From Georgenia subflava (lineage in GTDB: Bacteria; Actinomycetota; Actinomycetes; Actinomycetales; Actinomycetaceae), in the NCBI RefSeq assembly GCF_009193155.1, contig NZ_VUKD01000001.1, positions 744,001 to 808,000 on the forward strand: a DNA stretch of 64,000 bases, in the 5' to 3' direction. A model generated the notes under the pieces. The model worked only from the letters and a program-made list of their open reading frames with translations, had not been told where the DNA came from and ran no database searches. Below are positions 1 through 64,000 of the stretch, piece by piece (the stretch's first letter is position 1; each line of letters begins with the position of its first letter). The position numbers and the translations under genes are program-made.

Positions 1-788
1 TACACCAGCGACAGGACTGTCGCGTAGATGACCGCCACGGCCGCACCCTCGGTGGGGGTGAAGTACCCGAAGACGATGCCGCCGATGACGACGACGATCA
101 GCATCAGGGACGGCACGGCCTGCCAGAGCACGAGCAGCCCGGTCCGCAGGGACGGTCGCGAGCTCCCCCGCAGCTCGGGACGCTTGCGCGAGTACAGCCA
201 GATGATGAGCATGCACGCGGCGCCCCAGAGGATGCCCGGGATGTAGCCGGCGAGGAACAGCGCGCCGACGGAAGCCTGGGAGACCAGGGAGTACACGATG
301 AGCACGTTCGACGGCGGGATCAGCATCCCGGCCGGGGCCGAGGCGACGTTCGCCGCGGCGGCGAAGCGCATGTCGTAGCCGTCCTTGCGCTGGGACGGGG
401 CCATCGAGGAGCCGACCGCCGCGGCACCGGCGAGTGCGGAGCCGGAGATCGAGCCGAAGAGCATGTTCGCGAGCGTGTTGGTCTGGGCGAGCGCCCCGGG
501 CATCCGGCCGACCATCACCTTGGCGAGGTTGATCAGCCGGGTCGCGATGCCGCCCTGGTTCATGATCGCGCCGGCCAGCACGAAGAACGGGATGGCCAGG
601 AGGGCGAAGTTGTCGATGCCGTTGAAGATCTTCTGGGCCGCGGTGAAGATGCCCTGGTCCGGCCCGAGGAGGAGGAGCAGGGCGACAGCGGAAGGCAGTC
701 CGATGGAGATGGAGACGGAGACCCCGAGCGCCATCAGGCCGAACATGCCGACGATGAGGATGATCCCGACGAGTGCTGCATCGGTCAT
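1..788 (-). CDS. dctM: TRAP transporter large permease, DctM family (3' end outside window)
   Basis: This is the large membrane subunit of a tripartite ATP-independent periplasmic (TRAP) importer, which moves a carboxylate or sugar acid into the cell with an ion gradient. About 262 residues are visible from ATG at 786-788, roughly 60 percent of a normal DctM; the gene runs off the left edge. It is almost entirely hydrophobic, with the family segments ALLAIPFFVLAGAIMNQGG, LFGSISGSALAGAAAVGS and ASAPAGMLIPPSNVLIVYSL. The start lies 2 bases after the dctQ stop, so the two are co-translated. Family assignment is secure. The substrate is inferred from the neighbouring sugar-acid catabolic genes. 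Confidence 0.93.
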   Translation of the reverse strand, partial: MTDAALVGIILIVGMFGLMALGVSVSISIGLPSAVALLLLLGPDQGIFTAAQKIFNGIDNFALLAIPFFVLAGAIMNQGGIATRLINLAKVMVGRMPGALAQTNTLANMLFGSISGSALAGAAAVGSSMAPSQRKDGYDMRFAAAANVASAPAGMLIPPSNVLIVYSLVSQASVGALFLAGYIPGILWGAACMLIIWLYSRKRPELRGSSRPSLRTGLLVLWQAVPSLMLIVVVIGGIVFGYFTPTEGAAVAVIYATVLSLV

Positions 789-790
789 GG

Positions 791-1321
791 TCAGATCCCC
801 TCTTCCAGGTAGCCGTCGAGATCGACGTCCTGCTCAGCAGGGTCCACGACCGTCTTGGAGATGACCTCGATGATGTGCAGGAGCGAGTAGATGATGATGA
901 GAGCGCCCGTGATGGGCAGCACGAGGTAGATCTGGCCCTGCGTGAAGGGCAGGAGCTGCACGGTGTCGTTCCACGTGCTCTCGATGTACTTGGCGCCGCC
1001 GTAGATCATGACCCAGACGGCGAAGCCACCGACCACGCAGTGGGCGAAGATCTCGATGGCCTTGACCACGGCCGGCCGGAAGCGCTTGACGAGGAAGTCC
1101 ATCGCGACGTCGTCCTTCTCGCCGATCACGTAGGCCGCGCCGACCAGGCCCTGCCAGATGAACAGGAAGCGGGCCATCACCTCGGTCCAGGCGTTGCCGC
1201 CGACCGTCGCCCGGGCGACGACCTGCCAGGTGACGACCAGGATCATGAGGGCGAACAGGACGATGCAGAACCAGCGGAGGAACACGTCCATCGCCGTCCG
1301 GAACTTGTGCACGGCTTTCAT
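791..1321 (-). CDS. dctQ: TRAP transporter small permease, DctQ family
   Basis: Small membrane subunit of the TRAP importer, 176 residues. Four hydrophobic segments are visible at about residues 14-34, 50-70, 90-112 and 130-150, the usual DctQ layout, and the motif RFLFIWQGLVGAAYVIGEKD is typical of the family. It lies between dctP and dctM. The start has an AAGGAAAG ribosome site. A strong hairpin separates it from dctP, as is common in TRAP operons where the binding protein is made in excess. DctQ and DctM form the membrane complex that receives substrate from DctP. Confidence 0.92.
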   Translation of the reverse strand: MKAVHKFRTAMDVFLRWFCIVLFALMILVVTWQVVARATVGGNAWTEVMARFLFIWQGLVGAAYVIGEKDDVAMDFLVKRFRPAVVKAIEIFAHCVVGGFAVWVMIYGGAKYIESTWNDTVQLLPFTQGQIYLVLPITGALIIIYSLLHIIEVISKTVVDPAEQDVDLDGYLEEGI

Positions 1322-1393
1322 GGGGTCACACTTTCCTTGCGTTGTCGGTCAGAGCACGCCGCGGCTGCACCTCGGCAGCCGCGCTCGGGGCCG

Positions 1394-1426
1394 CCTGGGG
1401 CGTACGGCGACGCCGTACGCCCCAGG
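1394..1426 (-). terminator. Intercistronic hairpin between dctP and dctQ
   Basis: Perfect inverted repeat with 15-bp arms (1394-1408 and 1412-1426) and a 3-base loop, followed by no T-run in the transcript direction. Its position just after dctP suggests an attenuator or mRNA-stabilising structure that keeps dctP expression above that of dctQM. The structure is seen directly; the role is inferred. Confidence 0.7.
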
Positions 1427-1450
1427 TCGTCCCTCGGACCGAGCTGTGGA

Positions 1451-2530
1451 TCAGCCGGCGTTGGCCTCGTTGGCCGCCTGCACGGCCTCGAACAGGGCCT
1501 CGCGGACGTCGTTGTTGATGGCGCCCTCCACGACCGGGGCGACGAGCTCCCGGAAGGCGTCGACGTTGACGTCGTCGTTGAACTCCGCACCGGCGGACTC
1601 CGCGGCGGTGCGCGAGGACTGCGCGTACTCCTTCATGCCCTCGTTGACCGACTCGACGGCGCCGGGGACGAGCTCGAGGAACGCCTCGCGGTCCTCGTCG
1701 GACATCCCGCCGAGGATGTCGCTGTTGATGAGCAGGTAGTCCGGGACCATCAGGTGCCGGGTGTAGGAGTAGTACGAGGAGACCTCGTTGTGCTTGAGGG
1801 CCTCGAAGACCGTCTCGTTGTTCTCCGCGCCGTCGAGCGCACCGGTCTGCAGGGCGCTGTAGACCTCGCCCTGACCCATCGGGGACGCCACCGCGCCCAT
1901 GGCCTCGATCATGGCGACCTGGGAGTCGGACTGCTGGACGCGGATCTTCAGACCGTCGAGGTCCTCGGGCTCCACGATCGGGTGCTTGCTGTTGTAGACG
2001 CTGCGGACACCGCCGGAGACACCGGCGAGGACGCTGATGTTCTTGGAGTCCTCCAGCGAGGAGTACAGCTCGCCCACGACCGCCTCGTCACCGAGGACGG
2101 CGGCCTGCGCCTCCTCGGTGGCGAACATGTAGGGCAGGTTGAAGACGATGAAGTCCTCGTTGAAGGACTCGAGCACGGGCGCACCGATGAACATCATCTC
2201 GACGCTGCCGTCCGAGAGGTTCTGCACGACGTCGGACTGGGTGCCGAGCTCCTCGTTGGGGTAGACCTCGATGGCGTACCGGCCGTCGGTCGCCTCGTAC
2301 AGGTCCTCACCGAGCTGCTCGGCGGCGAGGTACTGCGGGTGCTGGTCGGTCTGGTTGAAGGCGAGCTTCCAGAGCGTCTCCGCGTCGGAGACGTCGACGG
2401 CGCCGTCGGCGGCCGCACCCGTCTCGCCCTCGGACCCGGAGGCCGAACCGCCGGAGCCACCGCACGCGGCGAGGCTCATGGCCGCGACCGTGGCGACGGC
2501 GATGGTCGTGTACATCTTCGTGCGCTTCAT
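1451..2530 (-). CDS. dctP: TRAP transporter substrate-binding lipoprotein, DctP family
   Basis: Extracytoplasmic solute receptor of the TRAP importer, 359 residues. It has a lipoprotein signal (MKRTKMYTTIAVATVAAMSLAACGG; acylated Cys at about residue 23) and a short acidic linker. The DctP fold follows, with the family segments EVYPNEELGTQSDVVQNLSDG, GLKIRVQQSDSQVAMIEAMG, and GEVYSALQTGALDGAENNE, where the family-conserved ligand Arg is in the KIRVQ strand. In DctP proteins that Arg pairs with a substrate carboxylate, so the ligand is an organic or sugar acid. Two palindromic operators lie about 220-260 bp upstream and match those before the catabolic genes, so transport and catabolism are probably co-induced. 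Confidence 0.94.
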   Translation of the reverse strand: MKRTKMYTTIAVATVAAMSLAACGGSGGSASGSEGETGAAADGAVDVSDAETLWKLAFNQTDQHPQYLAAEQLGEDLYEATDGRYAIEVYPNEELGTQSDVVQNLSDGSVEMMFIGAPVLESFNEDFIVFNLPYMFATEEAQAAVLGDEAVVGELYSSLEDSKNISVLAGVSGGVRSVYNSKHPIVEPEDLDGLKIRVQQSDSQVAMIEAMGAVASPMGQGEVYSALQTGALDGAENNETVFEALKHNEVSSYYSYTRHLMVPDYLLINSDILGGMSDEDREAFLELVPGAVESVNEGMKEYAQSSRTAAESAGAEFNDDVNVDAFRELVAPVVEGAINNDVREALFEAVQAANEANAG

Positions 2531-2748
2531 CTACCTGTTGTCTCCTCTGTGTCGCCCGCACACCGCTCGGGTCCGGGCCTCGTGATCACCGTTGATTCAG
2601 GACGCCTCGCGACAGCACACAACGCCTGACGCGAGATCGGTTGCCGGCCTGTCCGACGACCTCCACCGGAGCGGCCGCCCACATCGTGGTGGGCTGCTGA
2701 TTCCTGGTGATCGGCGGTGAACACGGAACATGTCCGGCTGACGTGACG

Positions 2749-2762
2749 AAGGTAATACCTTT
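2749..2762 (-). promoter_or_regulatory. GntR-type operator upstream of dctP
   Basis: AAGGTAATACCTTT: the symmetric core is AGGT-N3-ACCT. It matches the TGGT-N3-ACCA half-site pattern bound by FadR-subfamily GntR regulators and resembles sites at 2780, 3052, 5508 and 5626. The palindrome is visible; regulator identity is inferred and no such regulator gene is nearby. Confidence 0.6.
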
Positions 2763-2779
2763 CGAGGAGGCGGGTCAAC

Positions 2780-2790
2780 TGGTGATACCA
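2780..2790 (-). promoter_or_regulatory. Second GntR-type operator upstream of dctP
   Basis: TGGTGATACCA is an exact TGGT-N3-ACCA palindrome 18 bases from the previous site, about two helical turns centre to centre. This pairing favours cooperative repressor binding at the TRAP promoter. Confidence 0.6.
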
Positions 2791-3051
2791 AATCAAGACG
2801 GAGCGTCCCCCTGACCGGCACTCGAGCGCCGTCGGCAGGCTGCCGTGCCCGCCCCCGTGTGGCTCGTGCGGCAAGTCCGCGCCGGCGTCTGCCGTGACCG
2901 TTGTCGGAGCGCCGGATTCGTACGACTCCCGGCCGTTGGCGCGGACAGCGTCGGACGTTGGTGCTCACAGCGTCGGCCGCTGGTGCTGACGGCGTCGGAC
3001 GGCGCCGCACGTGCCACCGGGGCGACCACCGGAGCACCCCTCACGCCCATC

Positions 3052-3064
3052 AAAGGTATGATGA
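3052..3064 (+). promoter_or_regulatory. Operator upstream of fucD
   Basis: AAAGGTATGATGA, 38 bases before the fucD start codon. The identical 13-mer occurs on the opposite strand at 5508-5520 before kduI, so the two convergent genes share a control element. One half-site (AGGT) is strong and the other degenerate. Confidence 0.55.
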
Positions 3065-3102
3065 ATGGGTCACATCGCAGTGCCGACCCCAAAGGATGGC
3101 CC

Positions 3103-4464
3103 ATGCCCACGATCACGTCCGTGGACGTCGCCGACGTCCGCTTCCCCACCTCACTGACCGCCGACGGCTCAGACGCCATGAACAAGGACGGCGACCACTC
3201 CGCGGTCTACGTCGCCCTGACCACCGACGGCACCGACGCCCAGGGCCGCCCGCTCGCCGGGTACGGCATCACGTTCACGATCGGACGGGGCAACGACCTC
3301 GTCACCGAGGCCGCACGGCAGCTCGCCCAGAGCCTGGTCGGCGTCGACGTGGCCGCGATGGCGGTGGACATGGGCGGGACCTACATGTCCTTCACCACCG
3401 ACTCCCAGATGCGCTGGCTCGGCCCCGAGAAGGGCGTCGTCCACCTGGCACTCTCGGCCGTCATGAACGCGGCCTGGGACCTCGCGGGCCGCCACGTGGG
3501 CAAGCCGGTCTGGCGGATGCTGGCCGAGATGACCCCCGAGCAGCTCGTCGACGTCGCGGACCTGCGATACCTCGCCGACGCCCTCACCCGCGAGCAGGCG
3601 CTGGAGATCCTGCGGGCGGCGGAGCCCGGCAAGGCCGCGCGGATCGCCGAGCTCGAGGCGACCGGGTACCCCTGCTACACGACGGCGGCCGGCTGGCTCG
3701 GCTACTCCGACGAGAAGATGGTCCGCCTCATCCACGAGCAGGAGAAGCTCGGCCTGACCCACGTCAAGCTCAAGGTCGGCTCCGACATCGAGGAGGACGT
3801 GCGGCGCTGCCGGCTGGCGCGCGAGACGATCGGGCCCGACCGCACCCTCATGATCGACGCCAACCAGGTCTGGGACGTCCCGACCGCGATCGAGTGGGTC
3901 GGCCGGCTGGCCGAGTTCAACCCGCTGTGGATCGAGGAGCCGACGAGCCCCGACGACATCCTCGGCCACCGCAAGGTGCGCGACGCCGTCGCGCCGATCG
4001 GTGTCGCGACCGGCGAGCACTGCCACAACCGGGTGATGTTCAAGCAGTTCATGGAGGCTGGCGCCATGGACTTCTGCCAGCTCGACGCGGGACGGCTCGC
4101 CTCGATCAACGAGATCGTCGCGGTGCTGCTCCTCGCGGCGAGGTTCGACGTGCCGGTGTGCCCGCACGCCGGGGGCGTCGGTCTGTGCGAGATGGTCCAG
4201 CACGCCTCGATGCTCGACTTTGTCGCCATCTCCGGCACGCGTGAGGGGCGGCTGACGGAGTACGTCGACCACCTCCACGAGCACTTCGAGCAGCCGGTCC
4301 GCGTCGCGAACGGCGCCTACCAGGTCACCGGCGAGCCGGGGTACAACACGGAGATGAAGGCCGCGTCGATCGCCGAGTTCCGCTACCCGGACGGCGCGTA
4401 CTGGTCCGGCGCGACGACGACCGCGGCGGGCGAGCCGGTGCCTGCCGGCGCAGCTGCCGTCTGA
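3103..4464 (+). CDS. fucD: L-fuconate dehydratase (enolase superfamily)
   Basis: Cytoplasmic Mg-dependent dehydratase predicted to convert L-fuconate (or a close aldonate) to its 2-keto-3-deoxy acid; 453 residues. Start ATG 3103 has AAAGGA 8 bases upstream; longer upstream starts give non-conserved sequence. Enolase catalytic features are all present: the KLK pair (about residues 222-224), metal ligands in MIDANQVW (Asp about 252), WIEEPTSPDD and ATGEHCHNR, and the base region QLDAGR and CPHAGGVGL. The N-terminal MNKDGDHSAVYVAL and WLGPEKGVVHLALSAVMNAAW segments are characteristic of FucD rather than mandelate racemase. It faces kduI and is divergent from the TRAP operon. Physiological substrate is inferred from homology and context. 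Confidence 0.9.
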   Translation: MPTITSVDVADVRFPTSLTADGSDAMNKDGDHSAVYVALTTDGTDAQGRPLAGYGITFTIGRGNDLVTEAARQLAQSLVGVDVAAMAVDMGGTYMSFTTDSQMRWLGPEKGVVHLALSAVMNAAWDLAGRHVGKPVWRMLAEMTPEQLVDVADLRYLADALTREQALEILRAAEPGKAARIAELEATGYPCYTTAAGWLGYSDEKMVRLIHEQEKLGLTHVKLKVGSDIEEDVRRCRLARETIGPDRTLMIDANQVWDVPTAIEWVGRLAEFNPLWIEEPTSPDDILGHRKVRDAVAPIGVATGEHCHNRVMFKQFMEAGAMDFCQLDAGRLASINEIVAVLLLAARFDVPVCPHAGGVGLCEMVQHASMLDFVAISGTREGRLTEYVDHLHEHFEQPVRVANGAYQVTGEPGYNTEMKAASIAEFRYPDGAYWSGATTTAAGEPVPAGAAAV

Positions 4465-4467
4465 CGG

Positions 4468-4502
4468 GTCGACCCCCGCTACGCGCAGTGGCGGGGGTCG
4501 AC
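4468..4502. terminator. Bidirectional terminator hairpin after fucD
   Basis: Inverted repeat with 12 perfect pairs (GTCGACCCCCGC / GCGGGGGTCGAC), extended by three further pairs including one wobble around loop GCGCA. It begins 4 bases after the fucD stop and lies between convergent genes. Confidence 0.8.
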
Positions 4503-4578
4503 GTCGTCGGCGTCGCGGACAACCGCGCCAGGTGGGACTACCGCTCCGTGGTGCCGGTACGGCCGCCGTCTGACGCGA

Positions 4579-4611
4579 CCGACCCCCGCCACGCGGCGTG
4601 ACGGGGGTCGG
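4579..4611. terminator. Second bidirectional terminator hairpin before the kduI stop
   Basis: Arms CCGACCCCCG and CGGGGGTCGG, then a C/A mismatch and a CAC/GTG extension. It is a sequence relative of the hairpin at 4468-4502, so convergent fucD and kduI each have a terminator, apparently copies of one element. Confidence 0.75.
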
Positions 4612-4628
4612 GGTCTCGCCGCGCGGGA

Positions 4629-5456
4629 CTACCGCAGGTCGGTGATGCCGGCGGGGTCCATGTCGTCGAACTCCTGGTTCTCGCCGGCCATCGCCCAGAC
4701 GAAGGAGTAGGCGTGGGTGCCCACCCCGCTGTGGATCGACCAGCTGGGCGAGATAACGGCCTGCTCGTTCGCCATGACGATGTGGCGGGTCTCGGTCGGC
4801 TGGCCCATCAGGTGCACGACGCGGGCGTCGTCGGGCAGGTCGAAGTAGAGGTACGCCTCCATCCGGCGGTCGTGCGTGTGCGCCGGGAGGGTGTTCCACA
4901 TGGAGCCGTCGTGGAGGGTCGTGACGCCCATGACGACCTGGCAGCTGCGGACGCCGTTCGCGTGGATGTACTGGTTGAGCGTGCGGCGGTTCGACGTCGA
5001 CTGCTCGCCCAGCTCGCGGGTGGTGCCCTGACCGGGAGCGACCGCCGTCGTCGGGAAGTCGGTGTGCGCGGGGGCCGAGAAGACGTAGAAGCGGGCGTCT
5101 CCCTCGTCGCCGCTGGTGAACCGCACCTCGCGCGTGCCGCGTCCGAGGTAGAGGCAGCCGCCGTGCGCCATCTCGTGCTCGACGCCGTCGGCGACGATCG
5201 TTCCGGGTGCGCCCACGTTCACGACGCCCGCCTCGCGGCGCTGCAGGAAGAACTCGGCGCGCAGCTCCGGGAAGGTCGGCAGCTCGAGGCCGTCGGGGCC
5301 GGGCTGGGCGCCCAGGATGACGACGCGGTCCTGGTGGGAGTAGGTCGCCGTCACCTCGCCGGCGCGGAAGACCTCGTCGACGAGGAACCGCTCGCGGATG
5401 GCGGCGGTGTCCATGAGGGGCAGCTCGTCAGGGGATGTGGCGTAGCGGGTTTCCAA
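4629..5456 (-). CDS. kduI: 5-dehydro-4-deoxy-D-glucuronate isomerase
   Basis: Cupin-type zinc enzyme converting 5-keto-4-deoxyuronate (product of unsaturated uronates from polysaccharide lyases) to 3-deoxy-D-glycero-2,5-hexodiulosonate. Highly conserved family segments are present: TSNRRTLNQYIH, WNTLPAHTHDRRMEAYLYFD, MGQPTETRHIVMANEQAVISP, SIHSGVGTHAYSF and AGENQEFDDMD. The zinc ligands are in PAHTHDRRME and the C-terminal SIHSGVGTH region. I chose TTG at 5454-5456 because GGAGG stands 5 bases before it and the protein is then 275 residues, close to the usual 278, starting METRYATSP. A longer form from TTG 5507 is possible. It reads toward fucD and shares its operator motif. Confidence 0.93.
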   Translation of the reverse strand: METRYATSPDELPLMDTAAIRERFLVDEVFRAGEVTATYSHQDRVVILGAQPGPDGLELPTFPELRAEFFLQRREAGVVNVGAPGTIVADGVEHEMAHGGCLYLGRGTREVRFTSGDEGDARFYVFSAPAHTDFPTTAVAPGQGTTRELGEQSTSNRRTLNQYIHANGVRSCQVVMGVTTLHDGSMWNTLPAHTHDRRMEAYLYFDLPDDARVVHLMGQPTETRHIVMANEQAVISPSWSIHSGVGTHAYSFVWAMAGENQEFDDMDPAGITDLR

Positions 5457-5507
5457 CTCGACCTCCGGGTTGCGTCCTTGCTGGGAGGAGCCATCCAGCT
5501 CCGTCAA

Positions 5508-5520
5508 TCATCATACCTTT
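5508..5520 (-). promoter_or_regulatory. Operator upstream of kduI
   Basis: Reverse complement of AAAGGTATGATGA, identical over 13 bases to the fucD site, 52 bases upstream of the chosen kduI start. Confidence 0.55.
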
Positions 5521-5625
5521 CGACCCCAAGGTGAGGCCGGAGCCCCGTGGCGGACGGGGACGATTCCTGCAGTCCCGCCAGATTCCGGGCGCCGACCCGT
5601 CTCCAGCGCGCCAGGCCGTTGCAAA

Positions 5626-5636
5626 AGATATGACCT
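5626..5636 (+). promoter_or_regulatory. Operator upstream of the SDR/idnD/eda/kdgK operon
   Basis: AGATATGACCT within AAAGATATGACCTTT, a degenerate member of the same GGT-N3-ACC palindrome family; it links the rightward catabolic operon to the dctP, fucD and kduI promoters. Confidence 0.5.
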
Positions 5637-5791
5637 TTATGGCACCCTTGGCTCAGAGCGTCTCGGGGGGCCGCTCCGACCGTCAGCGATGATGGACAAC
5701 GAGCTGCACGTACCGGCCCGGCCGCCCGCTCTACCGCCGTCGGCGCCCCATCGTTCGGGTGCGCCCACCCGAACGAGTCTGAGGATCAACG

Positions 5792-6559
5792 ATGAGTACC
5801 CTGTTCGACATCACCGGCAAGCTGGCCTTCGTGACCGGCTCCTCCCGCGGGCTCGGCAACGCACTGGCCAGGGGCCTGGCGGAGGCCGGCGCGCGGGTCG
5901 TGCTCCATGGGCGCGGGGGTGACGCGCTGGCGGCCGCCCGTGAGCAGATCTCGGCGATCACCGGGACCGAGACGCCCGCGGTCTCCTTCGACGTGACCGA
6001 CCAGGCCGCCGTGCGTGCCGGCATCGGCACCCTGATCGCCGAGCACGGCGTCCCGGACGTGCTGGTCAACAACGCCGGCATCCAGCGCCGCGCCCCGTTC
6101 AACGAGTTCGACCCCGCGGACTGGGACGACATCGTCGCCGCCAACCTCTCCAGCGCCTTCTACGTCTCCCAGCAGGTGACGCGGGCGATGGCCGAGCGCG
6201 GCTCGGGCAAGGTCGTCAACATCGGTTCCGTGCAGTCGATGCTGGGCCGGCAGACCATCGCCCCGTACGCGGCCACCAAGGGCGGCATCGTCATGCTCAC
6301 CAAGGGCATGGCCGCCGACCTGGCCCGGTTCAACATCCAGGTCAACGCGATCTCCCCCGGCTACTTCGCCACCGAGATGAACAAGGCGCTGGTCGAGGAC
6401 GAGGCGTTCAACGCCTGGGTCGTTGGCCGCACGCCGGCCCAGCGGTGGGGACAGGTCGACGAGCTCGTCGGCGCCCTGCTCTTCCTCGCCTCGGACGCCT
6501 CCAGCTTCGTCTCCGGCCAGAACATCTTCGTCGACGGCGGAATGACCTCCGTCGTCTGA
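5792..6559 (+). CDS. Gluconate 5-dehydrogenase-type short-chain dehydrogenase
   Basis: 255-residue SDR that should reduce 5-keto-gluconate to gluconate with NAD(P)H, or act on a related keto-acid. The dinucleotide motif TGSSRGLG is at residues 15-22 and the NNAG motif is followed by IQRRAPFNEF. The catalytic Ser-Tyr-Lys set is in IGSVQS and PYAATKGG. The C-terminal PGYFATEMNKALVEDE, RTPAQRWG and FVDGG segments match IdnO/Gno more closely than KduD as I recall them. Because it follows kduI and precedes idnD, it may serve the kduD step (reducing the KduI product to KDG) here. First gene of a rightward operon with idnD, a hydroxyacid dehydrogenase, eda and kdgK. Confidence 0.85.
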   Translation: MSTLFDITGKLAFVTGSSRGLGNALARGLAEAGARVVLHGRGGDALAAAREQISAITGTETPAVSFDVTDQAAVRAGIGTLIAEHGVPDVLVNNAGIQRRAPFNEFDPADWDDIVAANLSSAFYVSQQVTRAMAERGSGKVVNIGSVQSMLGRQTIAPYAATKGGIVMLTKGMAADLARFNIQVNAISPGYFATEMNKALVEDEAFNAWVVGRTPAQRWGQVDELVGALLFLASDASSFVSGQNIFVDGGMTSVV

Positions 6560-6616
6560 TCCGCACGCCGTACGCCGCACCCCGACTCCACGACGCACCA
6601 CCACCGAGGAACTTCC

Positions 6617-7642
6617 ATGAGAGCACTCGTCATCAACGGCAAGCTGGACCTGCGCGAGGAGGAGCTGCCCGTCCCGGAGCCCGCAGCCGGAGAGGTCCGC
6701 CTGCGCATGGCGTTCGCCGGGATCTGCGGCTCCGACCTGCACTACTACAACGAGGGTGCCAACGGCGCGTTCGTGGTCCGCGAGCCGCTCGTGCCCGGTC
6801 ACGAGGTCTCCGGCACCGTCGACCTCGACCCCAGCGGCGAGCTCGCCGCCGGCACCCCGGTCACGATCCACCCCGCGACCTTCGGCACCCCGGAGGCGGG
6901 GCTGGAGGACCACCGGCACCTCTGGCCGAACGGCGCCTACCTCGGCAGCGCCTCGACGTGGCCGCACACCCAGGGCGGGATGAGCGAGTACCTCGTCGTC
7001 GCCAAGGACATGCTCCGGGTGCTGCCCGACTCCCTGCCGCTGCGCCGGGCGGCCCTGGCCGAGCCGCTGGCCGTGGGCCTGCACGGCATCGCCCTCGCGG
7101 GCGGCGTCGCGGGCAAGCGGGTGCTGGTCTCCGGGTCCGGGCCGATCGGCCTGCTCACGGCCGCGGCCGCACTGGCCAAGGGGGCCGCCGAGGTCGTCGC
7201 CACCGACGTCCTGCCCGGCCCCCTCGAGCGCGCCCGCGCCCTCGGTGTCCACCGCACGATCCAGGTCACCGAGGAGGAGATCCCGGCCATGGCGTTCGAC
7301 GTCGTGCTCGAGTGCTCCGGCGTGCCCGCCGCCATCAACGCCGCCCTGGTCGCCGCGCGGCGCGCGGGCACCTACGTCCAGGTCGGGATGGTCCCGAACG
7401 AGCCGAAGGGCATCAACCTCGCGCCGATGATCTCCAAGGAGCTCACCGTCCACGGCTCCTTCCGCTTCAACGACGAGATCGACGAGGCGGTGGCGATGCT
7501 GGACGCGAACCCTGCGTTCGAGGACGTCATCACCCACGACATCCCGGCCGTGAGCGCCCTCGACGCCTTCGCCGCCGCGAAGGACTCGCAGGCGTCGGGC
7601 AAGGTCGTCGTGTCCCTGTGGCAGGACCCCGAGCAGGCCTGA
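6617..7642 (+). CDS. L-idonate 5-dehydrogenase-type zinc alcohol dehydrogenase
   Basis: 341-residue medium-chain dehydrogenase predicted to oxidise L-idonate (or another sugar acid or polyol) with NAD(P). The catalytic-zinc segments are AGICGSDLHYYN (Cys about 38) and PGHEVSG (His about 59). The family segments LGSASTWPHTQGGMSEYLVV, ALAEPLAVGLHGIALAGG, SGSGPIGLL and KELTVHGSFRF match IdnD. The loop that normally holds four structural-zinc cysteines is replaced by a Cys-free stretch (about residues 88-108). Start has GAGGAA upstream. It sits 57 bases after the SDR, the usual IdnD-IdnO pairing. Confidence 0.85.
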   Translation: MRALVINGKLDLREEELPVPEPAAGEVRLRMAFAGICGSDLHYYNEGANGAFVVREPLVPGHEVSGTVDLDPSGELAAGTPVTIHPATFGTPEAGLEDHRHLWPNGAYLGSASTWPHTQGGMSEYLVVAKDMLRVLPDSLPLRRAALAEPLAVGLHGIALAGGVAGKRVLVSGSGPIGLLTAAAALAKGAAEVVATDVLPGPLERARALGVHRTIQVTEEEIPAMAFDVVLECSGVPAAINAALVAARRAGTYVQVGMVPNEPKGINLAPMISKELTVHGSFRFNDEIDEAVAMLDANPAFEDVITHDIPAVSALDAFAAAKDSQASGKVVVSLWQDPEQA

Positions 7643-7673
7643 GCGCCGAGAACCCACCGAACGAGGAGCACCC

Positions 7674-8645
7674 ATGAAGATCGTCATCACAGACTGCGAC
7701 CACGCCTCGATCGACATCGAGCAGGCGGTGGCCGACGCCGAGGGCGCCGAGCTGATCCTCGGCAACGGCACCAGCCCGACCGAGGTCATCGCGAGCTCCG
7801 CCGGCGCGGACGGGCTCGTCGTGCAGTACGGCCAGATCACCGCAGAGGTCATGGACGCCCTGCCCGGCCTGCGCGCCATCGGCCGCTACGGCGTCGGGGT
7901 GGACACCGTCGACGTCGAGGCCGCCACCGCCCGCGGCATCGCGGTGTGCAACGTGCCGGACTACGGCACCGAGGCGGTCTCGGACCACGCCATCGCGCTG
8001 GCCCTGGCCGTCAACCGCGGCATCGGCGTCCTGGACCGCGGGGTGCGTGCCGGCAGCGCCGACCTGACCCCGTCGCAGCCCGTGTACACGATCGCCGGTC
8101 GCACCTTCGGGGTCCTGGGCCTCGGCGCCATCGGCACCGCCACCGCCCGCAAGGCCGCCGGCCTCGGGTTCGAGGTCATCGTCACCGACCCGCTGCTCGA
8201 GCCGGGGACCACCGCCGAGGGCTACGAGGTCGTGGACCTCGAGGAGCTGCTGCGCCGCTCGCAGGTCCTGTCGATCCACGTCCCGCTCGTCCCGGCGACC
8301 CACCACCTGATCGACGCCGCCCGGCTCGGCACCATGCGCCGCGACGCGATCGTCGTCAACACCTCGCGCGGCGGCGTCGTCGACACCGACGCCCTCGTGG
8401 AGGCGCTGCGCTCCGGCCAGATCCTGGGCGCCGGCCTGGACGTGTTCGAGACGGAGCCGCTGCCGGCGGACCACCCGCTGACCACCTTCGACCGGGTGCT
8501 GCTCACCCCGCACTCGGCCTTCTACTCGGAGGAGTCCTACGCCGAGCTCAAGCGCCGCACCATCCAGAACGTCGTCGACGTGGTCGCCGGGCGCACGCCG
8601 CGCAACGTCCTCAACCCGGCCGTGCTCGCCGGCACGGGAGCCTGA
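7674..8645 (+). CDS. D-2-hydroxyacid dehydrogenase (C-terminal-binding-protein-like)
   Basis: 323-residue NAD(H)-dependent reductase/dehydrogenase acting on a 2-keto or 2-hydroxy acid. The Rossmann motif GLGAIGTATARKA is near residue 144. The catalytic triad is visible as Arg in NTSRGGVVDTDAL, Glu in DVFETEPLP and His in LTPHSAFYS. The CNVPDYGTEAVSDHAIALALAVNR segment is typical of the CtBP/phosphoglycerate dehydrogenase-like subgroup. GAGGAG stands 7 bases before the ATG. It lies inside the sugar-acid operon, 31 bases after idnD and 4 before eda. The substrate is likely a keto-gluconate or keto-deoxy acid, but this cannot be fixed from sequence. Confidence 0.87.
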   Translation: MKIVITDCDHASIDIEQAVADAEGAELILGNGTSPTEVIASSAGADGLVVQYGQITAEVMDALPGLRAIGRYGVGVDTVDVEAATARGIAVCNVPDYGTEAVSDHAIALALAVNRGIGVLDRGVRAGSADLTPSQPVYTIAGRTFGVLGLGAIGTATARKAAGLGFEVIVTDPLLEPGTTAEGYEVVDLEELLRRSQVLSIHVPLVPATHHLIDAARLGTMRRDAIVVNTSRGGVVDTDALVEALRSGQILGAGLDVFETEPLPADHPLTTFDRVLLTPHSAFYSEESYAELKRRTIQNVVDVVAGRTPRNVLNPAVLAGTGA

Positions 8646-8649
8646 TCGC

Positions 8650-9342
8650 ATGACCGACGCCATCCTCGGCGGCGGGGAGACCTCCGCCGCCGACGCCGCG
8701 CTCCTGACGCGCATCAGCGCCCATCGGCTGCTGCCCGTGGTCGTCCTCGAGGACGCCGCCGACGCCGCCGGGCTGGGCGCCGCACTGGTGGCCGGCGGAC
8801 TGCCGGTCGCCGAGGTGACCTTCCGGACCGCGGCGGCCGCCGACTCCGTCCGCGCCATGGTCGACGCCGGACTGACCGAGCCCGACGGGCCGAACCTGCT
8901 CGTGGGCGCCGGCACGGTCGTGACGCCGGAGCAGGTGGACACCGCGGTGGCCGCCGGGGCCCGCTTCGTCGTCTCCCCCGGGCTGAGCCGGGCGGTGGTC
9001 GAGCGCTGCCAGGAGCACGGCGTGCTCGTGCTGCCCGGGACGGCGACCGCCACCGAGGTGCAGGCGGCCCTGACGATGGGCCTGCGCACGGTGAAGTTCT
9101 TCCCGGCCGAGTCCTCCGGCGGCGTCGCCGCGATCAAGGCGCTGACCGGCCCGTTCCCGCAGATGAGGTTCGTCCCCACCGGCGGGATCAAGGAGTCGAA
9201 CGTGGCCGACTACCTCGCGGTGCCCGCCGTCCTGGCGGCCGGGGGGTCGTGGATGGTTCCCGGCTCCGCCGTCGCCGCCGGTGACTTCGCGCAGGTCGAG
9301 CGCCTGACCGCGGGCGCCGTGGCCCTGGTGGCCGGCTCATGA
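8650..9342 (+). CDS. eda: KDPG (2-keto-3-deoxy-6-phosphogluconate) aldolase
   Basis: 230-residue class I aldolase that splits KDPG to pyruvate and glyceraldehyde 3-phosphate. The catalytic Glu is in PVAEVTFRTAAA, the Schiff-base Lys in LRTVKFFPAESSGG, and the phosphate-binding region in FVPTGGI. A GAGTVVTPEQVD segment is typical of Eda. It overlaps kdgK by 4 bases (ATGA), so kinase and aldolase form the last two steps of the pathway and are translationally coupled. Length is normal for the family (about 210-230). Confidence 0.93.
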   Translation: MTDAILGGGETSAADAALLTRISAHRLLPVVVLEDAADAAGLGAALVAGGLPVAEVTFRTAAAADSVRAMVDAGLTEPDGPNLLVGAGTVVTPEQVDTAVAAGARFVVSPGLSRAVVERCQEHGVLVLPGTATATEVQAALTMGLRTVKFFPAESSGGVAAIKALTGPFPQMRFVPTGGIKESNVADYLAVPAVLAAGGSWMVPGSAVAAGDFAQVERLTAGAVALVAGS

Positions 9343-10418
9343 CCGACCCGTCGGGCACCGGCGCTCCGTCCGGCGGCCGGGAACCGGCACCAGGGCTTCC
9401 CGAGGCGGCACCTGGGCTTCCCGAGCCGGCACCCGGGCTTGCCGAGCCCGCACCACGGCTTCCCGAGACTGCACCAGGGCTTTCCGAGACTGCACCAGGG
9501 CTTCCCGAGGTGCTGTGCATCGGCGAGACGATGGCGATGGTGACGTCCACCGACGCGGGCCCGCTCGTGACGGCCGAGACCTTCTCCGTCTCGCCGGGCG
9601 GAGCCGAGTCGAACCTCGCCCAGCACCTGGCCGAGCTCGGTGTGCGGACAGCGTGGGTCTCCGCGCTCGGTGCCGACCCGCTCGGCGACCGGCTGCTCGC
9701 CGCGATCGCCGCCTCCGGGGTGGACACGCGCTGGGTGAGCCGCGACCCGGACGCGAACACCGGCGTCTACGTCAAGGACCCGGGCAGGAAGGTCTACTAC
9801 TACCGCAAGGGCTCGGCGGCCTCCCGTCTGTCGCCCGAGCACGTGGCCGGCTGGCCGATGGCGAGCGCCCGCTGGGTGCACGTCTCGGGCATCACCCCGG
9901 CGCTGTCGCCGACCTGCCGTGCCCTGCTGCCGGCCGTCGTCGACGCCGCGCGGGCCGCCGGCGCCGGGGTCTCGCTCGACGTCAACTACCGCCCGGCCCT
10001 GTGGTCGACGGCGGAGGCGGCGGCGACGATCCAGCCGCTGGCCGACCGGGCCGACGTCGTGCTCGTGGGGCGCGACGAGGCCGAGGTGCTCTGGGGCACG
10101 CCGACCGCCGAGGAGATCGCTGCCCTGTTCCCGGGCGCCGGGCGCGTCGTGGTCAAGGACGGCGACGTCGAGGCGGTCGAGGTCGACCGCACGAGCGCGA
10201 CCGAGGTCATCACCAGGGTGCCCGCCCGCAGGGTCGACGTCGTCGAGTCCGTGGGCGCCGGCGACGCGTTCGGTGGCGGCTACCTCGCGGCGCTGCTGCG
10301 CGGCGACGGCGCCGAGGACCGTCTCGCGCTGGGTCACTCGCTCGCCGCGTGGGTGCTCGGGTCACCGAACGACTACCGCTCCGGGCACGGCCCGACGGTG
10401 CGACCCGAGACTCGATAG
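9339..10418 (+). CDS. kdgK: 2-keto-3-deoxygluconate kinase (PfkB family) with N-terminal repeat
   Basis: 359-residue sugar kinase phosphorylating KDG to KDPG for the aldolase encoded just upstream. The PfkB fold begins at about residue 58 (LCIGETMAMVTS), with the signature VESVGAGDAFGGGYLAALL near the C-terminus holding the catalytic Asp. The first 57 residues are not part of the kinase fold; residues 17-58 are six copies of a heptapeptide of the APGLPEx type. GTG at 9510 is an alternative start giving a normal length of about 302, but the ATGA overlap with eda supports 9339. End of the sugar-acid operon; a strong hairpin follows. Confidence 0.9.
   Translation: MTDPSGTGAPSGGREPAPGLPEAAPGLPEPAPGLAEPAPRLPETAPGLSETAPGLPEVLCIGETMAMVTSTDAGPLVTAETFSVSPGGAESNLAQHLAELGVRTAWVSALGADPLGDRLLAAIAASGVDTRWVSRDPDANTGVYVKDPGRKVYYYRKGSAASRLSPEHVAGWPMASARWVHVSGITPALSPTCRALLPAVVDAARAAGAGVSLDVNYRPALWSTAEAAATIQPLADRADVVLVGRDEAEVLWGTPTAEEIAALFPGAGRVVVKDGDVEAVEVDRTSATEVITRVPARRVDVVESVGAGDAFGGGYLAALLRGDGAEDRLALGHSLAAWVLGSPNDYRSGHGPTVRPETR
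9387..9512 (+). repeat. Six tandem 21-bp repeats in the 5' part of kdgK
   Basis: Units of 21 bases resembling GCACCAGGGCTTCCCGAGACT repeat six times without a break, encoding the heptad A-P-G-L-P-E-x. The period is a multiple of three so the frame is kept. Units differ by 1-5 bases. Confidence 0.95.
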
Positions 10419-10727
10419 CCCTTCGGCCTCCGCCAGCTCGTCGACGGTGAGGATCCGGTGCGATAGATGCACCGGATCCTCACCGTTGTCCCGCGGGGTC
10501 CGGCCACCAAGCCGCTCGCCGCGCGGAACCGTCGACGTCTGCCGGTGCATCGACGGACTCGCCGCTCGGAACCGCCCGGCCGACACGCCACATCGTGGGA
10601 CGGCTATGACCAGGGTCATGTTCTGCGGGAGGATTCGCCGAGCACCGACGAACCGCCGTGGCACCATCGTCGTGGTCACGTCGGGTTGATCGGCCGGCTC
10701 AGCACACCACCGCCCGGGAGGCGAACC
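10419..10727. other. Intergenic region between kdgK and the amino-acid ABC operon
   Basis: 309 bases holding the kdgK terminator hairpin (10444-10486) and presumably the promoter of the ABC operon. An open frame running through it from 10467 has no conserved content and is rejected as the true start of the binding protein. Confidence 0.6.
10444..10486. terminator. Perfect 18-bp hairpin after kdgK
   Basis: Arms ACGGTGAGGATCCGGTGC (10444-10461) and its exact reverse complement (10469-10486) around loop GATAGAT. There is no U-tract, as often in high-GC actinobacteria. It lies 26 bases after the kdgK stop. Confidence 0.75.
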
Positions 10728-11552
10728 ATGACCGCACGTCAGATCCGACTCGGTATCGCGGCTGCGGCGGCCGCCCTCGTCCTCAGCGCCTGCGGGGGTG
10801 GCGGCGAGGAGACCACCGACGGCGGCACCGCGGCCGGCGGGCAGGAGTTCGACCTCGTCGAGGCCGGCACCCTCACCGCCTGCTCCGAGGTCCCCTACGT
10901 GCCGTTCGAGATGGAGGACTCCAGCACCCCGAGCGGCTACAGCGGCTTCGACATCGACCTCCTCCAGGCGATCGCCGACAACCTGGACCTGGAGCTCACC
11001 GTCGCGGACGTCAGCTTCGACGCCCTCCAGTCGGGCACCACGCTCGCCGCCGGGCAGTGCGACATCGGTGCCTCGGCCATCACGATCACCGAGGAGCGCC
11101 AGGCCAACATCGACTTCTCGGACCCGTACTACGACTCGCTGCAGTCGCTGCTGGTCCCGGCCGACTCCGGCATCGAGTCGATCGACGACCTCGCCGGCGT
11201 CACCGTCGGCGTCCAGCAGGGCACCACCGGCCAGGCCTACGCCGAGGAGAACGTGCCGGAGGGCACCACCCTCGCGGAGTACCCCGGTGACGGCGAGCTC
11301 TGGCCCGCGCTCCAGGCCGGCCAGATCGGCGCGATCCTCCAGGACCAGCCCGTCAACGTCGAGCACGCCAAGGCGGACGAGAACTACCTCCTCGTCGAGG
11401 AGTACGACACGGGTGAGCAGTACGGCTTCGCCTTCGGCAAGGACCTGAAGCCCGAGCTGCTCGAGGCCGTCAACGCCGAGCTGCAGGCGCTGCGCGACGA
11501 CGGCACCTACCAGGAGATCTACGACTCGTACTTCAGCGCCGACGGTTCCTGA
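10728..11552 (+). CDS. Polar amino acid ABC transporter, substrate-binding lipoprotein
   Basis: 274-residue extracellular receptor of the SBP_bac_3 family (glutamine/lysine-arginine-ornithine/cystine group). Lipoprotein signal [25 protein letters not shown] with Cys at about residue 24. Family features: [58 protein letters not shown] (the conserved ligand-binding hinge Arg is within TEERQ) and [19 protein letters not shown] 10728 has GGGAGG 7 bases upstream; a frame extending back to 10467 lacks a signal peptide. First gene of a three-gene importer operon. Exact amino acid not decidable. Confidence 0.92.
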
Positions 11553-11558
11553 CGTCCG

Positions 11559-12344
11559 ATGCGCAGGTCCACCCGCCGGCGCCTGTACCGGGGCACCAAC
11601 TACGCGATCTTCGTCGCGGTGGTGGTGCTCGTCCTCGTGGCCACGGACTGGGAACGCATCATCAACCAGTTCTTCCGCTGGGACGTCGCACGCGAGCAGC
11701 TGCCCGGGATCATCACGATCGCGCTGAAGAACACGATCCTGTTCACGGTCATCTCCTTCGCCGGCGGGCTGCTGCTCGGCGTGTTCATGGCCCTGCTCAA
11801 GCTCTCCTCCGTCGGGCCGTACCGCTGGTTCGCGACCGCCTACATCGAGCTGTTCCGCGGGGTCCCGGCGCTGCTGACGATCTTCGCGATGGCGTACATG
11901 CTGCCGATCGCCCTGGGCGTGCGGGTGCCGGGAGGCCAGGTCGGCGCGGGCCTGGTCGGGCTCATCCTCGTGGCCTCGGCCTATATGGCCGAGGTGATCC
12001 GGTCCGGCATCGAGGCGGTGCCGAAGGGCCAGGCCGAGGCCGCCCGCTCGCTCGGCATGTCCCCCACCAAGACGATGTTCTGGGTGATCCTGCCGCAGGG
12101 CATGCGGATCACGATCCCGCCGATGACCAACGAGTTCGTCCTGCTGCTCAAGGACACCTCGCTGCTGTTCATCGCCGGCTCGACCGTGTTCACCAAGGAG
12201 CTGACCACCTTCGCCCGAGACGGGCTGACCACGCACGCGAACGGCACGCCGCTGATCATGGCCGCGATGCTCTACCTGCTCGTCACCATCCCGCTGACGC
12301 GGCTGGTCGCGGTCCTGGAGAGGAAGCTGGCGAAGACCCGATGA
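11559..12344 (+). CDS. Polar amino acid ABC transporter permease (HisM/GlnP family)
   Basis: 261-residue integral membrane subunit. It has an N-terminal basic segment, one hydrophobic helix at about residues 12-28, then the five-helix core from about residue 50. The EAA loop that docks the ATPase is [21 protein letters not shown] near residue 160, and the family motif [18 protein letters not shown] is present. It lies 6 bases after the binding-protein stop and overlaps the ATPase by 4 bases (ATGA). One permease gene suggests a homodimeric channel. Confidence 0.93.
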
Positions 12345-13123
12345 CCACAGGCACCCCACGTGACCCGAGCAGCGTCGACAACCCGGCGTCCGACGTCGCC
12401 GCGATCGAGATCCGCGACCTGCACAAGAGCTTCGGCGACAACGAGGTGCTCAAGGGGATCGACCTGCTCGTCCGGCCCGGCGAGGTGGTGTGCGTCGTCG
12501 GGCCGTCCGGGTCGGGCAAGTCGACGCTGCTCCGCACGGTCAACCTGCTCGAGCAGCCGACCAGCGGGTCGATCCGCATCGAGGGCACGGACATCCTCGA
12601 CGAGGACGTCGACATCGACCGCATCCGCACCCGCATCGGCATGGTGTTCCAGCAGTTCAACCTGTTCCCGCACATGACGGTGCTGCGCAACCTGACGGTC
12701 GCCCAGGAGCGGGTGCTGCGCCGGCCGAAGAAGGAGTCGCAGGAGGTCGCCCGCGCGATGCTCGAGCGGGTCGGGCTGGCGGAGAAGGCCACCGACCACC
12801 CCGGGCACCTGTCGGGCGGCCAGCAGCAGCGGGTCGCCATCGCCCGCTCGCTGTGCATGAACCCGGACATGATGCTCTTCGACGAGCCCACCTCGGCCCT
12901 GGACCCCGAGCTCGTCGGCGAGGTGCTCGAGGTGATGCAGGACCTCGCGTCCTCCGGGATGACGATGATGGTCGTCACCCACGAGATGGGCTTCGCCCGC
13001 GAGGTCGGCGACCGCCTGATCTTCATGGACGACGGCGTCATCGTCGAGGAGGGCGACCCGGCCGAGGTGCTGGCGAACCCGCGCCACCAGCGCACCCAGG
13101 CGTTCTTGTCCAAGGTGCTCTGA
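12341..13123 (+). CDS. Polar amino acid ABC transporter ATPase (GlnQ/HisP type)
   Basis: 260-residue nucleotide-binding subunit driving the importer. Walker [10 protein letters not shown] at about residues 53-61, Q-loop [12 protein letters not shown], signature [15 protein letters not shown], Walker [15 protein letters not shown] and the switch His in [10 protein letters not shown] are all intact. The first 20 residues are a poorly conserved Pro/Ser-rich leader. It completes the binding protein-permease-ATPase operon. Confidence 0.94.
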
Positions 13124-13178
13124 CCCGCACCTGCCCCCGCACCTGACACCTGTGCACCCGGTACGACGTTCACGCTGC

Positions 13179-13835
13179 TTAGCCGGAGGCTGGTCCGGTC
13201 CCGAGCCGTCCCTCGACGGTCGTCCGGCCGGGGCCGTCGAGCTGGCCGACGTAGGCGTCCCGGCCGGCCATCGTCATCACCAGGGCGAGTGTCGGACCTT
13301 CGACGGCCGGGCCGTCGCCGACCGCAAACCTCCCGTCGGTCGCGCGCAGCCGCAGGCCGCGCACCATCGACCGGCTCTGAACGGCGAAGTCGCGCCGGGC
13401 GAAGAAGTGCGCGACGTGCGTGAGCGCATCGACGTCAGGCTCGCTCTGGATACCGAGCGGCACCCGGACGTCCTGGCTGTGGACGAGAACTTCCCCGAGG
13501 TAGGCGGCGGTGTCCTTCGATGGCGCGGTCGTGCTCTCGACGACGGCCCGGAACCGCTCGAGCGTCTGTGCCGGCGTGGCGCCGAGCTGCTCACGGAGCC
13601 GCCGCTCGTTGTGCACCGCCGGGCGGAAGCGGGCACCGACGATGGACCGTAGCCAGCGCAGACGCCCGACGGTGGCCCCAGCGGTCAGGTGGGCCACCAC
13701 GTGCTCGACGTCCCAGTCGGAGCACAACGAGGGTGTGTGCCACTGCTCCGCACCGAGGTGGGCCAGGTCCTCGGCGAGGCTGCGGCGGGCTGAGTGGATC
13801 ATCGCCCAGAGCCGGGCGTCGGTGGTGGAGGTCAA
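13179..13835 (-). CDS. Maleylpyruvate isomerase-family (MDMPI/DinB-like) protein, copy 2
   Basis: 218-residue protein of the mycothiol-dependent maleylpyruvate isomerase superfamily, a DinB-like four-helix bundle that binds a divalent metal. The characteristic segments are SLCSDWDVEHVVAHLTAG (metal His) and LVHSQDVRVPLG (second metal site). Members include mycothiol S-transferases, but most are uncharacterised. It overlaps the upstream paralogue by 4 bases, so the two are one transcription unit. The Glu of the usual HGED motif is Gln here (HSQD), which may change the metal site. Confidence 0.8.
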   Translation of the reverse strand: MTSTTDARLWAMIHSARRSLAEDLAHLGAEQWHTPSLCSDWDVEHVVAHLTAGATVGRLRWLRSIVGARFRPAVHNERRLREQLGATPAQTLERFRAVVESTTAPSKDTAAYLGEVLVHSQDVRVPLGIQSEPDVDALTHVAHFFARRDFAVQSRSMVRGLRLRATDGRFAVGDGPAVEGPTLALVMTMAGRDAYVGQLDGPGRTTVEGRLGTGPASG

Positions 13836-14620
13836 GGTCGGCCCGTCTGGTCCGGCGGGTCGGGGTGAGGCATGTCCTCGGGCACGAGCCGGGCCACACC
13901 GGCTCCGGTGAGACGCGACGGGGCGACGGGGCGACCGGACACCGCCATGAGCAGGTCGACGGCCGCCGCTTCGACCCCCGGACCCGTGCCATGTGTCGTC
14001 CCGGTGGAGGTGTCGACCAGCATGAGTCCGGCGGCCCGTTCCCGCCCACCCCCGAAGCGGACCGGCGTGCGCAGCTGGTAGGCGAGGGCGCGCGCCACGG
14101 CCCAGTGCGGGTAGGCGGCCCCGATGCCAAGCGGGCGACGGATGTCCTCGCCGTGCACGACCGCCTCGACCAGCCTGGTGTCCAGGCTCGCCGGCGGCGT
14201 GCGACTCAGGTCGGCCGCACGTCGCAGCTCCGCCAGCGTCTCGCGCGGGTTCGCCCTCCTGGCCCGGGCGATCCCACGCTCGTTCGCACGGTCGAAGTCC
14301 ATCCGTGCAGCGATCATGTCGCGCACGAACGAGAGCCTGCCCGTCAGGGCGGTGTCCACCAGATGTGCCAGCACGTCATGGACGTCCCAGCCGGGGCACA
14401 GCGACGCGGTGCCCCACTGCGCGACGCTCAGGTCGGCGAGGTGGCCGACCAGCCGCCGTCGCTCGTCGTGGACGACTTCCCAGAGGGCTCTCGATGACCT
14501 GCGCAATACGGCTCCCTCGACGGTGCGGGCTCGGGCCCGGGTGCGGTCCGTCCGAAGTCTGCCCGAAGATGTCGCGCCCGGCGCCCATCTCGAGACTGCT
14601 CCTTGACTGCACAGGACCAC
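13832..14620 (-). CDS. Maleylpyruvate isomerase-family (MDMPI/DinB-like) protein, copy 1
   Basis: Paralogue of the following gene. Conserved MDMPI segments: SLCPGWDVHDVLAHLVDTA and EAVVHGEDIRRPLGIG, with metal-binding His and Glu intact. A C-terminal helix-bundle extension GVEAAAVDLLMAVSGRP is typical of the family. The stated start gives 262 residues, but residues 1-38 look non-coding in character; TTG at 14506 (about residue 39) would give 224 residues, matching copy 2. Function probably mycothiol-dependent thiol transfer or isomerisation; no substrate can be named. Confidence 0.75.
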   Translation of the reverse strand: MVLCSQGAVSRWAPGATSSGRLRTDRTRARARTVEGAVLRRSSRALWEVVHDERRRLVGHLADLSVAQWGTASLCPGWDVHDVLAHLVDTALTGRLSFVRDMIAARMDFDRANERGIARARRANPRETLAELRRAADLSRTPPASLDTRLVEAVVHGEDIRRPLGIGAAYPHWAVARALAYQLRTPVRFGGGRERAAGLMLVDTSTGTTHGTGPGVEAAAVDLLMAVSGRPVAPSRLTGAGVARLVPEDMPHPDPPDQTGRP

Positions 14621-14758
14621 GTTCGCGACGCCGGACTCTCGTCACCCGAGCGAGCTTCACTGCCAGATCGGTTGCTATAGCGACCACTTCGGCAGCGAAA
14701 TGGCTCGACAGACCCAGGCGGACGACGCGCCGAGGACAGCCGAGGCACAGGTCGGCGG

Positions 14759-16354
14759 CTACTCCTCGATCGGCACGTCCGTGATGCGCCACTGCGCACC
14801 GGAGGTGGTGCGTTCCCCGGCCACCAGGGTCGCCGGCATGTCGACGGTCACCGTGTCCGCGCCCACGTCGGGCCACACGACGGTTGCCGTGTCCCAGCCA
14901 CCCACCTCGAGCACGCCGCGCATCTCCAGCTCCGCCAGCGGGTGACGATCGGCGTCGTCCTCGTCGCGCAGGGCGTAGTCGAGGGGGAAGACCCGCTGGT
15001 CCCCGACGAGCAGGGTGACCCCGGTGGCAGCCATCTGGAGCTGGGGGTTCCACGCCCCGCGGGCGTCCTTGGTGCCCTGGTTGACCGCCCAGCCGGCGAT
15101 CGCGGGCTCGCCCGCGACACGCTCGACACGCAGGTCCCCGACGAGCGTCCGACCCACCCGGCGGATCCGCTCCACGTCGATCTTCACCTCGCCGTCCCAC
15201 TCCCGGTAACCGACGACGACACCCTCGTCGACGTTGCCGACCGGACCGGTGGCGGCCGGCAGAGCACCGGCGGACGGCTCGGGCTCGGCCTGCGCACTGC
15301 TCGGGTCCGGGGTCGCGAACTCCAGCTCGACGCGCCGGTTCAGCGCCCGCGCCTCGGCGGAGGTGCCGTCGACGGCGGGGTCGCGGAAGGCGCGCCCCTC
15401 CACCGTGACCTCGAAGGACGAGAGGTCGACCAGCTCGCCCAGCCGGGTCGCCACGGCGTCCGCGCGCCGCTGCGAGAGCTCCTGGTTGTGCTGCTCGGTT
15501 CCCACGTCGTCGGTGTGCCCCACCACGGTCAGCTCGCCGGGGTCAGCGCCGGCCAGGTCCCTGCCGGCGGCCTCGAGGGCGGCGTCGGCCTCCGGGGAGA
15601 GATCTGCGGAGTCCGGTGCGAAGAGGACGTCGGTGGCGATGGCGACGGTCGTGACGTCCTCGACCTCCCGGGTCCGCACGGTGCCCTCGTCGACCTCGCG
15701 GTAGACGGCGAGCGGCCGGACCGGGGCGGTGAGCTCCTCCGGCGTCGCGTCGATCATGGCGGCGACCTCCGCCACGCCCACCTCCCCCTCGTCGACGACC
15801 GGCACATCGTCGACGAGACCGAGGTGGGGGACGAGCACCGCCGTGGTGTCTGTCGAGGGGGCCGCGAACACGGCGTGGAAGACGACCGTCTCGCCGCCCA
15901 CCCGGGCGAACTTCTCCTCGTTCTCGACCGCTCGTACCCCCTCGGCGTCGTGGGCCGTGAGCGAGACGGTGCGCTCCTCGGTGTCGACCAGCCGCAGGTT
16001 CGTCGGACGTGCCGGTCCCGTACCGGTCCAGGTGAAGCCGAACTGGACCGGCAGGTAGATATCCTCCCCGCCACCTGTCGCCGTGATCGAGACCGGGAGC
16101 ACGGCGAGCTCGCCGTCCCGGACGACAGGGCCGAGGCCCAGCTCGACCGTCGCGCCATCGATCTCCCCGTCGACGACGACCGCCTCCGCGGTCTCGGGGC
16201 TGCTCGTCTCGTCCTGGGCGGCGGACGCCTCGGCAGTCTCTGCGGGAGCCGTAGGTCCTTCTGAGGCCGGTTCCGTCCCCGAGCACGCTGCGAGCGCCAG
16301 CGCGATTCCGACAGACCCGACGACGGCACGGAGGGAGGGAGTCAGCACGTCCAC
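14759..16354 (-). CDS. OmpA-domain lipoprotein
   Basis: 531-residue exported lipoprotein (signal ending ALALAACSG, Cys at about 24). After a Ser/Thr/Glu-rich linker comes an Ig-like region (about 60-200) and an OmpA C-terminal peptidoglycan-binding domain at about residues 245-355. The latter contains LFAPDSADLSPEADAALEAAG, VVGHTDDVGTEQHNQELSQRRADAV and LNRRVEL. A further 160-residue domain follows that I do not recognise. The OmpA fold holds peptidoglycan, so it probably tethers the cell envelope. A TAGGAT box at 16355-16360 with 6 bases to GTG 16348 suggests leaderless translation from 16348, two codons inside the stated start. Confidence 0.82.
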   Translation of the reverse strand: MDVLTPSLRAVVGSVGIALALAACSGTEPASEGPTAPAETAEASAAQDETSSPETAEAVVVDGEIDGATVELGLGPVVRDGELAVLPVSITATGGGEDIYLPVQFGFTWTGTGPARPTNLRLVDTEERTVSLTAHDAEGVRAVENEEKFARVGGETVVFHAVFAAPSTDTTAVLVPHLGLVDDVPVVDEGEVGVAEVAAMIDATPEELTAPVRPLAVYREVDEGTVRTREVEDVTTVAIATDVLFAPDSADLSPEADAALEAAGRDLAGADPGELTVVGHTDDVGTEQHNQELSQRRADAVATRLGELVDLSSFEVTVEGRAFRDPAVDGTSAEARALNRRVELEFATPDPSSAQAEPEPSAGALPAATGPVGNVDEGVVVGYREWDGEVKIDVERIRRVGRTLVGDLRVERVAGEPAIAGWAVNQGTKDARGAWNPQLQMAATGVTLLVGDQRVFPLDYALRDEDDADRHPLAELEMRGVLEVGGWDTATVVWPDVGADTVTVDMPATLVAGERTTSGAQWRITDVPIEE

Positions 16355-16360
16355 ATCCTA
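16355..16360 (-). promoter_or_regulatory. Leaderless -10 box (TAGGAT) for the OmpA-domain gene
   Basis: On the minus strand TAGGAT is followed by 6 bases and GTG, the TANNNT-N6-start pattern of actinobacterial leaderless transcripts. No Shine-Dalgarno sequence is present. Confidence 0.5.
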
Positions 16361-16393
16361 GGCAAGGGGATCCCGCAGGCCGGACCGGACCTC

Positions 16394-16552
16394 GGCACAC
16401 GCATGAGGCGACCGGTTCCTTGGTACACGCCTGACGCGACCGGTTCCTTGGTACACGCTTGAGCCGACCGGCTCCCTGGCTCGCCCGCCCACGGCTCCTT
16501 GGCATACGCCTGCGCGATCGGGCCCCCTCACACGTATGAGGCGATCGGCGCT
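16394..16552. repeat. Degenerate 28-bp tandem array
   Basis: Six head-to-tail units at 16394, 16422, 16450, 16478 (shortened to 23), 16501 and 16529 (partial). The common core is of the form CACGCxTGAGGCGACCGG followed by TTCCTTGG. Units 1-3 agree at about 24 of 28 positions. The array fills the gap between the OmpA gene and DUF6458. Confidence 0.9.
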
Positions 16553-16644
16553 ACGACGCCGCTCCGGATGCGGCCGAGCACCCCCCACGACACACTGGCG
16601 ACACCAGACCCGCACCGCCGGGTCCACAGAAGAAGGAGCGACGC

Positions 16645-16878
16645 ATGGGTATCGGAGGGGGAATCTTCCTCATCGTGATCGGCGCCATCCTGGCTTTCGC
16701 GGTGTCCGACGTGATCGAGGGTGTCGACCTGACGATGGTCGGCTACATCTGCATGGGCGCTGGTGTGATCGCCCTGATCATCGCGCTGATCATGCACAGC
16801 CAGCGCACCAACACCACCCACACGGAACGGGTCGAGCGCCGCGACGACCGCCACCTCCACGGTGACGGGACGGTCTGA
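16645..16878 (+). CDS. DUF6458 family small membrane protein
   Basis: 77-residue protein with two hydrophobic helices at about residues 4-22 and 30-50 and a charged, His/Arg-rich cytoplasmic tail. The segment MGIGGGIFLIVIGAILAFAV is the signature of DUF6458 as I recall it, a family widespread in actinobacteria with no known function. GAAGGAG stands 7 bases before the ATG. It is monocistronic, preceded by the 28-bp repeat array. Confidence 0.85.
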   Translation: MGIGGGIFLIVIGAILAFAVSDVIEGVDLTMVGYICMGAGVIALIIALIMHSQRTNTTHTERVERRDDRHLHGDGTV

Positions 16879-17026
16879 CCCGCGGAAGGCTCCGCCGACC
16901 GACGGCGGACCACAGGGCCGGTCCCGCGCGCACGCGTGGGCCGGCCCTTCGATCTCCGGGCGACGATCTCCCGCCACCGACCGCGCTCGCACGGCACGAG
17001 AGAGAGCCGAGCGGGCCGTGGGCCGT

Positions 17027-17032
17027 TAGCGT
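17027..17032 (+). promoter_or_regulatory. Leaderless -10 box (TAGCGT) for the App1-type gene
   Basis: TAGCGT then 7 bases then ATG 17040, with no Shine-Dalgarno. This fixes the start at 17040 rather than the in-frame GTG 17031 and matches the TANNNT leaderless pattern. Confidence 0.55.
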
Positions 17033-17039
17033 GGCTCCC

Positions 17040-18140
17040 ATGGGCCTGTCGCGCATCGCCGCCTCCGTCGAGGACGCGATCAACCGCAAGAGCGTCGTCT
17101 ACCTCAAGGACCGGGGCTGGCGCCCACGAGTCATCGGTCTCACCGGGTACGGCTCGGTGCGTTCCCTGCACGTGCTCGGCCGGGTGGTCATGTCCGACCC
17201 GCACACCGAGGCCGAGGACCCGGAGGAGGCGGACGAGACCGCACCGGTCGGCCCGATCAACGTCGCCGCCGAGGCGCAGCGCGGCTGGCGGTCCTTCTTC
17301 ACCGCCCAGGTCGGCTTCCTGCCCGTCACGGTGCGGGCCGGCGGGCAGGAGATCCGCTCGACGACGGACCGCGGCGGCTACATCGACGTCATGGTCCGCG
17401 ACCACGGGCTGGAGCCTGGCTGGCACGAGGTCGTCATCGACGCCCGTGCGGCCGAGCCCGTCACCGCCGAGGTGCTCGTGGTCGACCCCGAGGTGCGCAC
17501 CGGCATCGTCTCGGACATCGACGACACCATCATGGTCACGATGCTGCCGCGCGCGCTCATCGCCGCCTGGAACACGTTCGTGCGCCACACCTCGGCCCGC
17601 CGCGCGGTGCCCGGCATGGCCGACCTCTACCGGCAGGTGCTGGCCGACCACCCGACCGCGCCGGTCTTCTACCTCTCCACCGGCGCCTGGAACACGGCAC
17701 CGACGCTGCGGCGCTTCATGGACAAGAACGGGTACCCGGAGGGGCCGATGCTCATGACGGACTGGGGGCCGACACCGACAGGACTGTTCCGCTCGGGCGT
17801 GGAGCACAAGCGTACCCAGCTGCGGAACCTGCTCATCACGTTCCCGGACATCCGGTGGGTGCTGGTCGGCGACGACGGCCAGCACGACCCGATGATCTAC
17901 GACGAGATCGCCCGCGAGCACCCCCGTCACATCGGCGCGATCGCGATCCGCCAGCTCAGCCCGGCCGAGCAGGTCCTGGCGCACGGCACGACCGAGGCGA
18001 TCGAGGAGCCCACCGCGCTGCGCAACGCCACCGCCGAGCACGGCGTCCCGACGGTGCAGGGTCGTGACGGTCACGCCCTGGCCACGCTGCTGCCGAAGGT
18101 CGTCGACGAGCGGCGGGCCGCGGCTGCCGTCGAGCGGTAG
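17040..18140 (+). CDS. App1 family phosphatase (phosphatidate phosphatase-like)
   Basis: 366-residue protein of the APP1_cat family, HAD-type phosphatases named for yeast phosphatidate phosphatase App1. An N-terminal beta-rich region (about 30-140) precedes the catalytic domain. That domain has the nucleophile motif GIVSDIDDTIMVTML (DxDxT), the segments FYLSTGAWNTAPTL and KRTQLRNLLITFP (Lys of motif III), and the acidic WVLVGDDGQHDPMIYDEIA motif IV. All catalytic residues appear intact. No signal peptide. Bacterial members probably act on phospholipid or another phosphoester; substrate unproven. Confidence 0.88.
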   Translation: MGLSRIAASVEDAINRKSVVYLKDRGWRPRVIGLTGYGSVRSLHVLGRVVMSDPHTEAEDPEEADETAPVGPINVAAEAQRGWRSFFTAQVGFLPVTVRAGGQEIRSTTDRGGYIDVMVRDHGLEPGWHEVVIDARAAEPVTAEVLVVDPEVRTGIVSDIDDTIMVTMLPRALIAAWNTFVRHTSARRAVPGMADLYRQVLADHPTAPVFYLSTGAWNTAPTLRRFMDKNGYPEGPMLMTDWGPTPTGLFRSGVEHKRTQLRNLLITFPDIRWVLVGDDGQHDPMIYDEIAREHPRHIGAIAIRQLSPAEQVLAHGTTEAIEEPTALRNATAEHGVPTVQGRDGHALATLLPKVVDERRAAAAVER

Positions 18141-18154
18141 CCCGGCCACGCAGA

Positions 18155-18188
18155 ACGGCGTCCCGAGGAGTGCTCCCCGGGACGCCGT
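18155..18188. terminator. Bidirectional terminator between the App1-type gene and the DUF3618 gene
   Basis: Arms ACGGCGTCCCG (18155-18165) and CGGGACGCCGT (18178-18188), with inner GGAG/CTCC pairing. It lies between convergent genes. Confidence 0.8.
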
Positions 18189-18200
18189 CCGTGCTGCAGG

Positions 18201-18848
18201 TCAGCCGCGGCTGTCCTGGATCCGGTCCTTGGAGTCCTGCGCCTGGCCACGGACGTCCTCGGTCGCGCCCTGGGCCTCGCCCTTGACGTCCTCGGCCCCG
18301 CTGGTCGCGGTGTCCTTGACCTGCTGGGCCCCCTCGGTGGCGGTGGCCTTGACCTGCTCCGCCGCCTCCTTCGCCGGCTCACGGAGGTGGTCGGCCATCT
18401 CCTGGCCCATGCCCTTGGCCTCCTCGGTGACCTCGTGGAGGGCGTCGCTCTCCTTGACCTGCCCCACCAGCTCCTGCTCCTTGCGGGAGGAGGGGATGAG
18501 CGAGGCGGCGAGGAGCCCGACGCCGAACGCGATCAGGCCGGCGGCGACAGGGTTGCCCTCGGCCTGGGCCTTGAGCTCGTGCGGCGCCTCGCGGGCGCTG
18601 TCCTTCAGCGAGCCCGCGCTGTCCCTGAGCGAGTCAGCACGGTCGGAGACGCTCCCGCGGGCGTCGTCGGCGGCGCCGAAGATCTTGTCCCGCACACCGC
18701 CGACCTTGTTCTTGACCTTCTCGGTCTGGCGTTCGGCCACCCGCGAAGGGCTGACCTTGTCGGTCAGGGCGTCGACGTCGTCGCTCAGCTCTGCCCTGGT
18801 GCGCTCGATGTCGGCACGGATCTGGTCCGGGTCGTTGCTCGTGGTCAT
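18201..18848 (-). CDS. DUF3618 domain, LEA-like envelope protein
   Basis: 215 residues. The DUF3618 domain is at the N-terminus (DPDQIRADIERTRAELSDDVDALTDKVSP) and one hydrophobic helix lies near residues 108-124 (AAGLIAFGVGLLAASLIP). A long Ala/Lys/Glu/Asp-rich tail follows with 11-residue LEA-like periodicity (EQVKATATEGAQQVKDTATS). Function unknown; LEA-like repeats usually protect membranes or proteins during desiccation or osmotic stress. ATG 18848 overlaps the upstream gene by 4 bases and is preferred over the longer frame. Last gene of a three-gene operon. Confidence 0.85.
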   Translation of the reverse strand: MTTSNDPDQIRADIERTRAELSDDVDALTDKVSPSRVAERQTEKVKNKVGGVRDKIFGAADDARGSVSDRADSLRDSAGSLKDSAREAPHELKAQAEGNPVAAGLIAFGVGLLAASLIPSSRKEQELVGQVKESDALHEVTEEAKGMGQEMADHLREPAKEAAEQVKATATEGAQQVKDTATSGAEDVKGEAQGATEDVRGQAQDSKDRIQDSRG

Positions 18849-19282
18849 GGCTTGTTCTCTCCCTTGAGTGCATCCGGGATCTTCTTGACGGTGTCGGCGG
18901 TCTGGGGGACGCCCCGGACACGCTTCATCTGCTTCTTGCCCTGCATGGCCAGCACGGCGGCGACGACGGCCCAGATGACGGCGACGATCAGCGCCGCCCA
19001 GCCGAGGGCCGGGTTGTCGTCGCCGTCTCCGATCATCGCCCCGAGCGCCCACCACAGGGCGAGGGAGGCGAAGAGGAGGAAGAAGTGCGCGGCCCAGGCG
19101 GCGCCGCCGAACATCCCCGCCCCCTTGCCGGCCTTCTTCGCCGAGTCGGCGGTCTCGGCCTTGGCCAGGGCGATCTCCTGACGCACCAGCGCCGAGAGAT
19201 CCTTGCTGACCTCACCGAAGAGCTCCCCGACGGACGCCTGCGGGGCGTCGTTCGTGCGGCCGGGGCCGTCGGGGGCGGTCAT
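18845..19282 (-). CDS. Phage holin-like family (DUF1469/ACT-type) membrane protein
   Basis: 145 residues. An N-terminal amphipathic segment SVGELFGEVSKDLSALVRQEIALAKAE, typical of the Phage_holin_3_6/DUF1469 family, precedes two membrane helices at about 58-78 and 92-115. Despite the name, chromosomal members are envelope proteins and not phage lysis genes. It overlaps both neighbours by 4 bases. Confidence 0.85.
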   Translation of the reverse strand: MTAPDGPGRTNDAPQASVGELFGEVSKDLSALVRQEIALAKAETADSAKKAGKGAGMFGGAAWAAHFFLLFASLALWWALGAMIGDGDDNPALGWAALIVAVIWAVVAAVLAMQGKKQMKRVRGVPQTADTVKKIPDALKGENKP

Positions 19283-20172
19283 CGGACGCCACCGGTGCCG
19301 GGCACCGGCGGGTCCGTCGGCGCGGTGTATGCCGGGCCGGTCGTCCCCGTCGTCGGCGTGCCGCCGGGCGGTGCGTACTCGGTGGTCACCTGCTCGCCCG
19401 CCCGGTACCGCCCGCCCGTGCCGTAGTCGGCCGGGTACCCCGCCGGTGCGGGCCGGGACGTGGAGCCGGCCTGGGTCCCGACGGATCCGTAGCCGGACGC
19501 ACCGCCGCCTGACTCACCCCCGCTGCTGCTGTCCTTGAGGCTGCGTGCCACCCGTCCGGCGACCAGCCCGAGCCCGGCTGCAATCACCATGAAGGTGCCG
19601 GGGTGACGCCGGGCGTAGCGCGAGACCTCGTCGAGCACGTCGCCCGGCTCGCGGTCCTCGAGCCAGCGCCCGACCTTGTCCACGTAGGACGACGCCTGCT
19701 TCGCCAGGTCCGTGGCGAGCCCCTGCTCCTGCGAGCCGTCGGCCATCGAGCTCAGCTCGCCCGAGAAGCTGCGCAGCCCGCCCGCGAGGCGACGCTGCTG
19801 GGAGCTCGTCTGCTCGGTGAGCTCACCGCGGGTCTGGTCGAACAGGTCCTTGGCCTGGTTCTTGGCCTCGGTGGCGGCGCGCCTGGCCTGGTCGGTGGCC
19901 TCGTGCGCCGTCTCCTTCGCCGCGTCCTTGGCCGTGTCCTTGACCTGCCCGGCATCCTCCTTGGCCGTGCCGGCCAGGTGGGACGCCTCCTCCTTGGCGG
20001 TGTCCTTCGTGCCCTGCGGCTCGTCCGTCGGCGGTACGACCGCCGCTCCGGCCCCCGGCTCGCGCACCGGCGGGTACGCCGGCGGCTGGCTCGTCGGCGG
20101 CGGGGTCGTCGCACGACCTGCGTCGCCACCCGTACCGAACGGGTCTCCCGGACGGCTTGTCCCCTCAGTCAT
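19279..20172 (-). CDS. LEA-like Ala/Lys-rich protein with a membrane helix
   Basis: 297 residues. Pro-rich N-terminus; residues 55-115 are LEA-like repeats (GTKDTAKEEASHLAGTAKED and similar); a helical region and a transmembrane segment (GTFMVIAAGLGLVAGRVARSL, about 205-225) follow; the C-terminal 70 residues are Gly/Thr/Pro-rich and probably disordered. Similar in design to the DUF3618 gene downstream, so the operon encodes a set of membrane-anchored stress or envelope proteins. Start ATG 20172 has AAGGAAGG upstream. No enzymatic domain seen. Confidence 0.8.
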   Translation of the reverse strand: MTEGTSRPGDPFGTGGDAGRATTPPPTSQPPAYPPVREPGAGAAVVPPTDEPQGTKDTAKEEASHLAGTAKEDAGQVKDTAKDAAKETAHEATDQARRAATEAKNQAKDLFDQTRGELTEQTSSQQRRLAGGLRSFSGELSSMADGSQEQGLATDLAKQASSYVDKVGRWLEDREPGDVLDEVSRYARRHPGTFMVIAAGLGLVAGRVARSLKDSSSGGESGGGASGYGSVGTQAGSTSRPAPAGYPADYGTGGRYRAGEQVTTEYAPPGGTPTTGTTGPAYTAPTDPPVPGTGGVR

Positions 20173-20280
20173 GGTCAGTCCCTTCCTTGGCCCAGTGAAG
20201 CGTTTGCGCAACGCTCTTGAACAAGGTAAGCCCTGATACGCCCGCTGTCGCACCCAGGCGAGAATCGGCGCGGAGACGTG

Positions 20281-20562
20281 TCAGAGGCCGCCGGCCCGGC
20301 AGCTCTCCGCCGTGCTGTTGCACTGCAGGCACCACTCCTGGCCCACCACCGGGTCGTACTGGTGCTCGTGCCGCCGCAGGTCGGGGTCGTCGAAGGGCAG
20401 GGTGTCCTGGACGCTGCGCGGCGCCAGCTCGCGGAACATGGCGACGGCGACGTCGTGCGGCACCACGCCCTCGGAGACCAGCTGGGCGAGCTCGTCGAAC
20501 GCCCGGTGACGGGCGGCACGCTCGCGCTCCCGCCGGGCCCGCGGAGACTCGAAGGCCGTCAT
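20281..20562 (-). CDS. Small hypothetical protein with Cys-rich C-terminus
   Basis: 93 residues, charged N-terminal helix (RARRERERAARHRAFDELAQ), then VSEGVVPHDVAVAMFRELAP and a C-terminal CLQCNSTAESC that may bind a metal. AGGAGGAG stands 3-5 bases before ATG 20562, which makes the start clear although the frame extends further. No known domain recognised. Single gene between the envelope operon and the secretion locus. Confidence 0.7.
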   Translation of the reverse strand: MTAFESPRARRERERAARHRAFDELAQLVSEGVVPHDVAVAMFRELAPRSVQDTLPFDDPDLRRHEHQYDPVVGQEWCLQCNSTAESCRAGGL

Positions 20563-20666
20563 CGTCTCCTCCTGTGGCTCGCAGGAGGCGCCCGCCGGGG
20601 TGCCCTGTCCCCCGATCCTTCCACCGCCGGGCGTCCTCCGCCGCAGAAAGGCGCCCACCTCTCGCC

Positions 20667-21749
20667 TCAGCCCGCGGCGGCCACCGTGGCGCGCCGCGTC
20701 CCGGGCAGCTCGACGCCGCGGTCGGCGAGGAACCGGATCGGCTCGACGGGGATCCCGCCGACCCGGATCTCGAAGTGCAGGTGCGGCCCGGTGGAGTTGC
20801 CGGAGGAGCCCACGCGGGCGATCTGCTGGCCGGCGGTGACGACGTCACCCACCCGCACCAGGATCCCGCTCGGCCAGGGATGGACGTACCTGGACTGGAC
20901 GCCGCCGCCGTGGTCGACGGCGACCATGTACCCGGAGTTCCCGCCGGAGGACGGCCCGGCGACGGTGACGATCCCGTCGGCCGCCGCGTAGATCGGGTGC
21001 CCGTCCGGGGCCGCGAGGTCGGCACCCGAGTGCAGGGTCAGCTGCCCGGTGATCGGGTGCACGCGCTGACCGAACGCGGAGGAGTAGCGGACGTTGCCCA
21101 GGATCGGCGACGTCCAGCCCTCCGCGGTGACCGCCCCGACGGACAGGGCCGAGCACGGGCTCGGCCCCGCCGACGCGGCCAGGGCCGCCAGGTCCTCCCC
21201 GGCGAGCCCGTTCACGACGGCGACGGCGTCGCGCCAGTACCGCTCGTAGTGGTAGGGGTCGGCGTTGACCTGGACGCGGTGCGCGACGATCGTCGGCGGC
21301 AGCAGGCCACGATCGGCGACGGCGGCCAGCTTCTCGAAGAACATCGTCGCCGACGCGGTGGGATCCATCCGCTCCTCGTAGGTGCCCCAGGCACCGTTGT
21401 CGCGCTGCTGGAACAGGCCCCGCGAGTCCGGCCCGGCGAGGTCGCCGTGGTCGAGCACCTGCAGGCTCGACTCCCCCATCGCGGTCATCACACCGATCGT
21501 CTGGTCACGCACGCTCAGGCCCAGGTCCGCGCCGGCGTTGATGATCGCCGCGGCGTTGGCGAGCTGGACGCCGCCGTAGCCGTTGATCTCCGCCAGCTCC
21601 GCCCCGGCCAGCTCCACCCGGATGCCCGGGCCGCCCACGTTGCACGCGGCGAGGGCGTCGTCCTCGGCGTCGATGTACAGCACGAGCGCGACGACGGCGA
21701 CCAGGCTCGCCGCCAGGGCGAGCACCGCTGCCACGACCGCCGCACGCAT
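20667..21749 (-). CDS. Bifunctional cell-wall hydrolase: transglycosylase-like plus M23 endopeptidase
   Basis: 360 residues. One N-terminal membrane anchor (about 5-26), a lysozyme-like domain at 50-190 (AMGESSLQ with candidate catalytic Glu, DSRGLFQQRDNGAWGTYEER), then an M23 LytM domain at 215-345 with zinc ligands in LHSGADLAAP and GPHLHFEI. This is the VirB1-like hydrolase class that opens peptidoglycan for secretion machines; related two-domain proteins accompany Gram-positive conjugation systems. It lies 1 base after the lipoprotein gene and is divergent from the secretion operon. The second zinc-domain His of HLH is present, so the endopeptidase should be active. Confidence 0.88.
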   Translation of the reverse strand: MRAAVVAAVLALAASLVAVVALVLYIDAEDDALAACNVGGPGIRVELAGAELAEINGYGGVQLANAAAIINAGADLGLSVRDQTIGVMTAMGESSLQVLDHGDLAGPDSRGLFQQRDNGAWGTYEERMDPTASATMFFEKLAAVADRGLLPPTIVAHRVQVNADPYHYERYWRDAVAVVNGLAGEDLAALAASAGPSPCSALSVGAVTAEGWTSPILGNVRYSSAFGQRVHPITGQLTLHSGADLAAPDGHPIYAAADGIVTVAGPSSGGNSGYMVAVDHGGGVQSRYVHPWPSGILVRVGDVVTAGQQIARVGSSGNSTGPHLHFEIRVGGIPVEPIRFLADRGVELPGTRRATVAAAG

Positions 21750-21750
21750 C

Positions 21751-22335
21751 TCAGCCCGCCCCCTCGGGCGGCGTGATCCGCTCGACCAGCCAGTCCGTGG
21801 GGCCGTCCTGGCGGGAGAGGAGAACCTGGTAGACGCCGACGTCGGTGGCGACGTCCACCCGCGCGAGGTAGACGCTCGGCTCCTCGGCCACGACCGGTTC
21901 GCCGCTCACCGTCGTCGCGGGGATCGAGGCGGGCTGGACCCACTGGTAGTCCTGCTGCGCCCCGGGGGTCAGCAGACCGGAGAGCTCCGCCCACCACTGC
22001 TCGGGGTCGGCGGCGGGACGGGCGTAGAGCCGCATCGCCTCCCCTGCCACCGTCCGCGCCTGCGCACGGGAGGCGTCGTCCCAGACCGGCACCGGCGCCC
22101 CGGTCACCTCCTCGTCCCCGGGCGCGTGCAGCGGGGCGCCGGCCGGGGCGGACGGCGCAGGCACGGGCGTGGTGGCCGCGCCGGTGGGCGTCGGGGACGG
22201 GGCGACGGTGGTCGGGGCCGGACCGGGCCCCGGGCCGGTGCACGCCGGCAGGAGCACGGCCACCACGAGCGCGGCCGCCGCAGCCCGAACGGCAGTGCGG
22301 GTGGATCCCACCACCACCTCATTCCCCGGTACCAC
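21751..22335 (-). CDS. Lipoprotein of the T4SS-like locus
   Basis: About 190 residues: lipoprotein signal ending VAVLLPACTG, Pro/Thr/Ala linker (to about 85), then an alpha/beta domain (DDASRAQARTVAGEAMRLYA ... VYLARVDVATDVGVYQVLLSRQD ... DWLVERI). The fold outline resembles NTF2-like extracytoplasmic T4SS components, but I cannot assign a family. The true start may be one of three consecutive GTG codons at about 22311-22317, preceded by GGGGA. Partner of the hydrolase gene with 1 base between them. Confidence 0.72.
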   Translation of the reverse strand: MVPGNEVVVGSTRTAVRAAAAALVVAVLLPACTGPGPGPAPTTVAPSPTPTGAATTPVPAPSAPAGAPLHAPGDEEVTGAPVPVWDDASRAQARTVAGEAMRLYARPAADPEQWWAELSGLLTPGAQQDYQWVQPASIPATTVSGEPVVAEEPSVYLARVDVATDVGVYQVLLSRQDGPTDWLVERITPPEGAG

Positions 22336-22438
22336 GTGCGCGGGCGAGATCGCCTCCCCCGTTGCACTGTCCCAATAGAGTGAACTGGGTCACCATGATG
22401 GCTGAGAAAGACGCATGATGAGGGTTCGACAGCGACAG

Positions 22439-22458
22439 CTCCGCACGATCGTGCGGAG
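22439..22458. promoter_or_regulatory. Perfect 20-bp palindrome upstream of the T4SS-like operon
   Basis: CTCCGCACGATCGTGCGGAG, exactly self-complementary, ends 17 bases before the ATG at 22476 and just before the GGGGGA ribosome site. It could be a repressor operator or a hairpin in the leader RNA. Confidence 0.75.
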
Positions 22459-22475
22459 AGACGGGGGATCGGCAC

Positions 22476-23060
22476 ATGGGGCTGAACCGGGTCGAGGACC
22501 GGCGGGCCGGTACCGTCGAGGCGAGCGTCACCTTCCCGGTGCCCACCGGGCCGGCTATGCCGCAGCGCGGCGTCCCCTCTCCCGAGCACGCCCTCGCGGT
22601 CCGGGTGCGTCCGCGACGGGCGCAGCCCTGGTGGCTCGGCGCCCACGGCGGAGCCGGTGAGTCCACTCTCGCCGCCCTGGTGGGCGGCTCGGCTGCCGCC
22701 GACCACGCCTGGCCGGTTCCCCCCGGCACCGACGCGCCGCACGACGTCGTGCTCGTCGCCCGCACCAGCCTCACCGGGCTGCGGGCCGCACAGGTGGCGG
22801 CCACCCAGTGGGCCGCCGGGGACGTGCCGGGCGTGCAGCTGCTCGGCCTCGTCCTCATGGCCGACGCCCCCGGCCGCACGCCCACCCCGCTGCGTGACTT
22901 CGCACGGCTCGTGGCCGGCGGCGTGCCCCGGACGTGGTCGGTGCCGTGGGTGCCCTCCTGGCGGCTGACCGGGGAGCCCACCACCGCACCGGCCGCCCTC
23001 GACCGCCTGCGCCGCGACCTGAGCTCCCTCCTCACCGGCGCTCGCCCGGGGAAAGGCTGA
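22476..23060 (+). CDS. DUF6668-like MinD/ParA-type protein with degenerate P-loop
   Basis: 194 residues. WWLGAHGGAGESTLAALVGG at about 52-71 has the outline of the deviant Walker A of MinD/ParA proteins, but both lysines are missing (His57 and Glu62 instead). The later segments DVVLVARTSLTGLRAAQ and GVQLLGLVLMADAPGRTP fit the MinD fold. DUF6668 proteins are typical first genes of actinobacterial T4SS-like loci. Probably a non-hydrolysing scaffold or positioning protein. First gene of a six-gene rightward operon. Confidence 0.75.
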   Translation: MGLNRVEDRRAGTVEASVTFPVPTGPAMPQRGVPSPEHALAVRVRPRRAQPWWLGAHGGAGESTLAALVGGSAAADHAWPVPPGTDAPHDVVLVARTSLTGLRAAQVAATQWAAGDVPGVQLLGLVLMADAPGRTPTPLRDFARLVAGGVPRTWSVPWVPSWRLTGEPTTAPAALDRLRRDLSSLLTGARPGKG

Positions 23061-23061
23061 C

Positions 23062-23361
23062 GTGGTCCCCGCCGGCGCCCTGGAGCTCCTGACGGCGGCC
23101 CACGTCCTCGTCCTCACGAACGTCCCCGACCCCGGCCGTGGCGAGGCGCCACCGGGCACCGAGGGCTTCCTCGAGGTGCTCGCCTGGTCGAAGTGGGTCG
23201 CCCTGGGGATCTGCGTGCTCGGCCTGATCGTCGCCGGCGCCCTGATGGCCGTGAACTCGCGGCGCGGCGAGGGCGGCGAGCACCTCGGCCGCATCGGCAT
23301 GGCGCTCGCGGGCGTGATCGTCATCAGCGCCGCCTACTTCCTCGTCGGTGCACTGGCCTGA
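23062..23361 (+). CDS. Small two-helix membrane protein (VirB2/TrbC-like candidate)
   Basis: 99 residues from GTG 23062. Two hydrophobic segments, about 45-65 (WVALGICVLGLIVAGALMAV) and 78-98 (IGMALAGVIVISAAYFLVGA), are separated by a basic loop RRGEGGEHLGR. This size and topology match VirB2/TrbC pilin-like subunits of T4SS loci. The same loop-plus-helix pattern (RRGDGERHLGRLGVVLGGVI) recurs inside the polytopic protein two genes downstream, indicating shared ancestry. Pilin role is inference. Confidence 0.7.
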   Translation: MVPAGALELLTAAHVLVLTNVPDPGRGEAPPGTEGFLEVLAWSKWVALGICVLGLIVAGALMAVNSRRGEGGEHLGRIGMALAGVIVISAAYFLVGALA

Positions 23362-23376
23362 GCCGGCGGTGGACGC

Positions 23377-24096
23377 ATGGAGGACGAGCGCAACGTATGG
23401 GCCAGGCCGGCGTTCCTCGTCTCGGCCGTGCTCGTCGTCGGCCTCGTCGTGCTCGCCGTCTGGCTCGCCGCCACCCAGGCGGGTGGTGCCGACCGGGCGG
23501 ACCCACCCGTGCCCGTCCCGTCGGCCACGCCGACGGCGGAACCGGACATGGCCTCGGTGTGCGGCCTGGCGCAGGTCGAGCTCGACGGCACCGTCGTCCG
23601 CGCCCCCGCCACCACCAGCTGGAGCCTCGTCGGCACGGTCGCGGCTCCCGAGGTCCCCGGCGCGGGCCCCGGGGTCGTGGCCGACGACGGGCTGCGCACC
23701 TGCTACGCCCGCACCCCCGTCGGGGCGCTGGTCGCCGCCGCCAACGTGGTCGCGATGGGCTCGACCGACCTGCTCGTGCCCCGCATGACCGAGACGATGA
23801 CCGCCGCCGGACCCGGCCGGGACGCCGCGCTGGTCCGCCTGACCGAGCCCGACGACTCCCCCAGCCCCGCCGCGCGCTACCAGCTGCGCGGCTTCCGCAT
23901 GCTCGGCTACACCGGCGAGCGCGCCTCGGTGGACATCGCCATCAGCGTCGGCGACGGCGCCCTGGGCAGCTTCGTCGTCGACCTGATCTGGCAGGACGGG
24001 GACTGGAAGGTCCGCCTCACCGAGGACGGCCGGCTCGGCAGCCCACCCACCCAGGTGCCCGACCTGGCCGGCTACACCCTGTGGTCGGGGGCGTGA
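23377..24096 (+). CDS. Bitopic extracytoplasmic protein of the T4SS-like locus
   Basis: 239 residues, one membrane helix at about 12-32, short Pro-rich linker, then a soluble domain with two Cys that could form a disulfide (VCGLAQVEL and RTCYARTP). The C-terminal alpha/beta part (YQLRGFRMLGYTGERASVDIAI ... VVDLIWQDGDWKVRL) resembles the NTF2-like domains of TcpC/VirB8-type proteins, which bridge membrane and outer channel. Family not certain. Stop overlaps the next start (TGATG). Confidence 0.75.
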   Translation: MEDERNVWARPAFLVSAVLVVGLVVLAVWLAATQAGGADRADPPVPVPSATPTAEPDMASVCGLAQVELDGTVVRAPATTSWSLVGTVAAPEVPGAGPGVVADDGLRTCYARTPVGALVAAANVVAMGSTDLLVPRMTETMTAAGPGRDAALVRLTEPDDSPSPAARYQLRGFRMLGYTGERASVDIAISVGDGALGSFVVDLIWQDGDWKVRLTEDGRLGSPPTQVPDLAGYTLWSGA

Positions 24097-25658
24097 TGGC
24101 CACCCCGGACCCGACCCCCACCCTGCCGGCCGACCCCGGCTGCGACCCGCTCGACGTCTCCTGCGCGACGGCCGGCTGGCAGGTCGACGGCGGCTCGACC
24201 GCCCTCGACGAGCTCGCGAGCGCCGTCATGGAGGCGCTCGACACCACGCTCGGGGCGCTGGGCACGATGTGGGTGGACGTCGCCACGCCGTCGCTCACCG
24301 GCGACGGCGAGGGCGCGATCGAGGCCGGCGAGGTCGCGCCGGAGTCGGTCGCCGCGGTCGAGACGGTCCTCGGCTACGTCGTCTGGGTCTCCCTGGGCGT
24401 GGCGGTCCTGTCCATCGTCGCGCTCGGCGCGTGGATGGCCCTGGCCGGGCGGCGCGGCGACGGCGAGCGCCACCTGGGCCGGCTCGGCGTCGTGCTCGGC
24501 GGGGTCATCCTCATCTCCGCGGCCTCCGGGCTGGTGGCGGCGCTGGTGCCCGCCGAGCGGTTCGCGTCCACCGGCTCCGCGCCCGTCGCCACGACCCAGA
24601 ACGCCCTGTGGTGGTTCACCGCCGCCATGGCCGTGCTCGCCGTGATCGTCGCCGGCGCGAAGATGGCGTGGGAGCAGCGCGCCGCCGCGGGCCGCGACCT
24701 CGTGCGCTCGCTGCTGACGCTGGTGGTCGTCGCCGGTGCTGGGCTGACGGTCATCGCGCTCGCCGTCGTGGCCGCGGACTCCTTCGCCCTGTGGCTCCTC
24801 GAGCGGGTCACGGGCGGCGCGGACTTCGGCGCACAGGTCACCGCGATGCTGACCTTCTCCGACACCATGGGCGTGCTGCTGATCATCGTGCTCGGGCTCA
24901 TCGCGGTGGTCGCGGCGTTCGTGCAGATCATGCTGCTGGTCCTGCGCGGGGCGATGCTGGTGATCCTGGCGGGCATCTTCCCGCTGTCGGCCTCGTTCAC
25001 GAACACCGCCGTGGGCCGGTCGTGGTTCTACCGCGTCATCGCCTGGATCGTCGCCTTCGTCCTGTACAAGCCGGCCGCGGCCATCGTCTACGCCACCGCG
25101 TTCCAGCTCACCGAGCAGAACCTCTTCGCCGACGACGGCACCGGGTTGGTGCCGGTGCTCGCGGGCATCATCCTCATGGTCCTCGCACTGATGGCCCTGC
25201 CGGCGCTGATGAGCGTCGTCGCACCGCTCGTCGGCACCGTCGCACCGTCGGCCACGCCGGCCGCCACGACCCTGCCGCCCGGGACGTCGGCCGCGATGCC
25301 CACCGGGGCGGTCTCCGTGCACCGGCTCCGCCCGGCGGCGGGGCCCAGCGGGGCGGTCGGACTGCCCGGCAGCTCCGCGGTCCTGGCGCCGGCGGGCGGC
25401 CAGGACGGCGGTCGTCACGCGGGCCCGGGCGGTGCGCTCGAGGGCGGTCCCAGCGGCCGTGACGGTCCGGCGACCCCGCCGGGCGCCGCCGACGCCCTGG
25501 ACGAGAGCCGCGGATCCCGCGCGGGCGAGACGGCGCCGCGCGAGACTGAGGAGCACGAGTCGGCCGAGCCCGAGGGTCCGGCCGAGACAGGACCGGCCGA
25601 TCCCGGTCCGGCGCACCTGAGCACCGAGGGAGATGGTTCGCGTGCCGGCCACCGCTGA
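24096..25658 (+). CDS. Polytopic VirB6/TrbL-like membrane protein
   Basis: 520 residues. Soluble N-terminal 85 residues, then about eight membrane helices between 90 and 390, including ALWWFTAAMAVLAVIVAGAK and GVLLIIVLGLIAVVAAFVQIM. The central motif GAMLVILAGIFPLSASFTNT followed by WFYRVIAWIVAFVLYKPAAA is typical of the actinobacterial TrbL-like group. The last 130 residues are Pro/Ala/Gly/Glu-rich and disordered. VirB6-like proteins form the inner-membrane pore of T4SS. ATG at 24096 overlaps the previous stop; its 3' end overlaps the next gene by 26 bases. Confidence 0.82.
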   Translation: MATPDPTPTLPADPGCDPLDVSCATAGWQVDGGSTALDELASAVMEALDTTLGALGTMWVDVATPSLTGDGEGAIEAGEVAPESVAAVETVLGYVVWVSLGVAVLSIVALGAWMALAGRRGDGERHLGRLGVVLGGVILISAASGLVAALVPAERFASTGSAPVATTQNALWWFTAAMAVLAVIVAGAKMAWEQRAAAGRDLVRSLLTLVVVAGAGLTVIALAVVAADSFALWLLERVTGGADFGAQVTAMLTFSDTMGVLLIIVLGLIAVVAAFVQIMLLVLRGAMLVILAGIFPLSASFTNTAVGRSWFYRVIAWIVAFVLYKPAAAIVYATAFQLTEQNLFADDGTGLVPVLAGIILMVLALMALPALMSVVAPLVGTVAPSATPAATTLPPGTSAAMPTGAVSVHRLRPAAGPSGAVGLPGSSAVLAPAGGQDGGRHAGPGGALEGGPSGRDGPATPPGAADALDESRGSRAGETAPRETEEHESAEPEGPAETGPADPGPAHLSTEGDGSRAGHR

Positions 25659-27150
25659 GCCAGGGCACCACGTGCCCCGCACCTACGGCAACTGGCGCCG
25701 GCCCACGAGTCCGGGCCTGATGGGGCTGGGCACGGTCGGGACGATGATCCTCATGGGCGGCCTGATCGTCGTCGTCCTGGTCGTCATGCTCTCGGACCTG
25801 CTCCGCGGCCTCGCCGTGGCGGCCGGCCTGGCCGTTCTCCTCATGGCGATCGCGGTGCGCGACAAGCACGGCCTCAACGCGCTCGACAAGGGCTCCGCCC
25901 GCGTCGGGTGGTGGCGCCAGCGCTCGGCCGGGGAGCACCTGTACCGCTCCGGGCCGCTGGGCCAGGTGCCGTGGGGCACCAACCAGCTGCCCGGCCTGGC
26001 GGCGGCGTCGAAGCTCAGCGAGCACTCCGACTCCTACGGCCGCCGCTTCGCGCTGCTGCGCGTCCCGTCGACCTCCACGTTCACGATCGTCATCGGCACC
26101 GAGCCCGACGGCGCGGCCCTGGTGGACGAGGAGCAGGTGGACGCCTGGGTCTCGGACTGGGGGCTGTGGCTGGCCAACCTCGGTGACGAACCCGGGATCG
26201 TCGCCGCCTCGGTGACCGTCGAGACCGCCCCCGACACGGGCACCCGTCTGCGCCGCGAGGTCGCCACCAACATCGACCCCGACGCCCCGGAGTTCGCCCG
26301 CGCGCTGCTCGCCGAGACGGTGCGCGACTACCCGAGCGGCTCCTCCACTGTCCGCGCGTACGTGGCGCTGAGCTTCGCGGCGGCCCGGGGCGGGAAGAAG
26401 CGCAGCGCCGCCGAGCTCGCCCGCGAGCTCGGCGCCCGACTGCCCGGCCTGACGGGTGAGCTGCAGGCCACCGGCGCCGGTCCGGCGCACCCGCTGGACG
26501 CCCAGGAGCTCTGCGAGCTGGTGCGCGTCGCCTACGACCCGGCGTCGGCCACGGCCATCGACGAGCTGCACGCCCGTGGTGAGGCGACAGCGCTCTCGTG
26601 GTCCGACGTCGGGCCGTCGGCCGCCGAGGCCACCTGGGACGACTACCGGCACGACTCCGGGCTGTCGGTGACCTGGGCGATGACCGGGGCGCCGCGCGGC
26701 AACGTCCAGTCCTCGATCCTGGCCCGGCTGCTCGCCCCGCACCGGGACGTCGCGCGCAAGCGGGTGACCCTGCTCTACCGACCGATCGACGCCGCCAGCG
26801 CCGCGGCGATCGTCGAGGCGGACCTGCGTGCCGCCCAGTTCCGCCAGACGTCCTCGGACAAGCCCACCGCCCGCGACGTGCTCGCCACCCGCGCGGCGGC
26901 GCTGACCGCCCAGGAGGAGGCGGCCGGGGCCGGCCTGGTGAACTTCGGCATGCTGGTCACGGCCACGGTGCTGGACGTCGCACGGGCTGCGGACGCCCAC
27001 GCCGCGGTGGAGAACCTCTCGGCGACGGCCCGCCTGCGGCTGCGTCCGGTCTACGGCTCGCAGGACTCCGCCTTCGCCGCCGCGCTGCCCCTGGGCCTGG
27101 TCCTGCCCCGGCACCTGGCGCTGCCCGGCCAGGTCAGGGACCGGCTGTGA
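25633..27150 (+). CDS. SCO6880 family T4SS-like protein
   Basis: 505 residues. Two adjacent membrane helices at about 32-75 in the N-terminus (PrgI-like arrangement) are followed by a large cytoplasmic domain. Segments TYGNWRRPTSPGL, GEHLYRSGPLG, SDSYGRRFALLRVPST and HRDVARKRVTLLYRPID are characteristic of the SCO6880 family, which corresponds to the N-terminal half of a split VirB4. The next gene supplies the ATPase half. Widespread in actinobacterial chromosomes and integrative elements. Starts inside the previous gene. Confidence 0.88.
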   Translation: MVRVPATAEPGHHVPRTYGNWRRPTSPGLMGLGTVGTMILMGGLIVVVLVVMLSDLLRGLAVAAGLAVLLMAIAVRDKHGLNALDKGSARVGWWRQRSAGEHLYRSGPLGQVPWGTNQLPGLAAASKLSEHSDSYGRRFALLRVPSTSTFTIVIGTEPDGAALVDEEQVDAWVSDWGLWLANLGDEPGIVAASVTVETAPDTGTRLRREVATNIDPDAPEFARALLAETVRDYPSGSSTVRAYVALSFAAARGGKKRSAAELARELGARLPGLTGELQATGAGPAHPLDAQELCELVRVAYDPASATAIDELHARGEATALSWSDVGPSAAEATWDDYRHDSGLSVTWAMTGAPRGNVQSSILARLLAPHRDVARKRVTLLYRPIDAASAAAIVEADLRAAQFRQTSSDKPTARDVLATRAAALTAQEEAAGAGLVNFGMLVTATVLDVARAADAHAAVENLSATARLRLRPVYGSQDSAFAAALPLGLVLPRHLALPGQVRDRL

Positions 27151-28643
27151 GCGACCGGCAGGCCACGGCGCAGCAGCGCCGGCCCGGCCCGCGCGGATGG
27201 CCCGGGCTGGGCCGGGGCCGCTCGACGGAGGTCCAGCCGGTGCCGGAGTGGCGCGGCTCGACCCGCCAGGTGTGCGGGCTGTGGCCGTACGCGATCGGCT
27301 CCGGCACCCCGATGGTGGGTGTGCCGCTCGGCCGGAACATGACGTCCGGCGCGACGGTGTGCTGCGACCCGGTCTCGTGGTTCCAGCGGGCCAACCTCAT
27401 CTCCAACCCGTCCGCCTTCGTGCTCGGTCTGCCGGGCCTGGGCAAGTCGACGCTGGTGCGGCGGATGGCGGCCGGGCTCGCCGGCTACGGCGTGATGCCG
27501 CTGGTGCTCGGCGACCTCAAGCCGGACTACGTCGACCTCATCGAGGCGCTGGGCGGCCAGGTCATCACGCTCGGCGGCGCACGGGGGCACATCAACGTCC
27601 TCGACCCTGGCGAGGCGACGTCGGCGGCCGCCGTCCTGACGGGGACCGCGCGGCAGCTGGTGCTCGCCGACGCGCACGAGCGGCGGCTGACGATGGTCTC
27701 GTCCCTGCTCACGATCCTGCGCGCCCAGCCGCCGAGCGACCGCGAGGAGACGATCCTCGACCGTGCGCTGCGCGTGCTGGACGAGCGGCACGTGGGCGTG
27801 CCGGTGCTGCCGGACCTGCTGGCGGTGATCCGCGAGGCCCCCGAGGACGTGCGCCAGGTCGCGCTGGACCGTGGCTCGCTCGACAGGTACCAGGTCCTGA
27901 CCGAGAACCTCGAGGCGTCGCTGATCGGCCTGGTCGACGGCGGCCGGCTGGGGCGGACGTTCTCGCACCCCACGTCGAGCCCGATGCGCCGGGACCGCCC
28001 CGTGGTCTACGACGTGAGCCACATCGACGACGCCCAGACCGACCTGCAGGCCGCGGTGATGCTGGCGTGCTGGTCCGCCGGGTTCGGCATGGTCAACGTC
28101 GCCAACGCGCTGGCCGACGCCGGTGTGGAGCCGCGCCGGCACTACTTCGTCGTCCTGGACGAGCTCTGGCGGGTGCTGCGGGCCGGGCGCGGGATCGTCG
28201 ACCGGGTCGACGCCCTCACCCGGCTCAACCGCACCCGGGGGGTGGGGACCGCGATGATCTCTCACACCATGTCCGACCTCCTGGCGCTGCCGGCGGAGGA
28301 GGACCGGATGAAGGCCCGCGGGTTCGTCGAGCGCTCCGGGATGGTCATCGCCGGCGGCCTGCCCGGGGCGGAGATGGCCATGCTGACCCAGGCGGTGCCG
28401 ATGTCCCGCGCCGAGCAGGAGATGCTGATCGGCTGGCAGGACCCGCCCGCCTGGGACCCGATCCACAACCGGGAGACGGAGCCGCCCGGTCGCGGGAAGT
28501 TCCTCGTCAAGGTGGGCGGCCGACCGGGCATCCCCGTGCAGGTCCAGCTCACCAGCGTCGAGATGGGCATCCACGACACCAACAAGCGTTGGCGCGAGAT
28601 GTCGCGCGTCGCTCGGGTGGAGCGGGACGAGATCGAGGCGTGA
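27147..28643 (+). CDS. VirB4/TraC-like T4SS ATPase
   Basis: 498 residues from GTG 27147, overlapping the SCO6880 stop (GTGA). Walker A GLPGLGKSTLVRR at about 93-105, a LGDLKPDYVDLIEALGG segment, Walker B YFVVLDELWRVLRAG near 333-347, and TRLNRTRGVGTAMISHTMSD matching the VirB4 sensor region. It is the energising ATPase that pulls pilin-like subunits or substrates through the membrane complex. It lacks the N-terminal VirB4 half, which is the preceding gene. Last recognisable gene of the locus. Confidence 0.88.
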   Translation: MSDRQATAQQRRPGPRGWPGLGRGRSTEVQPVPEWRGSTRQVCGLWPYAIGSGTPMVGVPLGRNMTSGATVCCDPVSWFQRANLISNPSAFVLGLPGLGKSTLVRRMAAGLAGYGVMPLVLGDLKPDYVDLIEALGGQVITLGGARGHINVLDPGEATSAAAVLTGTARQLVLADAHERRLTMVSSLLTILRAQPPSDREETILDRALRVLDERHVGVPVLPDLLAVIREAPEDVRQVALDRGSLDRYQVLTENLEASLIGLVDGGRLGRTFSHPTSSPMRRDRPVVYDVSHIDDAQTDLQAAVMLACWSAGFGMVNVANALADAGVEPRRHYFVVLDELWRVLRAGRGIVDRVDALTRLNRTRGVGTAMISHTMSDLLALPAEEDRMKARGFVERSGMVIAGGLPGAEMAMLTQAVPMSRAEQEMLIGWQDPPAWDPIHNRETEPPGRGKFLVKVGGRPGIPVQVQLTSVEMGIHDTNKRWREMSRVARVERDEIEA

Positions 28644-28690
28644 CGGCGCAGCTCGGGCCGGCGCGCCGGGGCCTGAGCACCGTCTACTGA
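28640..28690 (+). pseudogene. 16-codon remnant or stub ORF at the end of the T4SS-like operon
   Basis: GTG 28640 overlaps the ATPase stop (GTGA), the coupling pattern used throughout this operon, but a TGA ends the frame after 16 codons (VTAQLGPARRGLSTVY). Elsewhere a TraD/VirD4 coupling-protein gene often stands here. It may be a residue of a deleted gene or chance. Confidence 0.3.
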
Positions 28691-28909
28691 CCTGGCACCG
28701 GATACGGACCTGCGTGGCGTGCGCAGGGGAAGAAGAATCGGGGCGCTTCCGTCCTCTAGAGCGCACGAACCGGAGCGGCTACCGTGACCGCCGGGCACGG
28801 CGTCGTGCCCGCTCCGTCCGCATCGCCCCGGGGAACGGTCGGCGACGACCCTGCAGTGCCTGCCCCGGGCTGAGACAACTCGCCCCGCCAGGGGCGTAGA
28901 GGGGAACTC

Positions 28910-31054
28910 ATGCGACAGTCACTCACGCGCACGGTGGTCGGGACCTCCGCCACCGCTGCGCTCGCGATGGCCGGTCTGGCGTCACCCGCCCTGGCCGACC
29001 ACTCATCGGTGCCGCCGGCAGACCTCGGCAGCGCCGGTGATGAGACGATCACCGTCCCGATCAACGACTCCGCCGCCGGTGGCACGTACTACCAGCCGTT
29101 CGAGCTGGCGTACTCGAACACCACCGCAGACGGCACCCCCGTGTACGTCTACGTCCCGACCGGCACGTTCGAGGACGTCGTGGGGACGCACAGCCTCGAC
29201 CCGGCCTTCGACCACAACCCCGGCGACGAGTTCGTCCCGTGCGCGACCAGCGATCCCGCTGACTACACCCTCACCCAGGGGCAGATCGACTACCTCGGCG
29301 ACGAGCTGAGCGGCCAGATCGTCCGGGTGGACGAGGAGCACTTCGGCCCGATGGACGCGGCCGACCCGGACGACCCGAGCAGCGACTCACTGGTGACGCT
29401 GGTCTACAACGTCCAGGACGACAGTTACTACGACTGCGCGGTCACCAGCTACACGGCCGGCTACTTCGCCCCGGACTTCGCGAACAGCCTGGGCATGAAC
29501 GTCATCGTCCTCGACGCCTACGACTGGGCGAACCGGGTGGGCTCGGACCCGAGCACCGCACCGTGGGGCGACGACGACCCGGTCAACGACTCGCCCGAGC
29601 TGTACGAGGGCGTCATCGCCCACGAGCTCGAGCACCTGCTGATGAACTACTCCGACCCCGGCGAGCTGTCCTGGGTGGACGAGGGCCTGGCCGACGTCGC
29701 CGCCTTCCTCAACGGCTACGACATGACGGGCAGCCACCTGACGTACCAGCAGGTCTTCCACCGGGAGACCTCCCTGACCCGGTGGGCCGGCGGCCTCGAG
29801 AACTACGGTGCGTCGTTCAGCTACTTCGCCTACCTGTGGGAGCAGGCCGGCGGCAACGGTGACGGCAGCCTCGAGCCGGACCTGGAGTACGACGGCGCGG
29901 CCGGCGACCTGCTCATCAAGCTGATCTTCGAGGAGCAGGCGAACAGCATGGACGGGGTGCAGAGCGCCATCGACGCGTTCAACGCCCAGACCGGCTCGGA
30001 CCTCCGCTCCGCGCAGGACCTCTTCCAGGACTGGGCCGTGACGATGTACCTCGACGACGAGGCCTCGGCGCTGTGGGACCTGGAGAACTTCGACCTCGGC
30101 CCGGCCTCCGGCGGGTGGACCATCGACCTCGCGAACAACGAGTTCTTCGACGACCGCGGGAACTACCAGGGCGCCCAGCCGCCGGCGAAGTGGGACCGGG
30201 CGGCGAACCGGCCGTCCGGCACCGCACTGCCGTTCGGCGTCTCGTACGAGAAGTTCCGCAACCCCGGCCCGCGGGTCAGCCTCGAGTTCACCGGCGAGGA
30301 CTTCGCCCAGGTGGCGCCGCACAGCGGCCCCGACCACTGGTGGGGCGGCGACGCCAGCCAGTCGGACAACACGCTCGACCTGGCCACGCCGGTGACCGGC
30401 GGCGAGACCGTCAGCTTCTGGAACTGGCACTTCATCGAGGAGGGCTGGGACTTCGGCTTCGTCGAGGCCCTGGTCGACGGCGAGTGGGTCACCCTGGAGG
30501 TGACCGACGCCGCCGGCGCCGTCGTCTCGACGAACGAGGACCCGCACGGGAACAACACCGAGGGCAACGGCATCACCGGCACCTCGGGCGGGGAGTACTT
30601 CGTCGACGAGCCGCAGTACCTGCAGTACTCGGTGACCGTGCCGGAGGGTGCGACCGACCTGCGGTGGCGGTACTCCACCGACGCCGCGTACGTCGACACC
30701 GGCTGGTTCATCGACGACGTCACGGTCGACGGCGCGGCGGCCGACGTCGTCGACGAGGAGGGCGGCTGGATCGAGACCGACGGCAGGCAGGAGAACAACT
30801 GGTCCCTGCAGGTGATCTCCACCTGCGACCTCACACCGGGCACTGTCAGCCCGGGCGAGCTCACCGACGAGGCGGGCAACTTCGTGTACCGCTTCACGGG
30901 CGACCAGATCTCCACGTACATGCTGGACACCAGGTGCGCGAACGGGCCGAACAGCGACTTCGTCGTCGTCGTGTCCAACATGCCGACCGGGGACCTCAGC
31001 TCCCTGGACGCCACGTACGACTACGACGTGGTCAAGGTGAACGGGCGCCGGTAG
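28910..31054 (+). CDS. Secreted zinc metalloprotease (HExxH, M30/M6-like)
   Basis: 714 residues. Sec signal peptide to about residue 29 (ALAMAGLASPALA). Catalytic domain with HELEH at 238-242 and a candidate third ligand Glu258 in LSWVDEGLADVAAF, a gluzincin-like layout resembling hyicolysin (M30). The C-terminal part (about 440-620) has the jelly-roll look of immune-inhibitor-A/MAM-type modules: FWNWHFIEEGWDFGFVEAL and LRWRYSTDAAYVDTGWFIDDV. The whole protein is acidic. AGGGGAA precedes the ATG. It sits alone after the secretion locus. Because the following cluster degrades hydroxyproline, collagen-like proteins are one possible target (inference). Confidence 0.85.
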   Translation: MRQSLTRTVVGTSATAALAMAGLASPALADHSSVPPADLGSAGDETITVPINDSAAGGTYYQPFELAYSNTTADGTPVYVYVPTGTFEDVVGTHSLDPAFDHNPGDEFVPCATSDPADYTLTQGQIDYLGDELSGQIVRVDEEHFGPMDAADPDDPSSDSLVTLVYNVQDDSYYDCAVTSYTAGYFAPDFANSLGMNVIVLDAYDWANRVGSDPSTAPWGDDDPVNDSPELYEGVIAHELEHLLMNYSDPGELSWVDEGLADVAAFLNGYDMTGSHLTYQQVFHRETSLTRWAGGLENYGASFSYFAYLWEQAGGNGDGSLEPDLEYDGAAGDLLIKLIFEEQANSMDGVQSAIDAFNAQTGSDLRSAQDLFQDWAVTMYLDDEASALWDLENFDLGPASGGWTIDLANNEFFDDRGNYQGAQPPAKWDRAANRPSGTALPFGVSYEKFRNPGPRVSLEFTGEDFAQVAPHSGPDHWWGGDASQSDNTLDLATPVTGGETVSFWNWHFIEEGWDFGFVEALVDGEWVTLEVTDAAGAVVSTNEDPHGNNTEGNGITGTSGGEYFVDEPQYLQYSVTVPEGATDLRWRYSTDAAYVDTGWFIDDVTVDGAAADVVDEEGGWIETDGRQENNWSLQVISTCDLTPGTVSPGELTDEAGNFVYRFTGDQISTYMLDTRCANGPNSDFVVVVSNMPTGDLSSLDATYDYDVVKVNGRR

Positions 31055-31067
31055 CCCGCTCCGGCGG

Positions 31068-31105
31068 GACGCGGGGGTCGGGCCGGTGGGCCCGACCCCC
31101 GCGTC
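31068..31105. terminator. Terminator after the secreted protease
   Basis: Perfect 17-bp arms (GACGCGGGGGTCGGGCC and reverse complement) around loop GGTG, 13 bases past the protease stop. A degenerate copy of the GGGCCGG...GACCCCGCGTC arm follows at about 31115-31140. Confidence 0.85.
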
Positions 31106-31282
31106 TGTGGCGGTCGGGCCGGCGGGCCGGACCCCGCGTCTGTGGCGCGCGGCGGGGCCACAGGGCGATCCTCGACGCGGCGCGTGTGGTTCCGCGTGCT
31201 GCCGGCACGGCTCCCGGCCGGCGTGGCGGGGCCCCGGCGCGATCCGCGACGGCGCGTGCAGTTCGGCGCGCTCCCGGCACGG

Positions 31283-31319
31283 CTCCGGGCCGGGCACCCG
31301 TAGGTGCACCGGCCCGGAG
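31283..31319. terminator. Terminator after the DapA-family gene
   Basis: 11-bp arms CTCCGGGCCGG/CCGGCCCGGAG with a bulged A and an inner GCACC/GGTGC stem, loop CGTA. It lies 18 bases beyond the leftward gene's stop. Confidence 0.75.
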
Positions 31320-31336
31320 TCACTCCTGCGTGGTCG

Positions 31337-32275
31337 TCACACGCTCACGGGCTGCACGGCCGCGAGCGCGTCGAGCGCGCGCTGGGTGTCGGCGCGGACC
31401 TGGGCCTCCATCGCCGGGGTCAGCGCCGTGCGCGGCGGACGGCACGGGCCGCCGTAGCGACCGACCATGTCCATGCCCAGCTTGATGGCCTGGACGAACT
31501 CGACCTTGGAGTCCCAGCGGAAGGCGGCGATGAGGCGGCGGTAGATCTCGCGAGCCTCCGCGTAACGGCCCTCGACCATGTGGTTGTAGACCGCGACGGT
31601 CTCGGCCGGGAACACGTTGGGGTAGCCACCGAACCAGCCGACCGCGCCGTCGACCATGGACTCGAACAGCACGTCGTCGGCGCCGGCGATGACGTCGATG
31701 CTGGTGCCCGCGGCCTCGCAGGCGTCGGCGATCTCGAACGCCCGGCGCACGTCGGTGCTGAACTCCTTGATGGCGACGACGTTCTCGATGCCGGCGAGCT
31801 CGGCGACGAGGTCGGGGACCAGGTCGACCTTCGTGTCGATCGGGTTGTTGTAGATCATCATCGGCAGGCCCGCCTCGGCGACCTTCTCGAAGTGCTCGAC
31901 GACGCCGCGCCGGTCGGAGCGGTACATCGTGGGCGGCAGGCACAGGACGCCGTCGGCGCCGTCCTCTGCGGCGAGCTCGGCCCAGTGCTTGGCCTGGTGC
32001 CATCCGGCCCCGTGCACCCCGGCGACCACGACGCCGCGGCCACCGACCGCCTCGACCGCGGTCTGCACGACCTTGCGGCGCTCCTCGTCGGTGAGCGAGG
32101 AGTACTCGCCGAGCGACCCGTTCGGGCCCACTCCGCGGCAGCCGTTGTCGATCAGCCAGCTGCAGTGCTCGGCGAACCGGTCGTAGTCGACCGCCAGGCC
32201 GGCGGGCGCCGCGGGGTCCTCCTTGTACGGCAGGGCGGTCGCGACGACCACGCCGCCGAGGTTGAGCTCAGCCAT
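31337..32275 (-). CDS. DapA-family lyase, probable pyrroline-4-hydroxy-2-carboxylate deaminase
   Basis: 312-residue class I aldolase-type enzyme. Active-site Tyr in MMIYNNPID and Schiff-base Lys in VVAIKEFSTD are intact, and the NGSLGEYSSLTDEER loop replaces the usual GTTGE, as in deaminases of this family. In the hydroxyproline pathway the enzyme converts 1-pyrroline-4-hydroxy-2-carboxylate to 2-oxoglutarate semialdehyde plus ammonia. The epimerase, D-hydroxyproline dehydrogenase and semialdehyde dehydrogenase are all in this cluster, which supports that role. ATG 32275 has AAGGGTG upstream. An operator at 32319-32332 ties it to the GntR regulon. Confidence 0.86.
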   Translation of the reverse strand: MAELNLGGVVVATALPYKEDPAAPAGLAVDYDRFAEHCSWLIDNGCRGVGPNGSLGEYSSLTDEERRKVVQTAVEAVGGRGVVVAGVHGAGWHQAKHWAELAAEDGADGVLCLPPTMYRSDRRGVVEHFEKVAEAGLPMMIYNNPIDTKVDLVPDLVAELAGIENVVAIKEFSTDVRRAFEIADACEAAGTSIDVIAGADDVLFESMVDGAVGWFGGYPNVFPAETVAVYNHMVEGRYAEAREIYRRLIAAFRWDSKVEFVQAIKLGMDMVGRYGGPCRPPRTALTPAMEAQVRADTQRALDALAAVQPVSV

Positions 32276-32318
32276 TGTCCACACCCTTCGAGTCGTGCCG
32301 GCATCGATGCTCGGCATC

Positions 32319-32332
32319 TGTAATATGTCACA
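32319..32332 (-). promoter_or_regulatory. GntR operator upstream of the deaminase gene
   Basis: TGTGACATATTACA on the minus strand, 44 bases before the start. Shares the TGT-N8-ACA palindrome with 37655-37668 (TGTCACACATTACA) and the TGTCACAC core with 38666. Confidence 0.65.
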
Positions 32333-32707
32333 CCCTACTGGACGAGAACGCTTCCCGCCAGCACTTGCGATGCGCACCGTTGTTCTGGGGCTGCTGCGCC
32401 GCCGCCTGGCCGCGGAACGTCGGGTGCTGCGACGGCCCCTCCATGCGGAGTGCGACCGCGCCTTGGTGCGTGAAACCTCCGTGCGGGAGTGCTACGACCC
32501 CCCTTACCCGCGGAACATCCGTACGGACTATCCGGACAACTTTCCGCAACCGCGCCGGTCTGCTTCGGTGATCTCGCCCGGACCGGACGGAGCGGCCCCG
32601 AGTGCGGGGCCGATGGCCCGGTGGGCCGGCCACGCGACGTCGGGGCCGTCTACCAGGTGCGAGCCCGAGCCGCCAGCCGCGGCCGGATGGGCGACCAGCA
32701 CCTTCAC

Positions 32708-32736
32708 GTGCCCGGCGGCACAGGGCCGCCGGGCAC
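32708..32736. terminator. Terminator of the first liv operon
   Basis: Perfect 12-bp stem GTGCCCGGCGGC / GCCGCCGGGCAC with loop ACAGG, 7 bases after the livF stop. Confidence 0.85.
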
Positions 32737-32742
32737 CACGCC

Positions 32743-33453
32743 TCAGCCCATGTACGCCTCGATGACCGCCCGGTCCTGGGCCAGCTCGGACGCCGGCCCG
32801 GAGAGCGCCACCCGCCCGGACTCGATGACGTAGGCCCGGTGGGCGATACGCAGCGCCGCCCGGGCGTTCTGCTCGACGAGGAGGATCGTGGTGCCGTCGT
32901 CGTTGATGCTCTTGACGAGCTCCATGACCTGCTTGACCACCAGCGGCGCCAGACCCATCGACGGCTCGTCCAGCAGGAGCAGCCGTGGCCGCCCCACGTG
33001 GGCGCGGCCGATCGCGAGCATCTGCTGCTCGCCCCCCGAGAGCGTGCCGCCCTGCTGGTTCTTGCGCTCCCCCAGCCGCGGGAGCATCTCGTAGACCGCG
33101 TCGATCCGCTCGGCGAGGTCCTTCGGGTCGCGCACCTGGTACCCGCCGAGCTGGAGGTTCTCGTGGACGGACATCGTGGAGAAGATCCGCCGCCCCTCTG
33201 GCACCTGCACCAGGCCCCGGCGCACCAGGTCCCACGGCGTGGTCCTCGTGATGTCCTCGCCCTGCCAGGTCACCGTGCCCTTGTGGGGCCGGTAGAGGCC
33301 GGACAGCATCGACAGGGTCGAGGTCTTGCCGGCGCCGTTGTTCCCCAGCAGCGCGACGACCTCCCCCGTGCCGACGGTCAGGCTCAGGCCCCGCAGCGCC
33401 TGCACCCGGCCGTAGAACAGGTCGACGTCCTCGACCACGAGCTCGGTGCTCAC
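32743..33453 (-). CDS. livF: Branched-chain-type ABC transporter ATPase LivF (importer 1)
   Basis: 236 residues from GTG 33453. Walker A GNNGAGKTS at about 36-44, signature LSGGEQQMLAIGRA, Walker B RLLLLDEPSMGLAP and EQNARAAL after the switch region are all typical of LivF. It overlaps livG by 4 bases and ends the operon livK-livH-livM-livG-livF. In this context the importer probably carries hydroxyproline or small hydroxyproline peptides rather than leucine (inference from shared operator and catabolic neighbours). Confidence 0.93.
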   Translation of the reverse strand: MSTELVVEDVDLFYGRVQALRGLSLTVGTGEVVALLGNNGAGKTSTLSMLSGLYRPHKGTVTWQGEDITRTTPWDLVRRGLVQVPEGRRIFSTMSVHENLQLGGYQVRDPKDLAERIDAVYEMLPRLGERKNQQGGTLSGGEQQMLAIGRAHVGRPRLLLLDEPSMGLAPLVVKQVMELVKSINDDGTTILLVEQNARAALRIAHRAYVIESGRVALSGPASELAQDRAVIEAYMG

Positions 33454-34289
33454 TGGCCCTCCTCCTCGGTCTCCTCGGCACCGAGGTACGCCTCGATGAC
33501 CTCGGGGTTGCGGCGCACCTCCTCAGGCGTGCCGTCGGCGATCTCCCTGCCGAAGTTGAGCACGACGACGCGCTCGGAGATGTTCATGACCAGCCCCATG
33601 TCGTGCTCGATGAGCACGATGCCGACCCCGAGGTCGCGGATGCGGCGGATGAGGTCGATGAGGTCCTGCTTCTCGCTGTGGTTGAGCCCGGCGGCCGGCT
33701 CGTCCAGGAGCAGCATGCGCGGCTGGGACGCCAGCGCGCGGGCGATCTCGACGCGGCGCTGCTCGCCGTAGGGCAGCTGGGCGGCGAGCAGGTCCTCGTC
33801 GTGGGAGAACCCGACGAAGTCCAGCCACCCGCGGGCGTCCTCGAGCGCCTGGCGCTCCACCCGCCGGTACCGCGGCGTGTGCAGGATGGCGTCGAAGACG
33901 TTCTGGCTGATCCGCGCGTGCATCGCCGTCTTGACGTTGTCGACGACGGTCATCTCCCGGAACATCCGCACGTTCTGGAACGTGCGGGCCAGGCCGCCCT
34001 TCGCGATCGTCGACGGCAGGCGCTTCATGATGTTCTCGCCGGCGAAGAGGATCTCCCCGCCGGTCGCCCGGTAGAAGCCGGTGATGCAGTTGAACGCGCT
34101 CGTCTTGCCCGCACCGTTGGGGCCGATCACGGAGATGATCTGCCCCGCGTGTGCGTCGAACGTCAGACCGTCGACGGCCTTGACGCCGCCGAAGCTCAGC
34201 CGGAGGTCGCGCACCTGGAGCAGCGGCCCGTCGCCGGCGTCCGCGATCGTGCCGGCAGGTGCCGTGACCGCCGTCGTGTGCTCGCTCAT
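33450..34289 (-). CDS. livG: Branched-chain-type ABC transporter ATPase LivG (importer 1)
   Basis: 279 residues from ATG 34289 (a longer frame to 34754 is only a livM shadow). Walker A GPNGAGKTSAFN, TFQNVRMFREMTVVDNV Q-loop, LPYGEQRRVEIARAL signature (the P-Y-G variant normal for LivG), Walker B RMLLLDEPAAGLNH and VLIEHDMGLV. The C-terminal EEVRRNPEVIEAYLGAEE is the LivG signature tail. Overlaps livM and livF by 4 bases each. Confidence 0.94.
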   Translation of the reverse strand: MSEHTTAVTAPAGTIADAGDGPLLQVRDLRLSFGGVKAVDGLTFDAHAGQIISVIGPNGAGKTSAFNCITGFYRATGGEILFAGENIMKRLPSTIAKGGLARTFQNVRMFREMTVVDNVKTAMHARISQNVFDAILHTPRYRRVERQALEDARGWLDFVGFSHDEDLLAAQLPYGEQRRVEIARALASQPRMLLLDEPAAGLNHSEKQDLIDLIRRIRDLGVGIVLIEHDMGLVMNISERVVVLNFGREIADGTPEEVRRNPEVIEAYLGAEETEEEGQ

Positions 34290-35449
34290 GCCTGCTCCTC
34301 CGACCGGTCGACGTTCTCGTTGTCCGGGGCGTGCGTCCTGAACCCCTCCCGGGGCGAGCGTTGGCCACGCCGGTAGCGCAGGAATGGCAGCACCGCCGTG
34401 GACGGCCACACACCCTGCGGGCGGAAGATCATCATCAGCACGAGCAGCAGACCGAAGAGGAGGAACCGCCAGCTCGCGAAGTCGCGCAGCAGCTCCGGTG
34501 CCAGGGAGATGACGAGCGCGCCGATGATGACACCCGGCGTGGAGCCCATACCGCCGAGCACCACGGCCATGAGCAGCAGCGCCGAGTTGAGGAAGATGAA
34601 CGACGTCGGGCTGATCGCCGACTGGTGGGCGCTCATGAGGATGCCGGCGAGCCCGCCGAAGATCGCGCCGAGGATGTAGGCGGCGAGCTTGGTGAGGTAG
34701 GTGTTGATCCCCATCGCCTCGGCGGCGTCCTCGTCGTCCTTGATCGCCCGCCACGCCCGCCCGAGCCGGCCGCGGCCCAGCCGGGAGACGGCGAGCACGG
34801 TGAACCCGCCGCCGGCCAGGACGGCCGTGTAGTACAGCAGGATGTTGCCGTTGAAGTGGATCCCGAACAGGTCGAGGCCGTCGCGGTACGACCAGCCGAA
34901 GAACGAGAAGGTCGGGATGCCGCTGATGCCGGACGGGCCGCCGGTGATCTCGAGGTTGTTGGCGGTGAGCCGGATGATCTCACCGAAGCCCAGCGTCACG
35001 ATGGCGAGGTAGTCGCTGCGCAGGCGCAGGGTCGGCCCACCGATGATGATGCCGGCGCCGATGCACGCCACGATCACGAACGGGATCGTGAACACCAGCG
35101 GCATGTCGTTGGTGGCGAGCACGCCCGAGGTGTACGCGCCGACGGCGAAGAACGCGTAGTACCCCAGGTCCAGCAGGCCGGCGTACCCGACGACGATGTT
35201 CAGCCCCATCGCCAGCATGATGTAGATGAACGCCGAGGTCCCGATGGAGATGACGTACGGGGACGCGTTGATGAACGGCACCGCGAGGGCGAGCAGCAGC
35301 AGGGCCCCGCCGGCCGCGCCCATGAACCGGCGCGGCTGGAGCAGCCCACGCTCGGGGGCGGGGCGCTCGCGCGTCGGCGCGGGCGGGCGGAGCCGGTAGC
35401 TGAGGCCGCGGACCCCGGCGGGCACGGGAGTGGTCTGTGTGTCGGTCAT
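34286..35449 (-). CDS. livM: Branched-chain-type ABC transporter permease LivM (importer 1)
   Basis: 387 residues from ATG 35449. About 60-residue Pro/Arg-rich N-terminus, then 9-10 hydrophobic helices. Conserved LivM segments are GLNIVVGYAGLLDLGYYAFFAVGAYT, SDYLAIVTLGFGEIIRL and the ATPase-docking loop AWRAIKDDEDAAEAMGINTY. Gap of 4 bases to livH. Forms a heterodimeric channel with LivH. Confidence 0.93.
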   Translation of the reverse strand: MTDTQTTPVPAGVRGLSYRLRPPAPTRERPAPERGLLQPRRFMGAAGGALLLLALAVPFINASPYVISIGTSAFIYIMLAMGLNIVVGYAGLLDLGYYAFFAVGAYTSGVLATNDMPLVFTIPFVIVACIGAGIIIGGPTLRLRSDYLAIVTLGFGEIIRLTANNLEITGGPSGISGIPTFSFFGWSYRDGLDLFGIHFNGNILLYYTAVLAGGGFTVLAVSRLGRGRLGRAWRAIKDDEDAAEAMGINTYLTKLAAYILGAIFGGLAGILMSAHQSAISPTSFIFLNSALLLMAVVLGGMGSTPGVIIGALVISLAPELLRDFASWRFLLFGLLLVLMMIFRPQGVWPSTAVLPFLRYRRGQRSPREGFRTHAPDNENVDRSEEQA

Positions 35450-35453
35450 GGCG

Positions 35454-36347
35454 TCACATCCGTTCCACGACGCGGGCACCGAGGATCCCGGTGGGCCGGA
35501 AGGAGAGGAAGAGGATCAGGCAGGCGAAGGAGAAGACGTCACGCCACTCGCCGCCGAGGAAGTTCGTCCCGAAGGACTCGAGCAGGCCGAGCAGGATCCC
35601 GCCGAGCATGGCCCCGTAGAGGTTGCCGATGCCCCCGATGACCGCCGCCGTGAACGCCTTCAGGCCGATCACGAACCCCATGAGGAAGTCGATCGTGCCG
35701 TAGTAGGCGCCGGCCATGACGCCGGCTGCGCCCGCGAGGGCGGAGCCGATGAAGAACGTCCGGGAGATGACGGCGTCGACGTTGACGCCCATGAGCTTGG
35801 CGGCCTGCGGGTCCAGGGCGATGGCCCGCATGGCTCGGCCGTCGCGCGAGCGCATCACCAGGTAGTTCAGCGCCACCATGAGGACGGCGGCCACGCCGAA
35901 CAGGATGATCTGCGGCAGCGTGATGCGGGCGCCGAGGAGGCTGAAGGTCTCCCCGCTCAGGCGCACGGGGTAGACCTGGGGGTTCGGCCCCATGATCTGG
36001 CGCACGCCGTACTCGAGGATGAACGAGACGCCGACGGCGGTGATGAGCACCGCGAGGCGCGGGCTCGACCGCAGCGGCCGGTACGCGACCCGCTCGATCG
36101 TCACGCCCATGATGCCGGTCAGCGCCATGGCGATGAGCAGGACGACGAGGATCGAGGCGAGCCCGCCGGTGGCGGCCAGGCCGGTGAGCGAGCTGAGGGC
36201 GATGAAGCCGACGAAGGCGCCGACCATGTAGACGTCGCCGTGGGCGAAGTTCAGGAGCTTGATGATCCCGTAGACCATCGAGTAGCCCAGGGCGACGAGG
36301 GCGTAGAAGGAGCCGACGAAGAGTCCGTCGACGACGAGCTGGAGCAC
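35454..36347 (-). CDS. livH: Branched-chain-type ABC transporter permease LivH (importer 1)
   Basis: 297 residues from GTG 36347 with GGGAGGA upstream. Family landmarks: GLFVGSFYALVALGYSMVYGIIKLLNFAHGDVYM at the start, RAIALDPQAAKLMGVNVDAVI (docking loop) and FTAAVIGGIGNLYGAMLGGILLG near the end. Eight or so membrane helices. 85 bases follow the binding-protein gene. Confidence 0.93.
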   Translation of the reverse strand: MLQLVVDGLFVGSFYALVALGYSMVYGIIKLLNFAHGDVYMVGAFVGFIALSSLTGLAATGGLASILVVLLIAMALTGIMGVTIERVAYRPLRSSPRLAVLITAVGVSFILEYGVRQIMGPNPQVYPVRLSGETFSLLGARITLPQIILFGVAAVLMVALNYLVMRSRDGRAMRAIALDPQAAKLMGVNVDAVISRTFFIGSALAGAAGVMAGAYYGTIDFLMGFVIGLKAFTAAVIGGIGNLYGAMLGGILLGLLESFGTNFLGGEWRDVFSFACLILFLSFRPTGILGARVVERM

Positions 36348-36432
36348 GACAGTGTCCTCCCGGAGGGCGGGCTGGGGACAGGTGTGGGCGGTCCGGGCGG
36401 GCGCGCGGTGCGCCCGACCGGACCGCGCCGGA

Positions 36433-37605
36433 TCACCCCTGCAGGTCGTCGAGGAGGACGAAGTCGCCCTCCGGGCCGACCTCGACGATGGCGAAGCCGC
36501 CCTCGGCGAGCGTGCCCTCCTCGGTGAACTTCAGCGGGCCGGAGAACAGCTCCAGGCCGTCGATCGCCTTGATGGCCTCGATGACCGCGTCCGACTCGGT
36601 GCTGCCGGCCTGCTCGATCGCCTCGGCGACCACGCGCACGGCGTCGTAGGCCTGGGTCGAGTAGGGGCCGGGCCCCTCGCCGTAGAGCTCCTCGTACTCG
36701 GCGATCCAGTCGCCGGCGCCCTCGAGCATGTCCGGGGTCTGGGTGAACGTGCCCTCGACGCCCTCACCGGCGGCGCCGGCGATCTCGGCGAACTGCGCGT
36801 CCACGGTGCCGTCGGCGACGAGGAGCTCGCCGTCGTAGCCGGCCGACGCCAGCTGGGAGGCGATGAGGCCACCCTCCTGGTAGTAGCCGGTCCAGTAGAT
36901 CATGTCGGGGTCGGCCGAGATGATCGAGTTGACGTTGGCGGAGTAGTCGGACTCGCCGGCGGTGACGGACTCCTCCAGGACGATCTCGATGTCGGTCTCC
37001 GCGGCCTGCTCGGCGACGGCGGCGGCGAGGTCGGCGGAGTAGTCGGTGTTGTCGTCGACCAGGGCCAGGCGCTGCACGCCCTGCTTCTCGGCCCACGCGA
37101 GCGCGGCCTGGGCCTGCTGGTCGCCGGTGCCGTTGATGAGGAAGATGCCCTCCTCGTCGGCGTCGACGAGCTGGTTGGAGTTCGCCGCCGGGATCACCAT
37201 CGGCACGCCGGCCTGGGCGAAGATGGGGAGGGTGGGCAGCGTCGCGCCGGAGCAGTAGCCGCCCACCGAGGCGACGATGCCCTCGGTGATGAGCTTGTTG
37301 GCCGCGGCAGTGGCGCTCGTGGCGTCGCAGGCGTCGTCCTCGGTGACGAGCTCGAGGTCGCGGCCGAGAACGCCGCCCGCCTCGTTGATCTCGTCGATGG
37401 CCATCTGGGCGCCGTTCTCCATGTAGGGGCCGAAGGCGGCCTCCGAGCCGGAGAACGGTGCGAGCATGCCGAGGGTGATCGGGCCCTCGTCGCCGGTGGC
37501 GTCTTCGTCGCCGCCGGTCACACCGCCCGAGCAGGCACCGAGCGCGAGAGCCGCGACCGCGCCGAGAGCCAGAACGCGGCCCCGGCGCGAGAAGGGGTTC
37601 GTCAT
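36433..37605 (-). CDS. Branched-chain-type ABC transporter binding lipoprotein LivK-like (importer 1)
   Basis: 390 residues. Lipoprotein signal ending ALALGACSGG (Cys at about 25). Peripla_BP_6 fold: ITLGMLAPFSGSEAAFGPYMENGAQMAIDEIN, the SVGGYCSGATLPTLPIFAQAGVPMV substrate strand, and ALVDDNTDYSADLAAAVAEQ. First gene of the operon; GGAAGGACAG precedes the ATG. An operator of the hydroxyproline regulon lies 50 bases upstream, so the ligand is likely hydroxyproline or a relative; this is inference. Confidence 0.9.
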   Translation of the reverse strand: MTNPFSRRGRVLALGAVAALALGACSGGVTGGDEDATGDEGPITLGMLAPFSGSEAAFGPYMENGAQMAIDEINEAGGVLGRDLELVTEDDACDATSATAAANKLITEGIVASVGGYCSGATLPTLPIFAQAGVPMVIPAANSNQLVDADEEGIFLINGTGDQQAQAALAWAEKQGVQRLALVDDNTDYSADLAAAVAEQAAETDIEIVLEESVTAGESDYSANVNSIISADPDMIYWTGYYQEGGLIASQLASAGYDGELLVADGTVDAQFAEIAGAAGEGVEGTFTQTPDMLEGAGDWIAEYEELYGEGPGPYSTQAYDAVRVVAEAIEQAGSTESDAVIEAIKAIDGLELFSGPLKFTEEGTLAEGGFAIVEVGPEGDFVLLDDLQG

Positions 37606-37654
37606 TGTCTGTCCTTCCGCAACGAGAATCGCCCCGGAGGTGGGGGCGATGGGA

Positions 37655-37668
37655 TGTCACACATTACA
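37655..37668 (-). promoter_or_regulatory. GntR operator upstream of the liv operon
   Basis: TGTCACACATTACA; TGT-N8-ACA palindrome. A weaker copy, TGTGACACACCACT, lies at 37682-37695, 27 bases away, suggesting two bound dimers. Confidence 0.65.
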
Positions 37669-37891
37669 AGTGCCGGTGACCTGTGACACACCACTCGGCG
37701 ATCTGAGACAGATTCGTTACCGAACTGTGCGCCCCACGCCGCCGCACGTCAGCAGTGCCGAGACCGTGCGTCGTCGACGAACACACGCGTTGCACCGTCG
37801 GTGCCAGCCCGGTTTCGCCGACCAGAAACGATCTCGACCACGAGACGATCTCCTCCACCGGGCGCAGCCGGGCGGCGCTCGAAAGGTCGTC

Positions 37892-38575
37892 TCAGGCGGT
37901 GGTCGTGGGCTCGGGATTGCCGGACCACCAGCCGAGGACGTGGCCGATGTGGCGGTCCATGAGCTCTTCCGCACCCGCTGCGTCACCGGCCTCGAGGAGC
38001 TCGAGCAGTCGCTCGTGCTCGGCGGCGGACTCGGCGAGCCGGTCGGTGTTGACCAGGTCGGACAGCCCGGTCAGGCGCGTCTCGCGGCGCAGCTCGGTGA
38101 CCAGCTCGGCGATGCGCCGGTTGCCGCCGAGGGCGACGAGCTCGCGGTGGAACTCGACGTCGGCGGCGAGGTACTGCGGCATGTCGCCGGCGTCGGCGGC
38201 GTCGGTGATGGCCCGGGCGAGCACGCGCAGGCGCTGGGCGTCCTCGGCCCCGACGGCACCCGCCAGGTCGCGGACCACCGGGGGCTCGATGAGCCGGCGG
38301 AGCTGGACGATCTCGTTCAGGTCCTGCTCGGAGACGGCGGTCACGCGGAAGCCCTTGTTCCGTACCGGTTCGACGAACCCGCGGTGCTGGAGGTTGATCA
38401 TCGCCTCACGCACCGGGGTGGCGGAGACGTCGAACTTCGCGGCCAGGGCCGGCACCGAGACGAGCTCGCCGGGTGGCAGCTGCCCGGCGACGATGGCCCC
38501 GGCCACCGAGTCCTCGACGAGCGTGCGCAGGCTCGCCGCGTGCACGACCGGGGCGAACGGTGAGGCTGCTGTCAT
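37892..38575 (-). CDS. GntR-family regulator with FCD domain (hydroxyproline regulon)
   Basis: 227 residues. N-terminal winged helix: VSVPALAAKFDVSATPVREAMINLQHRGFVEP at about 40-72 is the GntR helix-turn-helix. C-terminal all-helical FCD domain (about 95-215) with metal-binding positions in DVEFHRELVALGGN and EHERLLELLEAGD and the final HIGHVLGWW. FCD regulators sense small organic acids or amino acids. ATG 38575 has AGGAG upstream; the frame extending to 38929 is rejected. Divergent from the epimerase operon, with a putative operator between them, so autoregulation is likely. Confidence 0.9.
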   Translation of the reverse strand: MTAASPFAPVVHAASLRTLVEDSVAGAIVAGQLPPGELVSVPALAAKFDVSATPVREAMINLQHRGFVEPVRNKGFRVTAVSEQDLNEIVQLRRLIEPPVVRDLAGAVGAEDAQRLRVLARAITDAADAGDMPQYLAADVEFHRELVALGGNRRIAELVTELRRETRLTGLSDLVNTDRLAESAAEHERLLELLEAGDAAGAEELMDRHIGHVLGWWSGNPEPTTTA

Positions 38576-38665
38576 GGCGTCTCCTTGGCGGGGCTGCCCA
38601 GTTTGGGAGGCTGCCCAGTATGGACCGGGCCGCCGGTGGCGCGCGTCACAACACGCGTGGTGGTA

Positions 38666-38679
38666 TGTCACACTGTATT
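38666..38679. promoter_or_regulatory. GntR operator between regulator and epimerase
   Basis: TGTCACACTGTATT; shares TGTCACAC with the liv operator and lies 91 bases from the regulator start and 93 bases from the epimerase start. Confidence 0.55.
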
Positions 38680-38771
38680 GCCTCTGGGCGGTGCCGGCAC
38701 AGCGACCGGCACCGACCTTTTCGTCGCCGGGACGCAGCAGCCGCCGGCCAAGAGCACGCGGAGAGGACGCC

Positions 38772-39773
38772 ATGCGGACGAGCAAGGTCTTCCACGCCGT
38801 CGACTCCCACACCGAGGGTATGCCGACGCGGGTCATCACCGGCGGCTTCGGCGTCATCCCCGGTGCGACGATGGCCGAGCGCCGCACGTGGTTCATGGAG
38901 AACTCCGACCACCTGCGCACCCTGCTCATGTACGAGCCGCGCGGGCACGCCTCGATGAGCGGCGCGATCCTCCAGCCGCCGACCCGGCCCGACGCCGACT
39001 ACGGCGTCCTGTACATCGAGGTCTCCGGCCTGCTGCCCATGTGCGGGCACGGCACCATCGGCGTGGCCACCGTGCTGGTCGAGACCGGCATGGTCGAGGT
39101 GACCGAGCCGGTGACCACCGTGCGGCTGGACACCCCGGCCGGGCTCGTCGTCGCCGACGTCGCCGTCGAGGACGGATCCGCGACGTCGGTGACCATCCGC
39201 AACGTGCCCTCCTTCGCGCACACCCTCGGCGGGCAGGTCGAGGTGCCGGGCCTCGGCGCCGTCGACTACGACCTCGCGTTCGGCGGCAACTTCTACGCCG
39301 TCGTCGACCTGGAACAGCTCGGCCTGCCGTTCGAGCGGGCCGCCAAGGACCGGCTGCTCGGCGCCGGCCTGGCGATCATGGACGCCATCAACGAGGCCGA
39401 CGAGCCGGTCCACCCCGAGCGGACGGACATCCGCGGCTGCCACCACGTCTACCTCAAGGCGCCGGGCTCGACCGCGCAGCACTCCCGGCACGCGATGGCG
39501 ATCCACCCCGGCTGGTTCGACCGGTCACCGTGCGGGACCGGCACGAGCGCGCGGATGGCCCAGCTGCACGCGCGCGGCGAGCTCGGCATCGGCGAGGACT
39601 TCGTCAACGAGTCCTACATCGGCACCCGGTTCGTCGGTCGCCTGGTCGAGGAGACCGAGGTGGCCGGCCGGCCCGCCGTCGTGCCGACGATCACCGGCCG
39701 GGCGTGGATCACCGGCACGGCCCAGTACTTCCTCGACCCCACCGACCCGTTCCCCGCCGGCTTCCTGCTGTGA
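38772..39773 (+). CDS. 4-hydroxyproline epimerase (proline racemase family)
   Basis: 333 residues. Cofactor-independent enzyme interconverting trans-4-hydroxy-L-proline and cis-4-hydroxy-D-proline. The two catalytic cysteines are in LLPMCGHGTIG (about residue 90) and FDRSPCGTGTSARMA (about 256), each in the canonical setting, so it is a racemase/epimerase and not a 3-hydroxyproline dehydratase (which has Thr at the second). ATG 38772 has GGAGAGG upstream. First gene of a six-gene rightward operon with 3-8 base overlaps. First step of the pathway after uptake. Confidence 0.92.
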   Translation: MRTSKVFHAVDSHTEGMPTRVITGGFGVIPGATMAERRTWFMENSDHLRTLLMYEPRGHASMSGAILQPPTRPDADYGVLYIEVSGLLPMCGHGTIGVATVLVETGMVEVTEPVTTVRLDTPAGLVVADVAVEDGSATSVTIRNVPSFAHTLGGQVEVPGLGAVDYDLAFGGNFYAVVDLEQLGLPFERAAKDRLLGAGLAIMDAINEADEPVHPERTDIRGCHHVYLKAPGSTAQHSRHAMAIHPGWFDRSPCGTGTSARMAQLHARGELGIGEDFVNESYIGTRFVGRLVEETEVAGRPAVVPTITGRAWITGTAQYFLDPTDPFPAGFLL

Positions 39774-40909
39774 GCCGCGCGCCCGACCTGCTGATCGTCG
39801 GCGCCGGCATCGTCGGGGCGGCGACGGCGTACCTCGCCGCCCGGGCCGGGCTCGCCGTGACCGTCGTCGACCGCGGCCGGCCGGCGTCGGGCACGTCCTC
39901 GCACGGGGAGGGCAACATCCTCGTCTCGGACAAGGAGCTCGGCCCGGAGCTGGACCTGGCCCGGTACTCCAACGAGGTGTGGCGCACCGAGCTGGGCGAG
40001 CACGCTGACTCCTGGGAGTTCGAGGCCAAGGGCGGCCTCGTCGTCGCCGCGTCGGAGACCAGCTTGGGCGCGCTCACGGCGCTGGCGGAGGTCCAGCGGG
40101 GCGCCGGCGTCGCCGCGACCGAGGTGGCGGCCGATGACCTGCACGACCTCGAGCCGCACCTGGCCGGCGGGCTCGCCGGCGGCGTGCACTACCCGCAGGA
40201 CGCCCAGCTGATGCCGATGCTCGCCGTCGCCCACCTGCTGCGGCTGGCCCGCGGCGCAGGCGCCCTGGTGCGGCCGGGCACCGAGGTCACCGGGTTCCTC
40301 CGGGACGGCGAGCGGGTCGTCGGAGTCCGCACCGCGGCCGGCGACCTCTCCGCCGGGGCGGTGCTCAACGCGGCCGGACCGTGGTCGCGGGAGGTAGCCG
40401 CGCTGGCGGACATCGACCTGCCGGTGCTGCCGCGACGGGGGTTCGTCCTGGTCACCGAGCCGGTGCCGGTGATGGTGCGGCACAAGGTCTATGCCGCGGA
40501 GTACGTCTCCGACGTCGCCAGCTCCGACGCCGCGCTGCAGTCCTCCCCCGTTGTCGAGGGGACGCCGTCGGGCACGGTGCTCGTGGGCTCCACCCGGGAA
40601 CGCGTCGGGTTCGACAGTGCCGTCTCCGTGCCCGCGCTGGCCCGGATGGCCGCGGCCGCCGTCCACCTCTTCCCCGCGCTGGCCGGCGTCGCCGTCATGC
40701 GGCACTACCACGGGTTCCGCCCGTACTGTCCGGACCACCTGCCCGTGATCGGGCCCGACCCGCGGGCCCCCGGGCTGTGGCACGCCGCCGGGCACGAGGG
40801 TGCGGGGATCGGCCTGGCCGCCGGGACCGCCGCCCTGCTCGTGCAGGCGCTCACGTCGGCGCCGACCGCCCTGCCGCTGGCCCCCTTCGCCCCGGAGAGG
40901 TTCGCATGA
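39770..40909 (+). CDS. D-hydroxyproline dehydrogenase, FAD-dependent DAO-family subunit
   Basis: 379 residues from GTG 39770 (GTGA overlap with the epimerase). DAO-type flavoprotein: dinucleotide motif LLIVGAGIVGAATAYLAA at the N-terminus, SSHGEGNILVSDKELGPELD, and C-terminal YHGFRPYCPDHLPVIGPDP and AAGHEGAGIGLAAGTAALL. It matches the beta/catalytic subunit that oxidises cis-4-hydroxy-D-proline to 1-pyrroline-4-hydroxy-2-carboxylate. The [2Fe-2S] and second FAD subunits are the next two genes, as in heteromeric HcnABC-like dehydrogenases. Confidence 0.9.
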   Translation: MSRAPDLLIVGAGIVGAATAYLAARAGLAVTVVDRGRPASGTSSHGEGNILVSDKELGPELDLARYSNEVWRTELGEHADSWEFEAKGGLVVAASETSLGALTALAEVQRGAGVAATEVAADDLHDLEPHLAGGLAGGVHYPQDAQLMPMLAVAHLLRLARGAGALVRPGTEVTGFLRDGERVVGVRTAAGDLSAGAVLNAAGPWSREVAALADIDLPVLPRRGFVLVTEPVPVMVRHKVYAAEYVSDVASSDAALQSSPVVEGTPSGTVLVGSTRERVGFDSAVSVPALARMAAAAVHLFPALAGVAVMRHYHGFRPYCPDHLPVIGPDPRAPGLWHAAGHEGAGIGLAAGTAALLVQALTSAPTALPLAPFAPERFA

Positions 40910-41475
40910 GCGCTCCCCGCCCCGACGAGACCCCGCCCCCCGCCACCGGCGCCGACACGGCCCCGCCGGCCACCACCGACGCGCCGAGCGACACGTTCGG
41001 CACGGGTCGGACGCCCGACGGTGGTGCTGTTCGTGCCACTCGGCGCAACTCGACGCCGAGTGACACGTTCGGCACCGACTCCGCGCCCGACAGCGGTGCA
41101 CTTCGTGCCACTCGGCGGGGCCGGGCGTCGAGTGACACGTTCGGCACCGACTCCGCGCCCGACAGCGGTGCACTTCGTGCCACTCGGCGGGGCCGGACCG
41201 ATCACGGCGCGGGGAGCGGGCCGGCGGTGCGGGCGACGTTCGACGGCGCCGAGCTGGTCGGCGAACCAGGCCAGTCCGTCGGCGCCGCCCTGGTCGCCGC
41301 AGGCATCACCACCTGGCGCACCACCCGGCGGGAGGGGCGGCCGCGGGGGATCTTCTGCGGGATCGGTGTGTGCCACGACTGCCTGCTCACCGTCGACGGC
41401 GCCCCCAACCAGCGCGCGTGCCTGGTCCCGATGACCGAGGGCATGGTGCTCGAGAGCGGTGACGGCAATGCGTGA
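40906..41475 (+). CDS. [2Fe-2S] subunit of D-hydroxyproline dehydrogenase with repeat-bearing N-terminus
   Basis: 189 residues if started at ATG 40906 (ATGA overlap). The functional part is the last about 82 residues: a ferredoxin-like Fer2_4 domain with FCGIGVCHDCLLTVDG and NQRACLVP, the HcnA-type cysteine set. Residues 28-99 are three copies of a 24-residue repeat unlike any ferredoxin. GTG 41227 with GGGGAG 10 bases upstream would give an 82-residue protein of normal family length, leaving the repeats untranslated. Overlaps the next gene by 8 bases. Electron-transfer role in the three-subunit dehydrogenase is well supported. Confidence 0.85.
   Translation: MSAPRPDETPPPATGADTAPPATTDAPSDTFGTGRTPDGGAVRATRRNSTPSDTFGTDSAPDSGALRATRRGRASSDTFGTDSAPDSGALRATRRGRTDHGAGSGPAVRATFDGAELVGEPGQSVGAALVAAGITTWRTTRREGRPRGIFCGIGVCHDCLLTVDGAPNQRACLVPMTEGMVLESGDGNA
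40986..41201. repeat. Three 72-bp direct repeats, each an imperfect palindrome
   Basis: Units begin at 40986, 41058 and 41130; the second and third are nearly identical. Each opens with GAGTGACACGTTCGGCAC and ends near GTGCACTTCGTGCCACTCGG, two arms that are imperfect reverse complements. 72 is a multiple of three and the reading frame stays open. REP/BIME-like in design. Confidence 0.93.
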
Positions 41476-42949
41476 GCAGACCACCGGCCCCGAGGCGCGG
41501 TCCCTGGGCGCAACCCGCGTCGTCGACGTCGCCGTCGTGGGAGGCGGGCCCGCCGGCCTGGCCGCCGCCGTCTCCGCCGCCGAGGCGGGCGCCGACGTCG
41601 TGCTCCTCGACGCCGCCGGTCAGCTCGGCGGGCAGTACTGGCGCCACCGGGACGATGCCTTCCACGAGCCCGACGGGCACGGCCACCACGACTGGTCGGT
41701 CTTCCTCGACCTGCGCGACCGCCTCGGCGCGGCCAGCCGGACCGGCCGGGCCGAGCACCGGCCGTGGACGTCGGTGTGGCTCGCCGAGCGTGACGGCGAC
41801 CTCTTCCGCCTGCGCACCACCCCCGTGCTGCCCGCCGGCGGCACCACGCCGGCGCCGGGCGAGGTGCTGGCCCGGCGCGTCGTGCTGGCCCCGGGCGCGT
41901 ACGACCGCCAGCTGCCGGTCCCCGGCTGGGACCTGCCCGGCGTCGTCGCCGCCGGCGGCGCCCAGGCGCTGCTCAAGGGGCACGGCGTGCTGACCGGCCG
42001 CCGCGTCGTCGTCGCCGGAACCGGGCCGTTCCTGCTCCCGGTCGCCGCCGGTCTGGCCGACGCCGGGGCCGACGTCGTGGCCCTGTGCGAGGCGGCCGAC
42101 CCGCGCGGGTGGACCCGGCGGATCGGGACCGCCCTGCGCCAGGGCGCCAAGCTCGGCCAGGCCGCCGGGTACGCCGCGCGCCTCGCCCGGCACGGCGTGC
42201 GGCTGCGCACCCGCACCGTCGTCACCGAGGTCCTCGGTGACGGCCGCGTGACCGGGGTGCGCCTCGCCCGCACCGACGCCGACGGCCTGGTCATCGGTCA
42301 GGAGACGACCGTCGACGCCGACACCGTCGCCCTGGGCTGGGGCTTCACCCCGCAGCTCGAGCTGCCGCTGATGCTCGGCGTCGCCACGGCGATCGGCGCC
42401 GACGGCTCCCTCGTCGTCCGGGTCGACCCGGCGCAACGCTCCAGCGTGCCGGGCCTCTACGTGGCCGGGGAGGCCACCGGGGTCGGCGGTGCGGTGCTCG
42501 CCGTCGCCGAGGGCCACATCGCCGGCCGGGCCGCCGCCGGCGCGCAGCCGGACCCCGCCCGCCGCCGCGACGTCGTGCGGCACCGCGCCTTCGCCCGCGC
42601 CATGCACGCCGTCTACCCCGTGCCCCGCCGGTGGCAGTCGTGGGTCGACGGTGACACGCTCGTGTGCCGGTGCGAGGAGGTCACCGCCTCGCAGCTGCGC
42701 GCCGCGTGCCGCGACCTCGGCGCCGACGACCCCCGCTCGGCCCGCTCCCTCGCCCGCGTCGGCATGGGACGCTGCCAGGGACGCATCTGCGGCTGGCCCG
42801 CGGCCGGCCTGCTCGCGCACCTGACCGACCGTGAGATCACCGAGGACGATCTGCTGGCCTCGAGCCGGCGCCCGCTCGCCGCCCACGTCCCGCTCGGCAC
42901 CCTCGCCGCGCTGGACCGGGCGGCACCGAACGAGGAGGCAACCCCATGA
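41468..42949 (+). CDS. D-hydroxyproline dehydrogenase, NAD(P)/FAD subunit with BFD-type [2Fe-2S]
   Basis: 493 residues from ATG 41468 (GTG 41459 is an in-frame alternative). Pyridine-nucleotide-disulfide-oxidoreductase fold: FAD motif VAVVGGGPAGLAAAVSAAEAG, second dinucleotide motif VVVAGTGPFLLPVAAGLA at about 190, and GLYVAGEATGVGGAVLAVAEG. The C-terminal BFD-like iron-sulfur domain has LVCRCEEVT and GMGRCQGRICGWP (four Cys). This is the alpha (HcnB/LhpA-like) subunit. It overlaps the ferredoxin subunit by 8 bases and the next gene by 4. Confidence 0.9.
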   Translation: MREQTTGPEARSLGATRVVDVAVVGGGPAGLAAAVSAAEAGADVVLLDAAGQLGGQYWRHRDDAFHEPDGHGHHDWSVFLDLRDRLGAASRTGRAEHRPWTSVWLAERDGDLFRLRTTPVLPAGGTTPAPGEVLARRVVLAPGAYDRQLPVPGWDLPGVVAAGGAQALLKGHGVLTGRRVVVAGTGPFLLPVAAGLADAGADVVALCEAADPRGWTRRIGTALRQGAKLGQAAGYAARLARHGVRLRTRTVVTEVLGDGRVTGVRLARTDADGLVIGQETTVDADTVALGWGFTPQLELPLMLGVATAIGADGSLVVRVDPAQRSSVPGLYVAGEATGVGGAVLAVAEGHIAGRAAAGAQPDPARRRDVVRHRAFARAMHAVYPVPRRWQSWVDGDTLVCRCEEVTASQLRAACRDLGADDPRSARSLARVGMGRCQGRICGWPAAGLLAHLTDREITEDDLLASSRRPLAAHVPLGTLAALDRAAPNEEATP

Positions 42950-44403
42950 CGACGACCGCCGAGACCACCCAGGCCGACGTCGACCGCATCGTCGGCACCG
43001 CCGCCGCAGCCGCCCCGGCCTGGGGCGCGCTCACCCCGGCCGCACGCGCCGAGGCCCTGGGCGCAGTCGCCGACGCCCTCGACGCCGCCGGGCCCGAGCT
43101 CGTCGGCCTCGCCGCGGAGGAGACGCACCTGCCCGAGGCCCGGCTGAAGGGCGAGCTGTTCCGCACCACCTTCCAGCTGCGCCTGTTCGGGGAGGTGCTC
43201 ACCGAGGGCTCGTACCTCGACGCCCGCATCGACCACGCCGACGCCGACTGGCCGATGGGGGCGCGGCCGGACCTGCGCCGGGTCAACGAGCCGCTCGGGC
43301 CCGTCGTCGTCTTCGCCGCGTCGAACTTCCCGTTCGCGTTCTCGGTCGCCGGCGGGGACACCGCCTCCGCCCTGGCCGCCGGCTGCCCGGTCATCCTCAA
43401 GGCGCACCCCGGCCACCCGCGCCTGTCCGCCCGCACCGGGGAGATCGTCGTCGAGGCCCTGCGCGGCGCCGGCGCCCCGGACGGGGTCTTCGCGGTCGTC
43501 TTCGGCCAGGACGCCGGCACCGCCGCGCTGGAGCACCCGGCGGTGCGGGCCGGGGCGTTCACCGGGTCCATCGGCGGCGGTCGGGCGCTGTTCGACATCG
43601 CCTCCGCCCGCCCCGAGCCGATCCCCTTCTACGGCGAGATGGGCTCGGTCAACCCCACCTTCGTCACCCCGGCGGCCGCTGCCGCGCGGCCGGACGAGAT
43701 CGTGACCGGGTTCGTCGGCTCGTTCACCATGGGGGTCGGCCAGTTCTGCACCAAGCCCGGCCTGCTCTTCGTCCCGGCCGCCGCGGGCCTGGCCGACCGG
43801 CTGGCCGCCGCGTCGCTGCCCGCCGCCGCACCGATGCTCAACGACCGGCTGCACGGCGGCTACGTCGAGCGTCTCGCGGAGCTGCGCGACCACGCCGCGG
43901 TCCGGGTCCTGGCCGAGGGCGCCGACCCGGCCGGCTCGCCCACGTCCCCGACGGTCCTGGCGACGACGGCGGAGCAGTTCCGCGGCGCAGTCGACGAGCT
44001 GGCCGCGGAGTGCTTCGGCCCGACGGCGCTCGTGATCGAGTACGACGACGCCGCCGAGCTGCCCGCCCTGGCCGAGCTGCTCGAGGGACAGCTGACCGCC
44101 ACCGTCCAGGGCAGCGAGGACGACGACGTCGCCGACCTCGTCGATGCGCTCGCCGGCAAGGCGGGCCGGGTGCTGTGGAACGGCTGGCCGACCGGGGTCT
44201 CGGTCACCCACGCGCAGCAGCACGGCGGGCCCTACCCGGCGACGACGGCCCCGGGCACGACGTCGGTCGGGACGGCGGCGATCTCCCGGTTCCTCCGGCC
44301 GGTCGCCTACCAGGACATGCCGGAGCGCTTCCTGCCGGCGGCGCTGCGCGAGAACAACCCGCTCGGCGTGCCGCGCCGGGTCGACGGCGTCCTGGAGGTC
44401 TGA
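42946..44403 (+). CDS. 2-oxoglutarate semialdehyde dehydrogenase (NADP-type ALDH)
   Basis: 485 residues. Oxidises 2-oxoglutarate semialdehyde to 2-oxoglutarate, the last step of hydroxyproline breakdown. Distinctive segments of this ALDH branch: VFAASNFPFAFSVAGGDTASALAAGCPVI, AFTGSIGGGRAL, and catalytic Cys in GQFCTKPGLLF with Glu in PFYGEMGSVNP. C-terminal WNGWPTGVSVTHAQQHGGPYPAT is a signature of the KGSADH/keto-deoxy-arabonate-pathway type. Overlaps both neighbours. Confidence 0.9.
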   Translation: MTTTAETTQADVDRIVGTAAAAAPAWGALTPAARAEALGAVADALDAAGPELVGLAAEETHLPEARLKGELFRTTFQLRLFGEVLTEGSYLDARIDHADADWPMGARPDLRRVNEPLGPVVVFAASNFPFAFSVAGGDTASALAAGCPVILKAHPGHPRLSARTGEIVVEALRGAGAPDGVFAVVFGQDAGTAALEHPAVRAGAFTGSIGGGRALFDIASARPEPIPFYGEMGSVNPTFVTPAAAAARPDEIVTGFVGSFTMGVGQFCTKPGLLFVPAAAGLADRLAAASLPAAAPMLNDRLHGGYVERLAELRDHAAVRVLAEGADPAGSPTSPTVLATTAEQFRGAVDELAAECFGPTALVIEYDDAAELPALAELLEGQLTATVQGSEDDDVADLVDALAGKAGRVLWNGWPTGVSVTHAQQHGGPYPATTAPGTTSVGTAAISRFLRPVAYQDMPERFLPAALRENNPLGVPRRVDGVLEV

Positions 44404-45422
44404 TGGCGGCGTCCTTCTCCGTCACGACCGTCGACTACCACACCGGCGGCGAGCCGTTCCGGATCGTCACCGCGGGGGTGCCGGACATCCCCGGCCTGTC
44501 CGTGGCCGACCGCCGCGTGACGGCGCAGGGCAGCGCCGAGATCGACAGGTACCGGCAGGTTCTCGTCCAGGAGCCGCGCGGCCACGCCGACATGTACGGC
44601 GGGTTCCTCGTGCCGCCGGACGACGACGGCGCCCACCTGGGCGTGCTGTTCTGGCACAAGGACGGCTACTCCACGGCGTGCGGGCACGGCACCATCGCGC
44701 TCGGCGTCTGGGCGGTGGAGCACGGGGTGGTGCCGGCGGCGCCGGACGGTGACACCGACGTCGTCATCGACGTCCCCTCCGGCCGGGTCACCGCCCGGGT
44801 CCACGTCACCGGCGGCAAGGTCACGGGCGCGACGTTCGTCAACGTCCCGTCCTGGGTGGTGGCCCGTGGGATCGAGGTGGCGACGCCGCTGGGCACGGTG
44901 GTCGCGGACGTCAGCTACGGCGGCGCGCTGTACGCGTCGGTGCCGGCGTCGGCGTTCGGGCTCGAGGTGACGCCCGAGCACTACGGCGAGCTCATCGCCG
45001 CCGGCCGGGCGGTGAAGTGGGCGCTCAACGACTCCCCCGCCGCGCAGCACCCGGACGACCCGCGCCTGTCCGGCATCTACGGCACGATCCTCTACGACGA
45101 CCTCGGCCGGACGCCCGACGGGCCGCACCAGCGCAACGTCACCGTCTTCGCCGACGGCGAGGTCGACCGGTCCGCGTGCGGGTCGGGCACCTCGGCGCGG
45201 CTGCCGCTGCTCGTGGCCGAGGGGCGGCTCGGCGACGGCGAGACGCTCACCCACGACTCGGTCGTCGGCACCCGGTTCACCGCCCGGGTCCGTGAGCACG
45301 TGGACGTCGCCGGCCGGGCCGCCGTCGTGCCGGAGGTCACGGGACGGGCCTCGATGACGGGTGAGCACCGGTTCGTGCTCGCAGACGACGACGAGGTGGG
45401 CACCGGGTTCGTGCTGCGATGA
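44403..45422 (+). CDS. Second proline racemase-family enzyme
   Basis: 339 residues. Same fold as the epimerase at the start of the operon but clearly divergent. Catalytic residues: Cys in YSTACGHGTIALG (about 90) and Cys in VDRSACGSGTSARLP (about 260). Both Cys are kept, favouring racemase/epimerase chemistry over the Cys/Thr 3-hydroxyproline dehydratase, though the flanking STACGHGTIAL is shared with the dehydratase group. Possible substrates: 3-hydroxyproline or proline. Start codon overlaps the ALDH stop (TGATG). Convergent with the dipeptidase, 1 base apart. Confidence 0.85.
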   Translation: MAASFSVTTVDYHTGGEPFRIVTAGVPDIPGLSVADRRVTAQGSAEIDRYRQVLVQEPRGHADMYGGFLVPPDDDGAHLGVLFWHKDGYSTACGHGTIALGVWAVEHGVVPAAPDGDTDVVIDVPSGRVTARVHVTGGKVTGATFVNVPSWVVARGIEVATPLGTVVADVSYGGALYASVPASAFGLEVTPEHYGELIAAGRAVKWALNDSPAAQHPDDPRLSGIYGTILYDDLGRTPDGPHQRNVTVFADGEVDRSACGSGTSARLPLLVAEGRLGDGETLTHDSVVGTRFTARVREHVDVAGRAAVVPEVTGRASMTGEHRFVLADDDEVGTGFVLR

Positions 45423-45423
45423 G

Positions 45424-46641
45424 CTACCCCGCCGCGGTCGGCCAGAGCGTCTCGGTGGCGACGTCGTCGGCGTCGCGCAGCACCCGGAGCACGTTCCCGC
45501 CGGCCAGGGCGGCGAGGTCGTCGCGGGACCAGCCGCGCGCGGCGAGCGCCTCGAGCAGCCGCGGGTACCCCGCGACGTCCTCGAGCCCGCGGGGCAGCCG
45601 GTCGACGCCGTCGTAGTCGCCGCCCAGACCGATGTGCTCGATGCCGGCCACCTCTCGGGCGTGCTCCAGGTGGGCGACGACGTCGTCGATGCCCGCCTCC
45701 GGCCGCGGGTGGTCGGCCTCCCACGCGGCCCGGCGCGCGGCGTCGGGGTCCGCGCCCGCGTTATCCGCGGCGACGGCGGCCGGGTCCTCGCCGGGCCGTG
45801 GTGCCCGCGGCCAGGGCCAGTCCCCGCCGCCGAGGGCCGCCCTGGACTCGGCGCCCCACCGGGCGACCTCGTTCGAGACGAACTTGGGCACGAACGTCAC
45901 CTGGAGCACTCCCCCGTTGCCGGCGAGCCGGCGGAGGACCTCGTCGGAGGCGTTGCGCGGGTGGTCGCACACGGCGCGGCAGGAGGAGTGGGAGAAGATC
46001 ACCGGCGCGGTCGTGGCCGCGAGCGCGTCGAGCTGGGTGGACTCGGCGGTGTGGGAGAGGTCGACGAGCATGCCGAGGCGGTTCATCTCGGCGACGACCG
46101 CGCGGCCGACGTCGGTGAGACCGCCCGCGGCCGGCTCGTCGGTGGCGGAGTCGGCCCACTCGACGTTGTCGTTGTGGGTCAGGGTCATGTACCGCACGCC
46201 GAGCCGGGCGAACATGCGCAGCGCCCCGAGGGAGCCGCCGATCGAGTGACCGCCCTCAGCGCCGAGGAGCGAGGCGATCCGGCCGGCGCCGAACGCGGCC
46301 AGCACGTCGTCGGCGGTGCAGGCGAGCGTGAACGTCTCGGGGTAGCGGGCGAGCATGCGGTGCACCGCGTCGATCTGCTCGAGCGTGGACAGCACGGCGT
46401 CGCCGCCGGTCAGGGTGGAGGGGACGAACACGGACCAGAACTGGGCGCCGACCCGCCCGGCGCGCAGCCGGGGGATGTCGGTGTGCAGCTCGGGGCGGTC
46501 GGCGTCGAGGTCGTCGACGCTGTAGCCGGCGGTGCTGCGCAGCGCGGACGCGAGGTCGTTGTGGCCGTCGATGAGCGGCGTGGTGGACAGGACGTCGTCG
46601 ACGAGTGCGGCGGTGTCGGTCATGGGCCGATTGTCTGCCAT
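45424..46641 (-). CDS. Membrane dipeptidase (renal dipeptidase family, M19)
   Basis: 405 residues, cytoplasmic by absence of a signal. Zinc ligands: DGHNDLA (HxD), Glu in [12 protein letters not shown], His in [10 protein letters not shown] and in [16 protein letters not shown]; Asp in [13 protein letters not shown]. All are in canonical M19 positions. It hydrolyses dipeptides, including those with D-residues. Next to the hydroxyproline operon it could free hydroxyproline from imported dipeptides such as Pro-Hyp (inference). An internal ATG at 46623 is an alternative start. Confidence 0.9.
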
Positions 46642-46678
46642 GGCCGCGCGCGAGCACCAGCGAGCATGCTGGACCGGC

Positions 46679-47398
46679 TCAGCGGAAGAGCTCGTCGTAG
46701 CCGGGCAGGAGCCCCAGGGCGAACGGCAGCAGCGTGATGCTGATCAGGAACGCCCAGCCGCCGGTCAGCCGCCGGGCGGGCAACGGCGCCGGGCGGCGGG
46801 CCCCGAGCGGGGTCGGCTCGAGCAGGACGAAGACCAGCCAGAGCGGCGCCGCGGTCATCGCCAGCCAGAACCACGCCCACTTGGTGGCCAGCCGTGGCTG
46901 CGGTCCCAGCACGAGCAGCAGCAGGACCGCCAGTGCGGCGATGGTCACCGGGTGCCACACCGTCCCGGTCGGGCCGAAGTAGTCCTGACGGACCGTCACC
47001 GATACCGGCGACGGCGAGGCGTCGGCCGCGGTGAGGATCTCCGCGCCCTCGTCGACCTCGGGCATGCCGTCGAGGCTGTTGAACTCGTAGTACGCGTAGC
47101 CGGGGCGGCCCTCGCCGGACCACTCCACCCGCCACTGCCCCTGCGCCTGCGCGTCGGGCAGGTCGGGCGGGCGTTCGATCGTCAGCTCCGTCACGCGACC
47201 GTCGGCGAGCTCCTGCAGCAGGTGGTCGACCGACCGTTCAACAGGTTGCATGAACGAGTTGGCCCAGCCGAGCACGAGCCCGACGGCGATGAGCACGCGC
47301 ACCACGGTCGCGGTCCGCCCCGGCGGCGGGACGGTGGCCGGGGCGAGGTCGGGCAGCGTGCCGACAGGGGCACCGCCCGTGTACCCGCGCTGGTCCAT
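46679..47398 (-). CDS. Hypothetical membrane protein
   Basis: 239 residues. Predicted helices at about 31-50, 143-160, 165-183 and 212-230, with an extracytoplasmic domain between the first two ([23 protein letters not shown] ... [18 protein letters not shown]). No family recognised. Start ATG 47398 is supported by a leaderless promoter (TACCCT, 6 bases). Monocistronic. Confidence 0.72.
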
Positions 47399-47404
47399 GG
47401 CCGA

Positions 47405-47410
47405 AGGGTA
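47405..47410 (-). promoter_or_regulatory. Leaderless -10 box (TACCCT)
   Basis: On the minus strand TACCCT, 6 bases, ATG 47398; no Shine-Dalgarno. Same layout as at 17027 and 16355. Confidence 0.55.
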
Positions 47411-47460
47411 GCGGACCCGTCCGAGCCGTCGCCGGGGACGAACGGCCCGACCTACCGGTC

Positions 47461-48402
47461 CTACTCGGCGCCGCCAACCCTCCCGGCCGCACGGACCTGC
47501 CGGGACACCCAGTCGGTGACGTGCTCGACCACGCGAGGGTCCACCGGGCGGCGGATGTCCTTCTTGTAGGTGCTCAGCGACGCCGGCCCGGGCTGTGAGC
47601 GCAGGATGTGGTTGACGTCGGCGACGGCGTGCGTCTCGACCGGACCCGGTACGAGGTCCGCGACCCGCTCGAGGTCTGCGACGTCGACCTGGAGATCCTT
47701 GGTGCCGGTCACCGCGAGGACGGGGACGGTGATCTTCGCGAGGTCGGGGCCCGGGTCGTAGGCCATGAACTCGCGCGTCCAGCGCGCGTTGAGCTTCGTG
47801 CCGTCCACCCACGCCTCGTCGGCTGTCGTCTGCCGGATCTTCGCGCGGTTCTTGGCGGACCTCGTCGCCAGGTCGGTCCGCAGCAGCCTCAGCACCAGCT
47901 GGACCGGCTTGGGCAGGGTCGGACCGATCTGCTCCGCCTGCCAGGCCAGCGCCTCGTCACCGGGCTTCGCGGAGGGGCTGACGAGGACGACGCCGGCGAC
48001 CGTCCCGGTGGCACCGGCCACGGCGGTGGCGAGCAGCGCACCCTCGGAGTGACCGAGCAGGATGACCTGGTCCGCGTCCACCTCAGGCCTCGCGCGGGCG
48101 GTGTCGAGGGCTGCCCGGGCGTCGTCGATGTTGTCGAGGAAACCGGCGGCGCGCCAGCGGCCGGTGCTCTGGCCGACCCCTCGCTTGTCGTAGCGGAAGG
48201 TCGCGACGCCGGCCCGGTCGAGCGCCTCGGCGAGCTCGCGGGTGACGCCCAGGGGCATGCGCTTGTGGTCGGAGTCCCGGTCGACGGGTCCGGATCCCGG
48301 GATGAGGAGGACGGTCGGGAACGGGCCCGTGCCGGCGGGCGTGGTCAGGGTGCCGGCGAGCGTGTGGCTGCCGGACTCGAAGGTCAGATTGGTCTCGATC
48401 AT
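47461..48402 (-). CDS. Alpha/beta hydrolase
   Basis: 313 residues. Nucleophile elbow ILLGHSEGALLATAVAG (Ser about 118), oxyanion-hole segment LLIPGSGPVDRDSD, YDKRGVGQS, acid Asp in VTGTKDLQVDVAD and catalytic His in VADVNHILRSQPG. Similar to the YqkD/EstA-like 'dienelactone hydrolase/alpha-beta hydrolase' group often called peptidase S15-like. Substrate unknown. No signal peptide. The C-terminus (KKDIRRPVDPRVVEHVTDWVSRQV) is conserved in this group. Confidence 0.87.
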   Translation of the reverse strand: MIETNLTFESGSHTLAGTLTTPAGTGPFPTVLLIPGSGPVDRDSDHKRMPLGVTRELAEALDRAGVATFRYDKRGVGQSTGRWRAAGFLDNIDDARAALDTARARPEVDADQVILLGHSEGALLATAVAGATGTVAGVVLVSPSAKPGDEALAWQAEQIGPTLPKPVQLVLRLLRTDLATRSAKNRAKIRQTTADEAWVDGTKLNARWTREFMAYDPGPDLAKITVPVLAVTGTKDLQVDVADLERVADLVPGPVETHAVADVNHILRSQPGPASLSTYKKDIRRPVDPRVVEHVTDWVSRQVRAAGRVGGAE

Positions 48403-48562
48403 GGCTCGGTTCCTCAGGACTGGTGCTGAAGCCGGGTGTGGCTGGACCCAGAGTGACAGCCGCCGACGCGGGTGCCTCTCGGTCGTGAGGAGGAGCTTCT
48501 CGCCGCGGATCCTCCTCGAGACCCAGTCCCGGGGTTCAGGCGGCCGGGCTCAGCTGGTCGGT

Positions 48563-48590
48563 GTCAGCTCGCCGGGGTCAGCTCGCCGGG
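48563..48590. repeat. Short 14-bp tandem duplication
   Basis: GTCAGCTCGCCGGG occurs twice in tandem (48563-48576, 48577-48590), followed by GTCAGCCGG and preceded by a degenerate copy, immediately before the stop of the leftward low-complexity lipoprotein gene. Confidence 0.85.
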
Positions 48591-48591
48591 G

Positions 48592-49734
48592 TCAGCCGGC
48601 GGACCCGGCGAAGACGGCCGGGTCGTAGTGGTAGGCCGGCTGGACGTCGAGGACGAGGTCGTCCGGGTCCTTGGCCTCGAACGCGAGCACGAACGTGACC
48701 TCCCCGCCGGGCGGGAGCATCGTGCCCGGGGGCCCGGTCAGTCCCGCGTCGGTGTCGTAGACCGGCTCGGCGTCCGCCCCACCGCTCGTCATGGCCACGA
48801 AGATCGAGGTGTTGACGTCGCCGTCGGTGCCGTTGCTGACCCGGAGGTCGACGACGAGCACGGTGCCGGCCGGCGTGGCCGTACCGGGACCCGGGGCAGG
48901 AGCCGTCGCGGTCGCCGCGGCTGCGGTCCGCGCCGTCGTGGTCGCCGCTGCTGCCGTCCGCGCCGTCGCCGCTGCTGCGGTCCGCGCCGTCGCCGCTGCT
49001 GCGGTCTGCGCCGTCGCGGTCGCCGCTGCTGCGGTCTGCACCGTCGCGGTCGCCGCGGCCTGCGTCGGCGCCGTGGGAGCTGCCCCGGCCGGCGCCGGTG
49101 ACGTCGGCACTGGTGCGGGCGGTGCCGGTGCCGTGGGGCCCGATCGCTCCCGGGTAGGGGCCGACCTGCTGCTCGTGTCCGGCCGGACCGAGTCCGTCGC
49201 GGCGTCGGGGACGGCACCTTCGGTGGCCGTCGGCGCGGGAGTCGGCTCGTCGTCGGCGGCCGCGTACTCCGTCGGCCGGCCCACCGTGATCGCGAGGCCG
49301 TCGGACCACTCGGCCGTCTGCCGGAAGGCGAGCACCTCCGTCGGCCCCGCGACCCGTTCCGGCACGGTGGGGCTGGGTGCAGGGGTGGGTCGTGGGCTGG
49401 GCGCGGGCGGCGCGGTGGAGGCCGGGTCGTCCGGGACCCCGGGTGCCGGGTCGGGCGCAGGGCCGTCCGGCGTGGCCTGGCCGGGCGGCCTCTCGGGTGT
49501 CTCGGGTTCCGGTACGTCCTCCGGCGGCGCGACCGGGTCGCTCGGGGACGGAGCGGGTTCGTCCGTGGTGGGCGACGCGGGGTCCGCGTCCGGGCGCTGC
49601 GACGGCTCCGACGTCGGTGACGCCGTCGGACCGGCAGGTCCGGCGACCTCACCTCCCGGCTCGCCCGAGGTGCACGCGCCCAGCAGGAGGCAGAGCGCTG
49701 CGGCGAGCGCGGCTCCCCCGGTTGCCTTCCCCAC
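48592..49734 (-). CDS. Lipoprotein with DUF4352-like domain split by low-complexity repeats
   Basis: 380 residues. Lipoprotein signal ending CLLLGACTS; Pro/Thr/Ser/Glu-rich linker to about residue 125; then VLAFRQTAEWSDGLAITVGRPTEY, which looks like the first strands of a DUF4352/Ig-like domain. About 120 residues of Ala/Thr/Pro repeats (TAAAATATAQ type) follow before the domain resumes at VLVVDLRVSNGTDGDVNTS and MLPPGGEVTFVLAFEAKDPDDL. The insertion is probably a long exposed loop. Exported surface lipoprotein, function unknown. Confidence 0.78.
   Translation of the reverse strand: MGKATGGAALAAALCLLLGACTSGEPGGEVAGPAGPTASPTSEPSQRPDADPASPTTDEPAPSPSDPVAPPEDVPEPETPERPPGQATPDGPAPDPAPGVPDDPASTAPPAPSPRPTPAPSPTVPERVAGPTEVLAFRQTAEWSDGLAITVGRPTEYAAADDEPTPAPTATEGAVPDAATDSVRPDTSSRSAPTRERSGPTAPAPPAPVPTSPAPAGAAPTAPTQAAATATVQTAAAATATAQTAAAATARTAAAATARTAAAATTTARTAAAATATAPAPGPGTATPAGTVLVVDLRVSNGTDGDVNTSIFVAMTSGGADAEPVYDTDAGLTGPPGTMLPPGGEVTFVLAFEAKDPDDLVLDVQPAYHYDPAVFAGSAG
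48904..49067. repeat. 24/30-bp GC-rich tandem repeats inside the DUF4352-like gene
   Basis: Repeated GCCGCTGCTGCGGTC-type units with GCGCCGTC spacers, six to seven copies, some lengthened by an extra GCGGTC. All lengths are multiples of three. Encodes the Ala/Thr-rich stretch. Confidence 0.88.
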
Positions 49735-49825
49735 GCGTCCGAGACTACGTCGAGATGCCGCTCCTGGCAGGGTCCTTTCCGCGCCCGGTGCGGACCCCCG
49801 CCGGTCGGGGCGGTCCAGGCGACGC

Positions 49826-50764
49826 TCAGCTCGGCCGGGCGGCCTCGCGCCTGCCGGCCTGCGCGACGGCCGCGACCCGGTCCGCGTCCAGCTCGGGGCG
49901 TCCGCCGAGCCGGCCCACGGTCAGGGCAGCGGCGGCCGAGGCCTCCCACCCGGCCGTCTCGGGGTCCGCGCCCCGCAGCAGCGCGGTCACCAGGCCGACG
50001 ACGAAGGCGTCCCCGCCGCCGGTGGGGTCAACCGGTGCACCGCCCAGCAGCGGGAGGACCGCGTGCCCGCCGTCCCACGCGACCACGTTGCCCTCGCTCC
50101 CGACGGCGAGGGCCACGATCGCCGGGCCACGTGACACGAGGTCCCTCGCTGCCGCCACGGCGTCCCGGACGTCATCGAGCTCGCGTCCGGCCAGGGCGGC
50201 CGCCTCGGCATCGTCGGCCCGGACCACGGTGGCCGAGCTCAGGACGGCGTCACGGACGCGGGAGTCCTCCGGGTGGCCGTCCACGAGGACGAGCGCGCCG
50301 CCGCGCGCTGCGGCACCCATGGCGTCGCGGACGGCATCGCCCGGCTGCCGGAGCTCGACGAGGACTGCGCGTGCCGCCGAGAGCACCGGCTCCGCGGCCC
50401 GCACGTCCGCCGGGGTCAGGAGAACGTCCTCGGGCACGTGCTCGAGGAGGCGCCGAACGCCGCCGGACTCGACGACGTCGACGTAGAGCGCCGTCGTCCC
50501 GCCCGCCCGGACGCCCACGCCCGTCACATCCAGACCGTCCTCGCGGGCGGAGGCCAGCACCGCCCGCCCGGCACCGTCGTCGCCGACCACGCCCACGAGC
50601 GCCGAGGACCACCCGAGCTGGCGAGCGCCCACGGCCTGGTTCGCAGCGCCGCCGAGCAGCTCCAGGCGTTCGAGCACCTCCGTCGAGCCGCCCTCGTCCG
50701 GGATCTCCTCGACCTTCAGCACAAGGTCTCGCGCGACCTGTCCGACCACCACGATCTCCGCCAC
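49826..50764 (-). CDS. PfkB-family carbohydrate kinase
   Basis: 312 residues from GTG 50764. N-terminal VVVGQVARDLVLKVEEIPDEGGSTEVLERLELLGGAANQAV contains PfkB signature 1; DPTGGGDAFVVGLVTALLRG near 250 is signature 2 with the catalytic Asp. In signature 2 the usual GAGD is GGGD, a tolerated change. Ribokinase-like overall; the sugar is unknown. The reading frame continues upstream to 51346 but that part is a shadow of the DUF998 gene. Last gene before a gap to the low-complexity lipoprotein. Confidence 0.86.
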   Translation of the reverse strand: MAEIVVVGQVARDLVLKVEEIPDEGGSTEVLERLELLGGAANQAVGARQLGWSSALVGVVGDDGAGRAVLASAREDGLDVTGVGVRAGGTTALYVDVVESGGVRRLLEHVPEDVLLTPADVRAAEPVLSAARAVLVELRQPGDAVRDAMGAAARGGALVLVDGHPEDSRVRDAVLSSATVVRADDAEAAALAGRELDDVRDAVAAARDLVSRGPAIVALAVGSEGNVVAWDGGHAVLPLLGGAPVDPTGGGDAFVVGLVTALLRGADPETAGWEASAAAALTVGRLGGRPELDADRVAAVAQAGRREAARPS

Positions 50765-50814
50765 CCCGCCAGCGTCTCGGCACGGGAACCGGGCCGCAAC
50801 AGGGCCACCGCCCG

Positions 50815-51510
50815 TCACCTGCGTCGTCGGAGCAACGCCAGCGAGGCCGCCGTGAGCCAGGCGGTGAGCACCGTCGCCGCCACGCTCACGCGCAGCGGGA
50901 CACCGGGTCCGCCCCACCAGGCGAGCGCCGCGACCGCGACGGCGGCAACCAGGCAGGCCGCTGCGGCCGCCTGTGCTCCGGTACGGGCGGCGTGCCACGC
51001 GAGCACGAGCGCCGCGCCGACCCCGCCGTTGAGCGCCAGCGCGGTCCCGACGTCGTGCAGGGCACCCTGCCAGGACACCGTGCCCGCCGGCGGCGGGCCA
51101 CCCGGCGGGAATCCGACGCCGGGATCGACCACGAAGATGCCTGTCAGCACCAGGCCGACGCCCATGACCGTCACCAGCACACCCGCGAGTGTGCCGCTCG
51201 CACCGGGCACCGTCCGGCGCATCCCGGCACCCGCGGCGACGACCAGCAGCCCGGTCACGACGAACGTGGTGGTCTGGGTCCAGCCGAGCTCGCCGCGGCT
51301 GAGCAGCGAGATGGCATGGACCCCGAGGTCGAACCCCGGCCGCCACAGTGCCTGCGCGAGGAGGACGGCGAGGAAGAGAGGACCGGCCACGACGCCGCAG
51401 ACCAGCAGGCGCGCGTCCGACGGTCGCCCGCCGCTCGCGGGTGATGCGCGCGTCGGCCGGCTACGGGTCGAACCGCGCGGCCGGCGCGCCCGCACGTCCC
51501 GGTTCGTCAC
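50815..51510 (-). CDS. DUF998-type membrane protein
   Basis: 231 residues from GTG 51510 (GTGA overlap with the DUF192 gene). Six hydrophobic helices: LLVCGVVAGPLFLAVLLAQAL, TTFVVTGLLVVAAGAG, LAGVLVTVMGVGLVLTGIFVVDPG and later ones. The pattern FDLGVHAISLLSRGELGW and the GTVSWQGALHDVG loop are DUF998 features. Function unknown; some relatives are called frpC-like membrane proteins. Confidence 0.8.
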   Translation of the reverse strand: MTNRDVRARRPRGSTRSRPTRASPASGGRPSDARLLVCGVVAGPLFLAVLLAQALWRPGFDLGVHAISLLSRGELGWTQTTTFVVTGLLVVAAGAGMRRTVPGASGTLAGVLVTVMGVGLVLTGIFVVDPGVGFPPGGPPPAGTVSWQGALHDVGTALALNGGVGAALVLAWHAARTGAQAAAAACLVAAVAVAALAWWGGPGVPLRVSVAATVLTAWLTAASLALLRRRR

Positions 51511-52169
51511 GAGGCCCCGGGTCCGAGACCCGAGAGGTCGACCGGGGTGCCCGGTGCCACGGCGTCGAGGGCACCGGCGGGCACCTCCAGGGCGGCGTCG
51601 ACCGGGCCGGGCGAGGACCACCGCTCGCAGTCGGCAGGATCCTCCTCGACGCAGGGGGTCATGGTGTCGACACCGACGGCCGCGCCGTCAGAGATCCAGG
51701 CGATGTCGACGGCGAACGCCATGTCGGGCATCCAGAACGTGCGCGTCGCGGGCTCGTCGAACCGGAAGAGCATCCCGGTCCCGGCAGCGAGCGAGGTGCG
51801 GCCGGAGAGGCCGCGCCGTTGGGTGGCTGCGTCGTCGGCCACCTCGACCGTGAACACCAGCTCACCGACCGTGACCGTCGTCGTCGAGCCGGACGGCGTG
51901 GCCGGCGGTGTCGAGCCTGCCGGCGTGGTCGGCCGTGTCGAGCCCGACGGCCCGGCGCCAGGGGTAGGCGTCGGCGTCACGCTCTGCCGCTCGCGCGCGG
52001 TCGCGCTCGGTGCGCCAGCCGGGTCTTCCGGCCCACCGACCGCGGCGCTCTCGTGCCCGGTCGGACGCGGCGACGGGTCGGAGCTCGGGGCCGGTCCCGA
52101 GCAGCCCGCGAGGAGGACGAGCGCGATCGCCGCGGCTGCCGCCGGGCAGGACCCGCGCCCCCTCGTCAT
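51507..52169 (-). CDS. DUF192 domain lipoprotein
   Basis: 220 residues. Lipoprotein signal ending ALVLLAGCSG; low-complexity linker to about 95 with GST-P repeats; DUF192 domain at about 98-215 with FTVEVADDAATQRRGLSGRTSL and MLFRFDEPATRTFWMPDMAFAVDIAWI. DUF192 is a small beta-barrel fold of unknown biochemical role, common as an exported protein. Co-transcribed with the DUF998 gene. Confidence 0.88.
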   Translation of the reverse strand: MTRGRGSCPAAAAAIALVLLAGCSGPAPSSDPSPRPTGHESAAVGGPEDPAGAPSATARERQSVTPTPTPGAGPSGSTRPTTPAGSTPPATPSGSTTTVTVGELVFTVEVADDAATQRRGLSGRTSLAAGTGMLFRFDEPATRTFWMPDMAFAVDIAWISDGAAVGVDTMTPCVEEDPADCERWSSPGPVDAALEVPAGALDAVAPGTPVDLSGLGPGAS

Positions 52170-52190
52170 GCCTCATCTCACCAGCCCGGC

Positions 52191-52252
52191 CGTCACGACG
52201 GAAGGGGTCGCCACCACCGGGCGTCACGACGGAAGAGGTCGCCACCACCGGC
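52191..52252. repeat. 31-bp tandem duplication
   Basis: CGTCACGACGGAAGGGGTCG followed by CCACCACCGGG (52191-52221) is repeated at 52222-52252 with two base changes, and a truncated third copy starts at 52253. Between the DUF192 and DNA polymerase IV genes. Confidence 0.9.
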
Positions 52253-52314
52253 CGTGACGCGGACGGACGCCGCCGTCGTCGGCCGGCACGGGGAGGAGCG
52301 CTAGGACGAGGCGC

Positions 52315-53397
52315 TCACAGCCGGCCGCGCACGGGTGTCCGCTCGGCCGGGTCCCCCTCCTCCGGCATGACCATCTCGGCGCGCACGCCCAGCAGGCGCA
52401 CCTCGCGGTCGTGGTCGATCCGGTCCGCGAGCGCCACCGCCGCGGCCACGACCAGGTCGCGCTCGCCCGTCGGCGCCGGCAGCTTGTGGCCGATGGCCTT
52501 GGTGACGAACGGCGCGTAGCGCACCTTGAGGGTGACCCGGAAGACCGGGCGTCCCTCACGGGCCGTGTCCTCGAACACCTGGGTGGCGAGCTCGCGCACC
52601 GCGGCCTCGACCTCCTCGGGTGTCGTGAGGTTGTGCTGGTAGGTGGTCTCGCGGCTGTGGCCCCTCGCGACCCAGGGGCTGTCGTCGACGACGGCGGGCC
52701 CGACGCCGTGACCGAGCTCGCCGTACCAGCGCCCCATCCGCGGGCCGAACTCCGCGACCAGCTCGCCGGTGTCGGCGGCGGCCAGCTGGGCGACGGTCGT
52801 GATCCCGTGCGCGGCCAGGCGCTTGGAGACCTTCGCGCCCACGCCCCACAGGTCGCGCGTCGGGCGCTCCCCCATCACCTCGAACCAGCTGTCCTCGGTC
52901 AGCCGGAACACCCCGCGCGGCTTGCCGAAGCCGGTCGCGATCTTGGCGCGGACCTTGTTGTCCCCGATCCCCACCGAGCAGTGCAGCGCGGTCGAGCCCA
53001 GCACCGCCTCCTGCGCGCGGCGGGCGAGCGCCTCGGGGTCGTCGGTGACGGCGCCGAGGAACGCCTCGTCCCAGCCGAGCACCTCGACGACGGCGCCCAG
53101 GTCGCGCAAGGCGGCCATCACCTGCTCCGACGCCGCCTCGTAGGCGGGTGCGTCCACCGGCAGGAAGACCGCGTCCGGCGCCTTGCGGACGGCGATCTTC
53201 ATCGGCATGCCGGAGCCGACGCCCAGCTCGCGGGCCTCGTAGGACGCGGTGGCCACGACGGCCCGCTCCGTGGGGTCGCCGCGGCCACCGACGACGAGGG
53301 GCAGCCCCGCGAGCTCGGGGTGCCGCAGCACCTCGACCGCCGCGATGAACTGGTCCAGGTCGACGTGCAGCACCCAGGGCCTGGCGCCGTCGTTCAT
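52315..53397 (-). CDS. dinB: DNA polymerase IV-type Y-family polymerase
   Basis: 360 residues. Translesion polymerase. Metal-binding carboxylates: VLHVDLDQFIAAVE (Asp) and LGWDEAFLGAV (Asp-Glu, where most members have SIDEAFLD). IGDNKVRAKIATGFGKPRG and the helix-hairpin-helix region LWGVGAKVSKRLAAHGITTVAQLAAAD are present, followed by the little-finger domain. It lacks an obvious beta-clamp motif at the C-terminus, which ends PAERTPVRGRL. The steric-gate position (F in DLDQF) looks normal. Confidence 0.9.
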   Translation of the reverse strand: MNDGARPWVLHVDLDQFIAAVEVLRHPELAGLPLVVGGRGDPTERAVVATASYEARELGVGSGMPMKIAVRKAPDAVFLPVDAPAYEAASEQVMAALRDLGAVVEVLGWDEAFLGAVTDDPEALARRAQEAVLGSTALHCSVGIGDNKVRAKIATGFGKPRGVFRLTEDSWFEVMGERPTRDLWGVGAKVSKRLAAHGITTVAQLAAADTGELVAEFGPRMGRWYGELGHGVGPAVVDDSPWVARGHSRETTYQHNLTTPEEVEAAVRELATQVFEDTAREGRPVFRVTLKVRYAPFVTKAIGHKLPAPTGERDLVVAAAVALADRIDHDREVRLLGVRAEMVMPEEGDPAERTPVRGRL

Positions 53398-53503
53398 GGG
53401 ACGAGTGTCGTCGCCGGCGCCACGGATGTCAGGCCATTACGTCGTCGCGCACTCCGTCGTCGCGCGCCGGCGGGACGGGGGCCCGGCCCGACGCGCGGCT
53501 CCA

Positions 53504-54241
53504 TCACGTCGTCGCGGGCCGACCGCCCAGGTAGAGGTCGCTCAGCTTCGGGTCGGCGAGGAGCTCCTGGGCAGGGCCGGAGGTGAAGACCTTCCCGAGG
53601 TCGAGCACGCAGCCGATGTCCGCCATCTCCAGCGCCCGTCGGGCGTTCTGCTCGACGATGAGGACGGCGACCCCCGCGTCGCGCATGCGGGCGACCTGCT
53701 CGAAGACCGTCGTGGTCTTCTTCGGGTCCAGGCCCATGGACGGCTCGTCGAGGAGGACGACGTCGGGCCGCACCATGAGCGCCCGGGCGAACTCCACCTG
53801 CTTCTGCTGGCCGCCGGAGAGCAGACCGGCAGTCTGCGCCCACCGGTCGGCGACGACGGGGAAGATCGTCTTGACGAAGTCGGCACGTTCGGCGAGGAGC
53901 GACTGGTCGGCCACCGAGTACCCGCCGAGCATGACGTTCTCCTCGACAGTCATCTCGCGGAACACGCTGTGGCCCTGCAGCACGTGCGACAGGCCGGCGC
54001 GCAGGAGCGCCTGCGGGCCCTGACCGGTCACGTCCTCCCCGTTGAGACGGATGGTCCCGGAGCGGGGCCTGAGCAGGCCGGAGGCGACCTTCAGGACGGT
54101 GGACTTGCCCGCACCGTTGGGCCCCACGAGGCAGACGACGGTGCCGCGCGGGACCTGCACCGACAGCCCGCGCAGGACCAGCGCCGCCTTGCCGTATCCG
54201 GCCTCGATGTCGGTCAGCTCGAGGATCACGTCAGACGCCAA
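53504..54241 (-). CDS. livF: Branched-chain-type ABC transporter ATPase LivF (importer 2)
   Basis: 245 residues. Start TTG 54239-54241 is chosen because GGAGG precedes it by 6 bases; GTG 54229 would also fit. Walker A GPNGAGKSTVLKVA, signature LSGGQQKQVEFARAL, Walker B VVLLDEPSMGLDPKK, and EQNARRALEMADIG. It overlaps livG2 by 11 bases. Last gene of the second five-gene importer. The upstream operator suggests the importer serves LacI-regulated carbohydrate uptake. Confidence 0.9.
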   Translation of the reverse strand: MASDVILELTDIEAGYGKAALVLRGLSVQVPRGTVVCLVGPNGAGKSTVLKVASGLLRPRSGTIRLNGEDVTGQGPQALLRAGLSHVLQGHSVFREMTVEENVMLGGYSVADQSLLAERADFVKTIFPVVADRWAQTAGLLSGGQQKQVEFARALMVRPDVVLLDEPSMGLDPKKTTTVFEQVARMRDAGVAVLIVEQNARRALEMADIGCVLDLGKVFTSGPAQELLADPKLSDLYLGGRPATT

Positions 54242-55001
54242 GGTAGGCCTCCAGGACTCGCGGGTCGGACTGGATGACGTCGGCCGTCCCGGTGGCGATG
54301 GGCGCACCGCGGTCGAAGACGACGATGTGGTCGCACAGCTTCATGATCAGATCCATGTTGTGCTCGACGATGAGGAAGGTGGTGCCCTCGTCGTTGAGCT
54401 CGCGGATGAGCACGGCGATGCGCTCGATGAGGGAGGGGTTCACGCCGCCGGCGGGCTCGTCGAGCATGACGAACGGCGGGTCGGACATCAGGGTCGAGCC
54501 CAGCTCCAGCAGCTTCTGCTGGCCGTAGGAGAGGTCCCTGGCCTCGGCGTTCTCCAGGTGGTCGATGCCGACCCGGGCGAGCATCGCCCGGGCGCGCTCG
54601 ACCGTGGACGGGGCGTGGCTGCCGCCCAGGTAGTCCCCCAGGGTGTGCGGCTGGACGGCGACGAGCATGTTCTCCAGCACCGTCATGCGCGGGAACGTCC
54701 GGCACAGCTGGAAGCTGCGGCCGAGGCCGGCGCGGGCGATCTTGTGCGGCGCCCACCGGGTGATGTCCCGCCCGCGGAGCTGGACCGAGCCCGAGTCGGG
54801 CTTGATCATCCCGGTCACGCAGTTGAAGAACGTCGTCTTGCCCGACCCGTTCGGGCCGATCAAGCCGTTGATCTTGCCGTCCAGGAAGGTCACGGAGGCC
54901 TCGTTGACCGCGTGGACCCCGCCGAAGGACTTGGTGAGCCTGTCGGTGGTCAGGATGGACGTGGCCACCGCCGTGGTGGGGGTCTGCTCAGTCATGGTCA
55001 T
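54231..55001 (-). CDS. livG: Branched-chain-type ABC transporter ATPase LivG (importer 2)
   Basis: 256 residues. Walker A GPNGSGKTTFFN, LGRSFQLCRTFPRMTVLENM Q-loop region, LSYGQQKLLELGS signature, Walker B FVMLDEPAGGVNPS and LIVEHNMDLIMK. C-terminal DVIQSDPRVLEAYLGV is the LivG tail. Overlaps livM2 by 14 bases. A second ATG two codons in (54995) has a better-spaced GGAG. Confidence 0.93.
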   Translation of the reverse strand: MTMTEQTPTTAVATSILTTDRLTKSFGGVHAVNEASVTFLDGKINGLIGPNGSGKTTFFNCVTGMIKPDSGSVQLRGRDITRWAPHKIARAGLGRSFQLCRTFPRMTVLENMLVAVQPHTLGDYLGGSHAPSTVERARAMLARVGIDHLENAEARDLSYGQQKLLELGSTLMSDPPFVMLDEPAGGVNPSLIERIAVLIRELNDEGTTFLIVEHNMDLIMKLCDHIVVFDRGAPIATGTADVIQSDPRVLEAYLGV

Positions 55002-56097
55002 CTCCGGACTTCTCCTTTCGCTCCTGCTCGGCCCGCAGCTCCTCGGCGGTCATCTCCCGGATGGACGTCGCCCCCTTGCCGCGGACGCGTTGGACCAGCT
55101 GCTGCGCGCCGGTGAGGACGCCGTCGGGGAGGAACAGGACCACGACGCCCAGCAGGAGGCCGGTGGCGATGAGGTGGAACTGCGTCTCGCCGTAGTTGAG
55201 GAGGAAGTACTCCAGCGCCACGCCGATCACGACGGCGCCGAGCAGCGGGCCGAACAGGTACCGGGTGCCGCCGAGCAGGGCCATGAGCACGACCTGTGCG
55301 CTGAGCACGACGTCGAACTGGAAGATCGGGTCCAGGTCGGCGAACCACAGCGCGTAGAGACCGCCGGAGACGGCGACGACGAACGCCGACACCGCGAAGG
55401 CCACGAGCTTGAGCGTTCCGGTCGGGATACCGAGCGACTCGGCCTTGTCCTCGTCCTCGCGCACCGCCTTGAGGCCGGCGCCGAACCGGGAGTGGTTCAC
55501 GACCGCCCACGCCAGCAGGGCGAGGGCGAGCACGCCCAGGAAGATGAAGTAGAAGACCTGGTGGTGCTGCGGCCGGAGCAGGTCCGGGAACGGACGGGGC
55601 ACGAACAGGCCCTCGGACCCGCCCGTGAAGCTGCGCCAGCTCTGGAAGACCAGCTGGAGCACGAGGACGAGCGCGATCGTGACGATCACGAAGGACGCCC
55701 CACGCACCTTCAGCGCCGCGTAGCCGACCGGGACCGCGATCACGACGACCCCCACGGCCGCGAGCGCCAGCGCCAGGAAGCTGTTCATCCCGGTGTTGAT
55801 GATGAGCAGCCCGGTGCCGTAGGCACCCAGGCCGAAGAACGCGGCGTGCCCGAGCGAGATGTAGCCGGTGAAGCCACCCATGATGTTCCAGCCGGTGGCG
55901 AAGACGGCGAAGTTCAGCACGATCACGCCCGCGCTGAGCATGTACGGGTTCGGGGCGAGGAACGGCCACGTCGCGAGGATCGCGATCACGACGGCGATCG
56001 TCAGGATGTTGCGGCGGCGTCGGCCAGAACTCGTCCGGTCCCGCTCGGCGGCCGGGGTGCGCCCGGCCCTGGTCCGGGTCTCAGAAACGCTGAGCAA
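54988..56097 (-). CDS. livM: Branched-chain-type ABC transporter permease LivM (importer 2)
   Basis: 369 residues from TTG 56097, which has GGAGG 5 bases upstream. Basic N-terminus then about ten helices: VLNFAVFATGWNIMGGFTGYISLGHAAFFGLGAY is the LivM hallmark, and FGAGLKAVREDEDKAESLGIPT the docking loop. A charged 30-residue tail follows the last helix. Overlaps livH2 by 17 bases. Confidence 0.93.
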   Translation of the reverse strand: MLSVSETRTRAGRTPAAERDRTSSGRRRRNILTIAVVIAILATWPFLAPNPYMLSAGVIVLNFAVFATGWNIMGGFTGYISLGHAAFFGLGAYGTGLLIINTGMNSFLALALAAVGVVVIAVPVGYAALKVRGASFVIVTIALVLVLQLVFQSWRSFTGGSEGLFVPRPFPDLLRPQHHQVFYFIFLGVLALALLAWAVVNHSRFGAGLKAVREDEDKAESLGIPTGTLKLVAFAVSAFVVAVSGGLYALWFADLDPIFQFDVVLSAQVVLMALLGGTRYLFGPLLGAVVIGVALEYFLLNYGETQFHLIATGLLLGVVVLFLPDGVLTGAQQLVQRVRGKGATSIREMTAEELRAEQERKEKSGDDHD

Positions 56098-56968
56098 GGC
56101 GACCTCCGAAGAACCCCTGCGGCCGCACCATCAGGGTGAGGAACAGGGCGAGGTAGAAGACGGTCTGGGCCCACGTGGAACCCAGCGGGAGCTGGAGCAT
56201 CACGAGCAGGATCCCCAGCAGCATGGCCGCGATGGCGGCCCCGGGGATCGAGCCGAGCCCGCCGACGACGATGATCGCCATGAGCGGCCCGATCCAGTGC
56301 CAGTGCAGCGAGGGATAGATCGTGGCCTGCAGGGCCAGTGCCGCACCGCCGACGGCCGCGGTGGCGAGCCCGAGGCCGAACCCGATGCCCGCCGCCCGGT
56401 TGGTGTCGATACCCACGAGCTGTGCGGCCTCGGGGTGCTGGATCGTCGCGCGCAGCGCCCGACCGAGCCGGGTCTTCTTCATGACGAGGTACAGCACGCC
56501 CAGGCTCACCGCGGCGAGCCCGAACGAGATGATCTGCACGACCGGGATCTGCGCGCCGAAGAACTCCACGCTCGAGGCGCTGTAGGAGATGTTGATGCGG
56601 CGCTGGGTCCCGGTGTAGGCCATGCCGAGTGCCCCCTCGATCACCAGGGCGATCGCGAAGGTCAGCAGCACGGACATCATCGTCATCGTCGCCGGCTTCA
56701 GGCGCGCGAGCAGGAACCTCTGGGTGAGGTACCCGACCGCGAAGAAGATCGGGACGGTGCCGAGCAGCGAGAGCAGCGGGTCGAGCCCGGTCACCTCGTG
56801 GAAGCGCCAGGCGACGTAGGCGGAGAGGATGATGAAGGCGGAGTGCGCCAGCATCACCACCCGCATGATGCCGAAGTAGAGCGTGAGCCCCGCTGCTAGG
56901 AGGGCGTAGAGCCCTCCTAGCAGGATCCCGAGGATCAGGCTCTGGAAGATCAGAGCTCCGGAGAACAT
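56081..56968 (-). CDS. livH: Branched-chain-type ABC transporter permease LivH (importer 2)
   Basis: 295 residues. LGILLGGLYALLAAGLTLYFGIMRVVMLAHSAF is the conserved first segment, RALRATIQHPEAAQLVGIDTNR the docking loop, and MAIIVVGGLGSIPGAAIAAMLLGIL the late helix. Starts 4 bases after the binding-protein stop. A 13-bp perfect hairpin lies within codons 15-25. Confidence 0.92.
   Translation of the reverse strand: MFSGALIFQSLILGILLGGLYALLAAGLTLYFGIMRVVMLAHSAFIILSAYVAWRFHEVTGLDPLLSLLGTVPIFFAVGYLTQRFLLARLKPATMTMMSVLLTFAIALVIEGALGMAYTGTQRRINISYSASSVEFFGAQIPVVQIISFGLAAVSLGVLYLVMKKTRLGRALRATIQHPEAAQLVGIDTNRAAGIGFGLGLATAAVGGAALALQATIYPSLHWHWIGPLMAIIVVGGLGSIPGAAIAAMLLGILLVMLQLPLGSTWAQTVFYLALFLTLMVRPQGFFGGRLAQRF
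56893..56923 (-). other. Perfect 13-bp inverted repeat inside the 5' coding part of livH2
   Basis: Arms CTGCTAGGAGGGC and its exact complement with loop GTAGA, about 45-76 bases into the gene. It forces two rare CTA leucine codons in a GC-rich gene. Possible mRNA structure limiting translation of the permease. Confidence 0.7.
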
Positions 56969-56972
56969 GAAC

Positions 56973-58223
56973 TCACCACTCGGGCTTGGGGTAGACCAGC
57001 TCGGCCTCGGCGGCGTCGGCGGGCAGCACGATCGTGATCTCTCCGTCGATGTACTGCTGGATCAGGTGGGCGCCGTTCGGGCGACCGGCCTCGTCCCAGG
57101 CGAGCGGACCGACGACCGTGTCGACCTCGTTCTCGTGCAGCCAGTCGATGAGCTTCTGCTGGCACTCACCCTGCTCGGCGCACCCGACCGCCTCGACCGC
57201 CGCGGCGACGACCTGGCCGGTGGTGTACGCGTTGGCCTCGTCCTCGGCCGGCTCCTGGCCGTGCAGCTCGATGTTCGCGGCGACGAACTCCTCGTTCGAC
57301 GGGAACGGCGACTCGATGGAGTAGCCCGTGGGGGCGATGACGCCCTCGGCGGCGTCCCCGACCGCCTCGACGAACTCGGTGTTCGTCGGCGCGGTGCTGA
57401 ACATCGCCATCTTCGGCTGGTAGTCCAGCTGCTGCAGGGCCAGGATCATGTTCACCGCGTCCTGGTAGAGGGTGCCGCCGATGAGCACGTCCGGGTCGGC
57501 GTCGGCGATCTGTGCCGCGATCGCGTTCATGTCGGTGGCGTTCGGCGGGTACACCTCGTCCACCACGATCTCGACGCCGAGCTCGACGAGCCCGTCCCGC
57601 ATGCCGTAGGCCGTGCCCTGGGCGAACGGGTCGTCCTGGGCCGCGACGGCAGCGGTCTTGGGCCGCTCGTCCTCCGGCATGGCCTCGATGTAGTCCAGCA
57701 GGTGGTTGTAGTGGTCCGGCGCGATGGCGGGCGCGGCGTAGAAGATGTTGTCGAAGCCGTTCTCGAAGACCTCCGCGGCCGCCGCGGCCGGCTCCACGAA
57801 GAGCATGCCGTACTCGTTCGCCACGCGGGAGGCGGGCACGACGAGCCTGGTGGAGAAGGGGCCGACCACCAGGTCGACCTGGTCCTGCGCGATGAGCGCC
57901 TCGTAGTCGGAGACCACCCGGGCCGCGTCGGACGCGTCGTCGAGGATCTTGAGCTCCACCTGGCGGCCGAGCAGACCGCCGTTGTCGTTCACCACCTGCG
58001 CCCAGGTCTGGTAGCCGCGCTGCACGCCCTTGCCGGGCTCGGCGAAGTCACCGGTCAGCGGGAGCGAGATGCCGATGACGATGGGGTCGTCGTTGCCGGC
58101 GCTGTCGCCCGTGGCGTCACCGGTCCCACCGTCACCGGTGGCGTCCGTCGAACCGCAAGCGGCGAGTACAAGAGCCGCTGCACCAGCCAGCGCACTCCAT
58201 CGAGCCAACTTCCTTGTTGACAT
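56973..58223 (-). CDS. Branched-chain-type ABC transporter binding lipoprotein (importer 2)
   Basis: 416 residues. Lipoprotein signal MSTRKLARWSALAGAAALVLAACGS. Peripla_BP_6 fold: IVIGISLPLTGDFAEPGKGVQRGYQTW, QVDLVVGPFSTRLVVPASRVANEYG, FDNIFYAAPAIAPDHYNHLLDYI. AGGAGG stands 6 bases before the ATG. A LacI-type operator lies 41 bases upstream, so this importer, despite its family name, likely carries the substrate of the neighbouring catabolic genes. First gene of the five-gene operon. Confidence 0.9.
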   Translation of the reverse strand: MSTRKLARWSALAGAAALVLAACGSTDATGDGGTGDATGDSAGNDDPIVIGISLPLTGDFAEPGKGVQRGYQTWAQVVNDNGGLLGRQVELKILDDASDAARVVSDYEALIAQDQVDLVVGPFSTRLVVPASRVANEYGMLFVEPAAAAAEVFENGFDNIFYAAPAIAPDHYNHLLDYIEAMPEDERPKTAAVAAQDDPFAQGTAYGMRDGLVELGVEIVVDEVYPPNATDMNAIAAQIADADPDVLIGGTLYQDAVNMILALQQLDYQPKMAMFSTAPTNTEFVEAVGDAAEGVIAPTGYSIESPFPSNEEFVAANIELHGQEPAEDEANAYTTGQVVAAAVEAVGCAEQGECQQKLIDWLHENEVDTVVGPLAWDEAGRPNGAHLIQQYIDGEITIVLPADAAEAELVYPKPEW

Positions 58224-58263
58224 CTTTGCCTCCTACTTCATCGTGGGTGTGGCAAGCGCAATC

Positions 58264-58275
58264 GAAAGCGCTTTC
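58264..58275. promoter_or_regulatory. LacI-family operator upstream of importer 2
   Basis: GAAAGCGCTTTC, a perfect 12-bp palindrome with central CG typical of LacI-family sites; identical to 60121-60132 beside the lacI-type gene. Confidence 0.8.
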
Positions 58276-58433
58276 AGGCAACGTAGAGGTTCTCCGAGGC
58301 CGGCGCAAGGGTTTTGGTCCACTTGGCGCATATCAATTGCGTATCGGCTCGCGGAGCCCAGCCGGCACACCGCAGCAGGGCGCTGCCGGCCAGGCGACGG
58401 CGAGCGGGAGCTCCAAGACCGGCGGTTTCGGGA

Positions 58434-58600
58434 CGCCCGAGCGACAGCGCGTGAGAGCCACGCCCGGGCGACGGCGAGCGGGAGCTGCCGCTCGGGCGAC
58501 GGCGCGTGAGAGGTGCGCCCGGGTGACGGCGCGTGGGAGCCGCCGCCCCGGGCGACGGCGCGCAGGAGCTGCGGCTGCCGCCTCGGGCGGAACCGTGGTC
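58434..58600. repeat. Degenerate 27-30-bp tandem array
   Basis: About five to six units with core CGCCCGGGCGACGGCGCGTG followed by GGAGC/AGAGC; units begin near 58434, 58461, 58489, 58516 and 58545. Sits directly behind the stop of the leftward G6PDH-like gene. Confidence 0.85.
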
Positions 58601-58601
58601 G

Positions 58602-60071
58602 CTACGCACGCGGCCGGGACCACACGTGCGAGCCCGCCATGACGAGGCCGGCCTCCTCCGGCCCCCAGCTGCCGGCGGGGTACACCGCGACGGGTCCGCC
58701 GCCCTCCCACTCGCGGATGACCGGCTCGACGATCTCCCAGGACCGCAGCATCTCGCCGTGGTCGGGGAAGGTCCCGCGCTCGCCCACCGTGGCGCTGTGG
58801 AAGATGTGCACGTAGTCCTGCGCCAGGGCCGGGTCGGCCGATGCCAGGTCGAGGGTCCGTCCGCCGGTGACCATCCGGACGAATGGATCTCCCTTGATGC
58901 TCACATGGATCACGTCACCCTCCGCGCGCCCCGGACGGGTGGCGCCGTCGGCCGCGCCCCGGAGCTGGATCCGGATGTCGCACACGGCCTGCGCGAGGCG
59001 CTTGCCGGTGCGCAGATAGACCGGCACGCCCGCCCAGCGCGGGTCGGACGAGCGCAGCCGCAGCGCCGCGAAGGTCTCGGTCCGTGTCCCGTCGGCCACC
59101 CCCGACTCGTCGGCGTAGGCCCGTACGAACGAGCCGGGCACCGGGCCGTACTGGCCGCGCACGGCGGCGTGCGTCCCGTCGGGCCGGGTGTCGACGGACA
59201 GCTGCTCGAGCGCCCGGAGCCGCCGGTCCGGCCAGCTGGTCGCCCGTCCCGACACGTCGCGACGCGCGGAGAGCACCGCGGCGCACAGCTGCAGACCGTG
59301 GTTCTGGATGACGTCCCGCAACGCGCCGACCCGGTCGTAGAACCCACCACGGCCGTCGACGCCGAGCGTCTCGGCGATCGTGATCTGCACGTGCGCCACG
59401 GAGGACCGGTCGAGCCGGCCGGCCAGCCTGTCGCTGACGATCCGTAGCCGCTCGAGCTGACGGACCTCCGGCTTGGCGAGGTAGTGGTCGACCAGCAGCA
59501 GCTCGTCGCTGCGGATCGAGCGCGTCACGTGCGCGAGCAGCTCCCGCGCGCTGGTCAGGTCCTCGCCGAACGGCTTCTCGATGAGCACCCGGCACTGCCG
59601 ACCCGCACCGCGGACGTGGTCGCACAGCCGCCCGAGGTTCTCGACGATGGCTTCGAACGCCTCGGGCGGGGTCGCCACGTAGAAGACGACCACCTCGCCG
59701 CCGCCCGGACGGGCCGCGACGAGCCGGCGGCGGATGCGCTCGTAGGTGGCCGCATCTCCATAGCCCCCGCCGACGTAATCGACCTCGAGGGCGCCGGTGC
59801 CGTCGAGACCCGCGGCCGCACGAAAGGCGTCTACCGGGATCTCGGAGCGTCCGACCCCCAGCAGCCGCACGGGCGTCACGGGTGCGTAGCCGTCCGCGAG
59901 CCGGGTGAGCGCCGGCAGGAGCTTGCGCCGTGCCAGGTCCCCGGTGACACCGAAGAGGACGACGGTCAGCGCGGCGCAGGCCGGCGCCGTCGGAGCCGCT
60001 GCCCCACCGTCTCGGGCAGGCGCCCCGGTCGGAACCGCCGGGGGCGCGAGCACTGATGCGGAGATGGTCAC
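58602..60071 (-). CDS. zwf: Glucose-6-phosphate 1-dehydrogenase-like enzyme (divergent)
   Basis: 489 residues from GTG 60071 (GAGGAGG upstream). NADP site GVTGDLARRKLLPAL, then EKPFGEDL, and the catalytic His segment DVIQNHGLQL; RWAGVPVYLRTGKRL and DYVHIFHSATVGERGTFPDHGEMLRSWEI are conserved. The substrate-binding motif that is normally DHYLGKE reads DHYLAKP, so two invariant positions differ. A 35-residue Ala/Pro-rich leader precedes the fold. Regulated by the adjacent LacI operator rather than within a pentose-phosphate operon. It may be a specialised paralogue acting on another sugar phosphate. Confidence 0.85.
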   Translation of the reverse strand: MTISASVLAPPAVPTGAPARDGGAAAPTAPACAALTVVLFGVTGDLARRKLLPALTRLADGYAPVTPVRLLGVGRSEIPVDAFRAAAGLDGTGALEVDYVGGGYGDAATYERIRRRLVAARPGGGEVVVFYVATPPEAFEAIVENLGRLCDHVRGAGRQCRVLIEKPFGEDLTSARELLAHVTRSIRSDELLLVDHYLAKPEVRQLERLRIVSDRLAGRLDRSSVAHVQITIAETLGVDGRGGFYDRVGALRDVIQNHGLQLCAAVLSARRDVSGRATSWPDRRLRALEQLSVDTRPDGTHAAVRGQYGPVPGSFVRAYADESGVADGTRTETFAALRLRSSDPRWAGVPVYLRTGKRLAQAVCDIRIQLRGAADGATRPGRAEGDVIHVSIKGDPFVRMVTGGRTLDLASADPALAQDYVHIFHSATVGERGTFPDHGEMLRSWEIVEPVIREWEGGGPVAVYPAGSWGPEEAGLVMAGSHVWSRPRA

Positions 60072-60120
60072 GGGGCCTCCTCTGACGCGGGTCGTCCGCG
60101 TCGATGCGAACGTCTCGATT

Positions 60121-60132
60121 GAAAGCGCTTTC
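60121..60132. promoter_or_regulatory. LacI-family operator between the G6PDH-like gene and lacI
   Basis: GAAAGCGCTTTC again, 50 bases before the leftward gene start and 102 before the rightward regulator start; serves both divergent promoters. Confidence 0.8.
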
Positions 60133-60233
60133 TCCGCACACTAGGGTTGCAGCGACGTACGGTCAACAGGACGCTACGGTTCCCGGACCGTCCGCACCCG
60201 CGACGGGCGGGAGAGAACAGAAGGTGGGAAGGC

Positions 60234-61286
60234 GTGAAGAGAGCAGCTGTCAGGCTCGCGGACGTGGCCGCCCAGGCGCAGGTCTCGCTCGCGACAGCCA
60301 GCCGGGTGCTGAACTCCCAGGGTGGCTACACCGGCCGGCCGGCGCTGCGCGAGCGGGTGCTGGCCGCCGCCGCCGAGCTGGGCTACGAGCCGAACTTCCA
60401 CGCCCAGGCGCTCGCCAGCGCGACCTCCACGACGATCGGCCTGGTCCTCCACGACATCCGTGACGCGTACTTCGCGCTGATGGCCGGAGCCATCGTGCGA
60501 ACCGCCGAGGCGCACGGCCTGTTCGTGACCATCGTGTGCACGTACCGCGACCCGTCGCAGGAGCTGAAGTACGTCAAGCTCCTCCGCGCACAGCGCCCGC
60601 GGGCCATCATCATGGCCGGCAGCGGCTTCATCAACAGGTCCGCCTTCGAGCCGATCGAGACCGAGCTCACGCGGTTCGAGGAGACCGGCGGAGTGGTCGT
60701 GTCCGTGGTCGGCGACCGCGGCGTCGGCCACCGCATCGTGCTGGAGAACGAGTCGGGCTCCCGCGAGCTCGCCCACACGCTCGCGGACCTCGGGCACACG
60801 AGGTTCGCGGTCGCCACCGGGCCGGCCCGGCTGACCACGGCCCGCGACCGGCTCAAGGGCTTTCGCCTCGGCCTGCAGGACCGTGGCCTCGAGCTGCCGA
60901 AGGGTTCGGTGCATCACGTCGACATGACCCGGGAGGGCGGCCTCCGGCTGGCCGAGCTGATCGCCGCGCAGCCGGAGCGCCCCACCTGCGTCTTCGCCGC
61001 CTTCGACGTGGTCGCCGCGGGACTGATCGCCGGTCTGCAGCAGAACGGGGTCGACGTCCCGGGCGAGGTGTCCGTCGCCGGCTTCGGTGACATCCCGCTC
61101 GCCGCCCAGATCACGCCGGCGCTGAGCACCGTCAGCGTGCCGCTCGAGCTGATCGGGCAGCAGGCGGTCGAGCTCGCCATGGTCGAGGACAGCTCGATCC
61201 GTCGGTCGATCTCGATCGACGGCACGGTGGTCATGCGGGCGAGCACGGCGCCGGTGCCCGCCCGGGTCGCCGCCCACGACGGCTGA
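60234..61286 (+). CDS. LacI-family transcriptional regulator
   Basis: 350 residues from GTG 60234. Helix-turn-helix LADVAAQAQVSLATASRVLNSQGGYTGRPALRERVLAAAAELGYEPN at the N-terminus with the hinge helix after it; periplasmic-binding-like sensor domain: IGLVLHDIRDAYFALMAGAIVRTAEAHG, PRAIIMAGSGF, GHTRFAVATGPARLTTARDRLKGFRLGL and SVAGFGDIPLAAQITPALSTV. Predicted to repress via GAAAGCGCTTTC sites at 58264 and 60121, including its own promoter. Ligand presumably a sugar or cyclitol imported by the ABC system. Confidence 0.92.
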   Translation: MKRAAVRLADVAAQAQVSLATASRVLNSQGGYTGRPALRERVLAAAAELGYEPNFHAQALASATSTTIGLVLHDIRDAYFALMAGAIVRTAEAHGLFVTIVCTYRDPSQELKYVKLLRAQRPRAIIMAGSGFINRSAFEPIETELTRFEETGGVVVSVVGDRGVGHRIVLENESGSRELAHTLADLGHTRFAVATGPARLTTARDRLKGFRLGLQDRGLELPKGSVHHVDMTREGGLRLAELIAAQPERPTCVFAAFDVVAAGLIAGLQQNGVDVPGEVSVAGFGDIPLAAQITPALSTVSVPLELIGQQAVELAMVEDSSIRRSISIDGTVVMRASTAPVPARVAAHDG

Positions 61287-61290
61287 CGCC

Positions 61291-62094
61291 TCAGACCCGT
61301 GCGAACCCGGCGGCGACGGCGTCGAGCACGTCGTCGGGGTCGCTCGCCCAGACCTCCTCGTTGAAGATCTCCACCTCGATCGGCCCGGAGTACCCGGTGG
61401 CGTCGACCGACGCGCCCAGGGCCGTCAGGTCGATGACGCCGTCGCCCGGGATGCCGCGCCCGAACAACGGGTGCGGCTGCGGGACGAGCCAGTCGCAGAT
61501 CTGGTAGCTGATGACCTTCTCGCCGGCCCGCTGGATCGCGGCGTCCAGGCGAGGGTCCCACCACACGTTGTAGGAGTCGACGGCGACGCCGACGTCGTCG
61601 CCGACCGCCTCGGCCATGTCCAGCGCCTGGTCGAGCGTGACGACGACTCCCCGCTCGGCGGCCATCATCGGGTGGAGCGGCTCGAGCGCGAGGGCGACGC
61701 CCGCGTCGCGCGCGACCTCTGCCATGGCGGCGAGCCCGTCCTGGGAACGCTGCCGTGCGCCGCGGAGGTCGTTGTCCGGCCCGAGCCCGCCGCAGACGAT
61801 GTAGAGGCAGTCGGCGCCGGTCTCGTGCGCGATCTCGATCGCCCGGCGGTTGTCGTCGCTCACGGCGCCGTTGCCCGTCGGCTCGGTGAAGAAGCCGGCC
61901 CGGCAGATGCTGGAGACGCTGAGGTCGTGCGAGCGGACGATCTCCACCGCCCGCGGCAGCCCGACCTCCTCGACCTTGTCGACCCACAGGCCGATCCCGC
62001 CGATCCCGTGCCGGGCCAGGCCGGCCGCGGTCTGCTCGAGGTCCCAGTTCTTGACCGTGATCTGGTTGATGCTCAGACGCTGGGGGTCGGCCAT
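61291..62094 (-). CDS. Sugar phosphate isomerase/epimerase-type TIM-barrel protein
   Basis: 267 residues, AP-endonuclease-2-like TIM barrel. Metal-ligand segments: LALEPLHPMMAAERG (Glu), AVDSYNVWWDPRLD (Asp), ISYQICDWLVP (His position replaced by Cys/Asp context) and the final IEVEIFNEEVWA (Glu). Typical enzymes are inosose dehydratases, xylose/erythrulose isomerases and 3-keto-sugar-acting lyases. It lies 2 bases after the DUF993 gene in a leftward operon. Exact reaction unknown. Confidence 0.85.
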   Translation of the reverse strand: MADPQRLSINQITVKNWDLEQTAAGLARHGIGGIGLWVDKVEEVGLPRAVEIVRSHDLSVSSICRAGFFTEPTGNGAVSDDNRRAIEIAHETGADCLYIVCGGLGPDNDLRGARQRSQDGLAAMAEVARDAGVALALEPLHPMMAAERGVVVTLDQALDMAEAVGDDVGVAVDSYNVWWDPRLDAAIQRAGEKVISYQICDWLVPQPHPLFGRGIPGDGVIDLTALGASVDATGYSGPIEVEIFNEEVWASDPDDVLDAVAAGFARV

Positions 62095-62096
62095 TG

Positions 62097-63269
62097 TCAG
62101 ATCCTTCCGTCGATTCCGTTGAGAGCGAGGACCGGCAGCATCCGCTGCACGGCCAGGTCCGGGTCGGCGAGGAGGCCGGCCCGGTCGGCCAGCCGGAACA
62201 GCTCGCTCAGGTGGGCCACCGAGCGGGCCCCCTCGAGACCGCCGACCATCCGGAAGTGGTCCTGGAACCCCCGCAGGTAGGCGAGGAAGACCACCCCGGT
62301 CTTGTAGTGGAACGTCGGCGCCTCGAACACCTTGCGAGCCAGCGGCACCGTCGGTGCGAACAGCTCGTCGTACCGGTCGACGTCGCCGCCGTCCAGCGCC
62401 TGCAGCGCGGCCGCCGCCACCGGGGCGATGGGGTCGAAGATGCCGAGCAGCGCGTCGCTCGCGGAGTGCTCGTCGCCCTTGATGAGGTTGGGGTAGTTGA
62501 AGTCGTCCCCCGTGAACATCCGCACCCCGGCGGGCAGGCGGCGCCTGAGGTCGATCTCGCGCTGCTCGTCCAGGAGCGAGATCTTGATCCCCGCCACCTT
62601 CTCCCGGTTGGCGGCGATGAGCTCCACCACCGTCTCGGTGGCCCGGTCGAGGTCGTCCGACCCCCAGTAGCCCTGCAGCTGCGGGTCGAAGACGGCACCG
62701 TGCCAGTGCAGGATCACTGGGCCGGAGGCCTGCTCCAGCACGCGGCCGTAGACCGCGAGGTAGTCCTCCGGCCCGCGTGCCGCCGCGGCCAGCGCCCGGC
62801 TCGCCATGAGGATGACCTCCGCGCCGCTGTCCTCGATGAACGCGGTCTCCTCGAGGTACGCCTCGACGACGTCCTCGACGGTCGCGACGCCGGGGACCAG
62901 CCGGTCGGTGCCGGCGCCGCAGGCCACCCGCGCGCCACGGGCGGTCGCCTCCGCCGCCGAGCGGCGGATCAGCTCGTGGGCGGACTCGAGCGGCAGGCCC
63001 ATGCCCCGCTGCGCGGTGTCCATGGCGTCGGCGACCCCGAGGCCGAGGTCCCACACGTGGTGGCGGAACCGCAGCGTCGCCTCCCAGTCGATGGCCGGCG
63101 CCGTGACCGGGGAGGCGTCCGCCAGCGGGTCGAGCACCACGTGCGCCGCGGAGTACGCCACCCGGGAGGTCGCCGGCTCCAGGCGCGTCGGCAGCGGCTC
63201 CGCGGGACCGGTCAGCACGTGGTCCTGCGTCGACCCGCCCGGCCCGGCGAGGCGGATCCGGGCTGTCAC
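62097..63269 (-). CDS. DUF993 family protein (DapA-like TIM barrel)
   Basis: 390 residues from GTG 63269 (GTGA overlap with the oxidoreductase). DUF993 segments: RFRHHVWDLGLGVADAMDTAQRGMGLP, PVILHWHGAVFDPQLQGYWGS, KVAGIKISLLDEQREIDLR (candidate Schiff-base Lys) and RMFTGDDFNYPNLIKGDEHSASDALLGIF. The layout resembles dihydrodipicolinate-synthase-type lyases. It is a recurrent partner of Gfo/Idh/MocA dehydrogenases and TIM-barrel isomerases in actinobacterial sugar clusters. No reaction established that I can name. Confidence 0.87.
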   Translation of the reverse strand: MTARIRLAGPGGSTQDHVLTGPAEPLPTRLEPATSRVAYSAAHVVLDPLADASPVTAPAIDWEATLRFRHHVWDLGLGVADAMDTAQRGMGLPLESAHELIRRSAAEATARGARVACGAGTDRLVPGVATVEDVVEAYLEETAFIEDSGAEVILMASRALAAAARGPEDYLAVYGRVLEQASGPVILHWHGAVFDPQLQGYWGSDDLDRATETVVELIAANREKVAGIKISLLDEQREIDLRRRLPAGVRMFTGDDFNYPNLIKGDEHSASDALLGIFDPIAPVAAAALQALDGGDVDRYDELFAPTVPLARKVFEAPTFHYKTGVVFLAYLRGFQDHFRMVGGLEGARSVAHLSELFRLADRAGLLADPDLAVQRMLPVLALNGIDGRI

Positions 63270-64000
63270 GAGCGCACCGGCTCGAGCACCTCGCCCTGGC
63301 TCGCGCGCTGCGGGATCGTCAGCTCCGGCACGTCGACCCAGCGCCGCTCCTCGACCGACTGCAGCGCGAGCTCGGCCAGCTGGACACCCTTGGCCCCCTC
63401 CAGGAGGTCCCAGGGGAAGGCCTTGTCGGCGCCGACGACGTACTTGAGGAACATCTCCCACTGCACCTTGAACGCGTTGTCGAACTCGCCGTTGTCCGGC
63501 ACCTCCTGCCACCCCGCGCGGAAGTCGATCGGGTTGGGGATGTCCGGGTTCCAGACCGGCATCGGCGTCGCGCCGCGCGACTGGATGCGGCAGTCACGCA
63601 GCCCGGCGATGGCACTGCCGAGGGTGCCGTCGAGCTGCCACTCGGCGATCTCGTCGCGGTAGGGCCGCGTCGCCCACGACGTCGTGAACTGCGCGACGAC
63701 GTCGGAGTCGAACTTGAACATGCCGTACGCGGCGTCCTCGGCGGTGGCGACGTACTCGTTGCCCGACTCGTCCCAGCGGCGCGGGATGTGCACCTGCGCG
63801 TGGCACAGCACGGACCGGACCGGACCGAGGAGGTTGTCCAGGACGTAGCGCCAGTGCGGGTACATGTCCAGGATCAGGCCGCCGCCGTCCTCCTTGCGGT
63901 AGTTCCACGACGGGCGGTTCAGGTGCTGCCAGTCGCCCTCGAACACCCAGTAGCCGAAGTTCAGACGGAGGCTGAGCAGGTCGCCGAAGAAGCCGCCGTC
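63266..64000 (-). CDS. Gfo/Idh/MocA family oxidoreductase, C-terminal part (5' end outside window)
   Basis: About 244 residues visible; the frame is open to the window edge. The C-terminal Gfo/Idh/MocA domain contains NRPSWNYRKEDGGGLILDMYPHWRYVLDNLLG, where the His of the DMxPH segment is the usual catalytic/substrate residue, and the beta-sheet strands MFKFDSDVVAQFTTSWATRPYRDE. The N-terminal Rossmann domain is missing from view. Probably an NAD(P)-dependent 3-dehydrogenase of a pyranose or cyclitol, feeding the DUF993 and TIM-barrel enzymes downstream. Confidence 0.88.
   Translation of the reverse strand, partial: DGGFFGDLLSLRLNFGYWVFEGDWQHLNRPSWNYRKEDGGGLILDMYPHWRYVLDNLLGPVRSVLCHAQVHIPRRWDESGNEYVATAEDAAYGMFKFDSDVVAQFTTSWATRPYRDEIAEWQLDGTLGSAIAGLRDCRIQSRGATPMPVWNPDIPNPIDFRAGWQEVPDNGEFDNAFKVQWEMFLKYVVGADKAFPWDLLEGAKGVQLAELALQSVEERRWVDVPELTIPQRASQGEVLEPVRS

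Follow-up and report, generated by a model that had tools for sequence, protein, structure and literature searches.

Gene content of the module

The window, i.e. the whole stretch of 64,000 bp of Georgenia subflava DNA analysed here (C3:744001-808000), contains eight consecutive T4SS-type genes, located at positions 20667-28643. They had been recognized in a preliminary description of the sequence, and all of them proved to be open and real. The end of the ATPase gene, previously placed at position 28690, lies at 28643; the ORF running to 28690 overlaps it in another frame. The features of the locus are listed below (percentages are identities to the pRE117-1 homologues).

20667..21749, minus strand: M23 peptidoglycan hydrolase (PF01551, E 1.4e-28; 57%; hydropathy)
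21751..22335, minus strand: LpX, small lipoprotein of the module (43%; alignment; lipobox read by eye)
22336..22475, no strand: divergent promoter region, with the direct repeat CATGATG at 22394-22400 and 22414-22420
22476..23060, plus strand: DUF6668 protein with the degenerate P-loop HGGAGEST (PF20373, 2.7e-14)
23062..23361, plus strand: 99-aa pilin-like (VirB2-like) membrane protein (PF18895 T4SS_pilin, 4.8e-4, below the cut-off; alignment; hydropathy)
23377..24096, plus strand: VirB8-like bitopic protein with an NTF2-like domain
24096..25658, plus strand: VirB6-like polytopic protein with an N-terminal pilin-like hairpin at residues 78-150 (45%; eight hydropathy peaks)
25633..27150, plus strand: SCO6880 protein, with two N-terminal TM segments and the VirB4 N-terminal domain (NF042935, 4e-174; VirB4 N-half fold)
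27147..28643, plus strand: VirB4 C-half ATPase (NF045971, 7e-11; 75%)
28644..28909, no strand: position of the T4CP (coupling protein) gene in related loci; 266 bp without T4CP homology, followed by a secreted protease gene

The M23 hydrolase has a single hydrophobic segment at its N-terminus, its N-terminal region is also common to its plasmid homologues (hydropathy and sequence comparison), and it may play a VirB1-like role. In the P-loop of the DUF6668 protein, earlier designated a pseudo-ATPase, Glu replaces Lys in all 28 aligned members. The VirB8-like protein combines a bitopic topology with an NTF2-like domain (NTF2 fold), as is characteristic of the VirB8 family. A profile comparison of LpX with the B8 alignment, considering a second VirB8 fold, yielded no match.

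The match of the 99-aa protein to the T4SS_pilin family is sub-threshold (20.6 bits, with a Pfam cut-off of 26.6), and the statement in PMC12102498 that pilin genes are missing from the Gram-positive T4SS classes counts against its designation as a pilin. Residues 78-150 of the VirB6-like protein are homologous to this protein (51% over 73 aa, BLASTP E 7e-17). The VirB6 role of the polytopic protein was assigned from its position and topology.

VirB4 is split between two genes. The SCO6880 protein has the fold of the VirB4 N-terminal half, and the ATPase matches a VirB4-type NCBIfam model (NF045971) at 7e-11, which is under the model cut-off, and carries a Walker A motif (GLPGLGKST) and a Walker B-like stretch, both read by eye. 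The SCO6880 protein showed no match to PDB sequences at E values up to 1. That of the window matched no Pfam family, and 2 of 42 SCO6880 members matched PF12666 (PrgI), with a best E value of 0.05. Comparison with PHROGs added no information on the core genes.

The CATGATG direct repeat is conserved, apart from slight alterations, in each of the five Georgenia loci, and a search of the genome for a regulon bearing this repeat found the locus itself as the sole match. A candidate operator palindrome upstream of the DUF6668 gene, CTCCGCACGATCGTGCGGAG, was rejected, as the same scan did not detect it in the other four Georgenia loci.

Genomic context, distribution and selection

The preliminary description had stated that neither a T4CP nor a relaxase flanks the module. 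This holds true: PF02534 and PF12696 have one match each genome-wide, both at C3:128-130 kb, and the single TrwC match (PF08751) is located at C3:84-85 kb, all outside the window. The genome-wide search for VirD4/TraD and relaxase genes proposed there thus found none beside the module, but did reveal one T4CP and one TrwC relaxase, the only ones detected, at a distance of 635-680 kb, around a second set of T4SS genes in which the T4CP adjoins its own SCO6880 and ATPase genes. The PF03432 relaxase has no match in this genome at E 0.001 and is absent from four of the five module-carrying Georgenia genomes, and tblastn (E 1e-3) found neither a MOBP relaxase nor MobC in the window. No integrase, transposase, relaxase or T4CP was found among the 40 other window ORFs scanned with Pfam, some of which are without any match. 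The window also contains no tRNA and no direct repeat of at least 12 bases linking the two edges compared, in line with the earlier statement that no integrase or att repeat flanks the module. The possibility of an ICE bounded by att sites or an integrase was rejected, since this ORF scan and repeat search found neither in the window. In two other genomes, G112 and G072, the edges have in common a small number of matches that are rich in GC and about 12-13 bases long, a length expected by chance.

The T4CP-less module occupies one chromosomal site, adjoining an APP1 phosphatase gene, in five of the nine Georgenia genomes; a sixth genome (G022) has the same site without the module. Its absence from four of the nine genomes indicates that the genus can do without it. 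In the tree of APP1, the carriers are all on one side of a branch, and the codon usage of the module resembles that of the neighbouring genes. Among the closest named genome loci (best 80), a T4CP gene directly follows the ATPase gene in 79, the exception being Georgenia; the same is true of all 12 further loci (L042-L053), compared with none of the five resident Georgenia loci. The latter form one clade (SH-aLRT 100), nested among T4CP-bearing modules. The sister module, of Actinomycetales bacterium JB111, is accompanied by T4CP, MOBP and MobC. The ATPase is also encoded by 409 plasmid records, 138 of which are typed as conjugative.

In each of the five carriers, all eight genes are open, with no internal stops (one gene of G121 is cut by a contig end). 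Pairwise dN/dS values, calculated by the Nei-Gojobori method with start codons chosen by script, stay below 1 for each of the genes, with a range of 0.025-0.71 across genes and pairs. They amount to 0.04-0.21 for the ATPase and reach 0.71 and 0.53 in the fast-evolving VirB8-like and lipoprotein genes, respectively. The ATPases of the species pairs are 87-99% identical, which exceeds the conservation of the flanking APP1 in 10 of 10 pairs.

Comparison with known systems

The gene order of the module is common to the transfer regions of actinobacterial plasmids, in which T4CP and DUF4913 genes come next and a relaxase and MobC are also encoded, as the synteny comparison suggested in the preliminary description showed. 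Plasmid pRE117-1 of Glutamicibacter arilaitensis (NC_014549) and its relatives pS16-2 and pNBRC108565a carry a transfer region with the identical eight-gene order and divergent layout, in which the M23 and lipoprotein genes are divergent from DUF6668-pilin-B8-B6-SCO6880-B4. The proteins of pRE117-1 and the window share 35-75% identity. The plasmids additionally encode an HTH protein, an AAA ATPase, a T4CP, DUF4913, a MOBP-type relaxase and MobC, whereas the window has none of these.

The closest studied analogue of the Georgenia module is the Streptomyces cmdABCDEF cluster (SCO4126-4131; PMC2782261), which is likewise chromosomal and encodes, in this order, pilin-sized, bitopic-sized, polytopic, SCO6880-family and VirB4-like ATPase proteins. 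In five loci of one genus, taken to be Streptomyces, from which this order was read, the cmd protein in the T4CP position is without a P-loop. Colonies of a strain with cmdA alone deleted are like the wild type (PMC2782261), and a transposon screen, in the portion of PMC6585502 used here, names cmdBCDEF and not cmdA; this T4CP-position gene seems to be dispensable. The cmd cluster differs from the module in (i) the retention of the T4CP-like gene, (ii) the lack of an adjoining M23 match and (iii) its sporulation phenotype, and the ATPase and SCO6880 proteins of the window have no BLAST match in the five cmd-type loci at E 0.01.

Like the Bordetella Ptl, Brucella VirB, Helicobacter pylori ComB and Bartonella Trw systems, described as VirB4-driven and T4CP-free in the sections of PMC12857230 drawn on here, the module of the window combines a VirB4 ATPase and channel proteins with no T4CP. 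Those systems are Gram-negative and use VirB7/9/10, whereas in the window VirB4 is split into two genes and the VirB6-like protein has a pilin-like hairpin. The archaeal Ced and Ted systems are domesticated chromosomal VirB2/VirB6/VirB4 sets without a recognised relaxase (PMC9905601, in part), which the Georgenia module, probably domesticated and with a candidate VirB2, resembles. In contrast to them, the Georgenia set still encodes a VirB8-like protein as well as a wall hydrolase, its plasmid sisters are extant, and DNA import by it is hypothetical. The Patescibacteria T4SSs, according to the part of PMC12102498 considered, are, like that of the window, chromosomal, mostly relaxase-free and of monoderm type, and have VirB2-like pilins, to which the 99-aa protein is a candidate counterpart; they differ in lineage and gene set, and in that T4CP genes are common, mostly away from virB4.

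Proposed role of the module and alternative explanations

The nesting of the T4CP-less clade among T4CP-bearing modules, together with dN/dS values below 1, suggests that a mating apparatus was captured and then maintained, although the half that loads DNA was lost. Since the DNA-loading parts are lost and the module is intact, it probably has another job at the cell surface. We therefore favour, with some confidence, the view that the locus represents a domesticated, T4CP-free conjugation apparatus, most likely assembling a pilus or envelope structure.

According to this view, in the ancestor of a single Georgenia clade, a mating-channel module of plasmid or ICE type would have settled beside the APP1 phosphatase gene. 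Comparison with related modules shows that in this lineage it was separated from the genes for the coupling protein, DUF4913, the AAA ATPase, the HTH regulator, MobC and the relaxase; in the simplest reading of the tree, this would have happened once. The remaining genes should still build a trans-envelope machine, in which (i) the M23 hydrolase would open the wall, (ii) the VirB8-like and VirB6-like proteins would form the channel, and (iii) the split VirB4 (SCO6880 and ATPase) would drive the pilin-like protein from the membrane on a VirB6 platform with its own pilin-like hairpin. The structure may serve adhesion, cell contact or envelope homeostasis. The preliminary description had proposed a resident machine with a non-DNA role. 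A chromosomal T4CP-less module kept under dN/dS below 1 fits the first part of this proposal, but the second, that no cytoplasmic DNA is exported, we infer from the lack of a T4CP.

An alternative that we regard as unlikely is a VirB4-only machine that imports DNA from outside or from siblings. Its models would be the archaeal Ced and Ted sets, with their lack of a recognised relaxase, and H. pylori ComB, which is without VirD4 and has VirB4 as its only ATPase (PMC9905601 and PMC12857230, respectively, each in part). No competence gene was found among the window ORFs scanned. A MinD/ParA-family ATPase gene is common in the Ted loci described in the same portion of PMC9905601, but the parallel is weak because the DUF6668 protein lacks the P-loop lysine and its kinship with MinD is putative.

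The presence of at least one TraG/TraD-type T4CP elsewhere in all five carriers makes trans-acting use possible, and adding the R388 TrwB protein improves DNA delivery by the Bartonella VirB/D4 system (PMC12857230, in part). ICEs or plasmids with their own T4CP and relaxase might thus use the module as a resident channel, which we consider slightly less probable still. The T4CP of the genome analysed here adjoins its own SCO6880 and ATPase, in four carriers the T4CPs share no more than 30-33% identity with the cognate family, and host selection would not be expected to maintain a helper for parasites. The co-distribution of module and T4CP (5/5 carriers, 2/4 non-carriers) is not discriminating.

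Two-step protein release, with export of a cargo such as the neighbouring protease by Sec followed by its passage across the wall through the T4SS, seems improbable. Georgenia is monoderm, so that there is no second membrane to cross. The protease gene, proposed earlier as a partner, starts 267 bp downstream of the ATPase gene, but it is near the module in only three of the five carriers (G121 has it at about 16 kb, and G112 has none within the 20 kb read), and this inconsistent adjacency led us to abandon the proposal. Bordetella Ptl and Brucella VirB, both without VirD4, do handle protein cargo (PMC12857230, in part). Finally, a decaying, functionless relic of an integrated element, suggested by the loss of the DNA-processing genes and the absence of the locus from four of nine genomes, is very improbable, being contradicted by the eight open genes in five carriers, the dN/dS values and the 87-99% identity of the ATPases.

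It is rare to observe a conjugation machine in the course of becoming an organ of the cell. All T4SSs that lack a coupling protein in the part of the review PMC12857230 used here are Gram-negative, and the portion of PMC9905601 drawn on states that, outside the archaea, no conjugation machine is known to have been domesticated for DNA transfer; this locus did not feature in any paper listed in the open-licence literature searched. One genus offers the tame version, conjugative sister modules, the occupied chromosomal site and the site without the module, which makes the question of what a T4SS can do without VirD4 testable, and in a genus that is not known to be of pathogenic concern. The locus also provides a mechanistic frame for the puzzling cmd genes of Streptomyces.

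More tentatively, the taming of conjugation machines through loss of the coupling protein may have occurred repeatedly in actinobacteria. The T4CP-less Georgenia and family f22 loci and Streptomyces cmd could then each have arrived independently at the same kind of T4CP-free envelope machine, with a VirB4-driven pilus or channel serving the cell itself, in DNA exchange like that of archaeal Ced or in cell-cell or envelope functions. If so, Georgenia would be a recent case whose conjugative sisters are extant. Georgenia is not the sole T4CP-less case: genome G188 (genus g64) also has such a module, no more than 8 kb from a T4CP-bearing set. Among the matches listed by the class scan at 350-379 bits, 22+1 loci are without a listed TraG-D_C within 40 kb downstream and 8+3 have it within 6 kb, the four added loci scoring 351-353 bits; these counts include any loci at contig ends and leave out some T4CP matches on other contigs. 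Among the matches listed, 21 of the 22 T4CP-less loci belong to family f22, as does the added locus of genome G268.

Gene content of the module

The eight genes of the T4SS-like module, which is located on contig C3 (the window being C3:744001-808000) of a 4.32-Mb genome assembled into 11 contigs, form two divergent transcription units:

20667-22335, leftward unit (- strand): M23 peptidase and lipoprotein
22476-28643, rightward unit (+ strand): DUF6668 protein, 99-aa membrane protein, bitopic protein, polytopic protein, SCO6880 protein and ATPase

Genes of the rightward unit overlap or are separated by at most 16 bases. The ATPase gene ends at position 28643; the end assigned in the preliminary description (28690) closes an ORF in a different frame. 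The N-terminal part of the VirB6-like protein includes a hairpin (residues 78-150; window 24327-24545) with homology to the 99-aa pilin-like protein, which has its own gene. This hairpin, present in 62 of 79 members of the VirB6-like family, may provide an internal template for the base of the pilus. Upstream of the DUF6668 gene, each of the five Georgenia loci retains a direct repeat of CATGATG (22394-22420 in the window) with 18-20 bp spacing, the first copy being CATGATC or GATGATC in four of them. A genome search found this pattern nowhere else, and the repeat at that spacing was absent from all 10 other loci examined. An OmpA domain (PF00691, E 6.6e-15) is present in a lipoprotein-like protein encoded elsewhere in the window (14759-16354).

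The ATPase is encoded, with up to 77% identity, on 409 of 72,556 plasmid records (E 1e-30 or better), which are typed in PLSDB as conjugative (138), mobilizable (120) or non-mobilizable (151). Four plasmids were examined: pS16-2, pRE117-1, pNBRC108565a and a Streptomyces canus plasmid. In each, T4CP and DUF4913 genes come after the module, and MobC and a relaxase are also carried; the S. canus plasmid has an NlpC/P60 gene in place of the M23 gene of the other three. Of 318 confirmed named loci, the 80 best include 79 in which a T4CP match begins within 0.8 kb after the ATPase, the sole exception being Georgenia EYE_87; a MOBP match lies inside the available flank in 26 of the 80. A T4CP match was likewise found in all 12 further loci (L042-L053) from other genomes or other contigs. 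No homologues of the pRE117-1 T4CP, DUF4913, HTH, AAA ATPase, MOBP relaxase or MobC were detected in the window or in three Georgenia orthologues (L039-L041), and the same is true of the fourth, split over two contigs of genome G121 (L170 and L176).

Origin and retention in Georgenia

A tree of concatenated ATPase and SCO6880 sequences (101 rows, built by a quick method that gave long-branch warnings for rows other than those of Georgenia) unites the five Georgenia chromosomal loci in a single clade (SH-aLRT 100). Its sister, at SH-aLRT 99, is the module of Actinomycetales bacterium JB111, which has both a T4CP and MOBP. Two other modules of Georgenia genome G112 (L045, L053 and L230; C3 and C1), both with T4CP matches, fall outside this clade: (i) a whole plasmid-type module on a 164-kb contig that also carries MOBP and MobC, and (ii) one on a 75-kb contig, with broken SCO6880 and ATPase frames and a T4CP running into the contig end.

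The resident module occurs in five of nine Georgenia genomes, always adjoining the APP1 phosphatase gene, and in the unrooted APP1 tree the carriers all lie to one side of a single branch (support 99/98). In the non-carrier G022, the gene found right of the module in G112 lies 3 bases past APP1, and the next gene along is one situated right of the module in G051 and G072. APP1 is present in the non-carriers G090 and G119, with no module genes within the 20 kb read; in G102 the contig ends near APP1.

Every module gene has an open frame in each of the five carriers; in G121 a contig end truncates the VirB6-like gene. Among carriers, pairwise dN/dS values were 0.04-0.21 (ATPase), 0.03-0.24 (SCO6880), 0.08-0.36 (pilin-like), 0.05-0.38 (M23), 0.16-0.50 (VirB6-like), 0.03-0.53 (DUF6668), 0.28-0.53 (lipoprotein) and 0.31-0.71 (VirB8-like), compared with 0.06-0.35 for neighbouring APP1. 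The codon usage distance of the module from 20 neighbour genes (0.0307) is no greater than that of random sets of eight neighbours (mean 0.0311). The sequences indicate that the T4CP was lost from the Georgenia module, which was then kept.

Coupling proteins and relaxases at other loci

The preliminary description had reported neither a relaxase nor a coupling protein beside the module. This holds for the locus; genome-wide, a search of G. subflava identified one T4CP (C3:128-130 kb) and one TrwC relaxase (C3:84-85 kb; TrwC was sought in this genome alone), 635-680 kb from the module. They flank, one on each side, a second SCO6880/ATPase set, whose ATPase is 26-29% identical. This region (C3:66-146 kb; L003, L007-L009), where inspection by eye also showed genes for a ParB-like protein and a transposase, is probably a separate ICE-like element. 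PF12696 was found in every carrier (five of five) and in two of the four non-carriers. A cognate T4CP and a MOBP relaxase are missing from four of the five carriers, since the T4CPs of G000 (G. subflava), G051, G072 and G121 share 30-33% identity with that of pRE117-1 and, among carriers, the PF03432 relaxase is limited to G112. Two G112 T4CPs are 76-81% identical to the pRE117-1 protein and the third (on C2) 34%. The non-carrier G022 contains, away from its APP1 site, a SCO6880-family fragment with two stops (C12:244866-245390; L175) and, a few kb away, a T4CP in pieces (C12:249633-249989), which are a decayed element of a different type.

SCO6880 loci from 295 class-level genomes were ranked by bits and TraG-D_C was sought downstream (table).

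TraG-D_C downstream of SCO6880 loci, among matches listed
Bits; within 6 kb; 6-40 kb; none
At least 480 (33 loci); 28; 3; 2
380-479 (contig ends included); 19; 15; 10
350-379; 11; -; 23

The two highest-scoring loci without TraG-D_C among these matches are the window and one in genome G188, which has a set with a T4CP no more than 8 kb away. A T4CP-less arrangement is in principle not confined to Georgenia, and the intermediate band shows no uniform pattern. Seven of the 23 loci in the lowest band, all of family f22 (L213-L217, L220 and L221), were read and gave no T4CP match. The f22 genomes (5-11 Mb) contain a conserved SCO6880/ATPase locus (26-29% identity) and no detected T4CP; these distant loci seem to constitute a T4CP-less chromosomal lineage of their own.

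Predicted function and the Streptomyces cmd genes

We propose that the module is an envelope machine that assembles a pilus or channel and works without a T4CP. Its gene content, the absence of a T4CP and a relaxase, its grouping in a single clade, selection on its genes and the protein folds are demonstrated; extraction of pilin, assembly and the biological role are inferred. Roles of VirD4-less systems named in the review text consulted are protein release, adhesive pili and DNA uptake (PMC12857230). According to PMC9905601 (in excerpt), no conjugative apparatus domesticated for DNA transfer was known outside archaea.

Among studied systems, cmdABCDEF of Streptomyces comes closest. According to the portion of PMC2782261 consulted, (i) single deletions of all genes but cmdA gave light-grey colonies and poor sporulation, (ii) segregation defects were scored in cmdB and cmdA-F deletions, (iii) cmdB, D, E and cmdA-F deletions produced more pigment and (iv) transfer of an SLP2-derived plasmid was unaltered by deletion of the cluster. 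The five loci of genus g64 (taken as Streptomyces) are identified by sequence as cmd, because mutagenesis primers in that portion match their encoded peptides: one encodes ESGNGESALE, the Lys-to-Glu form of ESGNGKSALE present in all five, and another VQVVRHLIT, corresponding to VQVVKHLIT (two loci) or VQVVKHLVT (three). In all five, the protein encoded 3′ of the ATPase gene, in the T4CP position, matches the plasmid T4CP. None of four such proteins examined contains a G-x4-GK[ST] P-loop; of four searched for any GK[ST], three lack it and one has a single GKS, placed by eye in a linker. We take this protein to be CmdA. The genes cmdBCDEF are likewise named by a transposon screen of the whole genome (PMC6585502, in excerpt), together with tgdA, a putative secreted lytic transglycosylase.
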